This document shows, one piece after another, positions 1 to 64,000 of a DNA stretch of 64,000 nucleotides (within the stretch, counting starts at the first letter, position 1; each line of letters starts with the position of its first letter). Position numbers and translations under genes: made by a program. The stretch is from the NCBI GenBank assembly GCA_027487865.1, contig JAIYCT010000007.1:186001-250000 (forward strand), written 5' to 3'. The notes under the pieces were generated by a model. The model ran no database searches. It was not told the origin of the DNA and saw only the letters and a program-made list of their open reading frames with translations. The stretch is from Microbacteriaceae bacterium (GTDB lineage: Bacteria; Actinomycetota; Actinomycetes; Actinomycetales; Microbacteriaceae).

Positions 1-522
1 CGTGCCGCCCGTGATCTCAGGGTGAAAGGTTGCCCCAAAAAGGTTCCCTTGCCTAACAGCTACTGGTTCACCATTTAGAGAAGCAATCACTTCTGCTTTT
101 CCTACCGCCAAAATTCTAGGGGCTCGAATGAAGGCGACTCGCTCTGACTCCCCCGAGATCTCAACATCGGCTTCAAAGCTGTAACTCTGACCACCGTAGG
201 CATTTCGTGAGGACTCGATGTCTAACCCGCCGACGAATTCCTGACCTTCAGCAGCACCCTGAACTTTGTCGGAAAGCATAATCAACCCAGCGCAGGTCCC
301 AAGGGTGGGTTTGTGCTTCACTAACTCGCGAAGTGCTGGGAACAACCCAAAGCTCTTTGCGAGATTGGACATAGTCGTTGATTCGCCACCTGGAATAACC
401 AGAGCATCTACTTGGTCGAGTTCTTGGCTTCGCCTTACTGGCAAGACTTCCGCACCAAGCTTCTCTAGTAGAAGCTTGTGCTCTCGCCAGTCACCTTGAA
501 GCGCTAAGACGCCAACTAGCAA
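1..522 (-). CDS. pdxT: PdxT, glutaminase subunit of PLP synthase (3' end cut by window edge)
   Basis: This is the glutamine amidotransferase subunit of the pyridoxal 5'-phosphate synthase. It hydrolyses glutamine and passes ammonia to PdxS. The translation opens LLVGVLALQGDWRE, the usual PdxT N-terminus. It contains the nucleophile motif GTCAGLIML (bases near 270-300) and the catalytic FHPEITG His-x-Glu motif (bases 10-30). Only the last few codons should lie beyond the edge, because the HPE motif sits near the C-terminus in this family. The start is a TTG directly after the pdxS stop, so the two genes are translationally coupled. The frame is open from that TTG to base 1. Confidence 0.93.
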   Translation of the reverse strand, partial: MLVGVLALQGDWREHKLLLEKLGAEVLPVRRSQELDQVDALVIPGGESTTMSNLAKSFGLFPALRELVKHKPTLGTCAGLIMLSDKVQGAAEGQEFVGGLDIESSRNAYGGQSYSFEADVEISGESERVAFIRAPRILAVGKAEVIASLNGEPVAVRQGNLFGATFHPEITGGT

Positions 523-1413
523 CTACCAACCACGCTCGCTCAAGCGGTGAGGAGCCGGAAGGTCGTTCACGTTGATTCCAACCATTGCTTCGCCTAGGCC
601 ACGGCTAACCTCTGCGATCACCTTAGGGTCATCATAGAAAGTGGTTGCCTTCACAATTGCCGCGGCGCGAGCAGCTGGGTTGCCGCTCTTGAAGATTCCT
701 GATCCGACGAATACACCGTCAGCACCAAGCTGCATCATCATGGCGGCATCTGCTGGGGTTGCAACACCACCGGCTACGAAAAGCACTACTGGCAACTTGC
801 CAGTGTGGGCAACCTGCTTCACCAGTTGGTAAGGGGCCTGTAGCTCCTTAGCGGCAACATAGAGCTCGTCGTCGGTCTTAGCTGCAAGTGCACGCACCTC
901 AGACAAGATGGTGCGGATGTGCTTAGTTGCTTCGGATACGTCACCGGTGCCGGCCTCACCCTTCGAGCGAATCATGGAGGCGCCCTCGGTGATTCGTCTG
1001 AGTGCTTCACCCAGGTTGGTTGCACCACAGACGAACGGGGTCTTAAAGCCCCACTTATCGATGTGGTTCACGTAGTCGGCAGGGCTTAGCACCTCTGACT
1101 CGTCGATGTAGTCAACCTCTAGAGACTCAAGTACCTGCGCCTCGACGAAGTGACCAATGCGGGCCTTTGCCATAACTGGGATGGAGACGGTCTTGATGAT
1201 CTGGTCAATCAGGTCTGGGTCGCTCATACGAGCCACGCCGCCCTGCGCACGGATGTCAGCTGGTACTCGCTCGAGTGCCATTACCGCAACAGCACCGGCA
1301 TCCTCAGCGATCCTTGCCTGCTCTGCAGTTACGACGTCCATGATGACGCCGCCCTTGAGCATCTCTGCTAGGCCGCTTTTTACCAATGGGGTTGCATTTG
1401 ACTTATCCGACAT
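523..1413 (-). CDS. pdxS: PdxS, PLP synthase lyase subunit
   Basis: PdxS condenses ribose 5-phosphate, glyceraldehyde 3-phosphate and ammonia into pyridoxal 5'-phosphate (DXP-independent vitamin B6 route). The 296-residue length is normal. Visible family features are the N-terminal [15 protein letters not shown], the Schiff-base lysine segment [10 protein letters not shown], the phosphate-binding [11 protein letters not shown] loop and a second phosphate site [10 protein letters not shown]. It lies 9 bases after the HIT-family gene and is followed without a gap by pdxT. The order thrS-HIT-pdxS-pdxT on one strand suggests co-transcription and matches the related order in mycobacteria. Confidence 0.98.
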
Positions 1414-1422
1414 ATCTCAATC

Positions 1423-1956
1423 CTATTTCTCGGTTGCCCAGTTGTTAGCAATTGTTTCTCTTACATCACTTAGAAGCCTTGGCATTGCCTTGGTCTTAGC
1501 GATGATCGGGAAGAAGTTTGAATCGTGGCTCCAGCGCGGAACAATGTGCTGATGAAGGTGGCCTGCGATACCTGCGCCAGCAACCTCGCCTTGATTCATC
1601 CCGATGTTAAACCCGTGAGTGCCAGAAACCTTCCTTAGAGTTCGTATGGCTTGCTGGGTAAGCAACGCAATCTCTGCAATTTCCTCGTCAGTAGCCGCGT
1701 CATAGGTGTCAACGTGACGATATGGGCAGACCAGCAAGTGACCCGAGTTGTAAGGGAAAAGGTTTAGCAGAACAAAACAAGTCTTCCCACGCAAAACAAT
1801 CAAAGCGTCCTCGTCGGACTTGCCGGGCCCTAGGCAGAACGGGCATTCATCGTCCGGTGGCTGTTGACCGGTCTGCAAGTAGATCAGACGATGCGGAGTC
1901 CACAACCGCTGAAAGTCGTCCTGCAGCGAGGACATTGACTCTAGAAAGTCGCTCAT
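1423..1956 (-). CDS. HIT-family protein, Ap4A phosphorylase-like
   Basis: This 177-residue protein has the histidine-triad motif GHLHQHIVPRW near residue 125 and an N-terminal CPFC segment at about residues 38-41. That combination is typical of actinobacterial HIT proteins such as Mycobacterium Rv2613c, which phosphorolyses diadenosine tetraphosphate. The HxHxH residues bind the nucleotide phosphate and supply the catalytic histidine. Its start codon overlaps the thrS stop by one base (TAATG), so translation is probably coupled. Ap4A is made as a by-product by aminoacyl-tRNA synthetases, so sitting beside thrS makes biochemical sense. The exact nucleotide substrate is inferred from the family. 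Confidence 0.88.
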   Translation of the reverse strand: MSDFLESMSSLQDDFQRLWTPHRLIYLQTGQQPPDDECPFCLGPGKSDEDALIVLRGKTCFVLLNLFPYNSGHLLVCPYRHVDTYDAATDEEIAEIALLTQQAIRTLRKVSGTHGFNIGMNQGEVAGAGIAGHLHQHIVPRWSHDSNFFPIIAKTKAMPRLLSDVRETIANNWATEK

Positions 1957-3941
1957 TAGACCTGCGTCTTAGATTCGATGGCGTTCAGGATCAAAGCAAG
2001 TGCTTGCTCCTTTGAAAGGTCATTCTCCTGCGATCCGTCACGGTATCGGAAGCTGAAAGTTCCATTCTCAGCATCGCGGCCGCCGGCTAGCAAAATGAAC
2101 GGAACCTTCGCCAAAGTGTGGTCTCGGATCTTCTTCTGCATGCGGTTGTCTGAACGATCGACCTCAGCACGAACACCTAGAGCCCGAAGCTCCTGAGCGA
2201 AGTCATCAAGGTAATCGGCAAACTCGTCTGCAACCGGAACGCCGACTACCTGAACTGGCGCCAACCACGGTGGGAAGTGTCCTGCATAGTGCTCAGTCAG
2301 CACACCGAAGAATCTTTCAATCGAACCAAACAGAGCGCGATGAATCATGATAGGGCGGTGGCGATCTCCGTCTGCAGCCACATACTCAAGGTCAAAACGC
2401 TCGGGCAGGTTGAAGTCGAGCTGAATGGTTGACATCTGCCAGGTGCGACCAATCGCATCTCTAGCTTGAACCGAAATCTTGGGTCCGTAGAAAGCCGCTC
2501 CACCAGGATCTGGAACCAAGGCAAGACCGGACTTTTCAGCCACCTGAGCCAAAGTTGAGGTTGCTCGATCCCAAAGCTCATCAGAACCGACGAACTTAGG
2601 GTTCTCAGGGTCTCTGGTTGAAAGTTCCAGGTAGAAATCATTCAAGCCGTAGTCACGAAGTAGCCCCAACACAAAGTCAAGGACCTTCGTGAGTTCAGTT
2701 TCTAGTTGCTCATTGGTGACAAAAAGGTGGGCGTCGTCTTGGGTCATGCCTCGAACACGAGTCAGACCGTGAAGCACACCCGACTTTTCATAGCGGTAGA
2801 CCGAACCAAACTCGAACATTCTTAGAGGTAGCTCGCGGTAGCTTCTCGAGCGGGAGCGGAAGATCAATATGTGGAAAGGGCAGTTCATGGGCTTTAGGTA
2901 GTAGTCCTGGCCTTGCTTGCGCAAAACCCCATCCTCGCCATATTCCGCGTCCAGCTTCATAGCAGGGAACATGCCATCCGAATACCACTGCAGGTGACCG
3001 GAAATCTCAAACAGATTTCCCTTGGTGATGTGCGGAGAGTAAACAAACTCGTAGCCTGCTTCTTCGTGGCGCTTACGGCTGTAGTCCTCCATGACGCGAC
3101 GGATTACGCCACCCTTTGGGTGAAATACCGCTAGACCCGAGCCAATCTCATCCGGGAAGCTGAAAAGATCAAGCTCGACTCCTAGCTTGCGGTGGTCGCG
3201 ACGTGCCGCTTCCTCTAAGCGCTCAAGGTGTGCATTGTGCTGTTCCTGGGTAGGCCATGCGGTTCCATAAATTCTCTGCAGCTGCTTGTTGTTCTCATTG
3301 CCGCGCCAGTAGGCCGCTGCAGAGCGTGTTAGCGAGAAACCCTTACCGATGGTTCTGGTGTTTGGCAGGTGAGGTCCGCGGCAGAGGTCACGCCATGCAA
3401 CAGTGCCATCCGGATTGAGGTTCTCGTATACCGAAAGTCCGCCCTCACCAACCTCGGCAGAACCTTCACCTACGTCCGAGCTCTTTAGGCCAATCAGCTC
3501 AAGCTTGTAGGGCTCGTCCTTCATAAGCAGCTTGGCTTCATCATCGGAAACTTCACGACGAACAAAGCGCTGTGACTTACCGACAAGTTCCTTCATACGC
3601 TTTTCGATGCGCTTGAGGTCCTCGGGCTTGAATGCCTCAGTTACATCGAAGTCGAAGTAGAAACCGTCTTTGATCGGTGGCCCAATGCCAAGGGTTGCGG
3701 GATCAAAAATCTCTTGGACAGCCTGGGCCATCACGTGGGCTGTGGAGTGACGAAGAATCGAGAGGCCGTCATCAGAGGCAATGTCTATACCCTCAACGAC
3801 ATCAGACTCTCTTAGCTTGTAGCTAAGGTCTCTCAGTTCGCCGTTCACCCTAAGGGCGATGATGGAGCGATCCTCGAATAGTCCAAAGCCATCCGCTCCC
3901 TCACTTACCTGGTGAGTTTTGCCTGCAAGTTCGATGTTCAC
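1956..3941 (-). CDS. thrS: Threonyl-tRNA synthetase
   Basis: ThrRS charges tRNA-Thr and edits mis-charged serine. The 661-residue protein has an N-terminal TGS domain (about 1-60) and an editing domain with [12 protein letters not shown] and CRGPHLPNT. The class II catalytic core carries the zinc-binding MNCPFH segment and motif 3, [15 protein letters not shown]. The C-terminal anticodon-binding domain starts near [14 protein letters not shown]. It heads a likely four-gene operon with the HIT gene, pdxS and pdxT. Only 78 bases separate it from the divergent VIT gene, too little for a T-box leader. A TTAGGAGC Shine-Dalgarno precedes the GTG start. Confidence 0.98.
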
Positions 3942-4019
3942 ACTCGCTCCTAACTCGGCAATTCTAATCGCTATCGGTCAGGCGTGCCTTACTAGACAGC
4001 TAGTCAAAATTGCCGTTGA

Positions 4020-4562
4020 ATGCAAATCATGGAAGCAGCTACTCGCGCACTAGAAAAGAAACTCAACTGGCTCAGAGCCGCTGTGCTTGGCGCAAATGAC
4101 GGCATTGTGTCGGTTGCAGGTGTTGTTATCGGTGTTGCAAGTGCCGGTGCTGACAAAGGGAACATCCTGCTTGCAGGCGTTGCAGCCGTAGTTGCTGGAG
4201 CACTCTCAATGGGTGGTGGCGAGTACACCTCCGTTAGCGCACAGAAGGACGCAGAACTCGCACACGGTAAGAACCCCAAAAATACTGGCGCTAACCCGTG
4301 GGCAGCCGCCCTCAGCTCATTCATCGCCTTTACGGTAGGAGCAGTTTTGCCTTTGCTAGCAATTCTTGGTCCCTGGGATAACTACCGGGTAGAGGTGACA
4401 AGTGCAGCGGTTGTCAGCGCTTTGGCGATAACTGGATTCTGGGCTGCCAAAGTAGGCAACGCTCCAGTTGGAAAAAGCGTGTTGCGAAACGTTCTGGTTT
4501 CTGTCGTGACAGTCGGACTTTCTTACCTAATCGGTTCGATTCTGGGTGTAACTGTTCTCTAG
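4020..4562 (+). CDS. VIT1/CCC1-family Fe2+/Mn2+ transporter, short form
   Basis: This integral membrane protein of the vacuolar-iron-transporter family probably exports or sequesters Fe2+ or Mn2+. I see five hydrophobic segments in 180 residues. The family signatures AVLGANDGIVS in TM1 and ALSMGGGEYTSVSAQ at the end of TM2 are intact. Bacterial relatives usually run about 230 residues, with a cytoplasmic three-helix metal-binding region after TM2. Here QKDAELAHGKNPKNTGANPW joins TM2 directly to TM3, so that region is missing. The ATG has no clear Shine-Dalgarno; an ATG at 4029 is an alternative and the message may be leaderless. The gene ends 18 bases before mqo, suggesting co-transcription. 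Confidence 0.9.
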   Translation: MQIMEAATRALEKKLNWLRAAVLGANDGIVSVAGVVIGVASAGADKGNILLAGVAAVVAGALSMGGGEYTSVSAQKDAELAHGKNPKNTGANPWAAALSSFIAFTVGAVLPLLAILGPWDNYRVEVTSAAVVSALAITGFWAAKVGNAPVGKSVLRNVLVSVVTVGLSYLIGSILGVTVL

Positions 4563-4580
4563 GTAAGTTACCCTTTTAGA

Positions 4581-6050
4581 GTGTCAAATTCGGAGCATTA
4601 CGACCTAGCCCTTGTCGGTGGCGGCATCATGTCCGCAACCCTTGGCACTTTGATCAAGTTGGTGAACCCAAAGGCAAAAATCGTTCTTTTTGAGAGACTT
4701 GACCAGGTCGCCCTTGAGAGTTCAAACCCTTGGAACAATGCCGGAACCGGACACGCAGCGCTGTGCGAACTGAACTACATGCCGGACAGTAAAGATGGCT
4801 CCCTTCCGGATCCAACCAAAGCAATCGACATCAACGAGCAATTTCAGGTGTCTAGGCAGTTCTGGGCATCACTTGTTGAGCAGGGCATTCTCTCTGCCTC
4901 CGAGACCTTCATCCGCACCGTTCCGCACATGACCTTTGTCCGCGGCGATAAAGATGTCGACTACCTAGCTAGACGTTTTGAAGCTCTGAAGACCCAGCCG
5001 CTATTCGCTGGAATTCAATTCAGCAAAGACCCGAAGCAAATCGCCAAGTGGTCTCCGCTGATTATCGAGGGACGCGCTCAGGAGTCAATTGCCGCGACCT
5101 TTATTGACCAGGGCACTGACGTCGACTACGGGGCAATAACTCAGCAGTTGATCAACTGGCTCTCTAAGAAGTCGGTACAGATTGAAACCGGCGTTGAGGT
5201 AAAGAATCTTTACCAGTACCAAGATGGTTCGTGGCAGCTCTCTCTCGGCGGCGAGAACTATCAAAGAATCGTCCGTGCCGACAAGGTGTTCGTAGGTGCA
5301 GGTGGATGGGCCCTAACACTGTTGCAGCGCTCTGGAATACCTGAGATCGATGGATACGGAACCTTCCCGGTTTCAGGGCACTTCCTAAGAACCGATAACC
5401 CGGAAATTGTTACGCGGCACCAAGCCAAGGTCTACAGCCAGGCTCAGGTTGGCGCTCCCCCAATGTCAGTGCCTCATTTAGACACCAGGGTTGTTGATGG
5501 CAAGGCATCGCTGCTGTTTGGTCCATTCGCTGGACTCAACCCCAAATTCCTAAAGCACGGTTCAATCTTGGATCTGCCGCTATCGCTTAGACCAAAGAAC
5601 CTGATTCCGTACCTGAGCGTTGCTCTTAGGAACTTTGACCTGGTTACCTACCTCATAAAAGAGGTCACTAAATCGCGTAAGCAAAAGATCGAGGGACTAC
5701 GTGAGTTCATTCCCGGGGCCAAGTCAGAGGATTGGGTCCTATACGAAGCTGGACAACGTGCTCAGGTAATCAAGCCTGCAAAACGTGGCGGCACATTGCA
5801 GTTTGGGACCGAGGTGATTTCTTCCAAGGATGGCTCGATTTCGGGCCTCCTCGGAGCTTCCCCTGGTGCGTCGGTAGCCGTCTCGGTAATGCTCGATGTA
5901 ATTGAAAAGATGTACCCGAAGGAGTCGACCGGTTGGTTTGAAACTCTGAAAAAGACGATCCCGGGACTTGGCAAGAAGCTGAACTCCGATCCGAAACTCG
6001 CCAAGCAGGTCCTAGCCGACACCGCAAGAGCTCTCAAGCTGAGGGCCTAA
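4581..6050 (+). CDS. mqo: Malate:quinone oxidoreductase
   Basis: Mqo is a peripheral membrane flavoprotein that oxidises malate to oxaloacetate and passes electrons to quinone. It replaces or supplements malate dehydrogenase in the TCA cycle. The 489-residue length is normal. The N-terminal FAD-binding dinucleotide fold reads LALVGGGIMSATLGTL, followed by the family segment ESSNPWNNAGTGHAALCELNY. The C-terminal SGLLGASPGASVAVSVM is also typical. Translation starts at a GTG (MSNSEHYD) 18 bases after the VIT gene. Transcription ends at the strong hairpin just downstream. Confidence 0.97.
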   Translation: MSNSEHYDLALVGGGIMSATLGTLIKLVNPKAKIVLFERLDQVALESSNPWNNAGTGHAALCELNYMPDSKDGSLPDPTKAIDINEQFQVSRQFWASLVEQGILSASETFIRTVPHMTFVRGDKDVDYLARRFEALKTQPLFAGIQFSKDPKQIAKWSPLIIEGRAQESIAATFIDQGTDVDYGAITQQLINWLSKKSVQIETGVEVKNLYQYQDGSWQLSLGGENYQRIVRADKVFVGAGGWALTLLQRSGIPEIDGYGTFPVSGHFLRTDNPEIVTRHQAKVYSQAQVGAPPMSVPHLDTRVVDGKASLLFGPFAGLNPKFLKHGSILDLPLSLRPKNLIPYLSVALRNFDLVTYLIKEVTKSRKQKIEGLREFIPGAKSEDWVLYEAGQRAQVIKPAKRGGTLQFGTEVISSKDGSISGLLGASPGASVAVSVMLDVIEKMYPKESTGWFETLKKTIPGLGKKLNSDPKLAKQVLADTARALKLRA

Positions 6051-6059
6051 AGGTCAATT

Positions 6060-6101
6060 AAAAGCAAAGCGGGGGTGGTTGCCCACCCCCGCTTTGCTTT
6101 T
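6060..6101. terminator. Bidirectional rho-independent terminator between mqo and the 5'-nucleotidase gene
   Basis: A perfect 19-base inverted repeat (left arm 6060-6078, right arm 6083-6101) flanks the tetraloop TTGC. The outer ends are A4 and T4, so the hairpin has a U-tract in either direction. It lies in the gap between two convergent genes and can stop both transcripts. Confidence 0.93.
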
Positions 6102-6103
6102 GC

Positions 6104-8050
6104 CTACTTGATGACTGTGATACGTCCGTCAGTCTTCATAACGGTGACCTTACCAGCCGCTAGGTCCGCACGCAGTGCCTCAACTACGACATCAGCGTCA
6201 CGATCACGGATTTGGAGCTTCGGGATACTGAACTGGGTGTAACCGTCGCCACCGTAACCGATGAAGTCAAGTGTTGCGATGGTGTAGACCGTGGAGTCCT
6301 TAGCAATGGCGGTTCCGTTGGTTAGGGTAACCACGGTGATGCGCTCACCCTTTGGCTTAGTAACATCAGCGGTGAACTTCATACCTGCAACCTGGGGCCA
6401 TCTTCCGTCGGCTGGGTAGTTGCTCACACCATTCTCCAGCGCTAACCAAAGCTGGGCTCCAGTGATGGTTGTGGTTGCGTAGTTGTTCCCGAATGGGTTC
6501 ACGGTGTAGGCGTCACCTAGGACAACATCCCATGGCCCGGTTACGCTCGCACTTGATGTTGGACGGCGAAGTGTGGTGTCTGCCGGTAGGTAGGTGGTAG
6601 CTGGGAAGGTGTCGCGAATTCCACCACCGTTTAGCAGTACCAGATCAGTCTTGTACTTCGACTTCACATAGTCTGCAAGCCAGGATCCAAACGCCTGCTC
6701 TCCGCTTCGCTCAACAGCTGGGGAGCCACCGCGAGGAGTGCGATCTGCAACGGTACCAATCTTCACGTCCATCTTTGCAGTGAGCTGAGCCTTGTAGCCG
6801 GCAACCATTGCGGTCGCAGCTGCATCACGCTGAACAGTTAGAACCGATGCTCGGGTCACGTGCTCAACCGAAGAACCGATGACTTTGTTTGCCTTTGTGT
6901 CGACGCAGAGTTGTGTTCTGGTGTATTCGGCGCCAGAGTTCTTGGTCTGAGCCACAGTGACACCATTTACAACCGCGTTGTAGGTCAGGTGAGAGTGACC
7001 ACCGTAGATTGCAGCTAGGCCCTTTAGCGACTTGGCATAGTCAACTAGCGGGCCAGTTGCCTTGCCCTCTAAGAACTGACTGAATCCCTCGTGGATAAGA
7101 CCAACCACTACGTCAGCGCCAGCCTTCTTAGCTGCGTCGATAGCGGTTTGAATCTTTGCTGGGGAGGCCTGGATTTCGATCTCTTGGACCTTGCCACCAA
7201 CGGTGAAGTTGAGGTTACCTGGGAACACCTGCTCCTTGGTCTGAGCAGTGTTGACGCCGATAACTCCAACCTTTACGCCACCCTTAGTGATGATGCTGAA
7301 GGTTTTAGCACTTTTCGCTGCTGTTGGCTTTAGACCGGCTAGCGAAGAATAGTTGCTTCCAATCCACTGGAAGTTTGAGTTGACCATCATCTTGCGAAGG
7401 TGCTCTAGGCTGCGGTCGTGCTCGTGGTTTCCAAAACCTGCAACGTCAAGCTTCATCGCGTTTAGGGTTTCGATGGTTGGGAGTTCTTCGAACTGAGAGG
7501 AGATCGGCGGAGCAGCACCGAAGTTATCTCCAGAGGTCATAGCGATTGTTGCCGGAACAACGATGCGCTCGAGGGCAAATTGACCTGCGAGGCCATCGGC
7601 ACCGAAGAGCGAAGTAGTTCCCTCGAGAGCACCGTGGAAGTCAGAAAGCTGCAGCAGCTGCACTGACTTCAGATTGCTCGAAGCCTTTGACTTGGGAGTT
7701 GCAGGAACTCCAAAGAAGTTGGAAGCTGACAGTCCGTACTCGTTGACAGCCTGGACCTTGACGTCCACGTCTGTCATGGAGAGTACCGGCATGACCGCTG
7801 AGGTCTTTGATGCAGGAACCATGATCGGGCAGGAACCGGGTCCACCACTGATTATGTAGTGAGACACCTTTGGAAGAGCGGTGACTGGCTTCCATGACAC
7901 CTTGACGCCTCCAACAGCTGGCACGACGTCAACAACTTCTGGGGCTGCTGGGGAGGCGTAGGTGTTCGCCTGCGAAGGGGCTTGAGCCACTCCGAAAGTC
8001 AGCGCTAGCGCTGCAACGATGCTAACAATCTTGCGGGATATGGTTTTCAT
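6104..8050 (-). CDS. Secreted 5'-nucleotidase/UshA-family phosphoesterase with N-terminal FN3-like domain
   Basis: This 648-residue exported protein probably hydrolyses extracellular nucleotides to release nucleoside and phosphate. A Sec signal peptide is clear: MKTISRKI, a hydrophobic stretch, then AQAPSQA with cleavage near residue 28. Residues about 35-118 resemble a fibronectin type III domain (PEVVDVVPAVGGVKVSWKPV). The metallophosphoesterase domain follows, with LQLSDFHGALEG, GNHEHDRS, GLIHEGF and GGHSH metal motifs. The C-terminal substrate-binding domain contains VLLNGGGIRDTF and GYGGDGYTQF. No sortase motif or C-terminal membrane anchor is visible, so it is probably released. It is monocistronic and ends at the shared terminator. 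Confidence 0.93.
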   Translation of the reverse strand: MKTISRKIVSIVAALALTFGVAQAPSQANTYASPAAPEVVDVVPAVGGVKVSWKPVTALPKVSHYIISGGPGSCPIMVPASKTSAVMPVLSMTDVDVKVQAVNEYGLSASNFFGVPATPKSKASSNLKSVQLLQLSDFHGALEGTTSLFGADGLAGQFALERIVVPATIAMTSGDNFGAAPPISSQFEELPTIETLNAMKLDVAGFGNHEHDRSLEHLRKMMVNSNFQWIGSNYSSLAGLKPTAAKSAKTFSIITKGGVKVGVIGVNTAQTKEQVFPGNLNFTVGGKVQEIEIQASPAKIQTAIDAAKKAGADVVVGLIHEGFSQFLEGKATGPLVDYAKSLKGLAAIYGGHSHLTYNAVVNGVTVAQTKNSGAEYTRTQLCVDTKANKVIGSSVEHVTRASVLTVQRDAAATAMVAGYKAQLTAKMDVKIGTVADRTPRGGSPAVERSGEQAFGSWLADYVKSKYKTDLVLLNGGGIRDTFPATTYLPADTTLRRPTSSASVTGPWDVVLGDAYTVNPFGNNYATTTITGAQLWLALENGVSNYPADGRWPQVAGMKFTADVTKPKGERITVVTLTNGTAIAKDSTVYTIATLDFIGYGGDGYTQFSIPKLQIRDRDADVVVEALRADLAAGKVTVMKTDGRITVIK

Positions 8051-8111
8051 GCCGAGAAACTAAAAGTTTGAACTTAATTTCTCGTAAACGATTAGCGAAT
8101 GCCAAAAGAAT

Positions 8112-8186
8112 TGGTGGGCGATACTGGGTTCGAACCAGTGACCTCTTCCGTGTCAGGGAAGCGCGCTACCACTGCGCCAATCGCCC
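8112..8186 (-). tRNA. tRNA-Val(GAC)
   Basis: On the minus strand the sequence folds as a cloverleaf. Acceptor arms GGGCGAT and ATCGCCC pair, the anticodon stem-loop is CTTCC-CTGACAC-GGAAG (anticodon GAC), and the T-loop is GGTTCGAACC. The discriminator is A, and the terminal CCA is encoded (8112-8114). Confidence 0.96.
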
Positions 8187-8200
8187 GGGTTGTTGCTTCG

Positions 8201-8271
8201 AGGTGAAGACGGGATTCGAACCCGTGTACACGGCTTTGCAGGCCGCTGCCTCGCCTCTCGGCCACTTCACC
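8201..8271 (-). tRNA. tRNA-Cys(GCA)
   Basis: The minus-strand cloverleaf has acceptor arms GGTGAAG/CTTCACC and the anticodon loop CTGCAAA (anticodon GCA). The T-loop is GGTTCGAATCC. The discriminator base is U, as expected for tRNA-Cys. The CCA end is not encoded. It lies 14 bases upstream of tRNA-Val(GAC) in the direction of transcription. Confidence 0.96.
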
Positions 8272-8292
8272 GTCTGTACTTAGGTGCTAGAG

Positions 8293-8365
8293 AGCGGATG
8301 ACGAGACTCGAACTCGCGACCCCAACCTTGGCAAGGTTGTGCGCTACCAACTGCGCTACATCCGC
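8293..8365 (-). tRNA. tRNA-Gly(GCC)
   Basis: The minus-strand cloverleaf has acceptor arms GCGGATG/CATCCGC and the anticodon loop TTGCCAA within CAACC/GGTTG stems (anticodon GCC). The T-loop is GTTCGAGTC. CCA is not encoded. It is the first of three tandem tRNAs and probably shares one transcript with tRNA-Cys and tRNA-Val. Confidence 0.96.
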
Positions 8366-8456
8366 ACGCTCTGTGAACAGAACTAGGAAATTATGACACA
8401 AAAAGTCGTGCGGTGTGAAATCTTGCAGAACTTGATTAGCGATGATCCGGTCAGAA

Positions 8457-8489
8457 AGATACTCCCTCAGCGACGCTGAGGGAGTATCT
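8457..8489 (-). terminator. Rho-independent terminator of amt
   Basis: A 14-base perfect stem (8457-8470 with 8476-8489) closes a 5-base loop CGACG, 14 bases after the amt stop. In the minus direction the stem ends ...TATCTTTCTG, a short U-rich tail. It separates amt from the tRNA cluster. Confidence 0.85.
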
Positions 8490-8502
8490 GTGTTTCTGCT
8501 GA

Positions 8503-9759
8503 CTAATCCCTGTCTCTGCCGAAGCTGTAGGCAAGCTCACCGTGAACCACGGTGTCGATGCCTGCAATCTCATCCTCCGCCTTGACTCTGAAGCCAATGG
8601 TCTTTTCAATCGCGTATCCTATGATGAGGGCCATGACGAAGCTGTATACCAAGACGGCAACCGAGCCAAGCGCCTGGATACCGAACTGCTCCCAGCCGTA
8701 ACCAAAAGCCGATCCGACACCATTACCGAAGATACCGATCCAAAGGGTTCCGATTAGTCCACCCACCAGGTGGATGCCAACTACGTCCAGTGAGTCGTCG
8801 AAGCCCAAGGAGAACTTCAGATCGATTGCCAAAGCACATACGACTCCGGCTACAGCACCAAGAGCAATTGCCCAAATCGGATCAACCGATGCACAAGCCG
8901 GGGTGATAGCCACAAGACCCGCGACAACACCTGAAGCTGCTCCAACGCTGGTTCCCTTGCCGTGCTTAATCTTCTCAATGGTGATCCATCCCAACATCGC
9001 GGCAGCAGGAGCGGCAATGGTGTTGATGAAAGCAATGGTGGCTACTCCATCGGCTGCTAGCTCGCTACCAGCGTTGAAACCGAACCAGCCGAACCAAAGA
9101 AGCGCGACACCAATCAGTGTTAGAGGTACGTTGTGAGGCTGCATGATTCCTTTGGCGAAGCCAAAGCGCTTACCTAAGACAATCGCCAGCGCTAGTGCAG
9201 CTGCTCCGGCGTTGACGTGAACCGCAGTGCCTCCCGCAAAGTCAATTGCGCCCAGCTTGTCCACGATCCAACCACCCTGATCGGATGGAACGAAGTTGAA
9301 GACCCAGCCAGCTACCGGGAAGTAGACCAGGGTTGCCCAAAGGCCTGCGAACACCATCCAGGCGCCAAACTTTGCACGGTCAGCAACCGCGCCAGAGATT
9401 AGGGCTACCGCAATGATTGCGAATGTGGCTTGGAAAGAGACGAATGCCATCTCAGGGAATGCACCAACAGGATTTGCAGCTTCGGCCACCTGAGCGGTTA
9501 GTCCGATTGCATTGGTGTCGATTCCGATGATGTGTGGGATGCCCACCCAACCAGCATCATCAATGTCGGCAAAGGTGATCGCGTAACCGTAAAGCACCCA
9601 GAGCACGGCTACCAAGCCGAGCGAACCAAATGAGAGCATCATCATGCTGACAACGCTCTTGGCTTTAACTAGCCCACCATAAAAGAATGCAAGTCCCGGT
9701 GTCATCAACAGCACAAGTGCGGCTGAAAACAGCACGAAAGCGGTGTTTCCCTGATCCAT
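8503..9759 (-). CDS. amt: Ammonium transporter Amt
   Basis: Amt moves ammonium across the cytoplasmic membrane as a trimer. The 418-residue protein has about eleven membrane segments and the family signature DFAGGTAVHVNAGAAALALA. The pore histidines sit in TAVHVNAG and GIHLVGG. I place the start at the ATG giving MDQGNTAFVLFSAALVLL, the usual Amt N-terminus, because GAGAGGG lies 7 bases upstream. An in-frame ATG two codons earlier is too close to that site. No glnK/glnB gene follows; a terminator does. A GlnR-like operator lies 71-109 bases upstream, suggesting induction under nitrogen limitation. Confidence 0.97.
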   Translation of the reverse strand: MDQGNTAFVLFSAALVLLMTPGLAFFYGGLVKAKSVVSMMMLSFGSLGLVAVLWVLYGYAITFADIDDAGWVGIPHIIGIDTNAIGLTAQVAEAANPVGAFPEMAFVSFQATFAIIAVALISGAVADRAKFGAWMVFAGLWATLVYFPVAGWVFNFVPSDQGGWIVDKLGAIDFAGGTAVHVNAGAAALALAIVLGKRFGFAKGIMQPHNVPLTLIGVALLWFGWFGFNAGSELAADGVATIAFINTIAAPAAAMLGWITIEKIKHGKGTSVGAASGVVAGLVAITPACASVDPIWAIALGAVAGVVCALAIDLKFSLGFDDSLDVVGIHLVGGLIGTLWIGIFGNGVGSAFGYGWEQFGIQALGSVAVLVYSFVMALIIGYAIEKTIGFRVKAEDEIAGIDTVVHGELAYSFGRDRD

Positions 9760-9829
9760 ATTCATACCCTCTCGTAAAGTTAGACGAAGTCAATTGAATG
9801 AGCTCGTGAGCACATTCTGACCAAGCGAA

Positions 9830-9868
9830 GTTTCGACTTTGTGCGTAGTTTTGTTTCGGGCTTGTAAA
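9830..9868 (-). promoter_or_regulatory. Candidate GlnR-type operator upstream of amt
   Basis: Read on the minus strand toward amt, the site is TTTAC-N6-GAAAC-N7-CGCAC-N6-GAAAC. The known actinobacterial GlnR consensus is gTnAC-N6-GaAAC repeated after 6 bases, so this has both half-sites with one extra base in the middle spacer. It also lies 14 bases before nhaA on the plus strand and could affect that gene. The regulator itself is not in the window. Confidence 0.6.
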
Positions 9869-9882
9869 AAGATGGAGGACCA

Positions 9883-11007
9883 ATGAAGAGTGAGCGCTCT
9901 GCTGCCCTGGTCCTCATGGCGGCCGCGATCGCCGGGCTTGTACTTGCAAACTCAACCCTGGGTGAGCAGCTTCTCAACTTCAAAAATCTTTACATAGGTA
10001 TTGAATCGCTGGGTCTGAACCTAAGCATCGAACACTGGGTTAGCGATCTCTTTCTCGCCACCTTCTTTTTGGTTGCTGGTCTGGAGCTTAAGTATGAATT
10101 GAAAAGCGGTGTGCTTTCAAAGCCCTCGACGGCTTTAGTTCCGATTGTCGCAGCGCTCGGTGGAGTAATTGTTCCTGCAGCCATATTCGCACTTCTAAAT
10201 GCCGGAACAGACGGACTTAGGGGCTGGCCAATCCCCACGGCCACCGACATCGCCTTCGCTCTTGGTGTGCTGGCGATCTTTGGAAGGGGACTACCAAAGC
10301 AGGCACGTATCTTCCTACTTGCGCTCGCTATCTTCGATGACTTGATCGCGATAGTACTTATTGCAATCTTCTTCACTAGAGACCTGCAGGTGGGCTGGCT
10401 ACTACTGGCTTGCGTTGTAGCCGCGCTTCACGCCCTCGCGGAGCGATTCAAGCGGCTGCCAATAAACCTGATTCGAATCGCTAGCTTTTTTGTGCTCTGG
10501 TTTCTCGTTCTGCAATCGGGTGTGCATCCAACAGTCGCCGGTGTTGCGATGGGGCTTTTGATTCCTGCGCGCAACGCGCACTCACTTATCGAGAAGATGC
10601 AGCCCTGGACTAACTCGGTCGTTCTGCCGCTGTTTGCATTTTTTGCCGTGGCCATAGCGCTACCAAACTTCTCAGATCAGACCTCGAACGTTTTCCTTGG
10701 TGTGCTAGTCGCGCTCCCAGCAGGGAAAATTCTCGGTATTACGCTATTTGCCCTTGTTGCCAATGCAATTGCAAGCAAGGAAGCTCGGTTGGAACTTGCG
10801 ACGATGGACTTCCTGGCGCTGTCTGCGCTTGCGGGCGTTGGCTTCACGGTGTCGATGCTGATGGCCAAGCTTGCTTTCGAGGACCATCCAGAACTTGCGG
10901 CTGAGGCAACGCTTGCAGTTCTGCTAGGGTCTGTGATTTCGATGACGATCGGTGCGGCGATCGCGCAATCGCGGGCAAAGCACTACCGAAAGCTTCAGAA
11001 TCAGTAG
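9883..11007 (+). CDS. nhaA: Na+/H+ antiporter NhaA
   Basis: NhaA exchanges internal Na+ for external protons. The 374-residue protein is strongly hydrophobic throughout, with roughly twelve membrane segments. Conserved motifs are FFLVAGLELKYEL, the unwound-helix segment PTATDIAFALG and the paired ion-binding aspartates in LAIFDDLIAI. Near the C-terminus, GVGFTVSMLMAKLAF is also typical. A GGAGG sequence 5 bases before the ATG supports the start. It is divergent from amt and its last seven bases overlap the 3' end of zapE. Confidence 0.97.
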   Translation: MKSERSAALVLMAAAIAGLVLANSTLGEQLLNFKNLYIGIESLGLNLSIEHWVSDLFLATFFLVAGLELKYELKSGVLSKPSTALVPIVAALGGVIVPAAIFALLNAGTDGLRGWPIPTATDIAFALGVLAIFGRGLPKQARIFLLALAIFDDLIAIVLIAIFFTRDLQVGWLLLACVVAALHALAERFKRLPINLIRIASFFVLWFLVLQSGVHPTVAGVAMGLLIPARNAHSLIEKMQPWTNSVVLPLFAFFAVAIALPNFSDQTSNVFLGVLVALPAGKILGITLFALVANAIASKEARLELATMDFLALSALAGVGFTVSMLMAKLAFEDHPELAAEATLAVLLGSVISMTIGAAIAQSRAKHYRKLQNQ

Positions 11008-12002
11008 AGCTCGCAGAGCGCTCCGATTCGGGAAAGTGCCCTGAGATACTTCTTGCGATATCCACCAGAGATCATGGTGCTAGAAAACACCTTGGTTGCC
11101 GAGATGTCTCCTGAGGTACGCAGTGGGATCTGCTGCTCGTAGAGTCGGTCAACTAGAGCCACCAGTCTCAGTGCAGCTACCTGGTCCTCGAGCTGGAAGA
11201 CATCGTAGATTGCGAATGATCCAACATCAGAGATCAATCTTCGGAACTTTGTTGGGTGCAGTTGGCCGAGAAGGGTCAACAACTCGCTGAACTTCATAGC
11301 GGTAGGGTCTGGTTGATAACCGATCCAATCCTGGAGTTCTCGAATCGAAAGGTTTCTAGACTCTGCAGAGGAGTCACGGTGCCTGTAGTCCTCACCATCA
11401 ACGCTAATGATCTCGAAGCGCTCCCCCAGCCCCTGAATTTCTCGCTTGAAATCCTCGGCAGCAAAACGACCTTGGCCCAGTGCGTTTGGTGGGGTGTTTG
11501 ATGTCGCTGCGAACTTGACTCCGACGGCGGATAGCTCCTTTAGGAATCGGGACATCAGCATGGTGTCGCCTGGATCGTCTAGTTCAAACTCATCTATGCA
11601 GATCAGACCAAACTTGGAGAACTCCTTCACGGCGGTCTGAAAGCCGATGTAGCCAACCAAACTGGTGTACTCCAGGAAGCTGCCGAAGGCTTTAGCTCCC
11701 TCAAACTCGTGCCAAATCGATGCGAGCAAGTGAGTTTTGCCCACACCAAAGCCGCCGTCGAGGTAGATCCCTGGTGCAGTAGAGGTCTTTGCGAAGAGTT
11801 TGGCCCGTTTACCGGTTACGAATTGTTTAGCAATCTCGACGGCTTGCTGCTGGGAGGGGAAATTGGCGTCAGGGCGGTAACTTTCAAACCTTGCCTTGGC
11901 AAATTCCGGCGGAGGCAGAAGTTGTTTGATTAGTTCTTTGGGAGTTAAATCTGGGACAATTGAAGGAAGGGAATTAGCACCAGTTATGCGCTGTTCTAAC
12001 AA
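11001..12002 (-). CDS. zapE: Cell division protein ZapE (AFG1-like ATPase)
   Basis: ZapE is a P-loop ATPase associated with the division ring. It has the Walker A motif GGFGVGKTHLLASIWHEF and the Walker B motif LICIDEFELDDPGD. The opening LPPPEFAKARFESYRPD is typical of the family. I chose a TTG start that has GGGAGGA 6 bases upstream, giving 333 residues. A longer reading from a TTG at 12035 adds 11 residues but has no Shine-Dalgarno and would lie only 15 bases from the divergent sulfurtransferase. The C-terminus (GGYRKKYLRALSRIGALCELY) is normal and its coding end overlaps nhaA by 7 bases. Confidence 0.93.
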   Translation of the reverse strand: MLEQRITGANSLPSIVPDLTPKELIKQLLPPPEFAKARFESYRPDANFPSQQQAVEIAKQFVTGKRAKLFAKTSTAPGIYLDGGFGVGKTHLLASIWHEFEGAKAFGSFLEYTSLVGYIGFQTAVKEFSKFGLICIDEFELDDPGDTMLMSRFLKELSAVGVKFAATSNTPPNALGQGRFAAEDFKREIQGLGERFEIISVDGEDYRHRDSSAESRNLSIRELQDWIGYQPDPTAMKFSELLTLLGQLHPTKFRRLISDVGSFAIYDVFQLEDQVAALRLVALVDRLYEQQIPLRTSGDISATKVFSSTMISGGYRKKYLRALSRIGALCELY

Positions 12003-12050
12003 ATTGAATCCTCCCAGTTTCGCCAGTTTAGACAATAGAGAAGGACCGTC

Positions 12051-12929
12051 ATGTCAGAAACATCGAGAATCTCCGGTTATGCCCACCCAGATGTTCTAGT
12101 TACAACCGAATGGTTGGAGCAGAATTCCGCGAGTGTGAAGATCGTTGAGTGCGATGAAGACGTCTTGCTCTACGAAGTCGGTCACATTCCAGGTGCTGTG
12201 AAGCTTGACTGGCACACAGAGCTAAACGACCAGGACAAGCGTGACTACCTAACCGGTGCTCAGTTCGCAGAGCTTATGAAGGCAAAGGGCATCGACCGCA
12301 ATGACACGATCGTGCTCTATGGAGACCGCTCGAACTGGTGGGCGACCTATGCGTTTTGGGTAATCAAGCTGTTTGGCCACGAGGATGTTCGAATCCTGAA
12401 TGGTGGACGTGCCAAGTGGATCGCAGAAGGCCGCGAGATTACCAAGGCGGTCCCCGCTGCAGCTGCAGTCAACTACCCGGTCATCGAGCGTGACGACAAG
12501 ACCATCCGTGCCTTCCGTAACGAGGTACTCGAACACCTTGGGAAACCGCTGGTTGATGTCCGCTCCAGACCTGAGTACACCGGCGAGCGTCTGCACATGC
12601 CGGACTATCCAAACGAAGGTGCATCCAGAGGCGGCCACATCCCAACCGCAGCTTCAATCCCATGGTCGTCAGCGATTTTGGAAGACGAAACATTCAAGGA
12701 TGTGGCTGACCTCAGACACATCTACTTCGATGCAACCGGCTTTGACCCAAGCGATGACTTCATTGCCTACTGCCGAATCGGAGAGCGTTCAAGCCACAGC
12801 TGGTTCGTGCTCAAGTACCTTCTTGGCGTCAAGAATGTTCGCAACTACGACGGCTCTTGGACCGAGTGGGGAAACCTAGTCGGCGTTCCAATCGCCGTTG
12901 GCGAAGAGCCTGGAGTATTCACTCGTTGA
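12051..12929 (+). CDS. sseA: Thiosulfate/3-mercaptopyruvate sulfurtransferase
   Basis: This two-domain rhodanese has 292 residues. The N-terminal domain (about 1-150) lacks an active-site cysteine, as usual. The C-terminal domain carries the persulfide loop [13 protein letters not shown] with its catalytic cysteine. The paired signatures [14 protein letters not shown] and [13 protein letters not shown] mark the rhodanese folds. AGAAGGA precedes the ATG. The next gene, sufE, begins inside its stop codon region, so a role in supplying or handling sulfane sulfur together with SufE is likely. The choice between thiosulfate and mercaptopyruvate as donor cannot be settled from sequence. Confidence 0.94.
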
Positions 12930-13354
12930 ATTCCAACGCCCAAGCAGTGGTAGACGATTTCACCTTTCTGGAGGAGCGAGATCGGCTGCAGTTGCTTCTC
13001 GAGTTCAGTGAGCAGCTTCCAGACCTAGATGCTCGTTTCGGTGAAAACCCAGAGCTTTTGGAGCGAGTGGAAGAATGCCAATCGCCGGTTTTTATAGCCG
13101 TTGAGGGCAATTTGCAGCGAGTTTCGCTTCACTTCTCGGCTCCTCAAGAGGCACCGACCACGAGAGGCTTTGCCTCAGTACTCAGCTCAGCTTTGAACGG
13201 TCAGAGCGCGCAGGAGATTCTCGACTTGCCTGATGACTTCCCCTCCATGCTGGGATTAGATCGACTGATCTCACCCCTGCGAGTCAGAGGTATGCGTGGA
13301 ATGCTCTCAAGGATCAAACGCAAGACTCGAGAGATCGTTGCCGCAGGTAACTGA
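12926..13354 (+). CDS. sufE: SufE-family cysteine desulfuration protein
   Basis: SufE accepts persulfide sulfur from a SufS-type cysteine desulfurase for Fe-S cluster assembly. The 142-residue product begins [21 protein letters not shown]. It has the acceptor cysteine in [13 protein letters not shown], close to the family GCQS motif, and ends with the expected helical segment [17 protein letters not shown]. The start is a TTG that overlaps the sseA stop codon (TTGA). The GGAG about 11 bases upstream is weak, so translation probably depends on coupling. The sseA-sufE pair is common in Actinobacteria. Confidence 0.92.
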
Positions 13355-13925
13355 CTCAATTGGGTCCTACCCAACGGATGCTGGCGAATACTTCCGAGTG
13401 CTCGTATCGGGATTCGCAGTCACCGCATCCTTAGTTTCAGACCAGCACGGCAATACTGTCTCGACTGACGGAAGTTCAGCGGGACTCGGAAACGACACCG
13501 ATCGTTCTTTGCTTGTGGCACTTAGGCGACAGTCTGAGGTGATCCTCACTTCTGGCAAGACGTTCAGATGCGACCGGTATAGGTTTCCTAAGCACGCAGA
13601 CCTAGCGGTCTTATCAAACCAAGGGCTAGACATCTCGGTCCCAGATGGCCAGAAGCTGATTCTCTCTCATCAGGGTTACCAACAGGCGCTGATGGACTTG
13701 CGGTCGAAAGGTTACAAGAGAGTGCACGTTGAGTATGGGATCACTGGGATTAGAGCACTTATAGAGGCCAAGGCAATAGATGCGTTGCTGCTTAGCTCGA
13801 GACACAAATCTGGAGTTTTAAACCTCGCCATGGCGTTGAAGGTAGAACCAATATTGCTTGAGCTAGAAGACCTTTACGTTGGGTTGGTGGCGTGGCAACC
13901 GGGCAGTAACCCACTCGCCAGATAA
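13338..13925 (+). CDS. RibD C-terminal/dihydrofolate-reductase-fold protein, function unknown
   Basis: The 195-residue product resembles the reductase domain of RibD. It has a first strand and loop FRVLVSGFAVTASLVSDQHG, a DRSLLVALRRQSEVILTSGKTFR segment that aligns with the 'DR..L..LRA.aDavLvGagTvR' pattern, and a late RVHVEYG strand where RibD reductases have VEGG. The NADPH-binding glycines are only partly kept. I chose a TTG that overlaps the last 17 bases of sufE. The alternative ATG at 13296 lies deep inside sufE. No deaminase domain is present, so it is not a complete RibD. Substrate is unknown. Confidence 0.75.
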   Translation: MPQVTDSIGSYPTDAGEYFRVLVSGFAVTASLVSDQHGNTVSTDGSSAGLGNDTDRSLLVALRRQSEVILTSGKTFRCDRYRFPKHADLAVLSNQGLDISVPDGQKLILSHQGYQQALMDLRSKGYKRVHVEYGITGIRALIEAKAIDALLLSSRHKSGVLNLAMALKVEPILLELEDLYVGLVAWQPGSNPLAR

Positions 13926-13934
13926 ATTTGCGAA

Positions 13935-14495
13935 GTGGAAATCGACCTCACTTCTCTAAGCCCGACCTTTGCTGGCATGCTCGAGGGGTTCAGGAAGGTC
14001 GAATCCCGACCGGAGATTACTCTTACTCAGATTCCCTCACCGCAGGGCATTGCGCCCGAGTCAATCGCAATCGCGGCGGAGATAAACCACGAAACAGCAA
14101 CAGATCACGGTGTCTCACGCCTGGTGTTCTGCAGGGACTCTACAAGCCCTGAGGGCTGGAACTCAGAGTTTCGAATCATTGGCTACGCCAAGAGTCCAAT
14201 CGAGCTCGAGATGGCCAAGGATGACTACCTCTCGGCGCTGCCATGGGAGTGGCTAAAGGACTCACTGACTCAAGCAGGTGCCAACTTTGCGCACGATGCC
14301 GGAACCACAACCACCGTTTTATCAACTGGACACGGTTCACTAATTGCCCAGCCGCAGCATGCCGAGTTAGAAATAAGAGCATCATGGGCGCCGATGGATA
14401 GCAACCTGACCGCTCACCTTGAGGCTTGGGTAGAGCTACTGGCACTTATATCTGGTCTCCCACCGAGAGATTCCAAAGTGGTGAGGCTTTCTTGA
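13935..14495 (+). CDS. DUF3000 family protein
   Basis: This 186-residue protein matches the actinobacterial DUF3000 family in the segments HGVSRLVFCRDSTSPEGW, FRIIGYAKSP, LPWEWL and ELEIRASW. The biochemical role is unknown. It starts at a GTG nine bases after the RibD-like gene. Its stop overlaps the TTG start of the RNase D gene (TTGA), a DUF3000-rnd arrangement common in Actinobacteria. No signal peptide or membrane segment is visible. Confidence 0.9.
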   Translation: MEIDLTSLSPTFAGMLEGFRKVESRPEITLTQIPSPQGIAPESIAIAAEINHETATDHGVSRLVFCRDSTSPEGWNSEFRIIGYAKSPIELEMAKDDYLSALPWEWLKDSLTQAGANFAHDAGTTTTVLSTGHGSLIAQPQHAELEIRASWAPMDSNLTAHLEAWVELLALISGLPPRDSKVVRLS

Positions 14496-15670
14496 GGTTA
14501 GACAAGCCCCGACTTCCAGTTCACCGTGTGGACAGTAGTGAAGAGCTTCAGGTTCTGATCAGCGCACTCTCAGATGTCGAGCAGGTAGCCATTGATGCTG
14601 AGCGAGCGAGCGGTTTCCGCTATAGCCAGAAGGCTTATTTGATTCAGATCGCGATTCGCGATTTGGGTATTTGGCTTGTTGATCCAGTTTCCGATGTTGA
14701 CCTTGCGGAGCTGATAACCCCTTTGAATTCAAAGACCTGGCTGCTGCATGCAGCCACCCAAGATCTGCCGTGCTTGGCGGAGCTAGGATTCCACCCCGCA
14801 GCCCTGATTGATACCGAACTTACAGCGAGAATCGCAGGACTTGAGCGCGTCGGCCTAGGGTCAGTATGCGAGGTCCTGCTGGAACTTGAACTTGCTAAAG
14901 AGCACTCAGCCGCTGACTGGTCACAACGTCCACTAACCGAGGAAATGCTCGACTACGCAGCCTTGGATGTCGATGTGATGTTCGAGCTCTGGGAAGCGCT
15001 GAAGACCCTGATCGAGGAATCTGGTAAGTCGACTTGGCTAGAGCAGGAGTTCACTCACCTGCTTGATTTCAAGCCAAAGCCCCCACTCGAAGAGCCCTGG
15101 CGCGGACTGCCAGGCATAAGCCGAATAAAGGACCTCCCGAAGCTAAAGATTGCTGCGAGCCTTCATGCTGTTAGAGATGCCATAGCAATAGAGAAGGACA
15201 TTGCGCCAGGACGATTGATTCCGGACCGATCGATTATGGCGGCCGTGAATCAGGCGCCAAAAACTAGAAGTGAACTTGCAAACAACAAGGAGTTCCAGGG
15301 CAGGGCGTCCAGGACACTGCTTTCGACATGGTGGGATGCGATAGCCCAGTCAACCGGTTTAGAGATCTCTATCGAGCCAGTAGAAAAGGGCAATGGCATT
15401 CCAAACCATAAGAGCTGGGAGCGAAGATTCCCAGAAGCTCACCACCGACTTGAAGTAGTTCGACCAATGGTTCTCGAGCTCGCATCTGAACTAAAGATTC
15501 CTGTTGAAAACCTGCTTACCCCCGACTACCTCAGAAGAGTGTGTTTTGAACCGCAGGAAGACGTAGCGGCTCAGCTGAGTTCTTTTGGAGCGCGAAACTG
15601 GCAGGTCGAGCTAGTTACGACAGTGATTCAGAAGGGTCTACTGCAGGCAGCCCAGCCTCAATCGGCTTAG
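14492..15670 (+). CDS. rnd: Ribonuclease D-like 3'-5' exonuclease with HRDC domain
   Basis: This DEDDy-type exonuclease probably trims structured RNA such as tRNA precursors. The catalytic acids appear in EQVAIDAERASGFRYS (Exo I), LLHAATQDLPCL (Exo II) and MLDYAALDVDVMFEL (Exo III, Y-x3-D). An HRDC domain follows around residues 210-290 (LHAVRDAIAIEKDIAPGRLIP). The product is 392 residues. The TTG start overlaps the DUF3000 stop and indicates translational coupling. The last 56 bases overlap the 3' end of dxs on the other strand, unusually long for convergent genes. Confidence 0.92.
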   Translation: MRLDKPRLPVHRVDSSEELQVLISALSDVEQVAIDAERASGFRYSQKAYLIQIAIRDLGIWLVDPVSDVDLAELITPLNSKTWLLHAATQDLPCLAELGFHPAALIDTELTARIAGLERVGLGSVCEVLLELELAKEHSAADWSQRPLTEEMLDYAALDVDVMFELWEALKTLIEESGKSTWLEQEFTHLLDFKPKPPLEEPWRGLPGISRIKDLPKLKIAASLHAVRDAIAIEKDIAPGRLIPDRSIMAAVNQAPKTRSELANNKEFQGRASRTLLSTWWDAIAQSTGLEISIEPVEKGNGIPNHKSWERRFPEAHHRLEVVRPMVLELASELKIPVENLLTPDYLRRVCFEPQEDVAAQLSSFGARNWQVELVTTVIQKGLLQAAQPQSA

Positions 15671-17555
15671 CGTGAGGGACCTTTGAACCTACAACCTGTG
15701 CAACGATGTCACGTGCAATCGCCTTCGGCGTAAGACCTAGACGCTCAAGGATTTCATCGCGCTCGGCATGCTCTAGGAACTCTGCGGGAATTCCGACCTC
15801 GTTAAGACCGGTGTCAACACCGTGAGCGCGAAGCTCCTGCCTAAACCTTGAACCAAAACCACCCACCCTAACTCCGTCCTCAAGAGTGACAACGAGACGG
15901 TGAGCTTGAGCCATCTGAACTAAGGATTCCTTGATTGGCAAGATCCACCTTGGATCCACAACCGTGCAACCAATCCCCTGCGCGGCCAACAACTCAGCTA
16001 CTGCCAAAGCAGTCTGCGCGAAGCTTCCAACCGTCACCAATAGGACATCCTTGGCAGCAGCCTCAGCCAGCACGTCAGCTCCATCCGCGGTTTTGCGAAG
16101 TTCAGTAATCGGCGAAGGAATGTTGCCCTTAGGGAAGCGCACAACTGTCGGAGCGTCTTCGATGGAACAGGCTTCGCCTAGTAGCTCTCTGAGAGTCTTT
16201 TCATCCCTAGGAGCAGCCAATTGAATCCCTGGCACTACCTGCAATATGGAAAGGTCCCACATGCCGTGGTGCGATGCGCCATCGGGGCCGGTGATTCCAG
16301 AGCGATCCAGAACGAATGTCACACCCGCCTTGTGGAGGGCGACATCCATGAGAACCTGGTCAAATGCGCGGTTCAAGAAGGTGGCGTAGATAGCTACAAC
16401 AGGGTGAAGTCCACCAAATGCCATGCCAGCAGCGGCTGTTACGGCGTGTTGCTCCGCGATACCAACGTCAAACACCCGATCTGGGAAGCGTTCTGCAAAC
16501 CTGTCTAATCCCACGGGGATCAACATCGCACCGGTAATGCCGACCAGTCGAGGGTTGCTCTCAGCTATCGAGGTGACCTCATCGGCAAAGACCGAAGTCC
16601 AGCTAATACCGCTGGAGGCCTTGAGAGCTAAACCGGTCTCTGGGTTGATCTTTCCAACCGCGTGGAACTGGTCGGCGAGGTCTGAGATCGCAGGGTCGTA
16701 GCCCTTACCCTTTTGGGTTATCGCGTGAACGATGACCGGTGCGCCATAGTCTTTGGCCTGTCTGAGCGCAGTTTCCATGTCTTGAAGGTTGTGTCCATCA
16801 ATTGGACCGATGTACTTGATGTCGAGGTTTGGGAATATTCCTTTTGCCTGGCTGTCAACCGCAAAAGATTGGCCGGCGGCGTGCACAGAATCGAAAATTA
16901 TGCGACCCAGCGATCCCATCTTGTAGAACATGCGCTTGGACAGCGAATAGCTCTTGCGATACCAAGACTCGGTTCGAATAGCATTCAGGGTCTTAGCCAA
17001 GCCACCGATGGTAGGTGCGTAGGAGCGCCCATTGTCATTCACCACGATGACCAGATTGCGGTCATTGTCATCGGTGATGTTGTTGAGTGCCTCCCATGCC
17101 ATTCCCCCAGTCAGCGCGCCATCACCAATGACGGCAACTACGTGCCGGTCCTTCTGATCAGTTGCCTTGAAGGCACGGGAGATGCCATCAGCCCATGAAA
17201 GTGAGCTGGATGCGTGTGAGGACTCGACAATGTCGTGCACAGATTCACCGCGCTGCGGGTAACCAGCGATTCCGTCCTTTTGACGAAGGCTCGAAAGATC
17301 CCGCCTACCGGTTAGCAGTTTGTGCACGTAGGACTGGTGTCCCGTGTCAAAGACGATTGCATCTTTTGGGGAATCAAAGATTCGGTGAATTGCGACCGTA
17401 GTCTCAACTACACCGAGGTTTGGGCCTAAGTGACCACCGGTCTTGGACACAGATTCAACCAAATAGGCGCGAATTTCGGCGCAGAGTTGCTGGAGTTCTT
17501 CCTTGGAAAGTCCATCCAGGTCTCTCGGCTTTGAGATTCGCTCTAGTTGAGTCAT
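15615..17555 (-). CDS. dxs: 1-deoxy-D-xylulose-5-phosphate synthase
   Basis: Dxs condenses pyruvate and glyceraldehyde 3-phosphate, the first step of the MEP isoprenoid pathway. The 646-residue protein has GHQSYVHKLLTGR, the thiamine-diphosphate motif GDGALTGGMAWEALNN...NDN, and the transketolase-type segments VGIAEQHAVTAAAGMA and DRSGITGPDGASHHGMWD. The last 25 or so residues are a weakly conserved tail that overlaps rnd. It sits 34 bases after acnA and is probably part of the dut-to-dxs operon. It carries its own ATG. Confidence 0.98.
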   Translation of the reverse strand: MTQLERISKPRDLDGLSKEELQQLCAEIRAYLVESVSKTGGHLGPNLGVVETTVAIHRIFDSPKDAIVFDTGHQSYVHKLLTGRRDLSSLRQKDGIAGYPQRGESVHDIVESSHASSSLSWADGISRAFKATDQKDRHVVAVIGDGALTGGMAWEALNNITDDNDRNLVIVVNDNGRSYAPTIGGLAKTLNAIRTESWYRKSYSLSKRMFYKMGSLGRIIFDSVHAAGQSFAVDSQAKGIFPNLDIKYIGPIDGHNLQDMETALRQAKDYGAPVIVHAITQKGKGYDPAISDLADQFHAVGKINPETGLALKASSGISWTSVFADEVTSIAESNPRLVGITGAMLIPVGLDRFAERFPDRVFDVGIAEQHAVTAAAGMAFGGLHPVVAIYATFLNRAFDQVLMDVALHKAGVTFVLDRSGITGPDGASHHGMWDLSILQVVPGIQLAAPRDEKTLRELLGEACSIEDAPTVVRFPKGNIPSPITELRKTADGADVLAEAAAKDVLLVTVGSFAQTALAVAELLAAQGIGCTVVDPRWILPIKESLVQMAQAHRLVVTLEDGVRVGGFGSRFRQELRAHGVDTGLNEVGIPAEFLEHAERDEILERLGLTPKAIARDIVAQVVGSKVPHAKPIEAGLPAVDPSESLS

Positions 17556-17589
17556 TTCAGTGTTAACCAGCTAAGTGGCCTAAGCCTTC

Positions 17590-20262
17590 CTAAGCAACCA
17601 AGCTTCGCAATACATACTGCAAGATGCCACCGTTGCGGTAGTAATCCGCTTCTCCCGGTGTATCGATTCTTACGACCGCATCAAACACAATGGTCTGCTT
17701 GCCGTTCTCCGAGTGAGCAGAGGGCTTAGCGGTCACGCGAACTGTCTTTGGAGTTGAGCCTTGGTTGAGAACTTCAATGCCCTCAAAGCTGAACTCCTCG
17801 GTGCCGTCCAGACCCAAAGAATCTGCAGTCTCGCCCTTTGGGTACTGCAGTGGCAACACACCCATACCAATCAGGTTGCTACGGTGAATGCGCTCGAAGC
17901 TCTCAGCGATAACGACGCGGATTCCAAGCAGGCTCGTGCCCTTAGCCGCCCAGTCTCGAGAGGACCCCGAACCGTACTCTTTACCGGCGAGTGCAACAAG
18001 AGGGATTCCCTGCTCTCGGTAGTTCTCGGCTGCGTCAAAGATGAATGCCTGAGGGGCGTCGCTCTGCGTGAAGTCCCGGGTGTAGCTTCCCTCAACGTCA
18101 GTTAGCAGCTGGTTGCGAAGACGAATGTTAGCGAACGTGCCTCGAATCATCACCTCGTGGTTACCGCGGCGCGAGCCGTAGCTGTTGAAATCAACCCTTG
18201 CAACACCGTGCTCGGTTAGGTAGCGACCCGCTGGGGAATCGGCCTTGATCGATCCGGCTGGGGAGATGTGGTCAGTAGTTACTGAGTCCCCAAGCTTTAC
18301 TAATACTCTCGCACCAGAGACATCAGTCACTGGCGAAGGCCTTAGCTGCATGTCGTCGAAGTAAGGGGCTTTTTTGACATAGGTCGACTTCTCGTCCCAT
18401 TCAAAGATTGCACCCTTAGGTGTAGGAAGTGACTTCCAGTGGGCGTCACCTTCGAAAACTGAGGCGTACTGAGTGGTAAACATCTCAGAGTTGATCGAGG
18501 AATCGATTGTGCTCTGGACCTCTTCAGGGGTTGGCCAGATGTCCGCTAGGAAAACATCGTTACCGGATGTGTCTTGACCCAAGGCTTCAGTATCGAAATC
18601 GAAGTCCATGGTTCCGGCCAAGGCGTATGCAATAACCAACGGTGGGGACGCGAGGTAGTTCATCTTCACGTCTGGGTTGATTCGACCCTCAAAGTTTCGG
18701 TTTCCAGAGAGCACCGCGGTAACAGCTAGATCGTTGAGGTTAATCGCCTCAGAGATCTCCTCTGCTAGCGGACCCGAGTTTCCAATACAGGTGGTGCAGC
18801 CGTAGCCAACCAAGTTGAATCCGAGAGCGTTTAGATCGTCGGTAAGACCAGCCTTCTCGTAGTACTCGGTAACCACCTTGGAGCCTGGAGCCAATGAGGT
18901 CTTCACCCAAGGCTTAGCCTTTAGCCCCTTGGCAACAGCGTTGCGAGCAACTAGGCCTGCGGCAAGCATCACAGACGGGTTCGAGGTGTTCGTACAAGAG
19001 GTGATTGAGGCGATGGTTACTGCGCCGTTGTCAATTTTGTAATCCTTACCCTTGACGCTAGCTGGCTTTGACTTGACGTTTGAGTAGGTCTTGATCGCGG
19101 TGTCGAATGCACTTTTTGACTTGCTGAGCTCAATGCGGTCCTGAGGACGCTTTGGTCCTGCGATGCTAGGAACCACGGTTGAAAGGTCTAGCTCCAGGTA
19201 TTCACTGAAAACCGGTTCAATGCTTGGATCGTGCCATAGCCCCTGGGCCTTGGAGTAAGCCTCAACTAATGCAATCTCATGCTCGGTGCGACCGGTAATT
19301 CTTAGGTAGTCCAAGGTGACTTCGTCAATCGGGAAGATTGCGACGGTCGATCCAAACTCCGGGGACATGTTTCCGATGGTTGCTCGGTTAGCCAGAGGCA
19401 CCTTTGATACGCCAGAGCCATAGAACTCAACGAACTTGCCAACAACGCCGTGCTTGCGCAGCACCTCGGTAATGGTGAGCACCACGTCGGTTGCAGTTGC
19501 TCCAGTAGGAATCTGCCCGGTTAGCTTGAACCCGACAACCTTTGGAATCAGCATGGATACCGGCTGACCCAACATTGCGGCTTCGGCCTCTATACCGCCA
19601 ACACCCCAACCAAGGACACCCAGACCATTCACCATGGTGGTGTGTGAATCGGTTCCAACGCAGGAGTCCGGGTAGGCAACCAATTCCCCGTCAACCTCAC
19701 GAGTCATAACGGTACGAGCGAGGTACTCGATGTTTACCTGGTGCACAATTCCAGTCCCGGGAGGAACCACCTTGAAATTATCGAAGGCGGTCTGACCCCA
19801 GCGCAGGAACTGGTAGCGCTCTGCATTTCGCTGGTATTCAAACTCAACGTTTCGCTCCGCGGCATCAGCAGTACCAGCCACATCAATAACGACAGAGTGG
19901 TCAATGACCATTTCCGCTGGAGCAAGCGGGTTGATCTTCTGAGGATCTCCCCCGAGGGCGGCAACTGCCTCGCGCATGGTTGCTAGGTCAACGATGCAAG
20001 GAACACCGGTGAAGTCCTGCATGATAACTCTGGCTGGTGAAAACTGAATCTCGGTGTCCGGCTCGGCGGCTGGATCCCAGTTCACCAAAGCATTCACGTG
20101 GTCGCGAGTAACGTTCGCTCCATCCTCGGTGCGAAGCATGTTTTCCAAGAGAATCTTGAGACTGTAGGGCAGCTTGTCCACACCAAGTTCAGGCATGGAG
20201 AAGTACTTATAGCTCTTTTCGCCAACCGAAAGATGCTTAGCGGAATTGAAGCTGTTGCTCAT
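17590..20262 (-). CDS. acnA: Aconitate hydratase
   Basis: Aconitase interconverts citrate and isocitrate. The 890-residue AcnA/IRP-type protein keeps the three 4Fe-4S cysteines in [12 protein letters not shown] and [12 protein letters not shown]. Other signatures are [22 protein letters not shown], the swivel-domain [22 protein letters not shown], and [17 protein letters not shown]. An AGGAG site precedes the ATG. It follows the DUF3159 gene by 32 bases and precedes dxs. Together with mqo it shows a working oxidative TCA branch. Confidence 0.98.
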
Positions 20263-20294
20263 GACTGAATCTCCTGATGTTTTCCTTGACTAAT

Positions 20295-20957
20295 TTACTG
20301 CTTTTCTAGGGTGTTGAGGCGCTTAAGCATCACCCAGGTGAGCACCAACAGGCCCGCATAAGCTGGTGCGCCGAGTACGACCTTTGAAGCGGCTAAAAGC
20401 TCAACTTGACCCGAGTAGTACAGCGGCAGTTGCACCAATAGCCTGAGTCCGAAAAAGCCCACCCATGCCAGAGTCACAAGCCGTGCCCTGCGATAAACAA
20501 CCTTGTTCTTACGCCAATTCTGAAATCCAAACAGCAACTGAGCAACAAAGCCCATGATCGGGTATCGAATAATTACCGAGAGCAACAAAACCGATCCATA
20601 CGCTGCGTTTGTATAGAAACCCGGGATGAAGTAGTCCTGGGCGTTCCCACCATCCCGAAGGGCAAGGAAAGCCGCTAGGGCGATAGCGAGGGCTCCGGCA
20701 ATGGCCTGGGTTACCGGCTGTTTTCTGAAAATTCTGATCAGGATAAAAAGTAGAGCCAATGCGCTTGCAACAGAGACGCTTGCCACAGCGGATTTGGTGA
20801 CTGCAAAAACAACTGAGAAAGAGAAGGCCGGCACAATAGATTCAGCGATGCCAAGGGGGCCACCAATGGCATCCAACAGCGACTGGCGCGAGATGCTTGG
20901 ACCGTTCTCGCTTTGAGAAATGCCTAGCTTTTTGGCAATTCGTTCGGAATCACTCAC
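20295..20957 (-). CDS. DUF3159 family membrane protein
   Basis: This 220-residue protein has about six hydrophobic segments and matches DUF3159 (DAIGGPLGIAESIVPAFSFSVVF; RVPIMG-like RYPIMGFVAQLL; VTLAWVGFFGLRLLVQLPLYY). Its function is unknown. The N-terminal 30 residues are hydrophilic. The start overlaps the DUF3710 stop by four bases (ATGA). The dut-DUF3710-DUF3159 order is widely conserved in Actinobacteria, which suggests a shared but undefined envelope or stress role. Confidence 0.92.
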   Translation of the reverse strand: MSDSERIAKKLGISQSENGPSISRQSLLDAIGGPLGIAESIVPAFSFSVVFAVTKSAVASVSVASALALLFILIRIFRKQPVTQAIAGALAIALAAFLALRDGGNAQDYFIPGFYTNAAYGSVLLLSVIIRYPIMGFVAQLLFGFQNWRKNKVVYRRARLVTLAWVGFFGLRLLVQLPLYYSGQVELLAASKVVLGAPAYAGLLVLTWVMLKRLNTLEKQ

Positions 20958-21511
20958 TGCTGCACCGGAATACTCAGTGGTAGAAGGTCACCGGGAGGCA
21001 GTGGCGTCTCTCCCCTACTAACACAAACGGATCTGAACAGTTCAACTAGCGCTTGGTATCTCGGCTCGTGAGACAGGTCCGGACCGCTCAATACTCCGCG
21101 CAAGAACCAGCGCGGACCATCTACGCCCAAGAATCTCGACTCGCGCAGCAGACGTAAGCCATCTTCAACGACTGGAACTCCGGCTTTGATTTCGGGACCG
21201 AGAGCACCATCCAGTCGCTCTACCGAACCGCCCTGGTCGACTACCGCCTGCTGAATTGCGGCCATGGTTGGTTCCCACAAGCCGTCAATCTTGCTGGCAG
21301 CAAAAGCTTGCAGCTGAAGTTTGTGGCCATCCTCTTCCAACGTGATTGCGACGACGCGCTTATTGACCTCATCGACATCAGCACGAACAATCAGGCCGGG
21401 CTTTGGAGCAATCCGGATCGAATCGAAGTCCAGGTAAGGCGTTAGCAGGCCAATCTCAGAGATGTCAAACGGTCCGTTTGATTCTCTGTCGAATGGGGCA
21501 ATCTTTGGCAC
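20954..21511 (-). CDS. DUF3710 family protein
   Basis: The 185-residue product matches DUF3710 (GPFDISE, YLDFDSIRIAP, LQAFAASKIDGLWE, FLGVDGPRWFLRGVLSG). It is predicted soluble, with no known activity. It starts with a GTG that overlaps the dut stop by one base (TAGTG) and ends overlapping the DUF3159 start by four bases, so all three are translated from one message. Confidence 0.92.
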   Translation of the reverse strand: MPKIAPFDRESNGPFDISEIGLLTPYLDFDSIRIAPKPGLIVRADVDEVNKRVVAITLEEDGHKLQLQAFAASKIDGLWEPTMAAIQQAVVDQGGSVERLDGALGPEIKAGVPVVEDGLRLLRESRFLGVDGPRWFLRGVLSGPDLSHEPRYQALVELFRSVCVSRGETPLPPGDLLPLSIPVQQ

Positions 21512-21942
21512 TAGTTCTTACCGCTCGATCCAAAGCCAGTTTCCCCACGGGTACTTTCTGGAAGCTCGGTGACTGCGATGAAGTTTGCGTGCTCAACTTT
21601 CTGGAACACCAACTGAGCAATTCTGTCACCGACTGCAATTGGGAAGTCTTCGGCCGAGGTATTCAATAGGGTAACCATGATTTCCCCTCGGTAACCTGCG
21701 TCAACAGTGCCGGGAGTATTCAAGACGGTGATTCCGTGCTTTGCTGCCAAACCACTTCTCGGGTGAACTAAACCGACGTAGCCATCCGGCATAGCGATTT
21801 TGATACCGGTCTTAACCAGCGCACGCTGGCCAGCGGCAAGGACCAACTCTTGCGTCGAGCGCAGATCACAGCCTGCATCGCCAGGCTTTGCGTAAAAGGG
21901 CTCGAACCCAGGTTCGGCAATTATTAGGACTTCGAAACTCAC
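21511..21942 (-). CDS. dut: dUTP diphosphatase
   Basis: Dut hydrolyses dUTP to dUMP, keeping uracil out of DNA and feeding thymidylate synthesis. All five trimeric dUTPase motifs are visible: GDAGCDLRS, HPRSGLAAKHG, NTPGTVDAGYRGEI, GDRIAQLVFQ and RGETGFGSSG. I chose the GTG giving MSFEVLIIAEPGF (143 residues). The frame stays open much further upstream, but that would run through the DUF3093 gene on the other strand and has no family similarity. It heads the dut-to-dxs operon. Confidence 0.95.
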   Translation of the reverse strand: MSFEVLIIAEPGFEPFYAKPGDAGCDLRSTQELVLAAGQRALVKTGIKIAMPDGYVGLVHPRSGLAAKHGITVLNTPGTVDAGYRGEIMVTLLNTSAEDFPIAVGDRIAQLVFQKVEHANFIAVTELPESTRGETGFGSSGKN

Positions 21943-21964
21943 CCCTAGAGCGTAATCTATTGAA

Positions 21965-22423
21965 GTGCAAACCCTGCAATTTGAAGAACGCCTATACCCA
22001 TCGGTCGGCATGTACTTGGCATATTCGCTTCTGACACCGATGGTGGCGCTCGTTGCCGCCCCCTTCGGTTGGACCCTAGCCCTAACACTTGGAGCCACAA
22101 CTTTCGTTGCAAGCCTGGTTCTAGCCTCGGTGCTAAGCCCGCTGGTAGTAGTTGATGGGGTGCGGCTGATTGCCGGAAAAATGTCAATCCCGCTTGAGGC
22201 GATTGGTGAAGCAACTGAAGTAGCGACGCAGGATCTCAGAAATGAGCTTGGCCCATCACTTGACGCAAGAGCACAGCTGCTGGTTCGCGGGGACATCAAG
22301 ACTGCAGTCAAAGTTGAGATAACAGATGGGAATGACCCAACTCCCTATCTGGTGATTAGCACCAGAAGATCGAGTGAGTTAGTAGGCGCACTCCGAGCAA
22401 ATAAGTCCAAGCTTGGTCTTTGA
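21965..22423 (+). CDS. DUF3093 family membrane protein
   Basis: The 152-residue product matches DUF3093. A short N-terminus (FEERLYPSVGMYLA) is followed by two membrane helices and the cytoplasmic segment VVVDGVRLIAGKMSIPLEAIGE, then an acidic/polar domain ending PYLVISTRRSSELVGALRANK. Its function is unknown. It starts at a GTG 22 bases from the divergent dut start. Its last 45 bases overlap the 3' end of the DUF4193 gene. Confidence 0.9.
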   Translation: MQTLQFEERLYPSVGMYLAYSLLTPMVALVAAPFGWTLALTLGATTFVASLVLASVLSPLVVVDGVRLIAGKMSIPLEAIGEATEVATQDLRNELGPSLDARAQLLVRGDIKTAVKVEITDGNDPTPYLVISTRRSSELVGALRANKSKLGL

Positions 22424-22660
22424 AGCCTTTTGTGACTGCGGCTTTACCAAGAAGCAGTTCATGCAGGTGAACTCATTCTCCTGCTGAGGCAAAATCAACA
22501 CCTCAAGCTCTTCATTTACAACATCAGGAATGGTGAAAGAGTCGACATTGTCAACATCATCCTCGGAAATAGAAGGCTTTGAAGGGATGCGCTCTTTGAT
22601 GGCTTCGATGGACTCGGTGTCGTCATCATTTTTGCGCTGAGCATCGTAATCTGTTGCCAT
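22379..22660 (-). CDS. DUF4193 family small zinc-ribbon-like protein
   Basis: The 93-residue product matches actinobacterial DUF4193. It has the acidic N-terminus MATDYDAQRKNDDD, then NEFTCMNCFLVKPQSQ and ICSECAY. The two CxxC pairs could bind zinc. The function is unknown; family members are small, abundant soluble proteins. The zinc-binding C-terminus is encoded in the stretch shared with the DUF3093 gene on the other strand. It is divergent from sepH across a 162-base gap in which I see no convincing promoter match. Confidence 0.9.
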   Translation of the reverse strand: MATDYDAQRKNDDDTESIEAIKERIPSKPSISEDDVDNVDSFTIPDVVNEELEVLILPQQENEFTCMNCFLVKPQSQKASKTKLGLICSECAY

Positions 22661-22822
22661 GTGCGCCGCCTCTCTACTTCTACTTCGGCGTGAAGCATGC
22701 CCTAGAAGTCAAAAATTTGCAAATAAGGCTCGCCGTGAGCTAAAAGACTTAATCAACTCACCGAGGAAATAGAAGCCAAAAAGCCTCGTCTTTGCCAAAC
22801 TCTTGGCTAAGGAGCGTAAATC

Positions 22823-23563
22823 ATGGAGCTAAAGTTCGTGTCTCGCGAAGGTGATTACCTGGTATTCGAAACATCAGATGGCACTCGCGCTCAAGCCCTC
22901 ATGGACGATCAGGTGCGCGACGCAATCCGCAAGGTCCAGCAGACCGAGAATCCTACGTTTACCCCGAGAGAAGTTCAGCAGCAAATTAGGGCTGGGTTTT
23001 CGCTCTCCGAGGTAGCAGCCAAGCTAGGAGCACCAGAGTCCGCCGTGGAGCCCTTTGCGCTTCCGATTCTCGACGAGATCCGCTACGTGCTGGATGCCGC
23101 TCTCAATACAACTTTGCCAGATGGTCCAACTATGAAGCGTTTCGAGGACATGGTCCTTGCCAGCGATCCAAGTGCAACCTTCAAGGCCATCAAGTCTGAC
23201 CTCGGCTGGGAGATTATTGCCAAGGGAGCCGGCACCTACAACTGGCTATTCGATCCTCGCTCTAGAGTGATCGAGCCAAACGGTGAGAGTGCACGAAAGA
23301 TCGGCAAAGCCGGAAGCATCCGCGATTCGATCTTCGAGGCTCCTGTAAGGGAAGAAGCTCCAGAACCGGTGCAAGCTTTTGAGCCAGCCGACGAAAAGGA
23401 ATCAGAGGGCGCTTCTGTACACGACCTGGTTCAGGAACTCAGAGCTCGACGCGAACAAAGTGCCGCAGAACTCAAGCCGCACTCGGCGAAGGGGCGAGCA
23501 GCGCTTCCGAGCTGGGATGAGATCGTGCTTGGAACTGGGTCGCTAGACACCGACGCGGATTAG
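22823..23563 (+). CDS. sepH: Septation protein SepH
   Basis: SepH is an actinobacterial FtsZ-associated division factor. The 246-residue protein starts MELKFVSREGDYLVFETSDG, has a helix-turn-helix-like segment TPREVQQQIRAGFSLSEVAAKLG (about residues 55-77), and shows the family stretch DLGWEIIAKGAGTYNWLFDP. The C-terminal third is low-complexity and acidic, then basic near its end. AAGGAG lies upstream of the ATG. The last 21 bases overlap the phosphodiesterase-like gene on the other strand. Confidence 0.92.
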   Translation: MELKFVSREGDYLVFETSDGTRAQALMDDQVRDAIRKVQQTENPTFTPREVQQQIRAGFSLSEVAAKLGAPESAVEPFALPILDEIRYVLDAALNTTLPDGPTMKRFEDMVLASDPSATFKAIKSDLGWEIIAKGAGTYNWLFDPRSRVIEPNGESARKIGKAGSIRDSIFEAPVREEAPEPVQAFEPADEKESEGASVHDLVQELRARREQSAAELKPHSAKGRAALPSWDEIVLGTGSLDTDAD

Positions 23564-24694
23564 CGGAATCCTCAGTTCGTTTGAACTGAGTCCGCCATGG
23601 TGGGCAATCATCTCAATGCTTCGCTTCTTCGAATAAACACTGTGAAACAGCGTGAAGTTCGAACGCGCCAAAAGCATAAGCTCCGGCAGCCTCTGGCTGG
23701 CTAACTCGCCCACCGGACCAAACCAATTCGCATCGATTGCATCCTTAGTCAATACGGCCTGATACAGCGCACTCTGGGGTTCAAGCCTCTGCTGAAAATC
23801 CTTTGCTGCAGCTGCATCTTTTAGATAAAGATAACCAACTCGAGTGTCGCCGCCAAACCATTCCAGCAATCCTCCCTGTTCGACGACATCGTCTATCACT
23901 AGGTGTTGATCCAATTCAGAATCAATCATCCCGTGGTCCGCAGTTACCACCAGCGCGCAGTCTTTGGGCAGTGTCGCCGCAAACCTGGCAAGCAGTCCAT
24001 CGAGTTCTTCGAGCAGGTTTGCCCAACCGGGTGATTGCCATCCGAATCGGTGGCCGTATTTGTCTAACTCTGGAATGTATAGGTAGCTGATCGATTCACC
24101 AGGCGAGTTCAAGATACTTCGAGCAGCATCAAAGCGATCGACCATCGACTCGGCAGCCACGTATTCTGCCTTTCGCATGGTGGCATCGGTGTAACCAGTA
24201 TCTCGATACTCTTCGTGGCCTATGACGTTGCAATCGATGCCAGCTGCAAATGCCATTTCACTCACGGTTTGGTTTGGTTGCCAGACAAATGGATCCGTGC
24301 GCTCGTTCCAGCCGGTAAGCAGGTTGATCTTCTCGTCAAAAACGCGGTCGAACACCTGGTGACCGATTAGTCCATGCTCCCCCGGTGTTAGTCCGGTAGC
24401 AAAGGACGCGATGTTTGCGCTGGTGGTCGATGGGAATCCAGCGTGGGAAACCGCTCCGGCCTTCACTTGTGCGCTTAGCCAAGGAGCGTGTCCGGATCTC
24501 TGAAGGATATTCTCAGCACCCAGGCCATCAACTAAGACGCAGATGATTCGCTTCGCACTTCTAAAGTTCAGCGGGTTGGGCTTGCGCTGCACCGATGACA
24601 GGCTGGAGGAAAACACGTGCCGCAGCTTCCCTAGGGCATTAGGAACAACAGGTAGAGTCGAGGGCACACTCAAGTTTGACACATCAGGGACCAT
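23543..24694 (-). CDS. Alkaline-phosphatase-superfamily phosphodiesterase
   Basis: This protein belongs to the type I phosphodiesterase/nucleotide pyrophosphatase group. The metal-site motif [13 protein letters not shown], the nucleophile region [17 protein letters not shown], the [11 protein letters not shown] segment and VTADHGMID are all present. It probably hydrolyses a phosphate ester or phosphodiester. No signal peptide is seen, so it is likely cytoplasmic. The ATG used here gives 383 residues and overlaps the parC ATG on the other strand. GTG codons at 24682 and 24667 are alternative starts, and family similarity begins only near residue 12. Linkage to parC is common in relatives. Confidence 0.85.
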
Positions 24695-27050
24695 GACCAA
24701 TCCAGAAGAACGCATTGTTGACATTGATGTCGCCAAAGAAATGCGCGAGAGCTTCCTGGAGTACTCGTACTCGGTCATCTATTCCAGAGCACTTCCGGAT
24801 GCTAGAGACGGGCTAAAACCGGTTCAGCGCCGCATTGTTTACCAAATGGGCGAGATGGGCCTTAGACCTGATAAAGGTCACGTCAAATCGGCTCGCGTGA
24901 CCGGTGAGGTCATGGGAAAGCTCCACCCGCACGGCGATGGTGCTATTTATGACGCACTAGTTCGTATGGCTCAGCCATTTAGCCTTCGAATTCCCCTAAT
25001 CGACGGTCACGGTAACTTCGGATCCCTCGATGATGGACCTGCGGCAGCGAGATACACCGAGGCTCGCCTGGCCCCTGCAGCACTACTGCTAAATGAATCC
25101 CTTGACGAAGACGTGGTCGACTTCCAACCAAACTATGACGCTCAGCTCAGCGAACCCGAAGTACTGCCGGCAGCTTTCCCAAACCTATTGGTCAACGGAG
25201 CGGCCGGTATTGCAGTTGGTATGGCAACCAACATGGCGCCGCATAATCTCCGGGAGGTGATTAGCGCGCTAACTCTGCTAATCGATAACCCCGATGCCGA
25301 TCTCTCGGAAGTGATGCAGGTATTGCCGGGTCCAGACTTCCCCACCGGCGGGGTTGCCTTGATCGCTGAAGGATTACTTGAGGCATACAGCCAAGGTAAG
25401 GGAACCATCAAGACCCGCGCCAAGGTAGCGGTTGAAACTGTAGGGCCGCGTCGCACCGGGCTCGTGGTAACTGAGCTCCCCTACCTTGTAGGACCCGAGC
25501 GCGTGGTTGACAAGATTCGCGATGCCGTGAACTCTAAGAAGCTCGAAGGTATCCACAATGTTGTCGACCTCACAGATCGTGAGAATGGCCTGAGATTGGT
25601 CATTGAGCTCAAGACCGGATTTGATCCCGACTCCGTTTTAGAAGCGCTCTATAGGTTTACCCCTCTTGAGGAGACCTTCGGTATCAACAACATTGCACTG
25701 GTGGCGGGCCGCCCGCAGCAGCTCGGTGTGATTGCACTACTTCAGGTTTACCTTTCGCACCGAATGGATGTTGTCCGCCGCAGATCAACGAATCGCCTGG
25801 ACCGCAGAAATGCCAGACTGCACCTTTTGGAAGGCCTTCAGATCGCGGTTCTCAATATCGATGAGATCATCGAGGTGATTCGCACCAGCGATACAGCTGA
25901 CGGTGCCCGCACGCGCCTTATTCAGATTTTTGACCTCAGCGAACTGCAGGCCGAGCACATTCTTGAGCTCAGACTTCGCCGACTAACCAGATTCAGCGTT
26001 ATTGAACTCGAGACAGAGGCCGACCAGCTGCGCAAGGAGATTGAAGCGTTGCAGGCCTTGCTTAGCTCTGAACAGCGCATCAAGCAGCAGATTCGCGCAG
26101 AGCTTGAAGAAGTATCGGATAAGTATGGCGATGCTCGGCGCACCCAGCTGATCGACGCCTCAGGAATGGTGGTTGTCAAAAGAGCTCCGGTTGCAACAGA
26201 GCTCGAGGACGAACCAACCTTCGTCTGCGTGACCCCGAGCGGGAAGCTGTTTAGAACCACCACTCCCCCCGTTGACACCAATGATGCAAGATTGCGAGTT
26301 ATCTCGACCAGTACTCGCTCTGACATTGGACTTGTCACCAGCGATGGTGTTGCACACGCCGTGCACGTCTCCGACCTACCTGTTACAACGGCAGGTCTGA
26401 CTCCGCAGCTACCGACGCCGGAGTCAATCATCGGAGTATCGAACACACGAGTCGTTGGAGTCATTAGCTGGCGCGAAGCAGCAACCTATGCCCTTGGCAC
26501 CTCACAGGGAACTGTAAAACGATTTAGTGGACCGCTTCCTGAAAAACAGGAGGCTTCCCTGATAGCTCTGAAGGAGATGGACGAGGTGATTGGCGTTGCA
26601 GTTTCTGGCGATGACTCTGAGCTTGTCTTCATCACCAACGAAGCCAACCTCCTTGCCTTCCCGGCATCCAGCGTGAGACCTCAAGGCCTTCCCGCAGGAG
26701 GTATGGCTGGAATGAACATTCCAAGCGGCAGAGCGATCTATTTCGGGGTAGCAAGCCAGGACTCGGTAGTTGTCTCAGTTTCAAATTCCTCTATGGCACT
26801 GGGTGGAACAGACGCGGGTTCGGTCAAGCTCACGCAACTTACTGCCTACCCGCGCAAGGGCAGAGGTGCGATGGGAGTTCGCTGCCACAAGTTCCTGAAG
26901 GGTGAAGACCAGCTCTACTTTGCATCCCTTGCAAAAGCCCAACCGACGCTTCTAGATCTAGACGAAAAGCCGATTGTAGGTCCGGTCGTTGATCAGAGAA
27001 GAGATGGCTCGGGAACTGCTGCTAGCGATTATGTAGATAGCGCTTTCTAG
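24693..27050 (+). CDS. parC: DNA topoisomerase IV subunit A
   Basis: ParC is the breakage-reunion subunit of topoisomerase IV, which decatenates chromosomes. The 785-residue protein has [36 protein letters not shown] and the catalytic tyrosine in [13 protein letters not shown] coiled tower region follows, then a beta-propeller-like C-terminal part. I call ParC rather than GyrA because the partner at 27047-29104 is ParE-like and the propeller lacks a clear GyrA box (QRRGGKG). The start ATG has AGGGA just upstream. The frame is open 150 bases earlier, but that stretch shows no family similarity. Confidence 0.92.
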
Positions 27051-29104
27051 GCGTCAATCTTCTCTCGGTCAAAGCTATCCGCGGAGTCAACAATGAAATC
27101 TCTTCGCGGTGCGACATCGTTGCCCATTAGCAGTTCGAAAATCTCATCAGCGGCCTGAGCGTCTTTTGCTGTGATGCGTCTAAGCATTCGGTTATTAGGA
27201 CTCATGGTCGTGTCTGCTAGCTGGTCGGCATCCATCTCACCAAGTCCCTTATAGCGCTGAATTGGATTCTGGTAGGTCTTTCCAGACTTCTCAAGTTTCG
27301 CCAACAGGTCATGCAGTTCTTGCTGGCTATAGGTGTAAATCGGCTCTTTTGAACGTCCGGATTGAACCATTACTCGGTGCAGCGGTGGAACAGCTGCATA
27401 CACCCTGCCAGCCTCAACCAAAGGCCTCATGTAGCGGAAGAACAGGGTGAGTAGCAGAGTGCGAATGTGAGCGCCATCGACATCAGCATCGCTCATCAAA
27501 ATGATCTTTTCGTAGCGCACAGACTCTAAGTCGAAGGTCCTGCCCGACCCACCGCCAATAACTTGGATGATCGAGGCACACTCGGTGTTTGAAAGCATGT
27601 CCGCGATCGAGGCCTTTTGAACATTCAGAATCTTGCCTCGGATTGGCAGTAGTGCCTGGAACTTTGAGTCTCTGGCTAGCTTCGCAGTTCCAAGGGCGCT
27701 GTCACCCTCGACGATAAAGAGTTCCGATCCTGCGGTGGCATCAGCTCGACAGTCCACCAACTTTGTCGGTAGAGAAGAGGATTCAAGGGCATTCTTACGG
27801 CGCTGGGTGTCCTTTAGGGTTCTTGCGCTGATTCGCGCTTTGGCCTCGTTGACCACCTTTTCTAGCAGGTTGTCAACCTCCTGCTTGGTGCCGCGGACTG
27901 TTCCGGAAAGATAGTTGTCGAGCCAGGCTCCAAGACCGTTGGCGACAATAGCCTTGACCGCCGGTGTTCCAAGGGTCTCCTTGGTTTGACCTTCAAACTG
28001 AGGCTCGGGAAGGCTTACGGTAACAACCGCCGTGAGACCCGCGTAAAGATCTTCGCGCTCGATTTTGAGTCCAGTCGCCTTTAGCTTTCTGGAATTGGTA
28101 TCAATCACTGCGCGGAAGGATTTCAGAAGGGCCTGTTCGAAACCAACCTGGTGGCTTCCTCCCTTAGGGGTGGAAATGATATTTACAAAGCTACGAAGTT
28201 CGGTGTCAAAGCCATTACCCCAGCGAAGCGCAATATCCACCGAGCATTCGCGCTCGACCTCTTTTGACACCATCGCTCCGTTGGCATCATCTAGCACCGG
28301 AACGGTTTCCACAAACGAAGACTTGAACTGGATTCGCTTAGTAGGCATAACAGCGATGTCCTTGGCTAAATGCTCTGCGTACTCCGCTATACCACCCTCG
28401 AACTTATAGTCCAGCTTGGAATTGGTGGAGTGCTCATGTGCCTGCAACCTAAGACCAGGCACCAAAAATGCCGTCTGACGAAGCCGATTTGCCAAATCCT
28501 CTAACGAGAAAGCTGCCGATGCCTCAAAGATTTGTCGATCTGGCCAGTATCTAACCCTTGTGCCAGTTACACCCTTGGCGACTTTTCCGAATGTTCTGAG
28601 TTCGCTGCCGTCAATGAAAGGCTCAAAACTTGCGTCCGGACCTTCTCCAAAAAACTTTCCAGGCTCACCGCGCTTGAAAGACATGGCATAGGTCTGGCCA
28701 TTTCTATCGACTTCGACATCTAAGCGTGAGGAAAGCGCGTTCACAACCGAGGCACCAACACCGTGGAGTCCACCGGAAGCCGCGTATGAACCACCGCCAA
28801 ACTTTCCGCCGGCATGCAGCTTGGTGTATACAACCTCGACACCGCTGAGTCCAGTCCTGGGCTCGATGTCTACCGGAACACCGCGACCTTGATCGCGAAC
28901 CTCAATGGAGCCGTCTTCAAAAATCTCAACGTCGATCAGGTTTCCGTGTCCAGCAAGAGCTTCGTCCACTGAGTTGTCGATGATTTCCCACAGGCAGTGC
29001 ATGAGACCACGGGCATCCGTAGAACCGATATACATGCCAGGACGTTTGCGAACCGCCTCCAAGCCCTCAAGGACCGAGAGGTGTCTAGCTGAATAGGTTT
29101 CCAC
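27047..29104 (-). CDS. parE: DNA topoisomerase IV subunit B
   Basis: ParE is the ATPase subunit of topoisomerase IV. The 685-residue protein opens [26 protein letters not shown]. It has the GHKL ATP site [21 protein letters not shown] and [14 protein letters not shown], and the Toprim motifs [13 protein letters not shown] and [17 protein letters not shown]. The C-terminal [17 protein letters not shown] is standard. It converges on parC and overlaps it by four bases, so the two subunits come from separate promoters. Relatives often keep the genes close but not as one operon. Confidence 0.94.
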
Positions 29105-29215
29105 TTTGGCAATCTAACCGCAGCCACCATGAATTAACACTTGCCACTTCGCAGTTAGCGAAACTGGGTGCAAGTGGGACTAATTTGTGGTGGGTAGGTG
29201 GTTGAATGTACTCAA

Positions 29216-29413
29216 ATGGAAGATCTAAAAGAAACCACCAAGTTAGTAGCCGCAGACCGTTGTGATGTTTGTGGAGCCCAGGCATACATTCGAGTTGGCC
29301 TAGAGTCGGGTGACTTGCTCTTCTGCGCACACCACGGCAACGCCAACAAATCCAAGCTGGAACCAATCACCATCTCCTGGCACGACCAGTCAGAAGACCT
29401 TTCTAAAAGGTAG
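29216..29413 (+). CDS. DUF7455 family small protein
   Basis: The 65-residue product contains AADRCDVCGAQAYIRV and GDLLFCAHHG, matching a small actinobacterial family found between parE and the major sigma-factor gene. The CxxC and CxHH pattern could bind zinc. Its role is unknown. The ATG has no obvious Shine-Dalgarno; a GTG at 29198 would add six residues. The last 11 bases overlap the gatD-like gene on the other strand. Confidence 0.82.
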   Translation: MEDLKETTKLVAADRCDVCGAQAYIRVGLESGDLLFCAHHGNANKSKLEPITISWHDQSEDLSKR

Positions 29414-29963
29414 TTGCCTCGCGCACATTGTTAGCTAGGTCGACACTACGTTCAAAGTAAGCACCCTGTAGTTCCACTCCCAAAGAACTGGCAATCATCT
29501 TTAGCAGCATCGGATTCTTTGCGAAAAGCGGACCAAAAAGTGTTGTCCCGATAAAAGACCCCGAGATTTGCAGGCGCGGTTCAACAACTGTTGAGTTGTG
29601 GTAACCAAATACGTCATGGTCCAGCACTCGCAGAGACACAAACTTTGACTCCCGCTCGCCCTGTTTGAGCTCGATCCCCAGAAGCGGTGCAAAGTACTCG
29701 TAGCTTCTGCCAACCAATAGCGTTGGCTTTCCAGCCATCAAACGCATCTTTAGCACTGGCAGAAGATCAGAGAGTTCTGCCTCAAAGTGAGTTAGAACTG
29801 CAATCGAACAGTCACCAACCAAAAGGAAATCGCTCCCCTGATAATCGTGACTGATTTCAAATTCAACATTCAGGGCTGAAAACTGTGCAGCTATGACCGC
29901 GAGGTTTCCCTGATCTCCGTTGTTGTCGAAGAACTCCGGCTTGAAAGAAGAAAGTTTGATCAT
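29403..29963 (-). CDS. GatD-like protein, glutamine amidotransferase fold with catalytic residues lost
   Basis: Canonical GatD supplies ammonia to MurT for amidating D-Glu in lipid II. Here the fold signatures remain: NNGDQGN (residues 14-20), FGYHNSTVVEP (119-129, cf. GFENHgG) and GTTLFGPLFAKNP (139-151, cf. GTYLHGPLL.KNP). The nucleophile elbow reads TLLVGRSYEYF, with Gly85 where the catalytic Cys sits, and Phe143 replaces the catalytic His. The only cysteine, Cys52, is elsewhere. At 186 residues it is shorter than the usual 240 or so. The frame is intact and overlaps murT by four bases, so it looks like a maintained non-glutaminase partner rather than a decaying gene. Confidence 0.82.
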   Translation of the reverse strand: MIKLSSFKPEFFDNNGDQGNLAVIAAQFSALNVEFEISHDYQGSDFLLVGDCSIAVLTHFEAELSDLLPVLKMRLMAGKPTLLVGRSYEYFAPLLGIELKQGERESKFVSLRVLDHDVFGYHNSTVVEPRLQISGSFIGTTLFGPLFAKNPMLLKMIASSLGVELQGAYFERSVDLANNVREATTF

Positions 29964-31174
29964 TTAGCCAGCCCCAAATATCTCCTGGTGCGTCTCATCG
30001 CATCGGCCGAGAAAACGATTGTCGGTTCCGATCCGGTCAACTTCGCAAAGTGCTCGTTAGCCAGATCAATCTTTGGCTCAACCAACTTCACCTCAACACC
30101 TGCGTAGTGCAACCGCAGCGCAAGTTCATGGGCGTTATAACCAGATACGACATCGACACCATCTAGCTTTGAGAAGTCAACAGTCCAAAGCCAACTTGGG
30201 TCGTGAATGTCCCTACCGGCCATAATCATCAGAGGGTGAGGTGTGGTCTGCAATTTATCTAGGTTCAACTGGAAGCTCGTTGGGTTTTGCACCAGCATCA
30301 AACGCACAAGTCGATCTCTTACCAACGCCATCTCGTCGCGCGCAAACACCGGAGGCAGCGCCTCTATTGTGTGGGCAACAAGCTCAGTATCTATTTCAAT
30401 CAGAGCATCAACGGCCAGCACTGCGGAGGCGACGTTCATCGCCTGCGAGAAATTCTCGTAATCGCCAGCAATCTCTAGGTCAGTTCCTTTGAGCATGATG
30501 AGCAATCTTTCGGCCGTCGCATGCTTTATCAGAGCCGAAGCAGAAAGCTCTGGCTTTTCTCCAAAGTTGATTGCGTAGGAAGGGCCCTCATCGATGAGTT
30601 CGGCAACCAGTCCAAAGCCGAATGTTTCTGGATGCCCGCTTGCGATTTGTGCAACATTGCGATCGTCACGATTTGCAATCACTGTGGCTGAGTTGTTGAT
30701 GATCTCGGCAAGTTTTTCCTGGACGTAGATCGGGTCGACAAAACGGTCTAACTGATCAGAAAGCACGTTGGTAATGACGCTTAGTCGCGGCTTTAGTTCC
30801 TTCGCCAGGGCAGCCCCGTGACCCTCGTCCCACTCGAGCACAACAATGTCAGCGGCAATACGTCCTCGAAGATCACCGAACTGAAGAACTGATGCGTAGT
30901 AGCCCTGTTTGATGTTCGCAGTTGATGGATTGGTGAAAACCCGAACCCCATGTGCTTCAAAAAGCGCAACGATGATCTTGGTCGTGCTCGATTTTCCGGC
31001 GGTGCCGCTTACGACCACCAGCCCCTGCGGAACGGATTGAATGGCACGTTCCAACAGTTTTGGTTGAATTGCCGCGGCTATGGTTCCTGGAAGAGACGAT
31101 CCCCCACCGCGTCTAACTAGACGCAGTAGAAAACGAGCAGTTTTCCCAAGCGCCATCGCTAGGAAAGTGCGCAT
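29960..31174 (-). CDS. murT: MurT-like Mur ligase (DUF1727) without zinc ribbon
   Basis: MurT activates the alpha-carboxyl of D-Glu in lipid II as an acyl phosphate. This 404-residue protein has the Mur-ligase P-loop VSGTAGKSSTTK (residues 55-66; GTNGKTTT is more usual), NPSTANIKQG, the metal/ATP segment VVLEWDEGHG and TNVLSDQLDR. The C-terminal DUF1727 domain has LVQNPTSFQ and DPSWLWTVDF (325-334), matching the DxSW aspartate that completes the GatD triad in Staphylococcus. There is no cysteine in the whole protein, so the Cys4 zinc ribbon expected around residues 190-235 is absent. It overlaps sigA by one base and gatD by four. Confidence 0.85.
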   Translation of the reverse strand: MRTFLAMALGKTARFLLRLVRRGGGSSLPGTIAAAIQPKLLERAIQSVPQGLVVVSGTAGKSSTTKIIVALFEAHGVRVFTNPSTANIKQGYYASVLQFGDLRGRIAADIVVLEWDEGHGAALAKELKPRLSVITNVLSDQLDRFVDPIYVQEKLAEIINNSATVIANRDDRNVAQIASGHPETFGFGLVAELIDEGPSYAINFGEKPELSASALIKHATAERLLIMLKGTDLEIAGDYENFSQAMNVASAVLAVDALIEIDTELVAHTIEALPPVFARDEMALVRDRLVRLMLVQNPTSFQLNLDKLQTTPHPLMIMAGRDIHDPSWLWTVDFSKLDGVDVVSGYNAHELALRLHYAGVEVKLVEPKIDLANEHFAKLTGSEPTIVFSADAMRRTRRYLGLAK

Positions 31175-32376
31175 TAGCTATCTAGATAGTCGCGCAGTAG
31201 TTGAGAACGGGAAGGGTGACGCAACTTTGACATGGTCTTTGATTCGATCTGGCGAATGCGCTCGCGAGTAACACCAAACTTCTCACCGATCTGGTCCAGG
31301 GTCATCTGAACACCGTCACCGAGACCGAATCTTGAGCGAATAACACCGGCTTCACGAGGGTGCAGGGAGTCGAGAACTCGTTCGAGCTCCTGCTGAAGCA
31401 TTGTGAATCCAACTGCGTCCGCAGGAACAACCGCCTCGGTGTCCTCAATAAGGTCACCAAACTCACTGTCTCCATCTTCACCCAGCGGAGTGGAGAGGGA
31501 AATTGGCTCACGGCCATACTTCTGAACTTCGACAACCTTTTCCGGGGTCATATCTAGCTCGGCTGCAAGCTCTTCCGGGGTCGGTTCGCGGCCTAGATCC
31601 TGAAGCAGCTGGCGCTGAACGCGGGCAAGCTTGTTGATGACCTCAACCATGTGAACCGGGATACGAATGGTTCGAGCCTGGTCGGCCATTGCTCTGGTGA
31701 TCGCCTGACGAATCCACCAGGTTGCGTAGGTCGAGAACTTATAGCCCTTGGTGTAGTCGAACTTCTCAACCGCACGAATTAGGCCAAGGTTTCCCTCTTG
31801 AATCAAATCTAGGAACTGCATGCCGCGACCGGTGTAGCGCTTTGCAAGCGAGACCACAAGGCGAAGGTTTGCCTCAAGCAGGTGGCTCTTGGCGCGCGCA
31901 CCATCCTTTACCACCCAGCTCAGGTCGCGACGTTCTGCCGGAGCTAGGGACTTTGCAGTCGCTAGCTTCTCCTCGGCAAACAGGCCAGCCTCAATGCGCT
32001 TGGCAAGTTCGACCTCAAGCTCAGCGTTAAGAAGTGCTACCTTACCGATCTGCTTGAGGTAGTCCTTAACGGGGTCAGCGGTAGCACCTGAAATGGTTAG
32101 GTTTTGAACTGGGATGTCATCATCGTCATCGCTCAGAACTAATACGTCTGCAGGCAAGGCATTTATGTCAACGGCAGTCTCGGACTCATCGTCCTTGTGC
32201 TCTTCTACAACAACTTCCGCAACCTCGATAACCTCTATGACCTCGGCAACGATTTCATCTACAGTCTCGATTTCAATCTCGTCCTCGATGTCCTCTTCGT
32301 CATCTTCGACAACGGCAGCTTTAGCCTTGCTGGCTTTGCCAGCTGGCTTAGTTGCTTTGGCCTTGGCCTTGGACAC
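31174..32376 (-). CDS. sigA: Principal RNA polymerase sigma factor
   Basis: This sigma-70 protein directs housekeeping transcription. The 400-residue product has a Lys/Ala-rich start, then a very acidic stretch (about residues 23-70) typical of actinobacterial SigA/HrdB region 1.1. Region 1.2 is [16 protein letters not shown]. Region 2 contains [34 protein letters not shown] read as adjoining motifs, and [17 protein letters not shown]. Region 4 ends [20 protein letters not shown]. It starts at GTG. The murT-gatD pair overlaps its stop, so those genes may be transcribed from the sigA promoter. Confidence 0.96.
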
Positions 32377-32395
32377 GGTAGCGATAATTAACCTC

Positions 32396-32424
32396 TTTTT
32401 AGGCAGACTTTAAACCCTTGTCAA
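32396..32424 (-). promoter_or_regulatory. Possible sigA promoter
   Basis: On the minus strand a perfect -35 TTGACA (32419-32424) is followed after 17 bases by TAAAAA (32396-32401), a 4/6 match to a -10 box. The GTG start lies about 20 bases downstream, so the leader would be very short. An 8-base inverted repeat (AAACCCTT at 32412-32419, AAGGGTTT at 32439-32446) overlaps the -35 region. Confidence 0.4.
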
Positions 32425-32506
32425 GTCGTTAGACCTGAAAGGGTTTGACTGCTAATTATGCCACTAAAAGTGGCTCTAGTGGCTATAAACGCTTTTTTCC
32501 TCGGAT

Positions 32507-33409
32507 TTATTCCGTGCTTGGGTCGTCTTTTGACATGTTGGCCAAGTACTTCTCAAGCTCCTCGGCAATCTCGTCTGCACTGGGCGGTATGGTCCGTGGC
32601 TTTCCGATCGGAGAGCGCGAGGGTCCGGTCCCGGAGTTGTAACTCTGCTCGAGTGTTGCAACCAGCTTGGCAAGCTCGGCATTTTCTTCGAGCTGCGCGT
32701 TCACCTTTGCCTCGAACTTTGCTGCCCGCTCTCTAATCTCATCGGTTGGGAAAACCAAGCCGGTTGCCGCAGTAATAAGTTCAAGACCCGTTAGTGCCGC
32801 GGCTGGAACCTCATTGTCGGCTAGATAGTGAGGAACTAGTAACACAAAACCCGTCGTGGTGAGCCCGGTCTGACCAAGTCTGTATTCCAGCAGGTGGATT
32901 ACGTTTCCAGGAACCTGAGTCTGAGGCTTCCACTCGGAGTACTTTTCGACCAGGTCGGCTCGGTTTCCCGAGACTGTAATTCCGACCGGGCGGGTGTGAG
33001 GGATCGGAAACGGTATGGAATGAACCCAGGTAAGCGAAGAGATTTCGAAGCGATCTACCAAATCGGCAACGGCGGTTGCGAATGCCTCCCAGCGAAAGTC
33101 CGGTTCATAGCCCTCTAGAAGAAGGAACGGGCTGCCAGCCTCATCATGCGCCAAATACAGACCTAAAACCGGTGGCTCGTAAGACTCAATGTGGTCTTTC
33201 TCAAAGTAAAGCAATGGCCTTCTGGATCTGTAATCCAACAACTCGTCATTACTAAAACTGACGATCAGTTCATGATCGAGATGGGCGAACAAGTGCTCTG
33301 AAAGTTGAGAGATTGTTTGCCCTGAATCAGTGAACCCGGAAAGCATCGCGAGCATTGGGAGACCTTGAATCTGTTGCTCAGATTCGTAGATTCGATACAG
33401 CTCAGACAT
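32507..33409 (-). CDS. PAC2 family protein
   Basis: The 300-residue product matches the PAC2 (proteasome assembly chaperone 2-like) family of Actinobacteria. Segments include MLAMLSGFTDSGQTISQLSEHL, the LYLAHDEAGSPFLLLEGYEPDFRWE region and HSIPFPIPHTRPVGIT. The C-terminal 40 residues are Pro/Ser/acidic. No proteasome genes are in the window, and the function of bacterial PAC2 proteins is not established. It lies upstream of sigA on the same strand with a 130-base gap, and is divergent from pepA. Confidence 0.88.
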   Translation of the reverse strand: MSELYRIYESEQQIQGLPMLAMLSGFTDSGQTISQLSEHLFAHLDHELIVSFSNDELLDYRSRRPLLYFEKDHIESYEPPVLGLYLAHDEAGSPFLLLEGYEPDFRWEAFATAVADLVDRFEISSLTWVHSIPFPIPHTRPVGITVSGNRADLVEKYSEWKPQTQVPGNVIHLLEYRLGQTGLTTTGFVLLVPHYLADNEVPAAALTGLELITAATGLVFPTDEIRERAAKFEAKVNAQLEENAELAKLVATLEQSYNSGTGPSRSPIGKPRTIPPSADEIAEELEKYLANMSKDDPSTE

Positions 33410-33439
33410 GTTGCGATACTAACTCAATAAGCTTGGCCA

Positions 33440-34816
33440 ATGATTAATGTCACCGTCGCCACTTCATCCCCAACCAACGCGCACCAGTTCGCTGTTCCAC
33501 TTTCTGAAAGCGGACTTTTGGTAAAGGAGGATTCCCTTACCCAGCTGGTTCTTGATCTGCACAAAGCTGATAAGACGCCGGGCTCGGCAGCCAGAGTAAT
33601 GATTGGCGAGAATATCGCCCTGGTGATAGGTGTTGGTTCGGTTTACAAGGCTCGAGACTTTGCTGCCGCTGCCGTGAGGGCAGCCAGCGACAAAGCTCAA
33701 CTGATCCTTCGAGCCAGCAGCGCAGAGGAAGCTAAGGCATTCGCCGAAGGAGCGGTACTTGGTCAAAAGACTCCAGCTAACTTCAAGAAAGATTCCAAGA
33801 CGGACATTGACGTCCAAATCGTTTTCGATAAAAAAGTCGATGTCTCAAAAGAGCTGGGCGTTGCGCAAACAATTGTCGCGATCCGCGAGTTGATTAACAT
33901 GCCAGCCAACGCGCTCTGGCCCGAGAAATTGGCTAAAGAAGCGAAATCGCTTGCTAAAGGCCTGCCGATAGATGTCGAAATCTGGGACGAAAAGCGACTT
34001 GAGAAGGAAAGATGCGGCGGAATACTTGGCGTCGGCAAAGGATCAGTCCGCCCACCGAGACTTGTGAAACTCACCTATCGCGGCGGCGGAAAGCACATCG
34101 CCCTGGTGGGTAAGGGAATCACCTTCGACACCGGTGGTCTTTCCCTAAAGCAGCCACTTTCGATGATCGGTATGAAGTACGACATGGCAGGAGCTGCGTC
34201 AGTTCTTGGAGCAATCGTTGGTGCCGCCCAGCTTGGTATCAAGGCAAACATCACCGGCTTTATGTGCCTTGCTGAGAACATGCCCAGCGGTCAAGCGACT
34301 CGTCCTGGCGACGTTCTGACCATGCGCAACGGTAAGACTGTCGAAGTGCTGAACACAGATGCTGAGGGCAGGCTTGTGCTCGGCGACGGCCTATCGCTTG
34401 CCTCAGAGCTTGGACCAGATCACATCATTGACATCGCGACTCTGACTGGCGCCGCCACGGTGGCATTGGGCAAGCGCTATGCGGGTCTTATGGGTAAGGG
34501 CGATGCGATCGCACTTGCAAAAGAAGCTGCCGCGGCAGCGGATGAGCTTCTTTGGGAGATGCCACTGCCCGCAGAACTCCGCGAAATTCTGAAATCTGAT
34601 GTTGCCGACATGGTTAACAGCCGAATTGGCGTTCCGTCCGGCTCCATGCTGGTTGGTGGACTATTTCTGTCAGAGTTCGTTCCAAAGGATTCGAGCTGGG
34701 CCCACATTGACATCGCCTCGAGTGCAAATAATGACGCAGCTCCCTACTCTGTGTACCCAAGTGGAGCGACCGGAGTAATGATTCGCACACTGATTGAGAT
34801 GGCACGCCGCGCATAG
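33440..34816 (+). CDS. pepA: Leucyl aminopeptidase (M17)
   Basis: PepA removes N-terminal residues from peptides, using two divalent metals. The catalytic C-terminal domain carries GKGITFDTGGLSLKQP, YDMAGAASVLGA and the signature NTDAEGRLVL, then DIATLTGAATVALG. The N-terminal macrodomain-like part is slightly short, giving 458 residues compared with about 490 in many homologs. It starts at ATG 30 bases from the divergent PAC2 gene. It may be co-transcribed with lpd, 52 bases downstream. Confidence 0.95.
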   Translation: MINVTVATSSPTNAHQFAVPLSESGLLVKEDSLTQLVLDLHKADKTPGSAARVMIGENIALVIGVGSVYKARDFAAAAVRAASDKAQLILRASSAEEAKAFAEGAVLGQKTPANFKKDSKTDIDVQIVFDKKVDVSKELGVAQTIVAIRELINMPANALWPEKLAKEAKSLAKGLPIDVEIWDEKRLEKERCGGILGVGKGSVRPPRLVKLTYRGGGKHIALVGKGITFDTGGLSLKQPLSMIGMKYDMAGAASVLGAIVGAAQLGIKANITGFMCLAENMPSGQATRPGDVLTMRNGKTVEVLNTDAEGRLVLGDGLSLASELGPDHIIDIATLTGAATVALGKRYAGLMGKGDAIALAKEAAAAADELLWEMPLPAELREILKSDVADMVNSRIGVPSGSMLVGGLFLSEFVPKDSSWAHIDIASSANNDAAPYSVYPSGATGVMIRTLIEMARRA

Positions 34817-34868
34817 GTCAGCTAGGCATTAGACTTGCCCTGTTTGGCGAGAACTTGGAGCAAATAAT

Positions 34869-36242
34869 ATGGCCGATCACAACTTTGACTTGGTAATCCT
34901 TGGCAGCGGAAGCGGCGGTTACGCGGCAGCGCTAAGAGGTGCACAGCTTGGCATGAGCGTTGCGCTAATTGAGCGTGACAAGCTGGGTGGCACCTGCCTG
35001 CACCGTGGCTGCATCCCCACCAAAGCGCTACTTCACTCAGCTGAGGTTGCAGATGTAACCCGCGAAGCGGGATCGTACGGCGTGAACGCAACCTTCCAAT
35101 CTATTGATATGACTGCGGTGAACAAGTACCGCGACTCAATCATCGAAAAGCTTTACAAGGGTCTAACCGGCCTAGTCGCGAGCAAGAACATCACCTTTGT
35201 AACCGGTGAGGGTCACATGACCGGGCCAAAGACCATGACTGTCAACGGTGAGAACTACACCGGAAAGAACGTAGTCCTTGCTACCGGCTCCAACACCAGG
35301 ACTCTGGGCATTGAGATCACCGGACGTGTAATCACCAGTGACCAGGCTCTGCAGATGGACTTTGTTCCAAACAGGGTTGCAATCCTGGGTGGTGGCGTTA
35401 TCGGTGTTGAGTTTGCATCGATTTGGCGCTCATTCGGCGCTGAGGTAGTAATCATCGAGGGCCTTGACCGACTAGTTCCTAATGAAGACCCTGCAATGAG
35501 CAAGGTTCTAGAGCGCGCATACAAAAAGCGTGGAATTGAGTTCAAGCTAGGTAACCGTTTCAAGACCGTAAGCCAAGACGATAACGGCGTAACCGTTGAA
35601 CTTGAGAATGGTGAGCAGATCTCTGCAGAGCTACTGTTGGTAGCGGTAGGACGCGGTCCAAATGCAACTGGTTTTGGCTTTGAGGAGCAGGGCGTTGCCA
35701 TGGATCGCGGCTTCGTTCCAACCAACGACCGTTTGCAGACCAACCTGCCTGGTGTCTATGCGGTCGGAGACATCGTTCCTGGATTGCAGCTAGCGCACCG
35801 GGGATTTATGCACGGCATCTTTGTGGCCGAGGAAATCGCAGGTCTTAAGCCACTAAGGATTGATGAGTGGGGCATCCCACGCGTTACCTACTGTGAACCT
35901 GAAATCGCATCGGTGGGACTAACCGAGGCTCAAGCCCGTGAGAAGTTCGGCACCGACAGTGTCTCGATCTACGAGTACAACCTCGCAGGCAACGGTAAGA
36001 GCAACATTTTGGGAACCGCCGGAGTCGTAAAGCTGGTTCGCCAGAACAACGGTCCAGTTGTCGGCTTCCACATGATTGGATCTCGCGCAGGCGAACAGGT
36101 CGGCGAGGCGCAGCTAATTGTGAACTGGGAAGCAACTCCAGAGGATGTTGCACCACACCTTCACGCTCACCCAACTATGAACGAAGCAATCGGCGAGGCG
36201 CACATGGCCCTTGCTGGCAAGCCACTACACGCACACGCCTAA
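34869..36242 (+). CDS. lpdA: Dihydrolipoyl dehydrogenase (E3)
   Basis: E3 re-oxidises the dihydrolipoyl groups of 2-oxoacid dehydrogenase complexes, reducing NAD+. The 457-residue flavoprotein has the FAD fold LVILGSGSGGYAAALRGAQLG and the redox disulfide GGTCLHRGCIPTKALL. It also has the NAD fold VAILGGGVIGVEFASIW, YAVGDIV, and the C-terminal catalytic HLHAHPTMNEAIGEA (His-Glu). It precedes the E2 gene by 18 bases. AceE at 55256 would provide E1 for pyruvate. Confidence 0.97.
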   Translation: MADHNFDLVILGSGSGGYAAALRGAQLGMSVALIERDKLGGTCLHRGCIPTKALLHSAEVADVTREAGSYGVNATFQSIDMTAVNKYRDSIIEKLYKGLTGLVASKNITFVTGEGHMTGPKTMTVNGENYTGKNVVLATGSNTRTLGIEITGRVITSDQALQMDFVPNRVAILGGGVIGVEFASIWRSFGAEVVIIEGLDRLVPNEDPAMSKVLERAYKKRGIEFKLGNRFKTVSQDDNGVTVELENGEQISAELLLVAVGRGPNATGFGFEEQGVAMDRGFVPTNDRLQTNLPGVYAVGDIVPGLQLAHRGFMHGIFVAEEIAGLKPLRIDEWGIPRVTYCEPEIASVGLTEAQAREKFGTDSVSIYEYNLAGNGKSNILGTAGVVKLVRQNNGPVVGFHMIGSRAGEQVGEAQLIVNWEATPEDVAPHLHAHPTMNEAIGEAHMALAGKPLHAHA

Positions 36243-36260
36243 AAACAAAAGGACTAAGTC

Positions 36261-37616
36261 ATGAGCGAAGTTGTTCTTCCAGCACTTGGAGAATCTGTAA
36301 CCGAGGGAACTATCACCCGTTGGCTGAAGAAGGTGGGCGACACCGTTGCCGTTGATGAGCCACTGGTTGAGGTCTCGACCGACAAGGTCGACACCGAGAT
36401 CCCATCACCAGTAGCTGGCGTAGTTCAGCAGATATTGGTCCAAGAGGATGAGACCGTTGCTGTCGGCGCAGTTTTGGCTGTAATCGGCGATGGTGCCGCT
36501 GCGGCCCCTGCGGCGGTAGAGACTCCTGCTCCTGTGGCAGCTGCTCCGGCTCCAGTAGTCGAGGCACCAGTTGTTTCTGAACCTGTTGTCCCTGCCCCGG
36601 TTGCCGCAGTTCCTGCAGCTGCTCCCGTTGTTGCACCTGTGGCAGCACCGGTAGCTCCTGCCATGCCGGCCCCAGTTCCAGCTGTTGCGCCAGCACCAGT
36701 TGCTGCCGAGAGCGAATCAGACCCTAACTACATCACCCCGATTGTGCGCAAGCTTGCCCACGACATGGGTGTTGACCTAGCCGCCGTTCATGGCACAGGC
36801 GTGGGTGGCCGTATCCGCAAGGAAGACATTTTGGACTTTGGTTCAAGCGCTACTCCAAGCACACCTGCAGCCAGCGCGCCTGCGGTTGTCGCATCACCTC
36901 TTCGTGGGACCACCGAGCCAATGTCTCGTCTTCGCAAGGTATTGGCAGAGCGTGCTGTTGCATCGATGAACTCCAGCGCACAGCTAACCACTGTTGTTGA
37001 AGTAGATGTCACCAAGATTGCAAACCTACGCAAGAGTGTCCAGGCGAACTTCGTAGCAAAGACCGGTGTGAAGTTGAACTTCATGCCGTTCTTCTGCCTG
37101 GCAGCAGCGGAAGGTCTTCAGGCTCACCCAAAGATTAACAGCTCGGTCGATGGCGAAAACATTGTTTACCACGGCACCGAGAACGTAGCCTTCGCTGTTG
37201 ATACCGAGCGCGGACTACTAACTCCAGTTATTCGCAACGCGGCTTCTCTCAGCATCGCCCAGACCGCCCAGCAGATTGCGGAGCTTGCAGACCGAACTCG
37301 CAACAACAAGCTGACGCCAGACGAGCTAAGCGGTGGAACGTTCACCCTTACCAACACCGGTTCACGTGGAGCACTCTTTGATACTCCGGTGGTGTTCTTG
37401 CCGCAGAGCGCGATCCTGGGAACAGGTGTCGTCACCAAGCGTCCGGTTGTAGTAACTGACGCAGACGGTAACGAGTCGATTGCTATTCGCTCAATGGTTT
37501 ACCTCGCGCTTAGCTACGATCACCGTCACATCGATGGTGCCGATGCATCTCGCTACCTAACCGACGTCAAGGCTCGCCTTGAAGCTGGTGCATTCGAGGC
37601 AAACCTAGGTATCTAG
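36261..37616 (+). CDS. sucB: Dihydrolipoamide acyltransferase (E2, SucB/AceF-like)
   Basis: This is the E2 core of a 2-oxoacid dehydrogenase complex. In order: one lipoyl domain (1-76) with the modified lysine in EVSTDKVDTE; an Ala/Pro/Val linker of about 70 residues; an E3-binding domain (TPIVRKLAHDMGVDLAAVHGTG to GGRIRKEDIL); a second short linker; and the catalytic domain ending with LSYDHRHIDGADASRYL. There is only one lipoyl domain. Corynebacterium uses a single E2 for both pyruvate and 2-oxoglutarate dehydrogenases, so this enzyme may serve AceE. The operon continues with lipB and lipA, which make its cofactor. Confidence 0.94.
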   Translation: MSEVVLPALGESVTEGTITRWLKKVGDTVAVDEPLVEVSTDKVDTEIPSPVAGVVQQILVQEDETVAVGAVLAVIGDGAAAAPAAVETPAPVAAAPAPVVEAPVVSEPVVPAPVAAVPAAAPVVAPVAAPVAPAMPAPVPAVAPAPVAAESESDPNYITPIVRKLAHDMGVDLAAVHGTGVGGRIRKEDILDFGSSATPSTPAASAPAVVASPLRGTTEPMSRLRKVLAERAVASMNSSAQLTTVVEVDVTKIANLRKSVQANFVAKTGVKLNFMPFFCLAAAEGLQAHPKINSSVDGENIVYHGTENVAFAVDTERGLLTPVIRNAASLSIAQTAQQIAELADRTRNNKLTPDELSGGTFTLTNTGSRGALFDTPVVFLPQSAILGTGVVTKRPVVVTDADGNESIAIRSMVYLALSYDHRHIDGADASRYLTDVKARLEAGAFEANLGI

Positions 37617-37677
37617 TTCGCCATTACCCAGGAAGTGACTAGCTGATTACCTGGTGATAGTTCACAAGGAGTATTGA

Positions 37678-38313
37678 GTGCCTGAGTTCATTGACCTTGC
37701 ATTCGCCCCGAACTACATCAGCTATGACGATGCTTACCAAAAACAACTTGAGATTCATGCGCAGGTTGTGGCCGGAACAATCCCCAACACCGTCTTGCTG
37801 CTCGAGCACAGCTCGGTATACACAGCCGGCAAGCGCACCGAGGCGGAGGAACTGCCCCTAGACGGCAGTGATTTCGTTGAGACCAACCGCGGTGGGAAAA
37901 TCACCTGGCACGGACCGGGTCAGTTGGTCGGCTACGCAATCATGCGACTCCCCCAGCCAATTGACGTAGTCAATTTCGTGCGCTGGATGGAGCAGGTACT
38001 AATCGATGTATTAGCCCGGCTTGGCGTAAAGGGCGAGCGCGTTGAAGGTCGAACCGGAGTTTGGTTTGAAACAGAAGACGGCTTTGAGAAAGTCGCCGCA
38101 ATCGGAATCAGGGTTTCTGAGAAGGTTACGATGCACGGCTTCGCTCTGAACTGCAATAATTCTCTAGAGCCATACGAACACATAATTGCCTGTGGCATCT
38201 CTGATGCTAAGACGACAACCTTGAGCAGGATTCTCGGGAGAGATGTCAGCGTCACAGAAGCAGCTAACCTTGTAAAAGAACTAATGGGAGAGGTACCAAG
38301 TGCCAGAATCTAA
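37678..38313 (+). CDS. lipB: Lipoyl(octanoyl) transferase
   Basis: LipB transfers octanoate from acyl carrier protein to the lipoyl domains of E2. The 211-residue protein has the [21 protein letters not shown] signature. It keeps the catalytic lysine in [10 protein letters not shown] with TMHGFALN, and the acyl-thioester cysteine in HIIACGISD. It starts at GTG with AAGGAG upstream. It overlaps lipA by 14 bases. Confidence 0.96.
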
Positions 38314-39292
38314 GCCTGGGCGCAAACTACTCCGCCTTGAGGTTCGCAACAGCGAGACCCCAATCGAGCGCAAGCCATCGTGGATCAAGATCACCGCCAA
38401 GATGGGGCCTGAGTATCAGCAGCTGCACTCACTGGTTAAAGACCAAGGACTTCACACAGTTTGCCAAGAAGCAGGTTGCCCAAACATCTTCGAATGCTGG
38501 GAAGACCGCGAGGCGACCTTCCTAATTGGTGGCTCGCAGTGCACCAGAAGATGCGACTTTTGCCAGATTGACACCGGTAAGCCGGCCGACTTTGACGCTG
38601 ATGAGCCAAGACGTGTCGGTGAATCAGTAAAAACCATGAACCTGCGCTACGCGACCGTTACTGGTGTGGCACGAGATGACCTTGAAGATGAAGGTGCATG
38701 GCTATACGCCGAGACCATCCGTCAGATTCACCAGCAGTCCCCCGGCACCGGTGTGGAGATTCTGATTCCTGACTTCAGCGGTAAGCCAGAACTTTTGCAA
38801 TTGGTCTTCGACGCTAAACCAGAGGTGTTTGCCCACAATGTCGAAACTGTGCCAAGGATTTTCAAGCGCATCAGACCTGCCTTTAACTATGAGCGCTCTC
38901 TAGACGTAATTACCCAGGGCAGAAAAGCTGGGATGGTAACAAAGTCCAATTTGATTCTTGGTATGGGCGAGGAGCGCTCCGAGATTACTCAGGCGCTTCA
39001 GGATCTGCACGACGCGGGAACCGACATCATCACAATCACTCAATATCTGAGACCGACTCCACGCCACCACCCTGTTGAGCGCTGGGTCAAGCCGGAGGAA
39101 TTTATCGAGATGGCCAAGGAAGCCGAGGAGATGGGCTTTTTGGGAGTGCTCTCCGGTCCATTGGTTCGTTCCAGCTACCGAGCCGGTCGACTATGGGCAA
39201 CGAGTATGTTGGCAAAGGGTCGTCCAATCCCTGAACACCTACAACACTTGGCCGACAAGCTCGAGTTCGCGCAAGCCAGCGCGATTGCCTGA
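38300..39292 (+). CDS. lipA: Lipoyl synthase
   Basis: LipA is a radical-SAM enzyme that inserts two sulfurs into protein-bound octanoate. Both cluster motifs are present: the auxiliary-cluster [14 protein letters not shown] and the SAM-cluster [40 protein letters not shown] and the C-terminal [12 protein letters not shown] (auxiliary-cluster serine) are also typical. The 330-residue length is normal. A GTG start inside the end of lipB is preceded by GGGAGAGG. Confidence 0.97.
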
Positions 39293-39305
39293 GTAAACTA
39301 CTAAC

Positions 39306-40001
39306 GTGGCTAAGAATCCAAAATCCCCTGGCAGAATGCGCCAGTTACTGCGTGTCTACAAGATCACAGCAAAGAATGACCCGACCGCGCTCTGGCTTGC
39401 CATTTTGGGCTTCCTTTTGGTGTTCGGTGCAAGCTTCCTCATCGGATTCTTGGTCAATGGTTTAGGAACTCTCGGTTTCTGGCTCTGGATCGCAACTGGT
39501 TTGCTCTCTGCCTTTTTGACCTTCATGATCGTGATGTCTAGACGTGCCGAACGCAATGCCTACATTCAGATTGAAGGTCAGGCTGGAGCAGTTGGAGCTG
39601 TGCTTGACTCTCAGATTCGCAGATCTTGGAGAGCCTCTCCAATGCCTATCGCCGTAAACCCAAAGAGTCGTGATGCGGTCTACCGCATGATCGGACCGGC
39701 CGGTGTTGTACTAATTGGCGAAGGACCTTCCGCACGAGTCCAGCAGATGCTTGAAGACGAGTCCCGCCGAATTGCTCGCAGCGCGCCTGGGGTTAAGATT
39801 CACAAGGTTCGTGTCGCAATCGATGGCGGAGTGCGACTATATGAGCTACTGAAAACCGTGTACAAACTAAAGAAATCTCTCACCCGATCAGAGGTTAGCG
39901 CCGTGGCTAATCGTCTGGACTCGCTTGCAAACTCGACGGCATTACCTATCCCCAAGGGGATTGACCCGATGAGGGCAAGGCCGCCTAAGCGCAAGGCTTA
40001 A
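39306..40001 (+). CDS. DUF4191 family membrane protein
   Basis: The 231-residue product matches actinobacterial DUF4191. A basic N-terminus (RMRQLLRVYKITAKNDP) is followed by two membrane helices (about residues 28-50 and 55-78) and a cytoplasmic domain with DSQIRRSWRASPMPIAVNPKSRDAVYR. It ends in the basic RARPPKRKA. The function is unknown. It lies 13 bases after lipA, the usual lipB-lipA-DUF4191-glnA order in this phylum. Its stop codon lies within the first half-site of the putative glnA operator. Confidence 0.92.
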   Translation: MAKNPKSPGRMRQLLRVYKITAKNDPTALWLAILGFLLVFGASFLIGFLVNGLGTLGFWLWIATGLLSAFLTFMIVMSRRAERNAYIQIEGQAGAVGAVLDSQIRRSWRASPMPIAVNPKSRDAVYRMIGPAGVVLIGEGPSARVQQMLEDESRRIARSAPGVKIHKVRVAIDGGVRLYELLKTVYKLKKSLTRSEVSAVANRLDSLANSTALPIPKGIDPMRARPPKRKA

Positions 40002-40027
40002 CATTCCCGAAACATTTGGGATGTAAC
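39998..40027 (+). promoter_or_regulatory. Candidate GlnR-type half-operator upstream of glnA
   Basis: TTAAC (39998-40002), six bases, then GAAAC (40009-40013) matches the gTnAC-N6-GaAAC GlnR half-site. A further GTAAC lies at 40023-40027, but with a 9-base spacer and no second GAAAC. The six-base spacer ends in CCC, as in the amt site. Confidence 0.5.
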
Positions 40028-40034
40028 TTATCTT

Positions 40035-40050
40035 CATTCCGACCGGAATG
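40035..40050. promoter_or_regulatory. 16-base palindrome CATTCCG-AC-CGGAATG before glnA
   Basis: A perfect 7-base inverted repeat with a 2-base spacer sits 28 bases before the glnA ATG. It could be an operator or a short RNA hairpin in the leader. No known regulator is assigned. Confidence 0.45.
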
Positions 40051-40077
40051 TCGCACTACCTATGAGAGGGAACAGCC

Positions 40078-41502
40078 ATGTTCAAAACTGCCTCTGAGGT
40101 GCTCGCATACATCAAGGAAAACGACGTTAAGTTCCTAGATGTTCGCTTCACCGACCTACCAGGCGTTCAGCAGCACTTCAACTTGCCAGTGTCTCAGATC
40201 AACGAAGAATTCTTTGCCAATGGGCAGCTCTTCGATGCATCCTCGATTCGCGGTTTTGCTTCAATCCACGAGTCAGACATGCAGTTGATTCCAGATGTGA
40301 CCACCGCATACATCGACCCATTTCGCATCGAGAAGACCTTGATCATCTCGTTCGACATTTACAACCCACGCAACGGTGAGCTTTACCACCGCGACCCTAG
40401 ACAGGTTGCACACAAGGCAGAGCGCTACCTAGCCTCCACGGGCATCGCGGACACCGCGTTCTTCGCACCAGAAGCAGAATTCTTCATCTTCGATGAGGTT
40501 CGCTACGAGTACAAGGCCAACACCTCATTCCACATCGTGGACTCGGTCGAGGGTGCTTGGAACTCAGCCCGCCACGAAGAGGGTGGAAACCTTGGAAACA
40601 AGACTCCATTCAAGGGCGGTTACTTCCCGGTTTCCCCAGTTGACCACCTTGCTGACATTCGCGACACCATCGTGTTGGAGTTGGAGGCGGCAGGTCTTGA
40701 CGTTGAGCGCAGCCACCACGAGGTTGGCACCGCGGGTCAGTGCGAGATCAACTACCGCTTCGACACCCTGGTGAAGTCTGCAGATGACGTATTGAAGTTC
40801 AAGTACATCGTGAAGAACGTAGCTCACCAGTACGGCAAGACCGCAACGTTTATGCCTAAGCCACTATTTGGTGACAACGGTTCCGGTATGCACGTTCACC
40901 AATCGCTTTGGAAAGACGGCAAGCCGCTGTTCTACGATGAGTCCGGCTACGGCGGTCTATCTGACCTTGCCCGCTGGTACATCGGTGGATTGCTAAAGCA
41001 CGCGCCAAGCTTGCTTGCATTCACCAACCCAACCGTGAACTCTTACCACCGTCTAGTTCCAGGCTTTGAAGCTCCAGTGAACTTGGTTTACTCGGCAGGT
41101 AACCGCTCGGCTGCTATCCGCATCCCGATGACCGGTTCGAACCCGAAGGCCAAGCGCATTGAGTTCCGCGCTCCTGATGCTTCTGGAAACCCATACCTAG
41201 CCTTCGCAGCAATGCTGATGGCTGGTCTTGACGGAATCAAAAACCGCACCGAGCCACACGCACCGGTTGACAAGGACCTTTACGAGTTGCCACCAGAGGA
41301 AGCGAAGTCCATCCCTCAGGTTCCTGGCTCCCTCGAAGGAGTTCTGGATGCCTTGGAGCAGGACAACGAGTACCTCAAGCAGGGCAACGTCTTCACCGAC
41401 GACCTAATTGAGACCTGGATCGACTACAAGCGTGAGAAGGAAATAAAGCCACTGGCTCTGCGCCCTCACCCTTACGAGTTCGAGCTTTACTACGGCGTCT
41501 AG
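40078..41502 (+). CDS. glnA: Glutamine synthetase type I
   Basis: GlnA makes glutamine from glutamate, ammonia and ATP, as a dodecamer. The 474-residue GSI-beta-type protein has the N-terminal [14 protein letters not shown], the catalytic [21 protein letters not shown], and [10 protein letters not shown]. The adenylylation tyrosine is in DLYELPPEE. The adenylyltransferase GlnE is encoded just downstream on the opposite strand. GAGAGGG precedes the ATG. The gene ends at a rho-independent terminator. Nitrogen control is suggested by the upstream GlnR-like motif. Confidence 0.98.
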
Positions 41503-41518
41503 TAAGTCAAACTGATTA

Positions 41519-41551
41519 CGGGCGGGCCCTCGGGTCCGCCTGTTTTCGTTT
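41519..41551 (+). terminator. Rho-independent terminator of glnA
   Basis: The arms GGCGGGCC (41521-41528) and GGTCCGCC (41533-41540) pair with one G-U wobble around the loop CTCG, followed by TGTTTTCGTTT. It lies 18 bases after the glnA stop and just before the 3' end of glnE on the other strand. Confidence 0.88.
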
Positions 41552-44435
41552 AAGCGAAGTGCTTTTCGAAAGCAGTTCTAGCCTTGCGCGTAATTGAAAG
41601 GTAGTTCTCTTCAAGCAGTTGAGAATCCCCCGGCTGGTATTCGAGAATTCTTGCCATGGCATCGAGCTGGCGAAGATCGTTAGGCAACTGGTCAGTCCTT
41701 TTATCGCTTGCCAAAACTTCAGCACTGCGACATCTTGAAGCAATCAGCCAACCTGCGGATAAGCGCTGAATGTCCTCGGCAGGGATCAAGCCCTGGACTC
41801 GGAGTGCCTCTAAAGCTTCGGAGGTTGAAGTCGTCTGCAAAGCTGCAAACTTATCGGCGTGCTGCAGTTGCCAAATCTGCACCAACCACTCGACATCGGA
41901 GATGGAACCCCTGCCAAGTTTCAAATGTCTAGCCGGGTCTGCCCCCTGCGGCAGCCTTTCGGTCTCGACGCGGGCCTTGATTCGTCGAATCTCAATCAGG
42001 TTGGCCTTGGAGATGTCCTTGGGGTAGCGGTAGGGGTTTATCAGAGTCGTGAACTCCTCCTGGAGTTCTGTCGAGCCAAATAGAACTCTTGCTCGCAAGA
42101 GCGCTTGGAACTCCCAAGCGTCAGCCCAGCGCTCGTAATAGCCGGCATAGCCCGCTATAGAACGAACTCTTGGGCCGTTTTTACCCTCGGGCCTTAGGTC
42201 TAAATCAAGTTCAAATTCCAGCAGCAAATCCTTAGATAGCGAAAGTAGCAGCGAAGACACTTTCTCTGCTTCCGCTTGGGCCGTTAGCCGGTCGGATTTA
42301 TACACCAGCATGCCGTCAGCATCTGATCCGAACCCGAGTTCCATACCACCCCAGCGGCCCATGGCGACCACTCCGAAGTCAATATCTGAGCCAGCAGCTT
42401 GCTTGGCAAGTTCCACCATTGAAATAACGTAGGCGTCAGTAATGGCGGTTAGTCCTTCGGAAATCTGAGTCATCGTTGTCGCTCCCAAGACTGCAGAACT
42501 CGCAATACGAAGAATCTCGCGCCGTCTCACCTGCCTCAGAGCCTCAGCACACAGCTCAGTGTCAATCGAGCGCTCAATAATCGCCGACATCTCATCGACA
42601 ATGACTCCCCTCTCGAGCGGCATGAGGGAATCTTCATCGCTGAACCAGACTGACGAATCTGGAATGTGCTCGAGCAGTCGTGCGATGAATGCCGAGGATG
42701 AGAGCACTCGCATCAAGCGCTCGGCAGCCCCCGAGGAGTCGCGCAGCATTCTTAGGAACCAGTGGGTCTCGCCTAGGGTCTCACTCAATCTTCTGAATGA
42801 GATAAGAGCTCGGTCAGGGTCTATGCCCTCGGCCATCCATCGCAATAAGACCGGAAGGAGGGTCCGCTGGATTACCGCTCTGCGGGATACACCGGAGGTG
42901 AGTGCGGCGATATGAGAAACAGCGCCCTTAGCATCGCTAAAACCTAGAGCGCTAAGGCGAACAAGAACCTCCTCATCAGTTAGCTGGACATCATTCGGGC
43001 TCAGGCTAGCCATAGCAGTCAACAGCGGCCGGTAGAAGACACTGTCATGCAGCGCAGCAACTTCGCCACGAACCCTGCTCCAGAGTTCCTCAAGGCTTGC
43101 CGTGGTGAGTCCCATGCCCCTTGCGATTCGCCGGAGTTCTGAATCATCGACTGGGATTAGGTGGTCTCGCCGGAGTTTAGAGAGCTGGACTCGGTGTTCG
43201 ATGGCTCTAAGTGTTTGGTAGTGACTGGTGAAAACCCCGGCATCGTCTCTGCCGATCAATCCCGCTTCACTTAGTGCTCTGACAGCTGACAAGGTGTCCG
43301 GAACTCGAATTGATTCGTCTGTGACGCCGTGAACTAGCTGCAGTAACTGAGCTGTGAATTCGACATCTCTAAGCCCACCCCGACCGAGCTTTATCTCGCG
43401 ATCCTTTTCACCAGCCGGAATCAAATCGAGGACTCGCTTGCGCATGTTGCGAGCATTTTCAACGATTCCAGCGCGATTAGTGCGCTCCCATACCAGGGGT
43501 CTAATTACCTGCTCGTATTGCCTTCCTAAGGTTTCGCTTCCAGCCACGAAACGAGCCTTGAGCAGTGCCTGGAACTCCCAGTCCTCGGCCCACTTTTGGT
43601 AGTAGCTCAGGTGAGCTTCGAGTCGACGCACCAAAGCTCCAGACTTTCCCTCAGGCCTTAGGTTTGGGTCCACTTCCCATAATCCAGGTTCAAAGCTTGG
43701 TTCCGAGATGATTCGAGCAAGCTTTGTGGCCAAGCGCGTGCCAATCTCGATGACATTACCGCCCTCTCCAGCAACCACGTAAATCACATCGACATCCGAG
43801 ACATAGTTGAGCTCTCTTGCACCACACTTACCCATTGCGATGACGGCTAACTCGGTAGCTTGAATCTCTTCTACCGAATAGCGAGCCTCTTCAACTGTTT
43901 CGCGGCGCGCAATCTTCAACGCTGCCTCCAGAGCTCCCGCAGCTAAGTCGCTCAGCGCCGCAGTTACTGCTTGGATCGGAGCCTTGTAGTCCGAGTGACC
44001 AAGGTCAAAATCTGTGATTCTCACAAGCTGGGTCAAATAGGAGATCTTCAAAGCATCTTGAGCTGAGTCGTCGAGCTTAAGAAGCTGCTCAGGGGTAGGT
44101 ATGCGAGCTGGGGATGCAAAAAGTGACAGCAACTGGGGGTGCCGAAGGAGAAAGTCAGACAGTCCATTGCTAGCGGCTACCACCCTGCAAAGACGTTCTG
44201 CCTGGTCGTGCTTTGCCAAAATCTTAGATAAAACTTTTGGTTCTATTTCTGCCAGCCGAATTAGCGAATCTAAGGCACGATCCGGAGAAGAGCTAGCCGA
44301 GATTGCAGCAAGCGCTGCGTGGCCTCGATCTCCAACCAGTCTTACCAGCTGCTCAAGTTTCGGCACGGTTTCACTCAGCGCTTCAAAGCCCAGACGAGCT
44401 AACTCGCTAAGCGATGAGCTTCTGGAATCCACCAT
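41550..44435 (-). CDS. glnE: Glutamine synthetase adenylyltransferase/adenylyl-removing enzyme
   Basis: GlnE attaches AMP to, or removes it from, the GlnA tyrosine. The 961-residue protein has two nucleotidyltransferase domains. The N-terminal one has GKCGARELNYVSDVDVIYV and GRGGLRDVEFTAQLLQL. The C-terminal one has GRWGGMELGFGSDADGMLVY and LGRGSISDVEWLVQ. The G-S-D-x-D metal residues are intact in the second domain. It begins immediately after glnA2 and is co-directional with it, a common actinobacterial pairing flanking glnA. Confidence 0.96.
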   Translation of the reverse strand: MVDSRSSSLSELARLGFEALSETVPKLEQLVRLVGDRGHAALAAISASSSPDRALDSLIRLAEIEPKVLSKILAKHDQAERLCRVVAASNGLSDFLLRHPQLLSLFASPARIPTPEQLLKLDDSAQDALKISYLTQLVRITDFDLGHSDYKAPIQAVTAALSDLAAGALEAALKIARRETVEEARYSVEEIQATELAVIAMGKCGARELNYVSDVDVIYVVAGEGGNVIEIGTRLATKLARIISEPSFEPGLWEVDPNLRPEGKSGALVRRLEAHLSYYQKWAEDWEFQALLKARFVAGSETLGRQYEQVIRPLVWERTNRAGIVENARNMRKRVLDLIPAGEKDREIKLGRGGLRDVEFTAQLLQLVHGVTDESIRVPDTLSAVRALSEAGLIGRDDAGVFTSHYQTLRAIEHRVQLSKLRRDHLIPVDDSELRRIARGMGLTTASLEELWSRVRGEVAALHDSVFYRPLLTAMASLSPNDVQLTDEEVLVRLSALGFSDAKGAVSHIAALTSGVSRRAVIQRTLLPVLLRWMAEGIDPDRALISFRRLSETLGETHWFLRMLRDSSGAAERLMRVLSSSAFIARLLEHIPDSSVWFSDEDSLMPLERGVIVDEMSAIIERSIDTELCAEALRQVRRREILRIASSAVLGATTMTQISEGLTAITDAYVISMVELAKQAAGSDIDFGVVAMGRWGGMELGFGSDADGMLVYKSDRLTAQAEAEKVSSLLLSLSKDLLLEFELDLDLRPEGKNGPRVRSIAGYAGYYERWADAWEFQALLRARVLFGSTELQEEFTTLINPYRYPKDISKANLIEIRRIKARVETERLPQGADPARHLKLGRGSISDVEWLVQIWQLQHADKFAALQTTSTSEALEALRVQGLIPAEDIQRLSAGWLIASRCRSAEVLASDKRTDQLPNDLRQLDAMARILEYQPGDSQLLEENYLSITRKARTAFEKHFA

Positions 44436-45776
44436 CTAAAGCGTGCGGAGGTTTTGCTCAAGTTCGAATAGCGTCACCTGAGAGCGGTACTGCGCCCATT
44501 CGTTTCGCTTGTTGGCAAGCACGTAGCTGAAAACCGATTCGCCCAAGACCTCTGCAGCGAGCTCAGATGACTCCAACTTTCTAATTGCGTGATCAAGTGA
44601 TTGTGGCAACGCTTCAATTCCCATGGCGCGGCGTTCCATGTCACTGAGCGACCAGACATCATCCTCAGTCTCAGCAGCCAGCTCATAGCCCTCCTCGATG
44701 CCCTTCAATCCCGCTGAAAGTAGCAGTGCGTAGGCAAGGTATGGGTTAGCGGCGGAATCCATTGCGCGATACTCGATGCGCGTGCTCTGACTCTTCTCAG
44801 GTTTGTGAAGTGGCACGCGAATCAGAGCGGAACGGTTGTTGTGACCCCAGCTGACATAGCTAGGAGCCTCTCCCCCGCCCCACAGGCGCTTGTAGCTGTT
44901 CACGTACTGGTTGGTGACCAAAGTCAATTCCGGAGCGTGACGAAGGATGCCAGCGATGAACTGACGTGCAACGTTGCTCAGGTGATACTTGGCAGCCGGG
45001 TCGAAAAACGCGTTGCGATCACCCTCGAACAGCGAGAAGTGAGTGTGCATGCCGGAACCCGGGTGGTTAGTGAATGGCTTTGGCATAAATGTTGCGTAGA
45101 CCCCTTGCTCGATAGCAACCTCTTTCACAACCGTTCTAAAGGTCATGATGTTGTCTGCCATCGAAAGCGCATCGGCATAACGAAGATCAATTTCGTTCTG
45201 TCCGGGACCACCCTCGTGGTGGCTGAATTCGACTGAGATTCCCAACTGCTCGAGCATCGTCACGGCGCGACGACGGAAGTCGTGGGCGGTGCCACCTGGA
45301 ACATTGTCAAAGTAGCCTGCGGTGTCAACTGGAACTGGTTGACCGTTCTCGCCAAGCTCTGGGCTCTTCAGCAGGTAAAACTCAATCTCAGGGTGGACGT
45401 AGAAGCTAAAGCCCATTTTTGCGGCCTTGTCCAAAGCGCGGCGCAATACGTTTCTTGGGTCCGCCGCTGCGGGCTTGCCGTCTGGGGTTGCGACATCACA
45501 AAACATGCGAGCTGCTGGATCTACGGTTCCGCGCCAAGGCAGGATCTGGAAGGTTGATGGGTCTGGCATAGCCAACATGTCAGCTTCGCTTGTTCTGGCT
45601 AGTCCCTCGATGGCTGAACCATCGAAACCGATGCCCTCGGCGAAGGCTCCCTCGATCTCTGCAGGTGCCACGGCGACCGACTTTAGGGTGCCGGCGACGT
45701 CGGTAAACCATAGTCGGATGAACTTCACGCCACGCTCTTCAATGGTGCGAAGTACGAACTCTTGCTGCTTGTCCAT
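44436..45776 (-). CDS. glnA2: Glutamine synthetase GlnA2
   Basis: This 446-residue second glutamine synthetase opens with VKFIRLWFTDVAGTLKSVAV and has GFDGSAIEGLAR, EIEFYLLK, FMPKPFTNHPGSGMHTHFSLF and NRSALIRVP. It lacks the YELPPEE adenylylation segment found in GlnA; the equivalent region reads DDVWSLSDMERRAMG. It is therefore unlikely to be a GlnE target. In Mycobacterium and Streptomyces GlnA2 is a secondary enzyme, and in Streptomyces GlnA2 has been linked to polyamine use. The gene is divergent from nadE with 29 bases between starts. Confidence 0.94.
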   Translation of the reverse strand: MDKQQEFVLRTIEERGVKFIRLWFTDVAGTLKSVAVAPAEIEGAFAEGIGFDGSAIEGLARTSEADMLAMPDPSTFQILPWRGTVDPAARMFCDVATPDGKPAAADPRNVLRRALDKAAKMGFSFYVHPEIEFYLLKSPELGENGQPVPVDTAGYFDNVPGGTAHDFRRRAVTMLEQLGISVEFSHHEGGPGQNEIDLRYADALSMADNIMTFRTVVKEVAIEQGVYATFMPKPFTNHPGSGMHTHFSLFEGDRNAFFDPAAKYHLSNVARQFIAGILRHAPELTLVTNQYVNSYKRLWGGGEAPSYVSWGHNNRSALIRVPLHKPEKSQSTRIEYRAMDSAANPYLAYALLLSAGLKGIEEGYELAAETEDDVWSLSDMERRAMGIEALPQSLDHAIRKLESSELAAEVLGESVFSYVLANKRNEWAQYRSQVTLFELEQNLRTL

Positions 45777-45805
45777 TAGACCTCCTGCTACTAGCTAATA
45801 GGCTA

Positions 45806-47422
45806 GTGGCTGTGCCAGAAATAAAAGTGGGTTTAGCGCAGACAAACCCGGTCGTTGGAGACTACGAAAACAACGCTGCTGTGATTCACAGCATGATGGC
45901 TCAAGCGCACTCCGAGGGGCTTGACCTAATCGTTTTTGGCGAGCTGGCACTCAATGGCTACCCGCTAGGAGATCTCAGCTACCGCAAGGATGTCATCGAG
46001 ACTGGAGAACGAACTCTTGAGGACCTAATTGTCAAATCGGCTGCCTTTCCTGCACTCACGATTGTGCTTGGTCACGCAGCGCTGAGTGCGGCAGGACGCC
46101 CAGGAATACAGTCGTCTGATGCCATCGCCACCAACAGCGCCTCTGTATTTAGCGAGGGCAAACTGATTGGGCGCTACGACAAGCAAAGACTTCCCAACTA
46201 CGACGTGTTCGATGACTGGAGAAACTTCGTCCCTGGCAGCAATGAGCTGATATTCGATGTCGCGGGAACCAAGTGTGCAATTGCAATCTGCGAGGACATC
46301 TGGGATGAGGAGCCAACACGCTCTGAAAAGCTAAAGGAGCACGGTGTCGAGCTTGTCATCGTGCCAAATGGTTCTCCATACACACGCGAGAAAAGCGTGC
46401 AGCGCAGAGCTGCAGCCAAGGCGTTTGCTCAAGGCATCAGCCTCGCCTATGTGAATCTGGCCGGTGGTCAAGACGAGCTAGTTTTTGATGGCGATAGCTT
46501 CCTTTTTGATAGCACAGGCAAAGAAATTGTCACAGCTGGATTGAACCCTGGGCTCTATAGCAAATTCAATACTGCGGAAATCGAAAGAGATTCCTACGTC
46601 CAGCTTTTTGATGTCTTAGTTATTGGACTTAGGGACTACCTGCAAAAGACCGGTCAGCGCAAAGTGGTCCTTGGTCTGTCCGGTGGCATTGACTCCGCGC
46701 TCTGCGCCGCCATTGCCAAAGAAGCCGTTGGATCTGAGAATGTGACCGGCGTTCTTTTGCCATCTAGATATTCATCTGATCACTCACTCAGTGATGCGAG
46801 ACAGCTTTCCCAAAACCTGGGCATCGATCATCGAACAATTGAAATCGACGCTGCCCACAAGGCATTTGAGTCAAGCCTTGCGCTCAGTGATCTGGCTCAG
46901 GAGAACATCCAGGCAAGAATCAGAGCCGTGATTCTGATGGGTATTTCAAACTCCGAGGGGCATCTTCTAGTTTCGACGGGAAACAAATCCGAGGTGGCGG
47001 TTGGCTACAGCACCATGTATGGCGATGCGGCGGGCGGTTTTGCACCAATCAAAGACGTCTACAAGACCGATGTATGGAAACTTGCTGAGACCTACAACCA
47101 AATTCGAGGCTTCGATGCGATTCCTAGCAACTCAATAACCAAACCCCCGAGCGCTGAGCTAAGACCTGGGCAACTGGATCAAGATTCACTGCCAGACTAC
47201 GAGCTCTTGGATGCTATTTTGGCCCTTCTAATTGAGGGTAGACACACCGCTTCTGAGATCGTGGCTCAAGGATTCGACGCCCAGACGGTAGCAAAGATTG
47301 ACGGAATGGTTAGGGCTTCGGAGTGGAAGCGTTCCCAAGGGGCAATTGGCACCAAGACAACTTCGATAGCCTTTGGCCGGGGTCGCCGAGTTCCTCTCAC
47401 GACTAGATTTGGGGAGCTATGA
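45806..47422 (+). CDS. nadE: Glutamine-hydrolysing NAD+ synthase
   Basis: NadE converts nicotinic acid adenine dinucleotide to NAD+ using glutamine nitrogen. The N-terminal nitrilase-type glutaminase has its Glu in FGELALNGYP, Lys in YDKQRLPNYDVF and Cys in AICEDIWDEE. The C-terminal synthetase has the P-loop GLSGGIDSALCAAI and the ammonia/NaAD segment STGNKSEVAVGYSTMYGD. At 538 residues it belongs to the shorter two-domain class, not the roughly 680-residue mycobacterial form. It starts at GTG, with a second GTG two codons later. It overlaps panB by four bases (ATGA). Confidence 0.95.
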   Translation: MAVPEIKVGLAQTNPVVGDYENNAAVIHSMMAQAHSEGLDLIVFGELALNGYPLGDLSYRKDVIETGERTLEDLIVKSAAFPALTIVLGHAALSAAGRPGIQSSDAIATNSASVFSEGKLIGRYDKQRLPNYDVFDDWRNFVPGSNELIFDVAGTKCAIAICEDIWDEEPTRSEKLKEHGVELVIVPNGSPYTREKSVQRRAAAKAFAQGISLAYVNLAGGQDELVFDGDSFLFDSTGKEIVTAGLNPGLYSKFNTAEIERDSYVQLFDVLVIGLRDYLQKTGQRKVVLGLSGGIDSALCAAIAKEAVGSENVTGVLLPSRYSSDHSLSDARQLSQNLGIDHRTIEIDAAHKAFESSLALSDLAQENIQARIRAVILMGISNSEGHLLVSTGNKSEVAVGYSTMYGDAAGGFAPIKDVYKTDVWKLAETYNQIRGFDAIPSNSITKPPSAELRPGQLDQDSLPDYELLDAILALLIEGRHTASEIVAQGFDAQTVAKIDGMVRASEWKRSQGAIGTKTTSIAFGRGRRVPLTTRFGEL

Positions 47423-48204
47423 AAATTAGAACTTCCACGCTTTCAGCCCTGAAGCAAAAGGGTCAGCGTTTTTCCTGCCTAACCAGCTACGACGCACTCA
47501 CCGCCGAGATCTTTGACCAGGCTGGCATCGAAGTGATTTTAGTTGGCGATTCAGCGAGCAACACCGTACTAGCAAACGACGGCACCCTTCCAATCACCCT
47601 GGATGAGATGTTGATCTTCGGTCGCGCTGTTTCAAGAAGCGTCAAAGACGCCTTGGTCGTGCTCGATATGCCCTTTGGAAGTTATGAAATCTCAGCGCTA
47701 CAGGCTGTTGAAAACGGCATCAGAGCGATGAAGGAATCTGGCGCTGCGGCGATAAAGCTTGAGGGTGCTCGCATTGAGCAAATCAAGGCTTTAGTTGATG
47801 CTGGAATTCCTGTTATGGGTCACGTTGGGTTCACGCCGCAGTCGGTTCACGCCCTTGGCGGGTTCAAAGTCCAAGGACGGGGAGAGTCCGCAGACGATAT
47901 TCTGAGAGACTGCCTGGCTATCCAGCAGGCTGGAGCCTTTGCAGTGGTGCTTGAAATGGTCCCTGCCGACCTTGCCGAGCGAATCACCAAAGAGCTAAGC
48001 ATTCCAACTATTGGTATTGGCGCGGGCAACAAGACCGACGCGCAGATCCTGGTATGGACGGACTTTGCCGGCCTGGGCGAAAAGGTTCCAACATTTGCCA
48101 AGCAATACCTAAACCTTCGACAAGATCTATCTAACGCCGCGGTGAACTATCGCAGCGAGGTGCTAAGTCGCGAGTTCCCAACCGCAGAGCAAAGTTTTAG
48201 CTAG
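47419..48204 (+). CDS. panB: Ketopantoate hydroxymethyltransferase
   Basis: PanB adds a hydroxymethyl group to 2-oxoisovalerate in pantothenate/CoA synthesis. The 261-residue protein has SCLTSYDALTAEIFDQAG, VGDSASNTVLANDGTLPITLDEM, DMPFGSY, GHVGFTPQSVHALGGFKVQGR and PTIGIGAG. It is translationally coupled to nadE by an ATGA overlap. Its end overlaps the small SPOR-like gene on the other strand by eight bases. panC, panD and panE are not in the window. Confidence 0.97.
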   Translation: MKIRTSTLSALKQKGQRFSCLTSYDALTAEIFDQAGIEVILVGDSASNTVLANDGTLPITLDEMLIFGRAVSRSVKDALVVLDMPFGSYEISALQAVENGIRAMKESGAAAIKLEGARIEQIKALVDAGIPVMGHVGFTPQSVHALGGFKVQGRGESADDILRDCLAIQQAGAFAVVLEMVPADLAERITKELSIPTIGIGAGNKTDAQILVWTDFAGLGEKVPTFAKQYLNLRQDLSNAAVNYRSEVLSREFPTAEQSFS

Positions 48205-48385
48205 ACCACTGATCTGAGGACTCATCCTCTTTACGAAGCGCTGCTGCGCGCCGAGCGATAATTTCTTCGGCATTCTTTGCCTCCTGCATAGTTGCAAACG
48301 GGCCGAGTCGATCCAGCGATAGCGACTGCTTACCAATTTCCACCTCTTGGGTCTTGGTATTGAACCAATATTCGTCTTTCGCCAT
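48197..48385 (-). CDS. Small SPOR-like protein
   Basis: The 62-residue product reads YWFNTKTQEVEIGKQSLSLD then RLGPFATMQEAKNAEEII. This pattern fits the short conserved actinobacterial family annotated as SPOR-domain-containing and usually found next to map. The GPF..EAEAE-like segment is what relates it to SPOR domains. No membrane helix or signal peptide is present, so periplasmic peptidoglycan binding is doubtful. Function unknown. It is divergent from map across 43 bases. Confidence 0.82.
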   Translation of the reverse strand: MAKDEYWFNTKTQEVEIGKQSLSLDRLGPFATMQEAKNAEEIIARRAAALRKEDESSDQWSS

Positions 48386-48428
48386 GGTCTGAGCCTAGTA
48401 ATGCGAGAACGAAAATAGAATTGCGATC

Positions 48429-49292
48429 GTGCCAAAAGACAAAAATGGAAAGCTTGTGCCCGGGAGGCTATCTTCCGCGAGAGCCGTACCTAGTGGCATC
48501 ACAAGACCAGAGTATGTCGGGAAACCCGGACCTGCACCGCACGTCGGCGGTGATAAGTACGACCAAGACACCATCCAGCGCATCAGAATCGCCTCAAGGA
48601 TTGCCGCCCAAGCCCTTGATCTTGTCCTCGAGAGCGCAAAGCAAGGCATGACGACCGATGACCTGGACCGAATTGGCCACGAATTCCTAATCTCTCAGAA
48701 CGCCTACCCATCCACCCTTGGGTATCGCGGCTTTCCAAAATCTCTTTGCAGTTCGATGAATGAAATCATTTGCCACGGAATACCAGACGACACTGTTTTA
48801 GAAGACGGAGATCTTATAAACATCGACATCTCTGCATTTATCGGCGGAGTCCACGGCGATACCAATGGCACGGTCCTAATTGGTGAGGGTTCCGAAGAGT
48901 TGGCAAACTTGGTTTCCAGAACCAAAGAGGCGATGCATCGTGGAATTAGCGCGGCTATGCCAGGTCGACAGGTGAACATCATCGGTAGGGCTATCGAGAC
49001 CTATGCCAAGCGATACAACTACGGAGTCGTGAAGGAATTCACCGGCCACGGCGTCGGCCCAAGTTTCCACACCGGATTGATAATCCCCCACTATGACGAA
49101 CCCGAGTACGACAATTTGATTGAGGTTGGGATGGTCTTCACGGTTGAACCCATGATCACACTGGGAACAGCAGATTGGGACATGTGGCAGGACGGCTGGA
49201 CTGTAACCACAAAAGACAAGCAACACACCGCACAGTTTGAACACACCATCTTGATTACCGATGATGGTCCAGAAATCCTTACGGAGGCATAA
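48429..49292 (+). CDS. map: Methionine aminopeptidase type I
   Basis: Map removes initiator methionine. The 287-residue protein has an N-terminal extension of about 40 residues with a proline-rich ITRPEYVGKPGPAPHVGG segment, as in actinobacterial type Ic enzymes. The five metal ligands fall in NIDISAFIGGVHGDTNG, GHGVGPSFHTG, FTVEPM and QFEHTILIT. It starts at GTG. Its TAA stop is followed directly by the GTG of ppgK, so the two are coupled. Confidence 0.96.
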   Translation: MPKDKNGKLVPGRLSSARAVPSGITRPEYVGKPGPAPHVGGDKYDQDTIQRIRIASRIAAQALDLVLESAKQGMTTDDLDRIGHEFLISQNAYPSTLGYRGFPKSLCSSMNEIICHGIPDDTVLEDGDLINIDISAFIGGVHGDTNGTVLIGEGSEELANLVSRTKEAMHRGISAAMPGRQVNIIGRAIETYAKRYNYGVVKEFTGHGVGPSFHTGLIIPHYDEPEYDNLIEVGMVFTVEPMITLGTADWDMWQDGWTVTTKDKQHTAQFEHTILITDDGPEILTEA

Positions 49293-50051
49293 GTGGGAAA
49301 AAAAGCCATTGGCATCGACATCGGCGGCACCGGTATCAAAGCCGCACTCGTTGACATCAAGCGAGGCGAACTGGTCTCCGAGCGAGTCCGTGTCGAAACT
49401 CCAGCCGGTGGTGAACCAGAAGATATTGCGGATGCCTGCAAATCCATAATCGAATCGCTGGGCGTATCCCATCGAAACTACCCGGTGGGACTGTGCTTCC
49501 CCGCGGTGGTAAAACACGGCTACACCCAATCCGCCGCGAATGTCTCTAAGCGTTGGATTGGCCTCAACGCAGATGAGCTATTTGATAGAACCCTTAATCG
49601 CCACACCCACGTTATAAACGACGCTGATGCCGCTGGTTTAGCAGAGGTTAAATTCGGAGCCGGTAGAGGCTCTCACGGCCTTACCATCATGACGACTCTG
49701 GGCACAGGCATTGGAACCGCGCTGTTCTACAACGGTGTGCTTATTCCAAATGCAGAGCTTGGACACATAGAGATTGAAGGTGTTGACTATGAAACCAAGG
49801 CCGCTTACAGCGCCATGGAGCGCGAAGGGCTTTCTTTTGAGCAGTGGGCTGAGCGTCTGCAGAAGTATTACTCCGCGCTTGAGCGATTACTAGTTCCGGA
49901 TCTATTCATCGTCGGTGGCGGCGTCTCTAAGAACCACGAGAAGTTTCTGCCGCTTTTGAACCTGAAAACTCCGATTGTTCCAGCCACCACCAAGAATTCC
50001 GCCGGCATTATTGGAGCAGCATCGCTGGCATACGCGTCCAGCGAAGATTAG
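49293..50051 (+). CDS. ppgK: Polyphosphate glucokinase
   Basis: PpgK phosphorylates glucose with polyphosphate, often also ATP, as donor. The 252-residue ROK-fold protein has the phosphate motif GIDIGGTGIKAALVD, the family segment LCFPAVVKHGYTQSAANVSKRWI, the catalytic NDADAAGLAEVKFG and LTTMTTLGTGIGTALF-type motif (read here TIMTTLGTGIGTALF). The ELGHIEIEG segment replaces the Cys-rich zinc region of other ROK kinases, as is normal for PpgK. It begins right after map. Its stop codon touches the 3' end of the convergent RNase P RNA gene. Confidence 0.95.
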   Translation: MGKKAIGIDIGGTGIKAALVDIKRGELVSERVRVETPAGGEPEDIADACKSIIESLGVSHRNYPVGLCFPAVVKHGYTQSAANVSKRWIGLNADELFDRTLNRHTHVINDADAAGLAEVKFGAGRGSHGLTIMTTLGTGIGTALFYNGVLIPNAELGHIEIEGVDYETKAAYSAMEREGLSFEQWAERLQKYYSALERLLVPDLFIVGGGVSKNHEKFLPLLNLKTPIVPATTKNSAGIIGAASLAYASSED

Positions 50052-50385
50052 TAGATGGGTCAACCGATACGCCGGGTTCTGTCGTGGACGATCATCTATC
50101 TCGACTTGCAATTGCTCACAAGTTCTAGCGACCTACCCGAAGGCTAAGCGAGCAGCTCATAGCGCCTTCTGCTTGGTCTTGCTCCCGATGAGGTTTACAT
50201 AGCCAGCACAGTCACCTGCACTGCTGGTGGTCTCTTACACCACCGTTTCACCCTTACCCTTGCGGGCGGTTTACTTTCTGTTGCACTATCCCTCGGGTTA
50301 CCCCGGGTGGGCGTTACCCACCATCGTGCTCTTTGGAGCCCGGACGTTCCTCGACTATGTCGCGACCGCCTGGTTGACCCATCTA
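50052..50385 (-). ncRNA. rnpB: RNase P RNA (bacterial type A)
   Basis: This is the catalytic RNA of RNase P, which trims tRNA 5' leaders. On the minus strand the 5' end pairs with the 3' end in a perfect 14-base P1 helix (TAGATGGGTCAACC with GGTTGACCCATCTA). The conserved GAGGAACGTCCGGGCTCC block (CR I region) follows 22 bases later. The opposite end has the universal ACAGAACCCGGCGTAT segment. About 334 bases fits a type A molecule. The 3' end abuts the ppgK stop. The promoter appears to lie over the end of the upstream RNase H/phosphatase gene. Confidence 0.95.
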
Positions 50386-50390
50386 GCTAA

Positions 50391-50418
50391 AGCCTACTTA
50401 GTTGGCAGATGTTGGCAA
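50391..50418 (-). promoter_or_regulatory. Likely rnpB promoter
   Basis: On the minus strand TTGCCA (50413-50418) is followed after 16 bases by TAGGCT (50391-50396), fitting -35 and -10 consensus patterns (TTGaca, TAnnnT). The -10 box is seven bases from the predicted rnpB 5' end. It overlaps the last codons of the preceding gene. Confidence 0.55.
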
Positions 50419-51506
50419 GAATTTATTGCAAAGACCTCTGCAAAATTTGGTCCGAAATACCTAACCACCGAGACCGAAGCTGGAGCGAACTGCAGGGTCC
50501 AGCTAAGCGAATTTGGGCCGCCTAGCGCGTGCCTGAGGATTGCTCTAAGCGGCATCATGTGACTCACAATCGCTACGGTTTGACCATTGAATTCGGTGAT
50601 TGCCTCGGTGAGTGCGGACCTGACCCTTAGTTCAAGATCGTCAACCGACTCTCCCCCGGGCGGCTTCGCACTCATTGATCCTCGCCAGTTTGTAATCTCC
50701 TGAGCGCTGGAGGCTTCCATCTCGGCCATCGAGTAACCCTCCCAGTTGCCGAAACCAATCTCTTTGAATCTGGCATCGGACTTTGTGCCGACTTCGAAAT
50801 GTTTTGCGACTGCGGTCGCTGTTTGCGCGGCGCGAAGCTGAGGCGAATGAAGCACCTTTGAGACGGTTGCCAAACCAAAGCGCGCTAGCAGCTCGTCGGT
50901 AGCCTTTGAGGCCAGATCTGCTTCCAGGAAACCTAGTTCGCTAAGGGTTGGATCCTTGCCGCTACTGCCGCTGATCAGGTTTGATTCAGTGTGCTGAGTG
51001 TGGCCGTGTCTTATGAGCACGAAAGTTGTTGGTTCAATGCTTTGCCTTGGAGCGCGGATGCTCTTGGGTTGAACTGAACTCAAAGTTAGCTCCGGCGAGT
51101 TTCCAAAATCGCCCTCATCCAAAGCCCTGTTGGCGGCAGCATCCGCTGCGGAATTCTGTTCTCTGGGAACCCACTGCAGTTCAACCGAGAGATTGCGCAT
51201 GATGCGAATTGCCTCGTGGGCCAATTCTCTGAGTTCAGGGTGTTTGATCTGCCAGCGACCACTGAGTTGCTCGACAACTAACTTTGAGTCCATCCGCACC
51301 AGCACATTGGAACCCGGCGAGGTCGCTTCGATGTGCCTAAGTCCTGCGATTACTCCTTGATACTCCGCGTAATTGTTGGTCCTGATACCTAGGTTCTCCC
51401 CGAGTTCAGCAATTACATTGCCGGCGGTGTCGTAAATCACGGCACCATATGCTGCTGGGCCGGGGTTACCGCGTGAGGCCCCATCGGCATAGAGAACGAA
51501 GTTCAT
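50394..51506 (-). CDS. Bifunctional RNase H/histidine phosphatase
   Basis: The N-terminal type I RNase H-like domain (1-135) has VLYADGASRGNPGPAAYG, TNNYAEYQGVIAGL, RMDSKLVVEQLSG and a final Asp in NSAADAAANRAL. It probably cleaves RNA in RNA-DNA hybrids. The C-terminal histidine-phosphatase domain (about 165-370) has LIRHGHTQHTESNLISG, PQLRAAQTATAVA and VSHMMPLRAIL. The Mycobacterium homolog Rv2228c has RNase H activity plus CobC-type alpha-ribazole phosphatase activity. I place the start at the ATG overlapping the zinc-ribbon gene's stop (ATGA), giving 370 residues. A longer reading adds seven unconserved residues. Confidence 0.93.
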   Translation of the reverse strand: MNFVLYADGASRGNPGPAAYGAVIYDTAGNVIAELGENLGIRTNNYAEYQGVIAGLRHIEATSPGSNVLVRMDSKLVVEQLSGRWQIKHPELRELAHEAIRIMRNLSVELQWVPREQNSAADAAANRALDEGDFGNSPELTLSSVQPKSIRAPRQSIEPTTFVLIRHGHTQHTESNLISGSSGKDPTLSELGFLEADLASKATDELLARFGLATVSKVLHSPQLRAAQTATAVAKHFEVGTKSDARFKEIGFGNWEGYSMAEMEASSAQEITNWRGSMSAKPPGGESVDDLELRVRSALTEAITEFNGQTVAIVSHMMPLRAILRHALGGPNSLSWTLQFAPASVSVVRYFGPNFAEVFAINSCQHLPTK

Positions 51507-52216
51507 CGAATCAAAATCGCCTGGCACACTGGGCAGCTAGCTAGCTCATCGGTCGGTACGTGATGAAGCTCTGAAAGTGCAGTTGCGGTGATGCTCATGT
51601 TGCATGCGGTGCAGGTGTTCTTCTGAAGCTTTCCGATCGCAATACCGCGCAGTAAGCGAGCTTCGAATCTCTCGAGCACCTCCCGTGAAACCTGCTTGCG
51701 TAGGTCGGCGGCGGCTTGAAAATTTGCCTGGTGCTTAGTTTTTAGCTCGGCTAGCTCCAGCTGCACACGTGCCTTGGTGATCTTGAAATCCTCTTCCAAT
51801 TTCTCACCGAGGACTTCAAGTTCATGCATACGCATATCCGACTCGCTCTTTTGCTCGAGTAACTCGATCTCGGCATCTTCGAGGTCACTGGCTCTTTTAG
51901 CCAAGGTCTCAAGTTCGTGCTGAATGCCTAGTGCGTCTCGGGCGACGGCGGTCTTAGTCAGCCGATCTTTATCGGTCGCTACTCGCTTGTTTACCAAAGC
52001 TAAGTCAGCTTCTAAGCGCTCGAGTTCACGAACCAGGGTCTCGTGCTGAGCTCGGGCCGCACTGATCTCTGCGGAGTTCGCTAGCTGGGCATTCCTGGCG
52101 GATTCGAGGTCTGCCCCAGATGCTAGAAGCTTGGCATCCTGCTCGAGTTTACGGTTTTCGAAAATCAGCTCTTGTAGCGCAAAGAGGTTCTCTAAGTCGC
52201 CTTTGATTACCTTCAT
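51503..52216 (-). CDS. Coiled-coil protein with C-terminal C4 zinc ribbon
   Basis: The 237-residue product is a long coiled coil (about 10-185, rich in Leu, Glu, Lys and Ala), followed by a zinc ribbon with CTACNMSI and CPVCQAIL. It matches the conserved bacterial zf-RING_7 (C4-type zinc ribbon) family, usually found between a Nif3-like gene and the RNase H gene. A nucleic-acid-associated role is often proposed but not established. The ATG overlaps the Nif3 gene stop (ATGA). An upstream in-frame ATG would add seven residues. Confidence 0.9.
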   Translation of the reverse strand: MKVIKGDLENLFALQELIFENRKLEQDAKLLASGADLESARNAQLANSAEISAARAQHETLVRELERLEADLALVNKRVATDKDRLTKTAVARDALGIQHELETLAKRASDLEDAEIELLEQKSESDMRMHELEVLGEKLEEDFKITKARVQLELAELKTKHQANFQAAADLRKQVSREVLERFEARLLRGIAIGKLQKNTCTACNMSITATALSELHHVPTDELASCPVCQAILIR

Positions 52217-53013
52217 TGCATCACCGCAAACGTCCATGGGTCAGTATTGATTTCACTAACCACAAACTCTACTTGGCTATTTAGTTTCGCAAGCTGCGCC
52301 TTAGCGCTCTCGAGCCAAACCCACTCGGCAGCCCAGTGGGAGATGTCCATAAGTGCTGGGCCGCTTGACAATTTTGCCTGCTCCGCAAAGTCCTGCGCTG
52401 GATGGTGGCGCAAATCTGAGGTTATGTAGAGATCTGCATCGGATTGCGCGACGGCGGTTAGGTAGCCATCCCCCGCACCGGCTAGCACCGCCACCTTGGA
52501 GATCAAACGTTCTGGGTCTCCGGATACCTTCACACCTTGAGCAACCGCAGGGATCCGTTTGGCAACTGACCTTGCGAAATCTAAAAGCGTAAGCGCCTTT
52601 GGCATCTGACCTAAAACAACGTGGCCATTAGTGGCTACCAAAGGCGATAGGTTCTCAAGTCCCAAGGCCTTAGCCAAGGACTGAGTAACGCCATCGACCT
52701 GAAAATCTGCATTGGTGTGTGCGGCGAACACCGCGAGATTGTTTCTAATTGCAAAAGAAGAATTAGCTCCCTTGAAGCCCAAGTCGGAGAATTCGAATGC
52801 TCCACGCAGAAACATCGGGTGATGGCTAACAACCAACTGGCAACCAAGCTCTACGGCCTCACGGAGCACTTCGCCGGTGACATCAACCGTAAGGAGCACC
52901 TTGGTGATCTCTTGGCTTGGGGAACCGATCATGAGCCCAGGCTTGTCCCAATCCTCTTTATCCGCATCGGGCCAAAGGGTTTCAAACTGAGAAATAAGTT
53001 TTTCGAGCAACAT
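52213..53013 (-). CDS. Nif3-like dinuclear metal-centre protein
   Basis: The 266-residue product matches the Nif3/YqfO/GTP cyclohydrolase I type 2-like family. It shows DWDKPGLMIGSPSQEITKVLLTVDVT, the metal-ligand VVSHHPMFLRG, AAHTNADFQ and, late, YITSDLRHHPAQDF with DISHWAAEW. The metal ligands are the His, Asp and Glu residues in these segments. The cellular substrate is unknown. It is co-directional with, and overlaps, the zinc-ribbon gene, an actinobacterial arrangement. It follows the unknown membrane protein by two bases. Confidence 0.92.
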   Translation of the reverse strand: MLLEKLISQFETLWPDADKEDWDKPGLMIGSPSQEITKVLLTVDVTGEVLREAVELGCQLVVSHHPMFLRGAFEFSDLGFKGANSSFAIRNNLAVFAAHTNADFQVDGVTQSLAKALGLENLSPLVATNGHVVLGQMPKALTLLDFARSVAKRIPAVAQGVKVSGDPERLISKVAVLAGAGDGYLTAVAQSDADLYITSDLRHHPAQDFAEQAKLSSGPALMDISHWAAEWVWLESAKAQLAKLNSQVEFVVSEINTDPWTFAVMQ

Positions 53014-53015
53014 GA

Positions 53016-54557
53016 CTACAAGCCAAGCAGATTATCGAGATTCATGTTGCGAATCTCGACATTTCGAATCTCACGGTCTTGCGATCTGATCACAAAGATT
53101 CGAAGCAGCGCAAAAATGAATCCGACTACCAGACCAAAGATCAACGCTAACTCCAAAGGCGTGAAGTCCGAATTGGGCACTATCAGCCTCTGAACGACTT
53201 CGACACCAAGCGGCGCAGCGGTCACTAGTCCAAGCCAGGTCACCAACTGGAAGGAGCCGTAGAAGCCGTAGCTTGTGTCAAGAGAGGGAATATGCAGCGG
53301 TGTTCTTCTAACCAGCTGGTCCGAAAACAAAAGCACAATTAGTGCAGCCAGCACCGAGACCGCAGGGCCATTCACGAAATCCAATACTGGTAAGGCGATA
53401 ACCGGAAGCAAGAATGAAGCCGCGGCCCATCGACCGATCGGCTTATCTGTCAGATCTCTCCCCGAGAGAGCGGTGGCCAGAAACACTGCAAAAAGAGTGA
53501 AGAGCGATAGTTTAAGACTGGAACCTAAGAAAACAAAGCCAACACCTATGCCGAAACCCAGTGGAGCCTGCAGTAAAAATGACCATGCTTTGCTTTGTCG
53601 GTGCGGAAGGGCAAAAGAAACCAGCACCACGCTCATCAGCGCAACAGCGAAACTTGCCCAGCCGATTTGCTGCCAATCTAAGACCGTCTCCGGGTCAAAA
53701 AAATCATCCGACAGCGGAGCATAGGCGAACCAATTCCTATGGGTCGACACTCCCCCTCCGGTCACAAAAGCAACAGTTACTGCGGCCAGGCCGGTGACCA
53801 GCAGCAATCTCCAATGCCATGAGCGTGGAAACAATTGACTCAAGACCAATGCAGCTAACGCAGCGATAAGCACGTCTGATCGATAGCCCGGAATGGCGCC
53901 AATCACCAAGTCATCAGGAACGACGTGCAGCACACCCCCCAATACAACCAGCGCAGTGAAAGCCAATGCCAAGGCTGAACCGAGGTAAACCCCCCAACCT
54001 CCAAACACCGCGGCCGAGCGAAGCAGGGGATGCAGGGTGTGTGACTTGAGGACCGCCAAAACCAGGCCTGCGACCCCTGAGCCCAATCCAAAGGCGACAA
54101 CGGACTCTAGAAGAGTCAGCTCTAGCCATGTCGAGATCAACAAGTTCAACAACCCCACAACCAACCAAGATGCCAAACCGGGGACCAGGCTTCTATAAAT
54201 CTCGTTCCGATTAGTGCGCTGCCTGCGGCGGATGATTGGAATTTCAGTTGTGAAGATCGGCTCAGGTTGCTTTGCAGTAACCATGGGCTCGGACGCGTCT
54301 ACTGCTTCAAGATTTGCCGGAAAGACCTCGAGAGCAATCTTTCGAAGCGCAGCCAAAGCCTGAGGCGAACCATCGACCTGAAGCTCTTTTATCCAATTGC
54401 TCAGGGCCTCAGAATCCTGCTCTCTGAGGTTGGCCTGCTCTGAAATAAGTCGCTCAGAATTGGCAAGACCCTCCGCGGAAGAACCGAGGAGGGTTACGGC
54501 ACGGTGCAATTCAACGTCACTAAGCGCTTTGCGCTTGGGAGGCTCGAATTCCACCAT
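53016..54557 (-). CDS. Multi-spanning membrane protein of unknown function
   Basis: I do not recognise this 513-residue protein with confidence. Residues 1-120 are hydrophilic, with a charged helical section (RAVTLLGSSAEGLANSERL) and a basic patch RRRQRTNRNE. About eleven or twelve hydrophobic helices follow. The last 30 residues include a near-repeat, EIRNVEIRNMN. The membrane part loosely recalls a permease of the NCS1 type, but no substrate motif is convincing. It lies just after tRNA-Val(TAC), separated by a nine-base C tract (minus strand), and two bases before the Nif3-like gene, so it may be co-transcribed. Confidence 0.75.
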   Translation of the reverse strand: MVEFEPPKRKALSDVELHRAVTLLGSSAEGLANSERLISEQANLREQDSEALSNWIKELQVDGSPQALAALRKIALEVFPANLEAVDASEPMVTAKQPEPIFTTEIPIIRRRQRTNRNEIYRSLVPGLASWLVVGLLNLLISTWLELTLLESVVAFGLGSGVAGLVLAVLKSHTLHPLLRSAAVFGGWGVYLGSALALAFTALVVLGGVLHVVPDDLVIGAIPGYRSDVLIAALAALVLSQLFPRSWHWRLLLVTGLAAVTVAFVTGGGVSTHRNWFAYAPLSDDFFDPETVLDWQQIGWASFAVALMSVVLVSFALPHRQSKAWSFLLQAPLGFGIGVGFVFLGSSLKLSLFTLFAVFLATALSGRDLTDKPIGRWAAASFLLPVIALPVLDFVNGPAVSVLAALIVLLFSDQLVRRTPLHIPSLDTSYGFYGSFQLVTWLGLVTAAPLGVEVVQRLIVPNSDFTPLELALIFGLVVGFIFALLRIFVIRSQDREIRNVEIRNMNLDNLLGL

Positions 54558-54582
54558 GTTTGCCTAACGGGGGGGGGTCGAG

Positions 54583-54655
54583 TGGGCCCTACCGGGCTCG
54601 AACCGATGACATCCACGGTGTAAGCGTGGCGCTCTACCAACTGAGCTAAAGGCCC
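54583..54655 (-). tRNA. tRNA-Val(TAC)
   Basis: The minus-strand cloverleaf has acceptor arms GGGCCTT and AGGGCCC (one G-U pair), D-arm TTAGCTCAGTTGGTAGAGC, anticodon stem-loop CCACG-CTTACAC-CGTGG (anticodon TAC) and T-loop GGTTCGAGCC. The discriminator is A. CCA is not encoded. Confidence 0.96.
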
Positions 54656-54682
54656 GAAGGAGAGCCTAGTGGTTTTTAACCG

Positions 54683-55138
54683 CTAAACCAACTCCAAAGC
54701 ATTTTTGTAGTCGGAGAGCTTTCTTGGCTCGCCCGGGCTGGTCTCAAATTTGGCTACGACCTCCCCTGACTTGTCTAGCACAAAGGTTGCTCGGGTCGAG
54801 ATGCCACGTTCCGCAATGAACACACCGTACTTTTCAGCTACTTCACCGTGTGGCCAAAAGTCAGAAAGCACGCTGAACTTATAGCCCTCCGACTCGGCGA
54901 ATTTGGCCTGCACAAACTTGGAGTCCACGCTGATCGCCAGAAGCTCAATGCCATCGGATTCCAAGATATTCAAGTTGTCACGAAGTTCGCAAAGCTCACC
55001 GGTGCAAATTCCGCTGAAGGAAAGCGGGTAGAACACCAAGACCACTGGCTTCACCCCGCGGAAATCGGAGAGGGTGACCTCTTCTCCGTGCTGGTTTGTA
55101 AGTGTGAAATCTGGTGCTAGGTCGCCAACAGTAATCAT
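54683..55138 (-). CDS. Peroxiredoxin (AhpE/BCP-like)
   Basis: This thiol peroxidase reduces hydroperoxides. The 151-residue protein opens [23 protein letters not shown] and has the peroxidatic motif [19 protein letters not shown]. The first cysteine is the peroxidatic one, and a second follows five residues later. The C-terminal half has [13 protein letters not shown] and [13 protein letters not shown]. Its placement back to back with aceE fits the actinobacterial AhpE group. The gene lies downstream of no obvious partner on its strand and is followed by tRNA-Val. Confidence 0.93.
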
Positions 55139-55255
55139 GTCTGCCTTTCGATGCTCAATAAAACCTACAACGCCAGCGAAATCATTCCAAGGCGAATAGA
55201 CTTATCGAGCCCTAAAAGGGCAAATTCGGTACAGCAGCCACGAAAAGAGGCTTTG

Positions 55256-57985
55256 ATGTCGTTTAACGACCAAGATGCATTCGCTCCAGCAGGTTCAGAC
55301 CTCGATCCTCAGGAAACTGCTGAGTGGCTTGAGTCACTCGACGCAGTAGCTCAGCGTCACGGCAGAGGCCGCGCCAGAGAGATCATGCAGTCACTGCTTC
55401 GTCGCAGCCACGAACTTCAACTCAATGTGCCTTTGGTTCCAACCACCGACTACATCAACACCATCAGCCCCGAGGATGAGCCTGAATTCCCAGGCGACGA
55501 GGCTATCGAGCGCACCTACCGTGCTTGGATGCGCTGGAACGCCGCCGTCATGGTGCACCGCGCTCAGCGACCCGGCATCTCCGTGGGTGGCCACATTTCA
55601 TCTTTCGCCTCTAGCGCATCGCTCTACGAGGTTGGCTTCAACCACTTCTTCAAAGGTCACGACCACCCACAAGGGCCAGACTCGATCTTCGTCCAGGGCC
55701 ACGCCTCCCCTGGTCCATACGCAAGAGCATTCCTTGAGGGAAGAATCTCCGCTGACGAAATGGACAATTTCCGCCAGGAGAAGTCGCGTCCAAAGCCAGG
55801 CCGCGGTCTTCCTAGCTACCCGCACCCACGTTTGATGCCTGACTTCTGGCAGTTCCCGACGGTTTCGATGGGTCTTGGACCTATCAATGCGATCTACCAG
55901 GCACAGTTCAACCGATTCTTGGAGGGTCGTGGCTTCAAGGACACTTCCGGGCAGCACGTTTGGGCATTCCTTGGAGATGGTGAGCTTGATGAGGTTGAGA
56001 GCCGCGGAGCCCTGCAGCTAGCGGCCAATGAGCAGCTAGACAACCTAACCTTCGTTGTCAACGCAAACCTTCAGCGCCTTGACGGTCCAGTTCGAGGTAA
56101 CGGCAAGATTATCCAGGAGCTTGAATCCTTTTTCCGCGGTGCCGGTTGGAACGTAATCAAGGTCATTTGGGGTCGCGAGTGGGACAGCCTTTTGGCCAAC
56201 GACCACGAGGGCGCATTGGTCGACCTAATGAACCGCACACCAGATGGTGACTATCAGACCTACAAGACCGAGTCCGGCAAGTTTGTTCGCGAGAACTTCT
56301 TTGCCCGTGACCCGAAAGCTCTTCAGCTAGTTGAACACCTCTCTGACGACCAGGTTTGGGACCTCAAGCGCGGTGGTCACGACTACAACAAGATCTATGC
56401 CGCCTACAAGGCTGCCATGAGCCACAAGGGCCAGCCAACCGTAATCATCGCGAAGACAATCAAGGGCTATGGCCTTGGCAAGAGTTTTGAGGGTAGAAAC
56501 GCTACCCACCAGATGAAGAAGATGACCCTGGATAACCTCAAGGCCTTCCGCGATGCAATGCGCGTGCCAATTACAGATGCCCAGCTTGAGGCAGACCCTT
56601 ATCAGCCTCCTTATTACAACCCAGGTAGCGACAGCCCTGAAATCCAGTACATGCACGAACGTCGCCGCGAACTCGGTGGATACCTACCTGAGCGCAGGAC
56701 CAAGTACGTTGATTTTGCAATGCCAGAAGAGAAGGCATACGCGGTTCCACGTGCTGGATCAGGTAACCAAGAAGTCGCGACCACCATGGCATTTGTTCGA
56801 ATGCTCAAGGACCTACTGAAATCAGATGGCACCGGTGAGCGCATTCAGATGATCATCCCTGACGAGGCTCGCACCTTTGGTATGGATGCATTCTTCCCAA
56901 CCGCAAAGATCTACAACCCGAATGGCCAAAAGTACATGTCGGTTGATAGAGACCTACTACTTAGCTACAAGGAAGCAACCAACGGCCAGATCCTGCACAC
57001 CGGTATCAACGAGGCTGGCTCTATGGCAGCTTTCACAGCATCGGGCACCAGCTATGCAACCCACGGACAACCAATCATCCCGATTTATGTCTTCTACTCG
57101 ATGTTCGGGTTCCAGCGAACCGCAGACCAGATCTGGCTGGCCGGAGACCAAATGGCTCGTGGCTTCATGATCGGCGCTACCGCCGGAAGAACCACTTTGA
57201 CCGGTGAGGGCCTGCAGCACGCCGATGGCCACTCGCTGGTTATTGCGAGCACTAACGCAGCGGTAGTTGCCTACGACCCAGCCTATGGATATGAGATTGC
57301 GCATATCACCAAGGCTGGTCTTGAGCGCATGTATGGCGGAAAGCACCAAGATCCAAACGTCATGTACTACCTCACCGTCTACAACGAGCCCATGCTTCAG
57401 CCTGCTGAGCCTGAGGATGTCGATGTCGATGGAATCCTCAGGGGTATGCACCTGATTTCCAAGAACTCTGCAGACGGGCACAAGGCTCAAATCCTTGCCT
57501 CCGGTGTTTCGGTTCCATGGGCACTGGAAGCACAGCAACTGCTTTTGGAGTGGGGCGTTTCCGCCGATGTTTGGTCGGTTACCAGCTGGGGCGAGCTTCG
57601 CCGCGATGGCTTGGCTGCCGATGAGCGCAAGTTCCTCTACCCGAACGAGGAGGCTCGAGTTTCCTACGTTGAGCAGAAGCTGGCCGATGCCAAGGGTCCA
57701 AAGCTAGGTGTCTCAGACTTCATGCACGCGGTTCCAGACATGATCAGGCCGTGGGTCCCAGGTTCCTTTGCAACTTTGGGTGCGGATGGTTTTGGCTTCT
57801 CTGACACCAGACCTGCTGCTAGAAGGCACTTCAAGATTGATGGTCCATCGATCGCGGTGCGAATTCTTGAGCAGCTTGTCGAAAAGGACAAGATTGACCG
57901 TGCTGTTCCGCAGCAGGCGATCGATAAGTACCGTCTTCACGATGTAAACGCTGGCACCAGTGGATCGGCCGGTGGAGACGCCTAA
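55256..57985 (+). CDS. aceE: Pyruvate dehydrogenase E1, homodimeric
   Basis: AceE decarboxylates pyruvate and acetylates the E2 lipoyl group. The 909-residue protein has the N-terminal [38 protein letters not shown], the thiamine-diphosphate motif [14 protein letters not shown]...[11 protein letters not shown], and ATGMDAFFP-like [14 protein letters not shown]. The ATG is preceded by AAAGAGG. A 35-residue upstream extension exists but has no family similarity. E2 and E3 are encoded at 34869-37616. It is directly followed by the fasR-like gene, linking acetyl-CoA supply to fatty-acid synthesis. Confidence 0.98.
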
Positions 57986-59132
57986 GCATCTCGCCTGGCT
58001 GCAATCAATAGCTGGCGAGCTCGCAACGGCGACGCTGAGTCGCCTGGATGAGACTTTGCCCTGGTATCGATCAATGCCGCCGGCAAGACGTGCTGCCATC
58101 GGTTCTGTTGCTCAAAACGGCATAACAAGTTTCATTCAGTGGTATCAAGATCCTTCCAGCCAACCCTGGGTAGCGGCCGATGTATTTGGAAGCGCACCTA
58201 GGGAACTACTTCGTTCAATCTCACTTCAGGAAACCCTGCAGTTGATTCAAGTTGTCGTGGAGATGGTTGAGGACCGGGTAGTAGCGGAACACCCGGATCT
58301 CACCGAGTCAGTTCTTCGCTACTCGAGGGACATCGCATTTAGCGCAGCGGATGTCTATGCAAAAGCTGCCGAAGCACGTGGGCTATGGGATGCCAGACTC
58401 GAAGCGCTAGTAGTTGACAGCATCATCTCCGGCGAAACCTCGCAGGAGATTAGCTCTCGAGTGGCAGCGCTTGGCTGGAGAAGCGATGGCCAGGTCGCCG
58501 TGCTACTTGGAATTGCAAATCCAACTCCGGATCCTGATGCAATGCGAAAGATTTCCAGAAAAGCAGGAAGCGATTTACTTCTAGGCATCCAGGGCAGACG
58601 ACAGGTCGTCGTCATAGGCCTAATGACAGTCTCGGAAAAGCCAGATCAAGCAATCCAGCAGATTGCTACTCAGCTAGAGGGTTACTTTGGTCAGGGTCCG
58701 CTAATTCTCGGCACCACTGTCGCAACCGTTTCTGATGCCCCTAAAAGCGCGCGTAGCGCGCTAGCAGCTCACTCTGTGGCAGTTAGCATTGGCGCCGTGA
58801 AGCGGCCTTTGGCGGCAGATGAACTCTTGCCAGAAAGAGCGTTGGCCGGAGATTCTCTGGCAAGGCAAACTCTGATTGAAACTTATTACCTCCCGCTTGC
58901 AAAGAGTTCCCCAGAACTTCTCGGGACGCTGAGGGCATACCTGGAATGCGGCCGATCTTTGGAAACCACAGCGAAGTCGTTGTTTGTCCATGCCAACACT
59001 GTTCGCTATCGCCTAAAGCGCGTTTACGAGGAGATTTCCGCTGACCCAACCGTTGCACGAACCGCGTTTGTGTTGCAGGTCGCTTTAATACTCGGCGCTA
59101 TTAATGACAATGAATTTGGATTGAAAAGGTAG
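57960..59132 (+). CDS. fasR: PucR/CdaR-type transcription regulator, FasR-like
   Basis: The 390-residue product has a long N-terminal effector-type region (residues about 20-300) and a C-terminal PucR helix-turn-helix, [23 protein letters not shown]. In Streptomyces, FasR (SCO2386) lies at the same position ahead of fabD-fabH-acpP-fabF and activates that operon. The position and architecture here are the same, so that role is inferred. The GTG start lies inside the end of aceE; a GTG four codons later is an alternative. The gene ends nine bases before fabD, so it probably controls its own operon. Confidence 0.88.
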
Positions 59133-59141
59133 TTTGGACAG

Positions 59142-60035
59142 ATGCGTGTTTTGATGTGCCCGGGGCAAGGCTCCCAATCCGAAGGTTTCCTAACCGAGTG
59201 GTTCGCTAGTGTCCCAGGTTTCCAACAGAAGATCATTGAGCTAGGAGTTGCCGCAGGCAACGACCTAGTGCGATTGGGCACGGTCGCTTCTGAAGACGAA
59301 ATCAAGGCGACTGAGAACGCTCAGCCACTGATTGTTGCCGCATCCATCGCGGCAGCTCGAACCGCAATCAATCTCGCTGACTTTGACGGTGTTGTCGGAC
59401 ACTCGGTTGGTGAATTCGCAGCCGCCGCAATTGCCGGAGTTCTCTCAGACGAAGATGCCATGAAGCTAGTAGCGGTGAGAGCTAATGCAATGGCTGAGGC
59501 TGCAAAGCTTGAAGTCACCTCGATGGCTGCGATCCTCGGAGGCGAGCAAGAGCAGGTGCTGGCCTTACTTGCTGAGCTTGGACTTTCTGCGGCCAATTAC
59601 AACGGAGCCGGTCAGATTGTGGCCGCTGGAAACAAGGCCGCCATCGAACAGCTGGTTGCTACTCCCCCTGAGAAAGCTCGCGTTATCGAGCTCAAAGTTG
59701 CCGGTGCTTTCCACACTCATTTCATGCAGCCAGCGCTAGCAAGGCTCAGCGAAGCTGCTGAAACCGTTTCTGCAAGCAATCCCCAGATGAAGCTTTGGAG
59801 CAACGTTGACGGCGGCATGGTCACATCCGGCGAGCAGTTCCTAGCGACTTTGGTATCGCAGGTCTCCAACCCAGTTCGCTGGGATCTTTGCATGGCAAGC
59901 ATTGACCAACTCTCTGCCTCGGTTATTGAACTCCCACCGGCTGGGGCGCTAGCTGGCCTTTCCAAGCGCGGTATGCCAAATTCAACGGCTGTAGCTCTAA
60001 AGAATCCAGCCGACCTCGAGAAAATCGGAGCGTAA
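59142..60035 (+). CDS. fabD: Malonyl-CoA:ACP transacylase
   Basis: FabD loads malonate onto acyl carrier protein. The 297-residue protein opens MCPGQGSQSEGFL and has the active serine in VVGHSVGEFAAAAIAG. The catalytic histidine is in GAFHTHFMQPA, and the arginine is in VAVRANAMAEA. It is the first enzyme gene of the fab cluster. Its stop overlaps the fabH start by one base (TAATG). Confidence 0.97.
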   Translation: MRVLMCPGQGSQSEGFLTEWFASVPGFQQKIIELGVAAGNDLVRLGTVASEDEIKATENAQPLIVAASIAAARTAINLADFDGVVGHSVGEFAAAAIAGVLSDEDAMKLVAVRANAMAEAAKLEVTSMAAILGGEQEQVLALLAELGLSAANYNGAGQIVAAGNKAAIEQLVATPPEKARVIELKVAGAFHTHFMQPALARLSEAAETVSASNPQMKLWSNVDGGMVTSGEQFLATLVSQVSNPVRWDLCMASIDQLSASVIELPPAGALAGLSKRGMPNSTAVALKNPADLEKIGA

Positions 60036-61033
60036 TGAAGACTCTCAATCAAACCAAGACCGTTGAATTCACCCGCATTTATGCGCTGGGGGCCTCAAGG
60101 GGCCACCAGACCGTGACAAACGACGACGTTGCCGGCCCAATCGATTCTTCTGACGAGTGGATTAGGCAGCGCACCGGAATCGTAACCAGAGTTCGTGCTG
60201 ATAAAGAGCAGTCACTTCTAGACATGGCTGTCGAGGCTTCGAACGAGGCAATCAAGAAATCTGGAATCTCTCCTTCAGAAATTGGGACCGTGATTTTGGC
60301 TACCATCACATTCCCGTACCAAACGCCCTCAGGAGCTTCGCTTTTGGCAGAGAAGGTTGGCGCGCACGGCGCAGCTGCCTACGACATCTCGGCTGCTTGC
60401 GCAGGCTACTGCTACGGCATCGCCCAAGCAGACGCGTTGGTTAGGGCAGGAACCAGCAAATACGTTCTTGTGGTCGGCGGCGAGAAGCTCTCCGACTTTG
60501 TGGACCCTGCCGATCGCTCAATTAGCTTCTTGCTCGGCGATGGCGCTGGAGCTGCGATTGTTGGCCCAAGCGACCACCCTGGCATCTCAAGATCAGTCTG
60601 GGGTTCCGATGGTGCTAACTGGGACAAGGTCGGTATGACAAGTTCAATTCTTGATTTCAGAGACGGCAAAGCCGAATGGCCAACACTGGTTCAGGAAGGT
60701 CAGTCGGTCTTCCGCTGGGCAGTTTGGGAAATGGCAAAGGTCGCTAAACAAGCACTCGCTGAATCGGGCCTAGAGGCTAGTGATCTGAGTGCGCTGGTTA
60801 CCCACCAGGCAAACATGCGCATCATCGATGAACTCGCAAAGCAGCTCGAACTGCCAGACAGCGTTGTTGTCGCAAAAGACATCGTGGACACCGGAAACAC
60901 TTCTGCTGCCTCGATTCCATTGGCAATGCACCGGCTTTTGGCTGAGGGCAAGGTAAAAAGTGGTGGCTACGCGCTTGAGATTGGCTTCGGCGCGGGGCTC
61001 GCCTTCGCGGCTCAAGTGGTAGAACTGCCGTAA
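60035..61033 (+). CDS. fabH: 3-oxoacyl-ACP synthase III
   Basis: FabH condenses acetyl- or branched acyl-CoA primers with malonyl-ACP to start fatty-acid chains. The 332-residue protein has the catalytic cysteine in DISAACAGYCYGIAQA, the histidine in VTHQANMRIIDELAKQL and the asparagine in DTGNTSAASIPLAM. GSDDEWIRQRTGI-type motif appears as SSDEWIRQRTGIVTRVRA. The second cysteine in the active-site loop (CAGYC) is a little unusual but outside the catalytic triad. It is coupled to fabD and followed by acpP after 32 bases. Confidence 0.97.
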   Translation: MKTLNQTKTVEFTRIYALGASRGHQTVTNDDVAGPIDSSDEWIRQRTGIVTRVRADKEQSLLDMAVEASNEAIKKSGISPSEIGTVILATITFPYQTPSGASLLAEKVGAHGAAAYDISAACAGYCYGIAQADALVRAGTSKYVLVVGGEKLSDFVDPADRSISFLLGDGAGAAIVGPSDHPGISRSVWGSDGANWDKVGMTSSILDFRDGKAEWPTLVQEGQSVFRWAVWEMAKVAKQALAESGLEASDLSALVTHQANMRIIDELAKQLELPDSVVVAKDIVDTGNTSAASIPLAMHRLLAEGKVKSGGYALEIGFGAGLAFAAQVVELP

Positions 61034-61065
61034 AATAAAGCGACTCAATCACTTCAAGGAGAAAC

Positions 61066-61314
61066 ATGGCTCTTTCGCAGGCAGATGTCCTAGCAGGACT
61101 TGCAGAACTAGTAAACGACGAGACCGGTATTGCAACCGATGCAGTCCAGATGGACAAGTCTTTCACTGACGACCTAGACATCGACTCAATCTCGATGATG
61201 ACCATCGTGGTAAACGCTGAGGACAAGTTCAGCGTCAAGATTCCAGACGAGGAAGTAAAGAACCTCATCACCGTAGCTGACGCGGTTAACTTCATCACCG
61301 CAGCACAGGCCTAG
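61066..61314 (+). CDS. acpP: Acyl carrier protein
   Basis: AcpP carries growing acyl chains on a phosphopantetheine arm. The 82-residue acidic protein has DDLDIDSISMMTIV, where the serine is the attachment site. The residue after it is Ile instead of the common Leu. ISMMTIVVNAEDKFSVKIPDEEVKNL forms helices II-III and the loop. AAGGAG precedes the ATG. FabD, FabH and FabF all use it, and it could also supply octanoate for LipB. Confidence 0.97.
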   Translation: MALSQADVLAGLAELVNDETGIATDAVQMDKSFTDDLDIDSISMMTIVVNAEDKFSVKIPDEEVKNLITVADAVNFITAAQA

Positions 61315-61321
61315 TAGCAGC

Positions 61322-62554
61322 ATGCGTCGCGTCGTCGTCACCGGAATTGGTGCTACCACACCATTGGGTGGCGACGCCGCTTCGAGCTGGGCAAACCTGC
61401 TCAGCGGTCAGTCCGGCATCTCCACTTTGGAACATGAGTGGGTAGCAAGACACGAACTTCCAGTCACCTTCGCAGGGCAGGCCAGGGTTGCCGCCAGCGA
61501 GATTCTCCCTCCTCACGAGGCAAAGCGCCTCGACCCCTCTAGCCAGTTCGCGCTCATTGCAGCGCGTCAGGCTTGGGAGGATGCAGGTTCTCCAGAGGTT
61601 GAGCCTGAGCGACTAGCTGTTGAATTTGCCACCGGAATCGGTGGCGTGTGGACACTGTTGGATGCCTACGACACGCTTCGTGAGCGCGGTCCAAGAAGAG
61701 TTCTTCCAATGACCGTGCCGATGCTGATGGCAAATGGACCGGCTGCTGCAATCGGTATGGACCTAGGTGCTAGAGCTGGTGTCCGCACCGCTGTTTCAGC
61801 CTGTGCATCGGGCAATGAATCAATTGCCAACGCATTCCACAGAATTCAGACCGGTGAAGCAGATGTGGTGGTAGCCGGTGGAGCGGAAGCTGCGATTCAC
61901 CCACTTCCAATTGCTTCTTTTGCCGCGATGCACGCTCTGTCTAAGCGAAATGATGACCCAACCAAGGCTTCAAGGCCTTATGACACAGAGCGTGATGGTT
62001 TTGTCATGGGCGAAGGTGCCGGAGCTCTTGTGCTTGAACCACTGGAATCCGCTTTGGCGCGTGGCGCAAAGATCTACTGCGAGATCGTAGGCGGCTCAGT
62101 TACCTCTGACGCCTATCACATCACAGCACCAGACCCTGAAGGATCAGGAGCTGCCCGTGCTGTGCTAGCGGCGCTGGCCCAGGCTGGAGCAGACATCAAG
62201 GATGTTGAGCACGTTAATGCCCACGCTACTTCCACTCCGGTTGGCGATATCGCTGAATACACCGCAATCAAGCGAGTCTTTGGTGATCACACCCAAAACC
62301 TAATTGTTGCCGCAACTAAGTCAGCTACCGGTCACCTGCTCGGTGGTGCTGGAGCCATCGAAGCTGTATTCACAATCTTGGCCCTGAGTCAGCAGATGGC
62401 TCCCCCAACGATCAACCTGGACAACCAAGACCCTGCGATTGATCTGAATGTTCCTCGAACGCCAACCAAGCTGGGCCGCCGTGATGCAATTGCAATCAGC
62501 AACAGTTTTGGATTCGGCGGCCACAACGCAGTATTGGCGTTTAGGAACGTCTAG
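61322..62554 (+). CDS. fabF: 3-oxoacyl-ACP synthase II
   Basis: FabF extends acyl-ACP with malonyl-ACP. The 410-residue protein opens RRVVVTGIGATTPLGGDAASSW. It has the catalytic cysteine in TAVSACASGNESIANAF and the two histidines in VNAHATSTPVGD and KSATGHLLGGAGAIEAVF. SNSFGFGGHNAVLAF closes it. It lies seven bases after acpP and ends the fasR-fab cluster. Its 3' end overlaps the DUF3145 gene by four bases. Confidence 0.97.
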   Translation: MRRVVVTGIGATTPLGGDAASSWANLLSGQSGISTLEHEWVARHELPVTFAGQARVAASEILPPHEAKRLDPSSQFALIAARQAWEDAGSPEVEPERLAVEFATGIGGVWTLLDAYDTLRERGPRRVLPMTVPMLMANGPAAAIGMDLGARAGVRTAVSACASGNESIANAFHRIQTGEADVVVAGGAEAAIHPLPIASFAAMHALSKRNDDPTKASRPYDTERDGFVMGEGAGALVLEPLESALARGAKIYCEIVGGSVTSDAYHITAPDPEGSGAARAVLAALAQAGADIKDVEHVNAHATSTPVGDIAEYTAIKRVFGDHTQNLIVAATKSATGHLLGGAGAIEAVFTILALSQQMAPPTINLDNQDPAIDLNVPRTPTKLGRRDAIAISNSFGFGGHNAVLAFRNV

Positions 62555-63015
62555 ACGGCTCTAGGAAGCGCTATCGCGTATTCCGCGACCTTTCTATAGG
62601 GCTCTACCAAATCAAGCCATGGAACGCCTGTAAGGCGTCTAAACCCTCGCGAGAAATCAGATAAGTTTCCACGAGTCTCTAAAAGCAAATGCTCTAACTG
62701 GCCAACTCGAAGAACTACCTCACCAGCCTGATCAAACTCGTTTCTGCACACCCCGAGCGATGGGTGGTGAAGATAGCGCTCTGAGTAGTCAGCGAAGCTA
62801 TTCAGCTCAAAGGTGGCCTTGGTCTTCGCCAGCGATGAGACAAGTTGTGGGATTAGATCGTCCGTGAGTTCTGCCTGGATTCGAAGCTGCACGGTGTTCA
62901 CTTCAAGCGGTTGACCGTAGAAGGATCCGGATACGCCAAACTCGGCCAAAATGCTATTGATTTGGCCCATCGCTTCGACGGGTGTGCTAAACACCCATAA
63001 ATCGACGTTTGGCAA
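62551..63015 (-). CDS. DUF3145 family protein
   Basis: The 154-residue product matches DUF3145, an actinobacterial family usually located next to fabF. Recognisable parts are FGVSGSFYGQPLE, LRIQAEL, YLHHPSLGVCRNEFD and DPW-like GVPWLDLVEPYR. Its function is unknown. It starts with a TTG; GGAGG lies only three bases upstream, a tight spacing, and no better in-frame start exists without cutting the first conserved strand. It converges on fabF. Confidence 0.88.
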   Translation of the reverse strand: MPNVDLWVFSTPVEAMGQINSILAEFGVSGSFYGQPLEVNTVQLRIQAELTDDLIPQLVSSLAKTKATFELNSFADYSERYLHHPSLGVCRNEFDQAGEVVLRVGQLEHLLLETRGNLSDFSRGFRRLTGVPWLDLVEPYRKVAEYAIALPRAV

Positions 63016-63129
63016 CTTCCTCCGATCCAGATCCGTCTTCCCCTACGTTCTGAACCGGTTTAGGAACGATAAACCCAAACCCTGAGATTTGTCAAACAAT
63101 CTCAGCTATCTCTCCTAGGATTTCTAGCG

Positions 63130-63723
63130 ATGAGCAAACTATATTTCCGCTTCGGGGCAATGAACTCGGGCAAGAGCACTTCGCTACTCCAAGCAGCATT
63201 CAACTACGAGGAGCGCTCCCAGCATGTCTTGCTCACCAAGCCAGCGATTGACTCCAAAGGTGACCGCAGCATCGTTTCGCGCCTGGGGGTTACCCGCCAG
63301 GTTGATTTTCTAGTAGAGCCAAAGCAAAACCTCCGCACGTTATTTGCCGAGCACGTGACAGCATTCAAGAAAGAGTCCGGCGAGTCAATTGCTTGCCTGC
63401 TGATCGATGAAGCGCAGTTTCTAACCCGCGAGCAGGTTGACCAGTGCCTTGAGATAGCGGTCCTCGATGGTGTTCCGGTTTTGGCTTATGGGATCCGCAC
63501 AGACTTCAGAACAGAAGCATTTCCAGGCTCAATGAGGCTTTTGGAAATCGCGCACTCGCTGGAGGAGCTTAAGACGATTTGTCGTTGCGGTCGCAAGGCG
63601 ATGTTCAACGCCCGATTGCTAAACGGAGAATTCACCTTCGATGGAGACCAGGTTGCCATCGATGGCGACAAGGTCTCTTACGAATCACTCTGCGCAAGTT
63701 GCTACCTAGAAAAGCGCAACTAA
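63130..63723 (+). CDS. tdk: Thymidine kinase (type II)
   Basis: Tdk salvages thymidine by phosphorylation. The 197-residue protein has the P-loop FGAMNSGKSTSLL, the DEAQFLTREQV Walker B/catalytic Glu segment, GIRTDFRTEAFPGS and a zinc site formed by CRCGRKA and CASCYLEKRN. The length is normal for the cellular type II family. It is divergent from the DUF3145 gene, with 114 bases between starts. Its stop is 14 bases from the next, convergent gene. Confidence 0.96.
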   Translation: MSKLYFRFGAMNSGKSTSLLQAAFNYEERSQHVLLTKPAIDSKGDRSIVSRLGVTRQVDFLVEPKQNLRTLFAEHVTAFKKESGESIACLLIDEAQFLTREQVDQCLEIAVLDGVPVLAYGIRTDFRTEAFPGSMRLLEIAHSLEELKTICRCGRKAMFNARLLNGEFTFDGDQVAIDGDKVSYESLCASCYLEKRN

Positions 63724-63737
63724 CTAAACCCTAAGAA

Positions 63738-64000
63738 TTACTTTCCGATTGACAGCACCATCGTTGATTGAGCCGGGACAGTAATCGAACCAATGGCCTT
63801 AGTGGTTCGAATACCGGTCGCCTTCGCGACGAGCCCCTCCGCCAAGACTTTCCAGGCACCGCTCACGGGAAGCTTCACCACTTTTGCAACCTTCGCTGCG
63901 TTGTGGATTACGAATACTCGCTTAGCGCCATTGGTCTGCTTCGAGGCATCCAGCGAGTAGGCAATCAGATCCTCAGGGGTGCTGCTGAACTTCATCCCCT
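63738..64000 (-). CDS. C-terminal fragment of a probable GH13/pullulanase-type protein (5' part beyond the edge)
   Basis: The frame is open from the right edge of the window to its stop, giving about 87 residues. The segment GMKFSSTPEDLIAYSLDAS, then RVFVIHNAAKVAKVVKLPVSGAWKVLAEG and a final SITVPAQSTMVLS, looks like the beta-sandwich end of a pullulanase or other alpha-amylase-family enzyme. In those proteins 'Ntt...' and 'VPa.s..VL' strands close the domain. The catalytic part is outside the window, so the assignment is tentative. Confidence 0.5.
   Translation of the reverse strand, partial: GMKFSSTPEDLIAYSLDASKQTNGAKRVFVIHNAAKVAKVVKLPVSGAWKVLAEGLVAKATGIRTTKAIGSITVPAQSTMVLSIGK

Follow-up and report, generated by a model that had tools for sequence, protein, structure and literature searches.

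Genes and features at the locus

The window, a stretch of 64,000 nucleotides from a member of the Microbacteriaceae, carries a MurT/GatD-like gene pair between sigA and parE, with all four genes on the minus strand. The upstream flank of this slot is sigA, the main sigma factor gene (31174..32376), recognized from its ORF and conserved C-terminus. It is followed by the ORF of a 404-residue MurT-like Mur ligase (29960..31174), identified by its domain matches, and by that of a 186-residue, catalytically dead GatD remnant (29403..29963), identified from alignment columns and a profile; in the ORF list of the window the two overlap by 4 bases. An ORF for a parE/gyrB-like topoisomerase subunit (27047..29104) forms the downstream flank. 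The remainder of the slot (29105..29402), delimited from the ORF list and a motif scan, holds racemase-like genes in some relatives; in the window, the motif scan, which is not a family search, returned no racemase-like or CofE-like gene.

The window MurT contains a Mur middle domain with its Walker A motif (37.4 bits to Pfam Mur_ligase_M, cut-off 24) and a MurT_C domain (39.5 bits, cut-off 25). Its best solved relative is S. pneumoniae MurT (6fqb, E 3.2e-28), and it scores 112.7 bits against the NCBIfam equivalog NF045635, below the cut-off of 800. The middle-domain match starts at residue 55 with no preceding Pfam domain, and the N-terminal substrate domain of MurC–MurF is absent. The Walker A lysine, K61 of SGTAGKSSTT (30992..30994, minus strand), lies in an invariant alignment column and is intact, and the acceptor-carboxylate Asn, the Mg/ATP Glu and the hinge Arg all align as well. 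The pair is built like the lipid II isoglutaminyl synthase MurT/GatD of S. aureus (6gs2/7q8e) and S. pneumoniae (6fqb), sharing the two-gene operon, the middle and C-terminal Mur domains without the MurC–MurF N-terminal domain, the ATP and acceptor-carboxylate residues, the GatD-type partner, and the stretch after the His position.

The partner differs from that of the known synthase in its catalytic residues. In the GatD remnant the nucleophilic Cys (S. aureus C94) is replaced by Gly at codon 85 (29709..29711, minus strand) and the catalytic His (S. aureus H189) by Phe at codon 143 (29535..29537, minus strand), both read from alignment columns, and the GPLFAKNP stretch that follows Phe143 is retained. 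The dead glutaminase beside MurT, on which the first-pass annotation had built its proposal, is therefore real. The remnant gave no Pfam or NCBIfam match at E ≤ 1, but a profile of 14 GatD remnants aligned to a profile of 11 live GatDs with 100% probability (E 1.8e-53), and from this profile a class-I glutaminase fold is predicted. GatD is about 50 residues shorter than the live type (median matched length 185 in the window's genus versus 237). A second, canonical murT–gatD elsewhere in the genome, a possibility raised in the same annotation, was not found, since the window organism's genome (99.1% complete) contains a single MurT_C match.

Residues of the live, dead-partner and W forms

Three forms were compared by alignment: 84 live-type rows (C form, 82 distinct MurTs), 125 dead-partner rows (D form, 107 distinct), to which the window pair belongs, and 9 rows of a W form. 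The Walker A Lys is present throughout (84/84 C, 125/125 D and 9/9 W rows), and this Lys, E108, N85, D136 and R140 are identical in all 84 live-type and all 125 D rows. In relatives, N85 contacts the acceptor carboxylate and the N85A variant is reported to be inactive (PMC6085368). The GatD nucleophilic Cys, present in 84/84 live-type rows, is found in 0/125 D rows (107 distinct); the dead form is family-wide, wider than first reported. The catalytic His is still present in 77 of the 125 D rows, its loss and the shortening of GatD being features of the window's genus. The window MurT falls inside a D clade of 56 rows in the MurT tree (SH-aLRT 100).

The D form also departs from the live type within MurT. 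The conserved Arg that corresponds to S. pneumoniae R135, a residue reported to flank the ammonia gate (PMC6085368), is present in 84/84 live-type and 0/125 D rows; in the alignment, S139 replaces it in the window MurT (30758..30760, minus strand). The DNAAD loop, 11 residues long in 84/84 live-type rows, is three residues shorter in the D form (8 in 125/125 rows), and in the window it aligns to MurT residues 319-328 (30191..30220, minus strand). D349, a proposed member of the glutaminase triad, is nevertheless retained in 124/125 D rows and appears in the window MurT as D325 within the shortened loop. The known MurT/GatD reportedly requires GatD even with ammonia provided (PMC6085368), and this might account for the retention of a dead GatD.

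The W form, found in some Microbacteriaceae and in the clostridium Vescimonas fastidiosa, likewise has a dead GatD beside MurT. It is a second dead lineage, forming a separate group in the MurT tree, and has kept the gate Arg in 8/9 rows, lost D349 in 9/9 and acquired a longer loop; a CxxC motif and a third Cys are common to the two rows aligned.

The absence of the zinc ribbon, which the first-pass annotation had taken as part of the distinguishing form, proved not to be diagnostic. The window MurT does lack the ribbon CxxC, but so do eight live-type actinobacterial MurTs (six from other families and two from Microbacteriaceae), and two reports describe the ribbon for only a subset of MurTs (PMC6113224, PMC6085368). 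Ribbon loss was therefore rejected as a hallmark of the dead form.

Distribution and the CofE-like alternative

Microbacteriaceae are soil and water bacteria in which the cell-wall strands are linked at an unusual place. The distribution of the pair was followed in 398 genomes of the family and 297 genomes of the order. Within the order sample, D-level MurT occurred only in Microbacteriaceae. Outside the family, MurT was present in 92 of the 297 genomes, and the GatD, which could be read in 63 of these 92, had kept both Cys and His in every case (63/63); these other sampled families presumably have group A walls. Rhodoluna lacicola has a group B wall (B2β/B10) with diaminobutyrate (Dab) and yields the fragments D-Ala-D-Dab and Gly-D-Glu (PMC4156110). 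Its genome of 1,430,433 bp has one MurT_C gene, of D type, and no other form. Neither the window genome nor that of R. lacicola gave an ectB match at E ≤ 1e-60; as the wall of R. lacicola does contain Dab, EctB was dropped as an indicator of which diamino acid the wall carries.

The correlation of dead form and wall type anticipated in the first-pass annotation thus appears to hold at the family level and in R. lacicola, but the D pair is one solution among others in Microbacteriaceae. MurT is borne by 318 of the 398 family genomes, and the other 80 comprise 66 with a strong CofE-like protein and 14 with neither, which rules out equating the D pair with all of group B. A live pair occurs in at least 12 family genomes (10/16 typed among mid-score and 2/10 typed among weak-score genomes). 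In the sigA–parE stretches of seven live-pair and five 'neither' genomes, no match to MurT, GatD, CofE-like or ATP-grasp proteins was found (12/12).

CofE, the coenzyme F420-0:L-glutamate ligase (PF01996, TIGR01916), belongs to what we take to be a carboxylate-amine ligase family and is not homologous to MurT/GatD; its relative is an alternative occupant of the same slot. The strong CofE-like protein was found in 0/318 MurT-bearing genomes versus 66/80 of the others, and both states occur within each of 14 genera; three low-score exceptions (G094, G156 and G178) combine a MurT-kind gene with a weak CofE-like match. In named loci the CofE-like gene lies between sigA and parE, often beside ATP-grasp and racemase-like genes. 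The slot protein of locus L206 has 231 residues and scores 48.8 bits to PF01996, and the 31.6 bits obtained against TIGR01916 (cut-off 180.65) indicate that it is not a standard CofE. Some slots with a D pair also have neighbors, namely alanine-racemase-like genes in Leifsonia aquatica (L167), Pseudoclavibacter (L211) and one further genome (G035), and an equivalog-level diaminobutyrate transaminase in another locus (L144; 590.6 bits, cut-off 552.2).

Both states are represented in Microbacterium, where the D pair occurs in 4 of 31 loci with this genus title (M. aurantiacum, M. aoyamense and two others) and the other 27 have a CofE-like ORF and no MurT genome-wide. We take the walls of M. aurantiacum and M. 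aoyamense to contain L-Lys. M. testaceum falls in a clade given as D-Orn, and so does M. liquefaciens, for which M. maritypicum is listed as a synonym (PMC10757982). A Lys-versus-Orn rule for D pair versus CofE-like protein within Microbacterium is suggestive only. The choice does not map simply onto the diamino acid, as Curtobacterium, whose wall is presumably D-Orn, carries the D pair, and in D-Orn members of Microbacterium the CofE-like protein is found instead.

A proposed role in group-B bridge formation

Taken together, the sequence comparisons suggest that the glutaminase-dead MurT/GatD probably forms the bond between the α-carboxyl of D-Glu and the amino acid with which the bridge begins. 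The first-pass annotation had proposed such a re-purposed complex for the group-B bridge; the slot neighbors and the exclusivity with the CofE-like protein favor it, and the ligation itself, the amino acid joined and the scaffold or substrate-binding role of GatD are what we infer. Several observations tell against it: the family genomes with a live pair or with neither enzyme, the 12 sigA–parE stretches of such genomes devoid of candidate matches, the three low-score exceptions to exclusivity, the D-Glu amidation or hydroxylation reported for C. michiganensis, the retained D349, the higher dN/dS of one close GatD comparison, the missing ectB, and the absence of a simple match between diamino acid and slot occupant. 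MurT would still phosphorylate the D-Glu α-carboxyl in lipid II (or lipid I) using ATP, with GatD, no longer hydrolyzing glutamine, as a fixed structural half of the complex. An amino acid rather than ammonia would enter via the remodeled GatD-facing side and attack the acyl phosphate, so that D-Glu would come to carry the initial residue of the group-B bridge. In many members the entering residue may be D-diaminobutyrate or a similar D-diamino acid, and possibly another residue elsewhere. Activation of a carboxyl as acyl phosphate followed by amino-acid attack would resemble the mode of MurC–MurF, but the pair is not a member of that group, having a GatD partner and the D-Glu α-carboxyl as its proposed target.

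More tentatively, and at somewhat short of an even chance, two unrelated ligases of the same slot, the dead-GatD MurT/GatD and the CofE-like protein, may serve interchangeably to begin the group-B cross-links of Microbacteriaceae; relatives of the latter in neighboring families occur as fusions with an AsnB-type glutamine amidotransferase. Both would derive from amidating systems minus their glutaminase, so that amide-forming enzymes would twice have been converted to amino-acid ligases, enabling a 2->4 cross-linked wall. In the literature as far as our search reached into it, no enzyme is named for the bond between the D-Glu α-carboxyl and the group-B bridge, and the present comparison offers two concrete candidates for this defining bond, with gene places and residue predictions. 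The candidates lie in organisms of known wall chemistry, including R. lacicola, for which genome editing is reported (PMC11577799). If correct, the D pair would clearly exemplify an amidotransferase that lost its glutaminase and became an amino-acid ligase with the dead subunit retained.

It is unlikely that the pair is instead an ammonia-dependent amidase, forming D-iso-glutamine from free ammonium on the unbridged fraction of stems. The retention of D349 in nearly all D rows is in keeping with such an activity, and S. aureus MurT/GatD is reported to use ammonia directly at pH 8.5, with GatD still needed (PMC6085368). Some amidation does occur, to judge from a report of D-Glu amidation or hydroxylation in some muropeptides of C. 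michiganensis (PMC9603630), to which the D-type genome G076 is related. Yet no bridge can form on an amidated α-carboxyl, every D row lacks the gate Arg and has the shortened DNAAD loop, and the exclusivity with the CofE-like protein and the racemase-like genes of the slot point to an amino acid rather than ammonia. Equally, we consider it improbable that the pair makes no bridge bond and acts on another carboxyl or polymer, for instance teichoic acid, a peptide or a soluble precursor, or has a regulatory part in wall synthesis. The W form, with its other loop length and uniform loss of D349, points to more than one episode of change among MurT-type ligases, but the acceptor-carboxylate Asn is kept in all D rows, and exclusive replacement by a single other ligase-like protein is more readily understood for an essential step common to both than for an accessory function.

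A very improbable variant has the pair adding a later bridge residue, with the D-Glu bond made by another enzyme. The strong ATP-grasp match in 61 of the 66 CofE-like genomes suggests that two ligases may be required for some bridges; on the other side, the MurT acceptor-site residues are intact, and the 12 sampled genomes of the window's genus had no ATP-grasp match at E ≤ 1e-20. That the pair is a decaying relic retained by chance is scarcely credible, for although GatD diverges faster than MurT and is shortened in the window's genus, MurT is found at E ≤ 1e-127 in 261/398 family genomes, the pair is retained in streamlined 1.4 Mb genomes, and the pseudogene reading is contradicted by dN/dS values of 0.034-0.077 for MurT and 0.057-0.121 for GatD (three closest comparisons per gene). 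This overall range of 0.034-0.121 indicates purifying selection rather than noise; one close GatD comparison gave 0.278 at a dS of 1.94, near saturation.

Residues and selection in the window's pair

The pair lies between sigA (31174-32376, minus strand) and a parE/gyrB-like gene (27047-29104, minus strand), both named from sequence alone. It consists of a MurT-like ligase of 404 aa (29960-31174, minus strand), clearly assigned to MurT by a Pfam match and solved relatives though scoring only 112.7 bits against a curated cut-off of 800 for true isoglutaminyl synthases, and a GatD-like protein of 186 aa (29403-29963, minus strand). The latter has no family match of its own in Pfam or NCBIfam and is recognized by profile-profile comparison, a profile of 14 GatD-like proteins of the window's kind matching one built from 11 live GatDs (E 1.8e-53). 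The window genome (1.47 Mb, 99.1% complete) holds one MurT_C match in total, so that the second, canonical murT-gatD which the first-pass annotation suggested looking for was not found.

We compared 84 live-type rows (82 distinct MurTs), 125 rows of the window's type, D (107 distinct), and 9 of a second dead-GatD type, W; rows were classed by GatD profile score, some are the same gene fetched twice, the odd row L100 was excluded, and the sorting profiles were built from our own seed groups, so that class and residue are partly dependent. With residue roles as assigned in excerpts of PMC6113224 and PMC6085368, the Walker lysine, E108, the acceptor-carboxylate Asn (N85 in S. pneumoniae), D136 and R140 show no variation across live-type, D and W rows. 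The GatD Cys is present in 84/84 live-type rows, in 0/125 D rows, where Gly, Ala or Ser takes its position, and in 0/9 W rows. The GatD His is retained in 77 of the 125 D rows and is Phe in the window, which bears out the earlier prediction of a glutaminase-dead GatD. R135, the Arg next to the ammonia gate, occurs in 84/84 live-type, 0/125 D and 8/9 W rows, and the DNAAD/D349 stretch spans 11 residues in 84/84 live-type rows, 8 in 125/125 D rows and 13-15 in W, with D349 itself retained in 124/125 D and 0/9 W rows. The missing zinc ribbon, previously taken for a special trait, is also absent from 8 live-type MurTs examined and loses that standing. A quick MurT tree built from 125 rows unites 56 of them in a single D group (SH-aLRT 100) and sets the 9 W rows apart in a group of their own (support 90), with L100 falling among W.

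The activating site and the partner are thus kept while the glutaminase is lost and the ammonia gate changed, a combination for which a change of amine, from ammonia to the amino acid of the bridge, is the best explanation. From the observed residues, selection, gene slot and exclusivity we infer a reaction in which MurT would convert the D-Glu alpha-carboxyl into an acyl phosphate and a bridge amino acid, in place of ammonia, would be the amine joined to it, the dead GatD serving as partner; the D pair is probably the ligase that puts the bridge amino acid on this carboxyl. In S. aureus, GatD is required even with ammonia supplied, according to an excerpt of PMC6085368. If the bridge-ligase reading is true, the pair represents an unusual gain of function through loss of a subunit's activity. 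The claim that no such ligase is described agrees with paper listings from open-licence PubMed Central, which showed none for MurT/GatD in combination with Microbacteriaceae, Clavibacter or walls of group B, nor for CofE with peptidoglycan.

The two main rivals concern the amine and the target. Ammonia-driven amidation by the D pair would suit the report that D-Glu is amidated or hydroxylated in some C. michiganensis muropeptides (part of PMC9603630), which counts against exclusive bridging; given the altered gate, we consider it rather unlikely. That the pair acts on another target is likewise rather unlikely, the acceptor-carboxylate Asn being unchanged. Decay is rejected, as among 15 within-genus comparisons per gene, most with saturated synonymous sites, the three closest gave low dN/dS (0.034-0.077 for MurT, 0.057-0.121 for GatD). 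A fourth GatD comparison gave 0.278 at dS 1.94, and GatD is shortened in the window's genus (median matched length 185 versus 237 in live-type).

Distribution of pair types and wall chemistry

Of 398 genomes of the family Microbacteriaceae, each at least 90% complete, 261 had a strong MurT-kind gene (E<=1e-127), 32 a mid-score and 25 a weak one, and 80 had none, in score bands chosen after the scores were seen and from values transcribed by hand. Reading the genes typed 16 of the 32 mid-score cases as 10 live and 6 D (one of them a fragment lacking GatD); among the 25 weak ones, 10 were typed, as 7 W, 2 live and 1 odd. In an order sample of 297 genomes, 92 outside the family carried MurT at E<=1e-25, none at D level (best 1.1e-120), and in all 63 whose GatD was read both Cys and His are kept. 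The families of these genomes generally have group-A walls; group B is typical of Microbacteriaceae.

R. lacicola MWH-Ta8 (closed genome, 1,430,433 bp) has, in the available part of PMC4156110, B2beta (B10) peptidoglycan with 2,4-diaminobutyric acid and wall fragments D-Ala-D-Dab and Gly-D-Glu. The genome taken as this species (G031) has one MurT_C match, a D-type pair (L016) whose GatD lacks the Cys and retains the His. The proposed link between dead form and wall type agrees with the 63 live GatDs outside the family and with R. lacicola. Counting against the reading, some Microbacteriaceae carry a live pair, one being G100, taken as Aurantimicrobium minutum (1,622,386 bp; excerpt of PMC4929513). 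If such members share the same bridge, the D pair is not required for it. D-type by score are also G072, taken as Pontimonas salivibrio (1,760,810 bp in a partial source), and G076, which we take to be C. nebraskensis. ectB was matched in G076, G034 and G152, the last two being live-pair or 'neither' genomes ('neither' meaning no MurT-kind or strong CofE-like gene), and, at E<=1e-60, not in the genomes of the window or R. lacicola. The Curtobacterium wall contains D-Orn. Since D-Orn Microbacterium has a CofE-like protein and Curtobacterium the D pair, enzyme type is no predictor of the diamino acid.

W is a second, independent MurT lineage with dead GatD (L040, L014, L089-L092, L094, L095, L105), carried by certain Microbacteriaceae and, on a record labelled plasmid, by the clostridium Vescimonas fastidiosa. 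Extra live-type pairs adjoin an M15 metallopeptidase on a Leifsonia shinshuensis plasmid (L106, 4001-5982) and lie elsewhere in a Leifsonia aquatica genome that also carries a D pair (L274).

The slot between sigA and parE

In named genomes from many genera, D pairs likewise come after sigA. A SigA pattern scan of named contigs gave at least 118 stretches, 80 of which were made into loci; among these, from the matches listed, a MurT-kind gene was visible in 43, of type D in 42 and W in 1, and in 37 it was not. Whole-genome searches covered 36 of the 37, leaving out L143, probably a mislabelled record; among the matches listed, 2 had a D-level MurT outside the visible stretch and 34 none at E<=1e-18. 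A CofE-like ORF (motif and inspection by eye) stands immediately 3' of sigA in 33 of these 34 loci among the matches listed, the last (L207) showing only 281 bases past sigA, and the motif scan found none in the 43 listed MurT loci. The gene in L206 (6281-6973, minus strand), the one protein tested, matched PF01996 at 48.8 bits and follows sigA, as in 25 further named loci among the matches listed. The CofE family joins an amine to a carboxylate, and because of this the exchange fits the bridge-ligase reading.

Among the 37 listed loci without visible MurT, a motif scan picked up an ATP-grasp-like ORF in 24 (PF14397 confirmed in L206 and L190), and racemase-like genes were confirmed in both L190 and L206. 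Gulosibacter L190 has a further ORF resembling, by eye, diaminobutyrate transaminase. Racemase-like genes also neighbour D pairs in Leifsonia aquatica L167, Pseudoclavibacter L211 (two) and L042, and the L144 D locus has a racemase and an equivalog-level diaminobutyrate transaminase. These neighbours are putative suppliers of the D- and L-diamino acids needed by group-B walls; in the window, a motif scan showed none of them, and no CofE-like gene. The arrangement of CofE-like, often ATP-grasp (PF14397) and racemase-like genes after sigA recurs in genomes lacking MurT/GatD, and the CofE-like locus is a candidate second group-B bridge system. L143, titled Stenotrophomonas maltophilia P13, has a Microbacterium-like sigA/CofE-like/ATP-grasp locus, either contamination or mislabelling.

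Stretches of ~9 kb with their end at or close to parE were read from 12 genomes, 7 with a live pair and 5 'neither'; in 12/12 no MurT, GatD, CofE-like or ATP-grasp gene was hit near sigA, and some had transporter-like genes between sigA and parE. The live-pair members (L294, L296, L298, L300, L301, L306, L307) have MurT/GatD elsewhere in the genome.

Exclusivity with the CofE-like protein

A CofE-like match occurs in 69 of the 398 family genomes, 66 strong (E<=1e-96) and 3 weak (1e-38 to 1e-45). The strong form is found in 0/318 MurT-bearing genomes and 66/80 others, leaving 14 with neither (Fisher's p = 6e-62, uncorrected for kinship). Both states occur inside 14 genera, so the exchange happened repeatedly. 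The exceptions are the three weak matches: G094 and G156, whose MurT is also odd or weak-score, and G178, with a D-level MurT. In G094 the weak CofE-like gene, an odd MurT-like gene and a dead GatD share one operon (L100, 312-3107), the sole place among the loci read where both kinds meet. ATP-grasp matched in 74/398 genomes, or 71 after leaving out three low, partial matches (G034, G092, G331): 61 among the 66 CofE-like genomes and 10 with MurT, 8 of them weak-score.

Outside the family, our own profile found a related CofE-like domain in 28 order genomes, 0 of them among the 92 with MurT. In 6/6 fetched (L398-L403; families f6, f12, f18) it is the C-terminal part of a protein that begins as an AsnB-type glutamine amidotransferase, with PF01996 recorded in one, just below cut-off. 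The glutaminase start is MCGIAG in five and MSGISG in one (L398, Cys to Ser).
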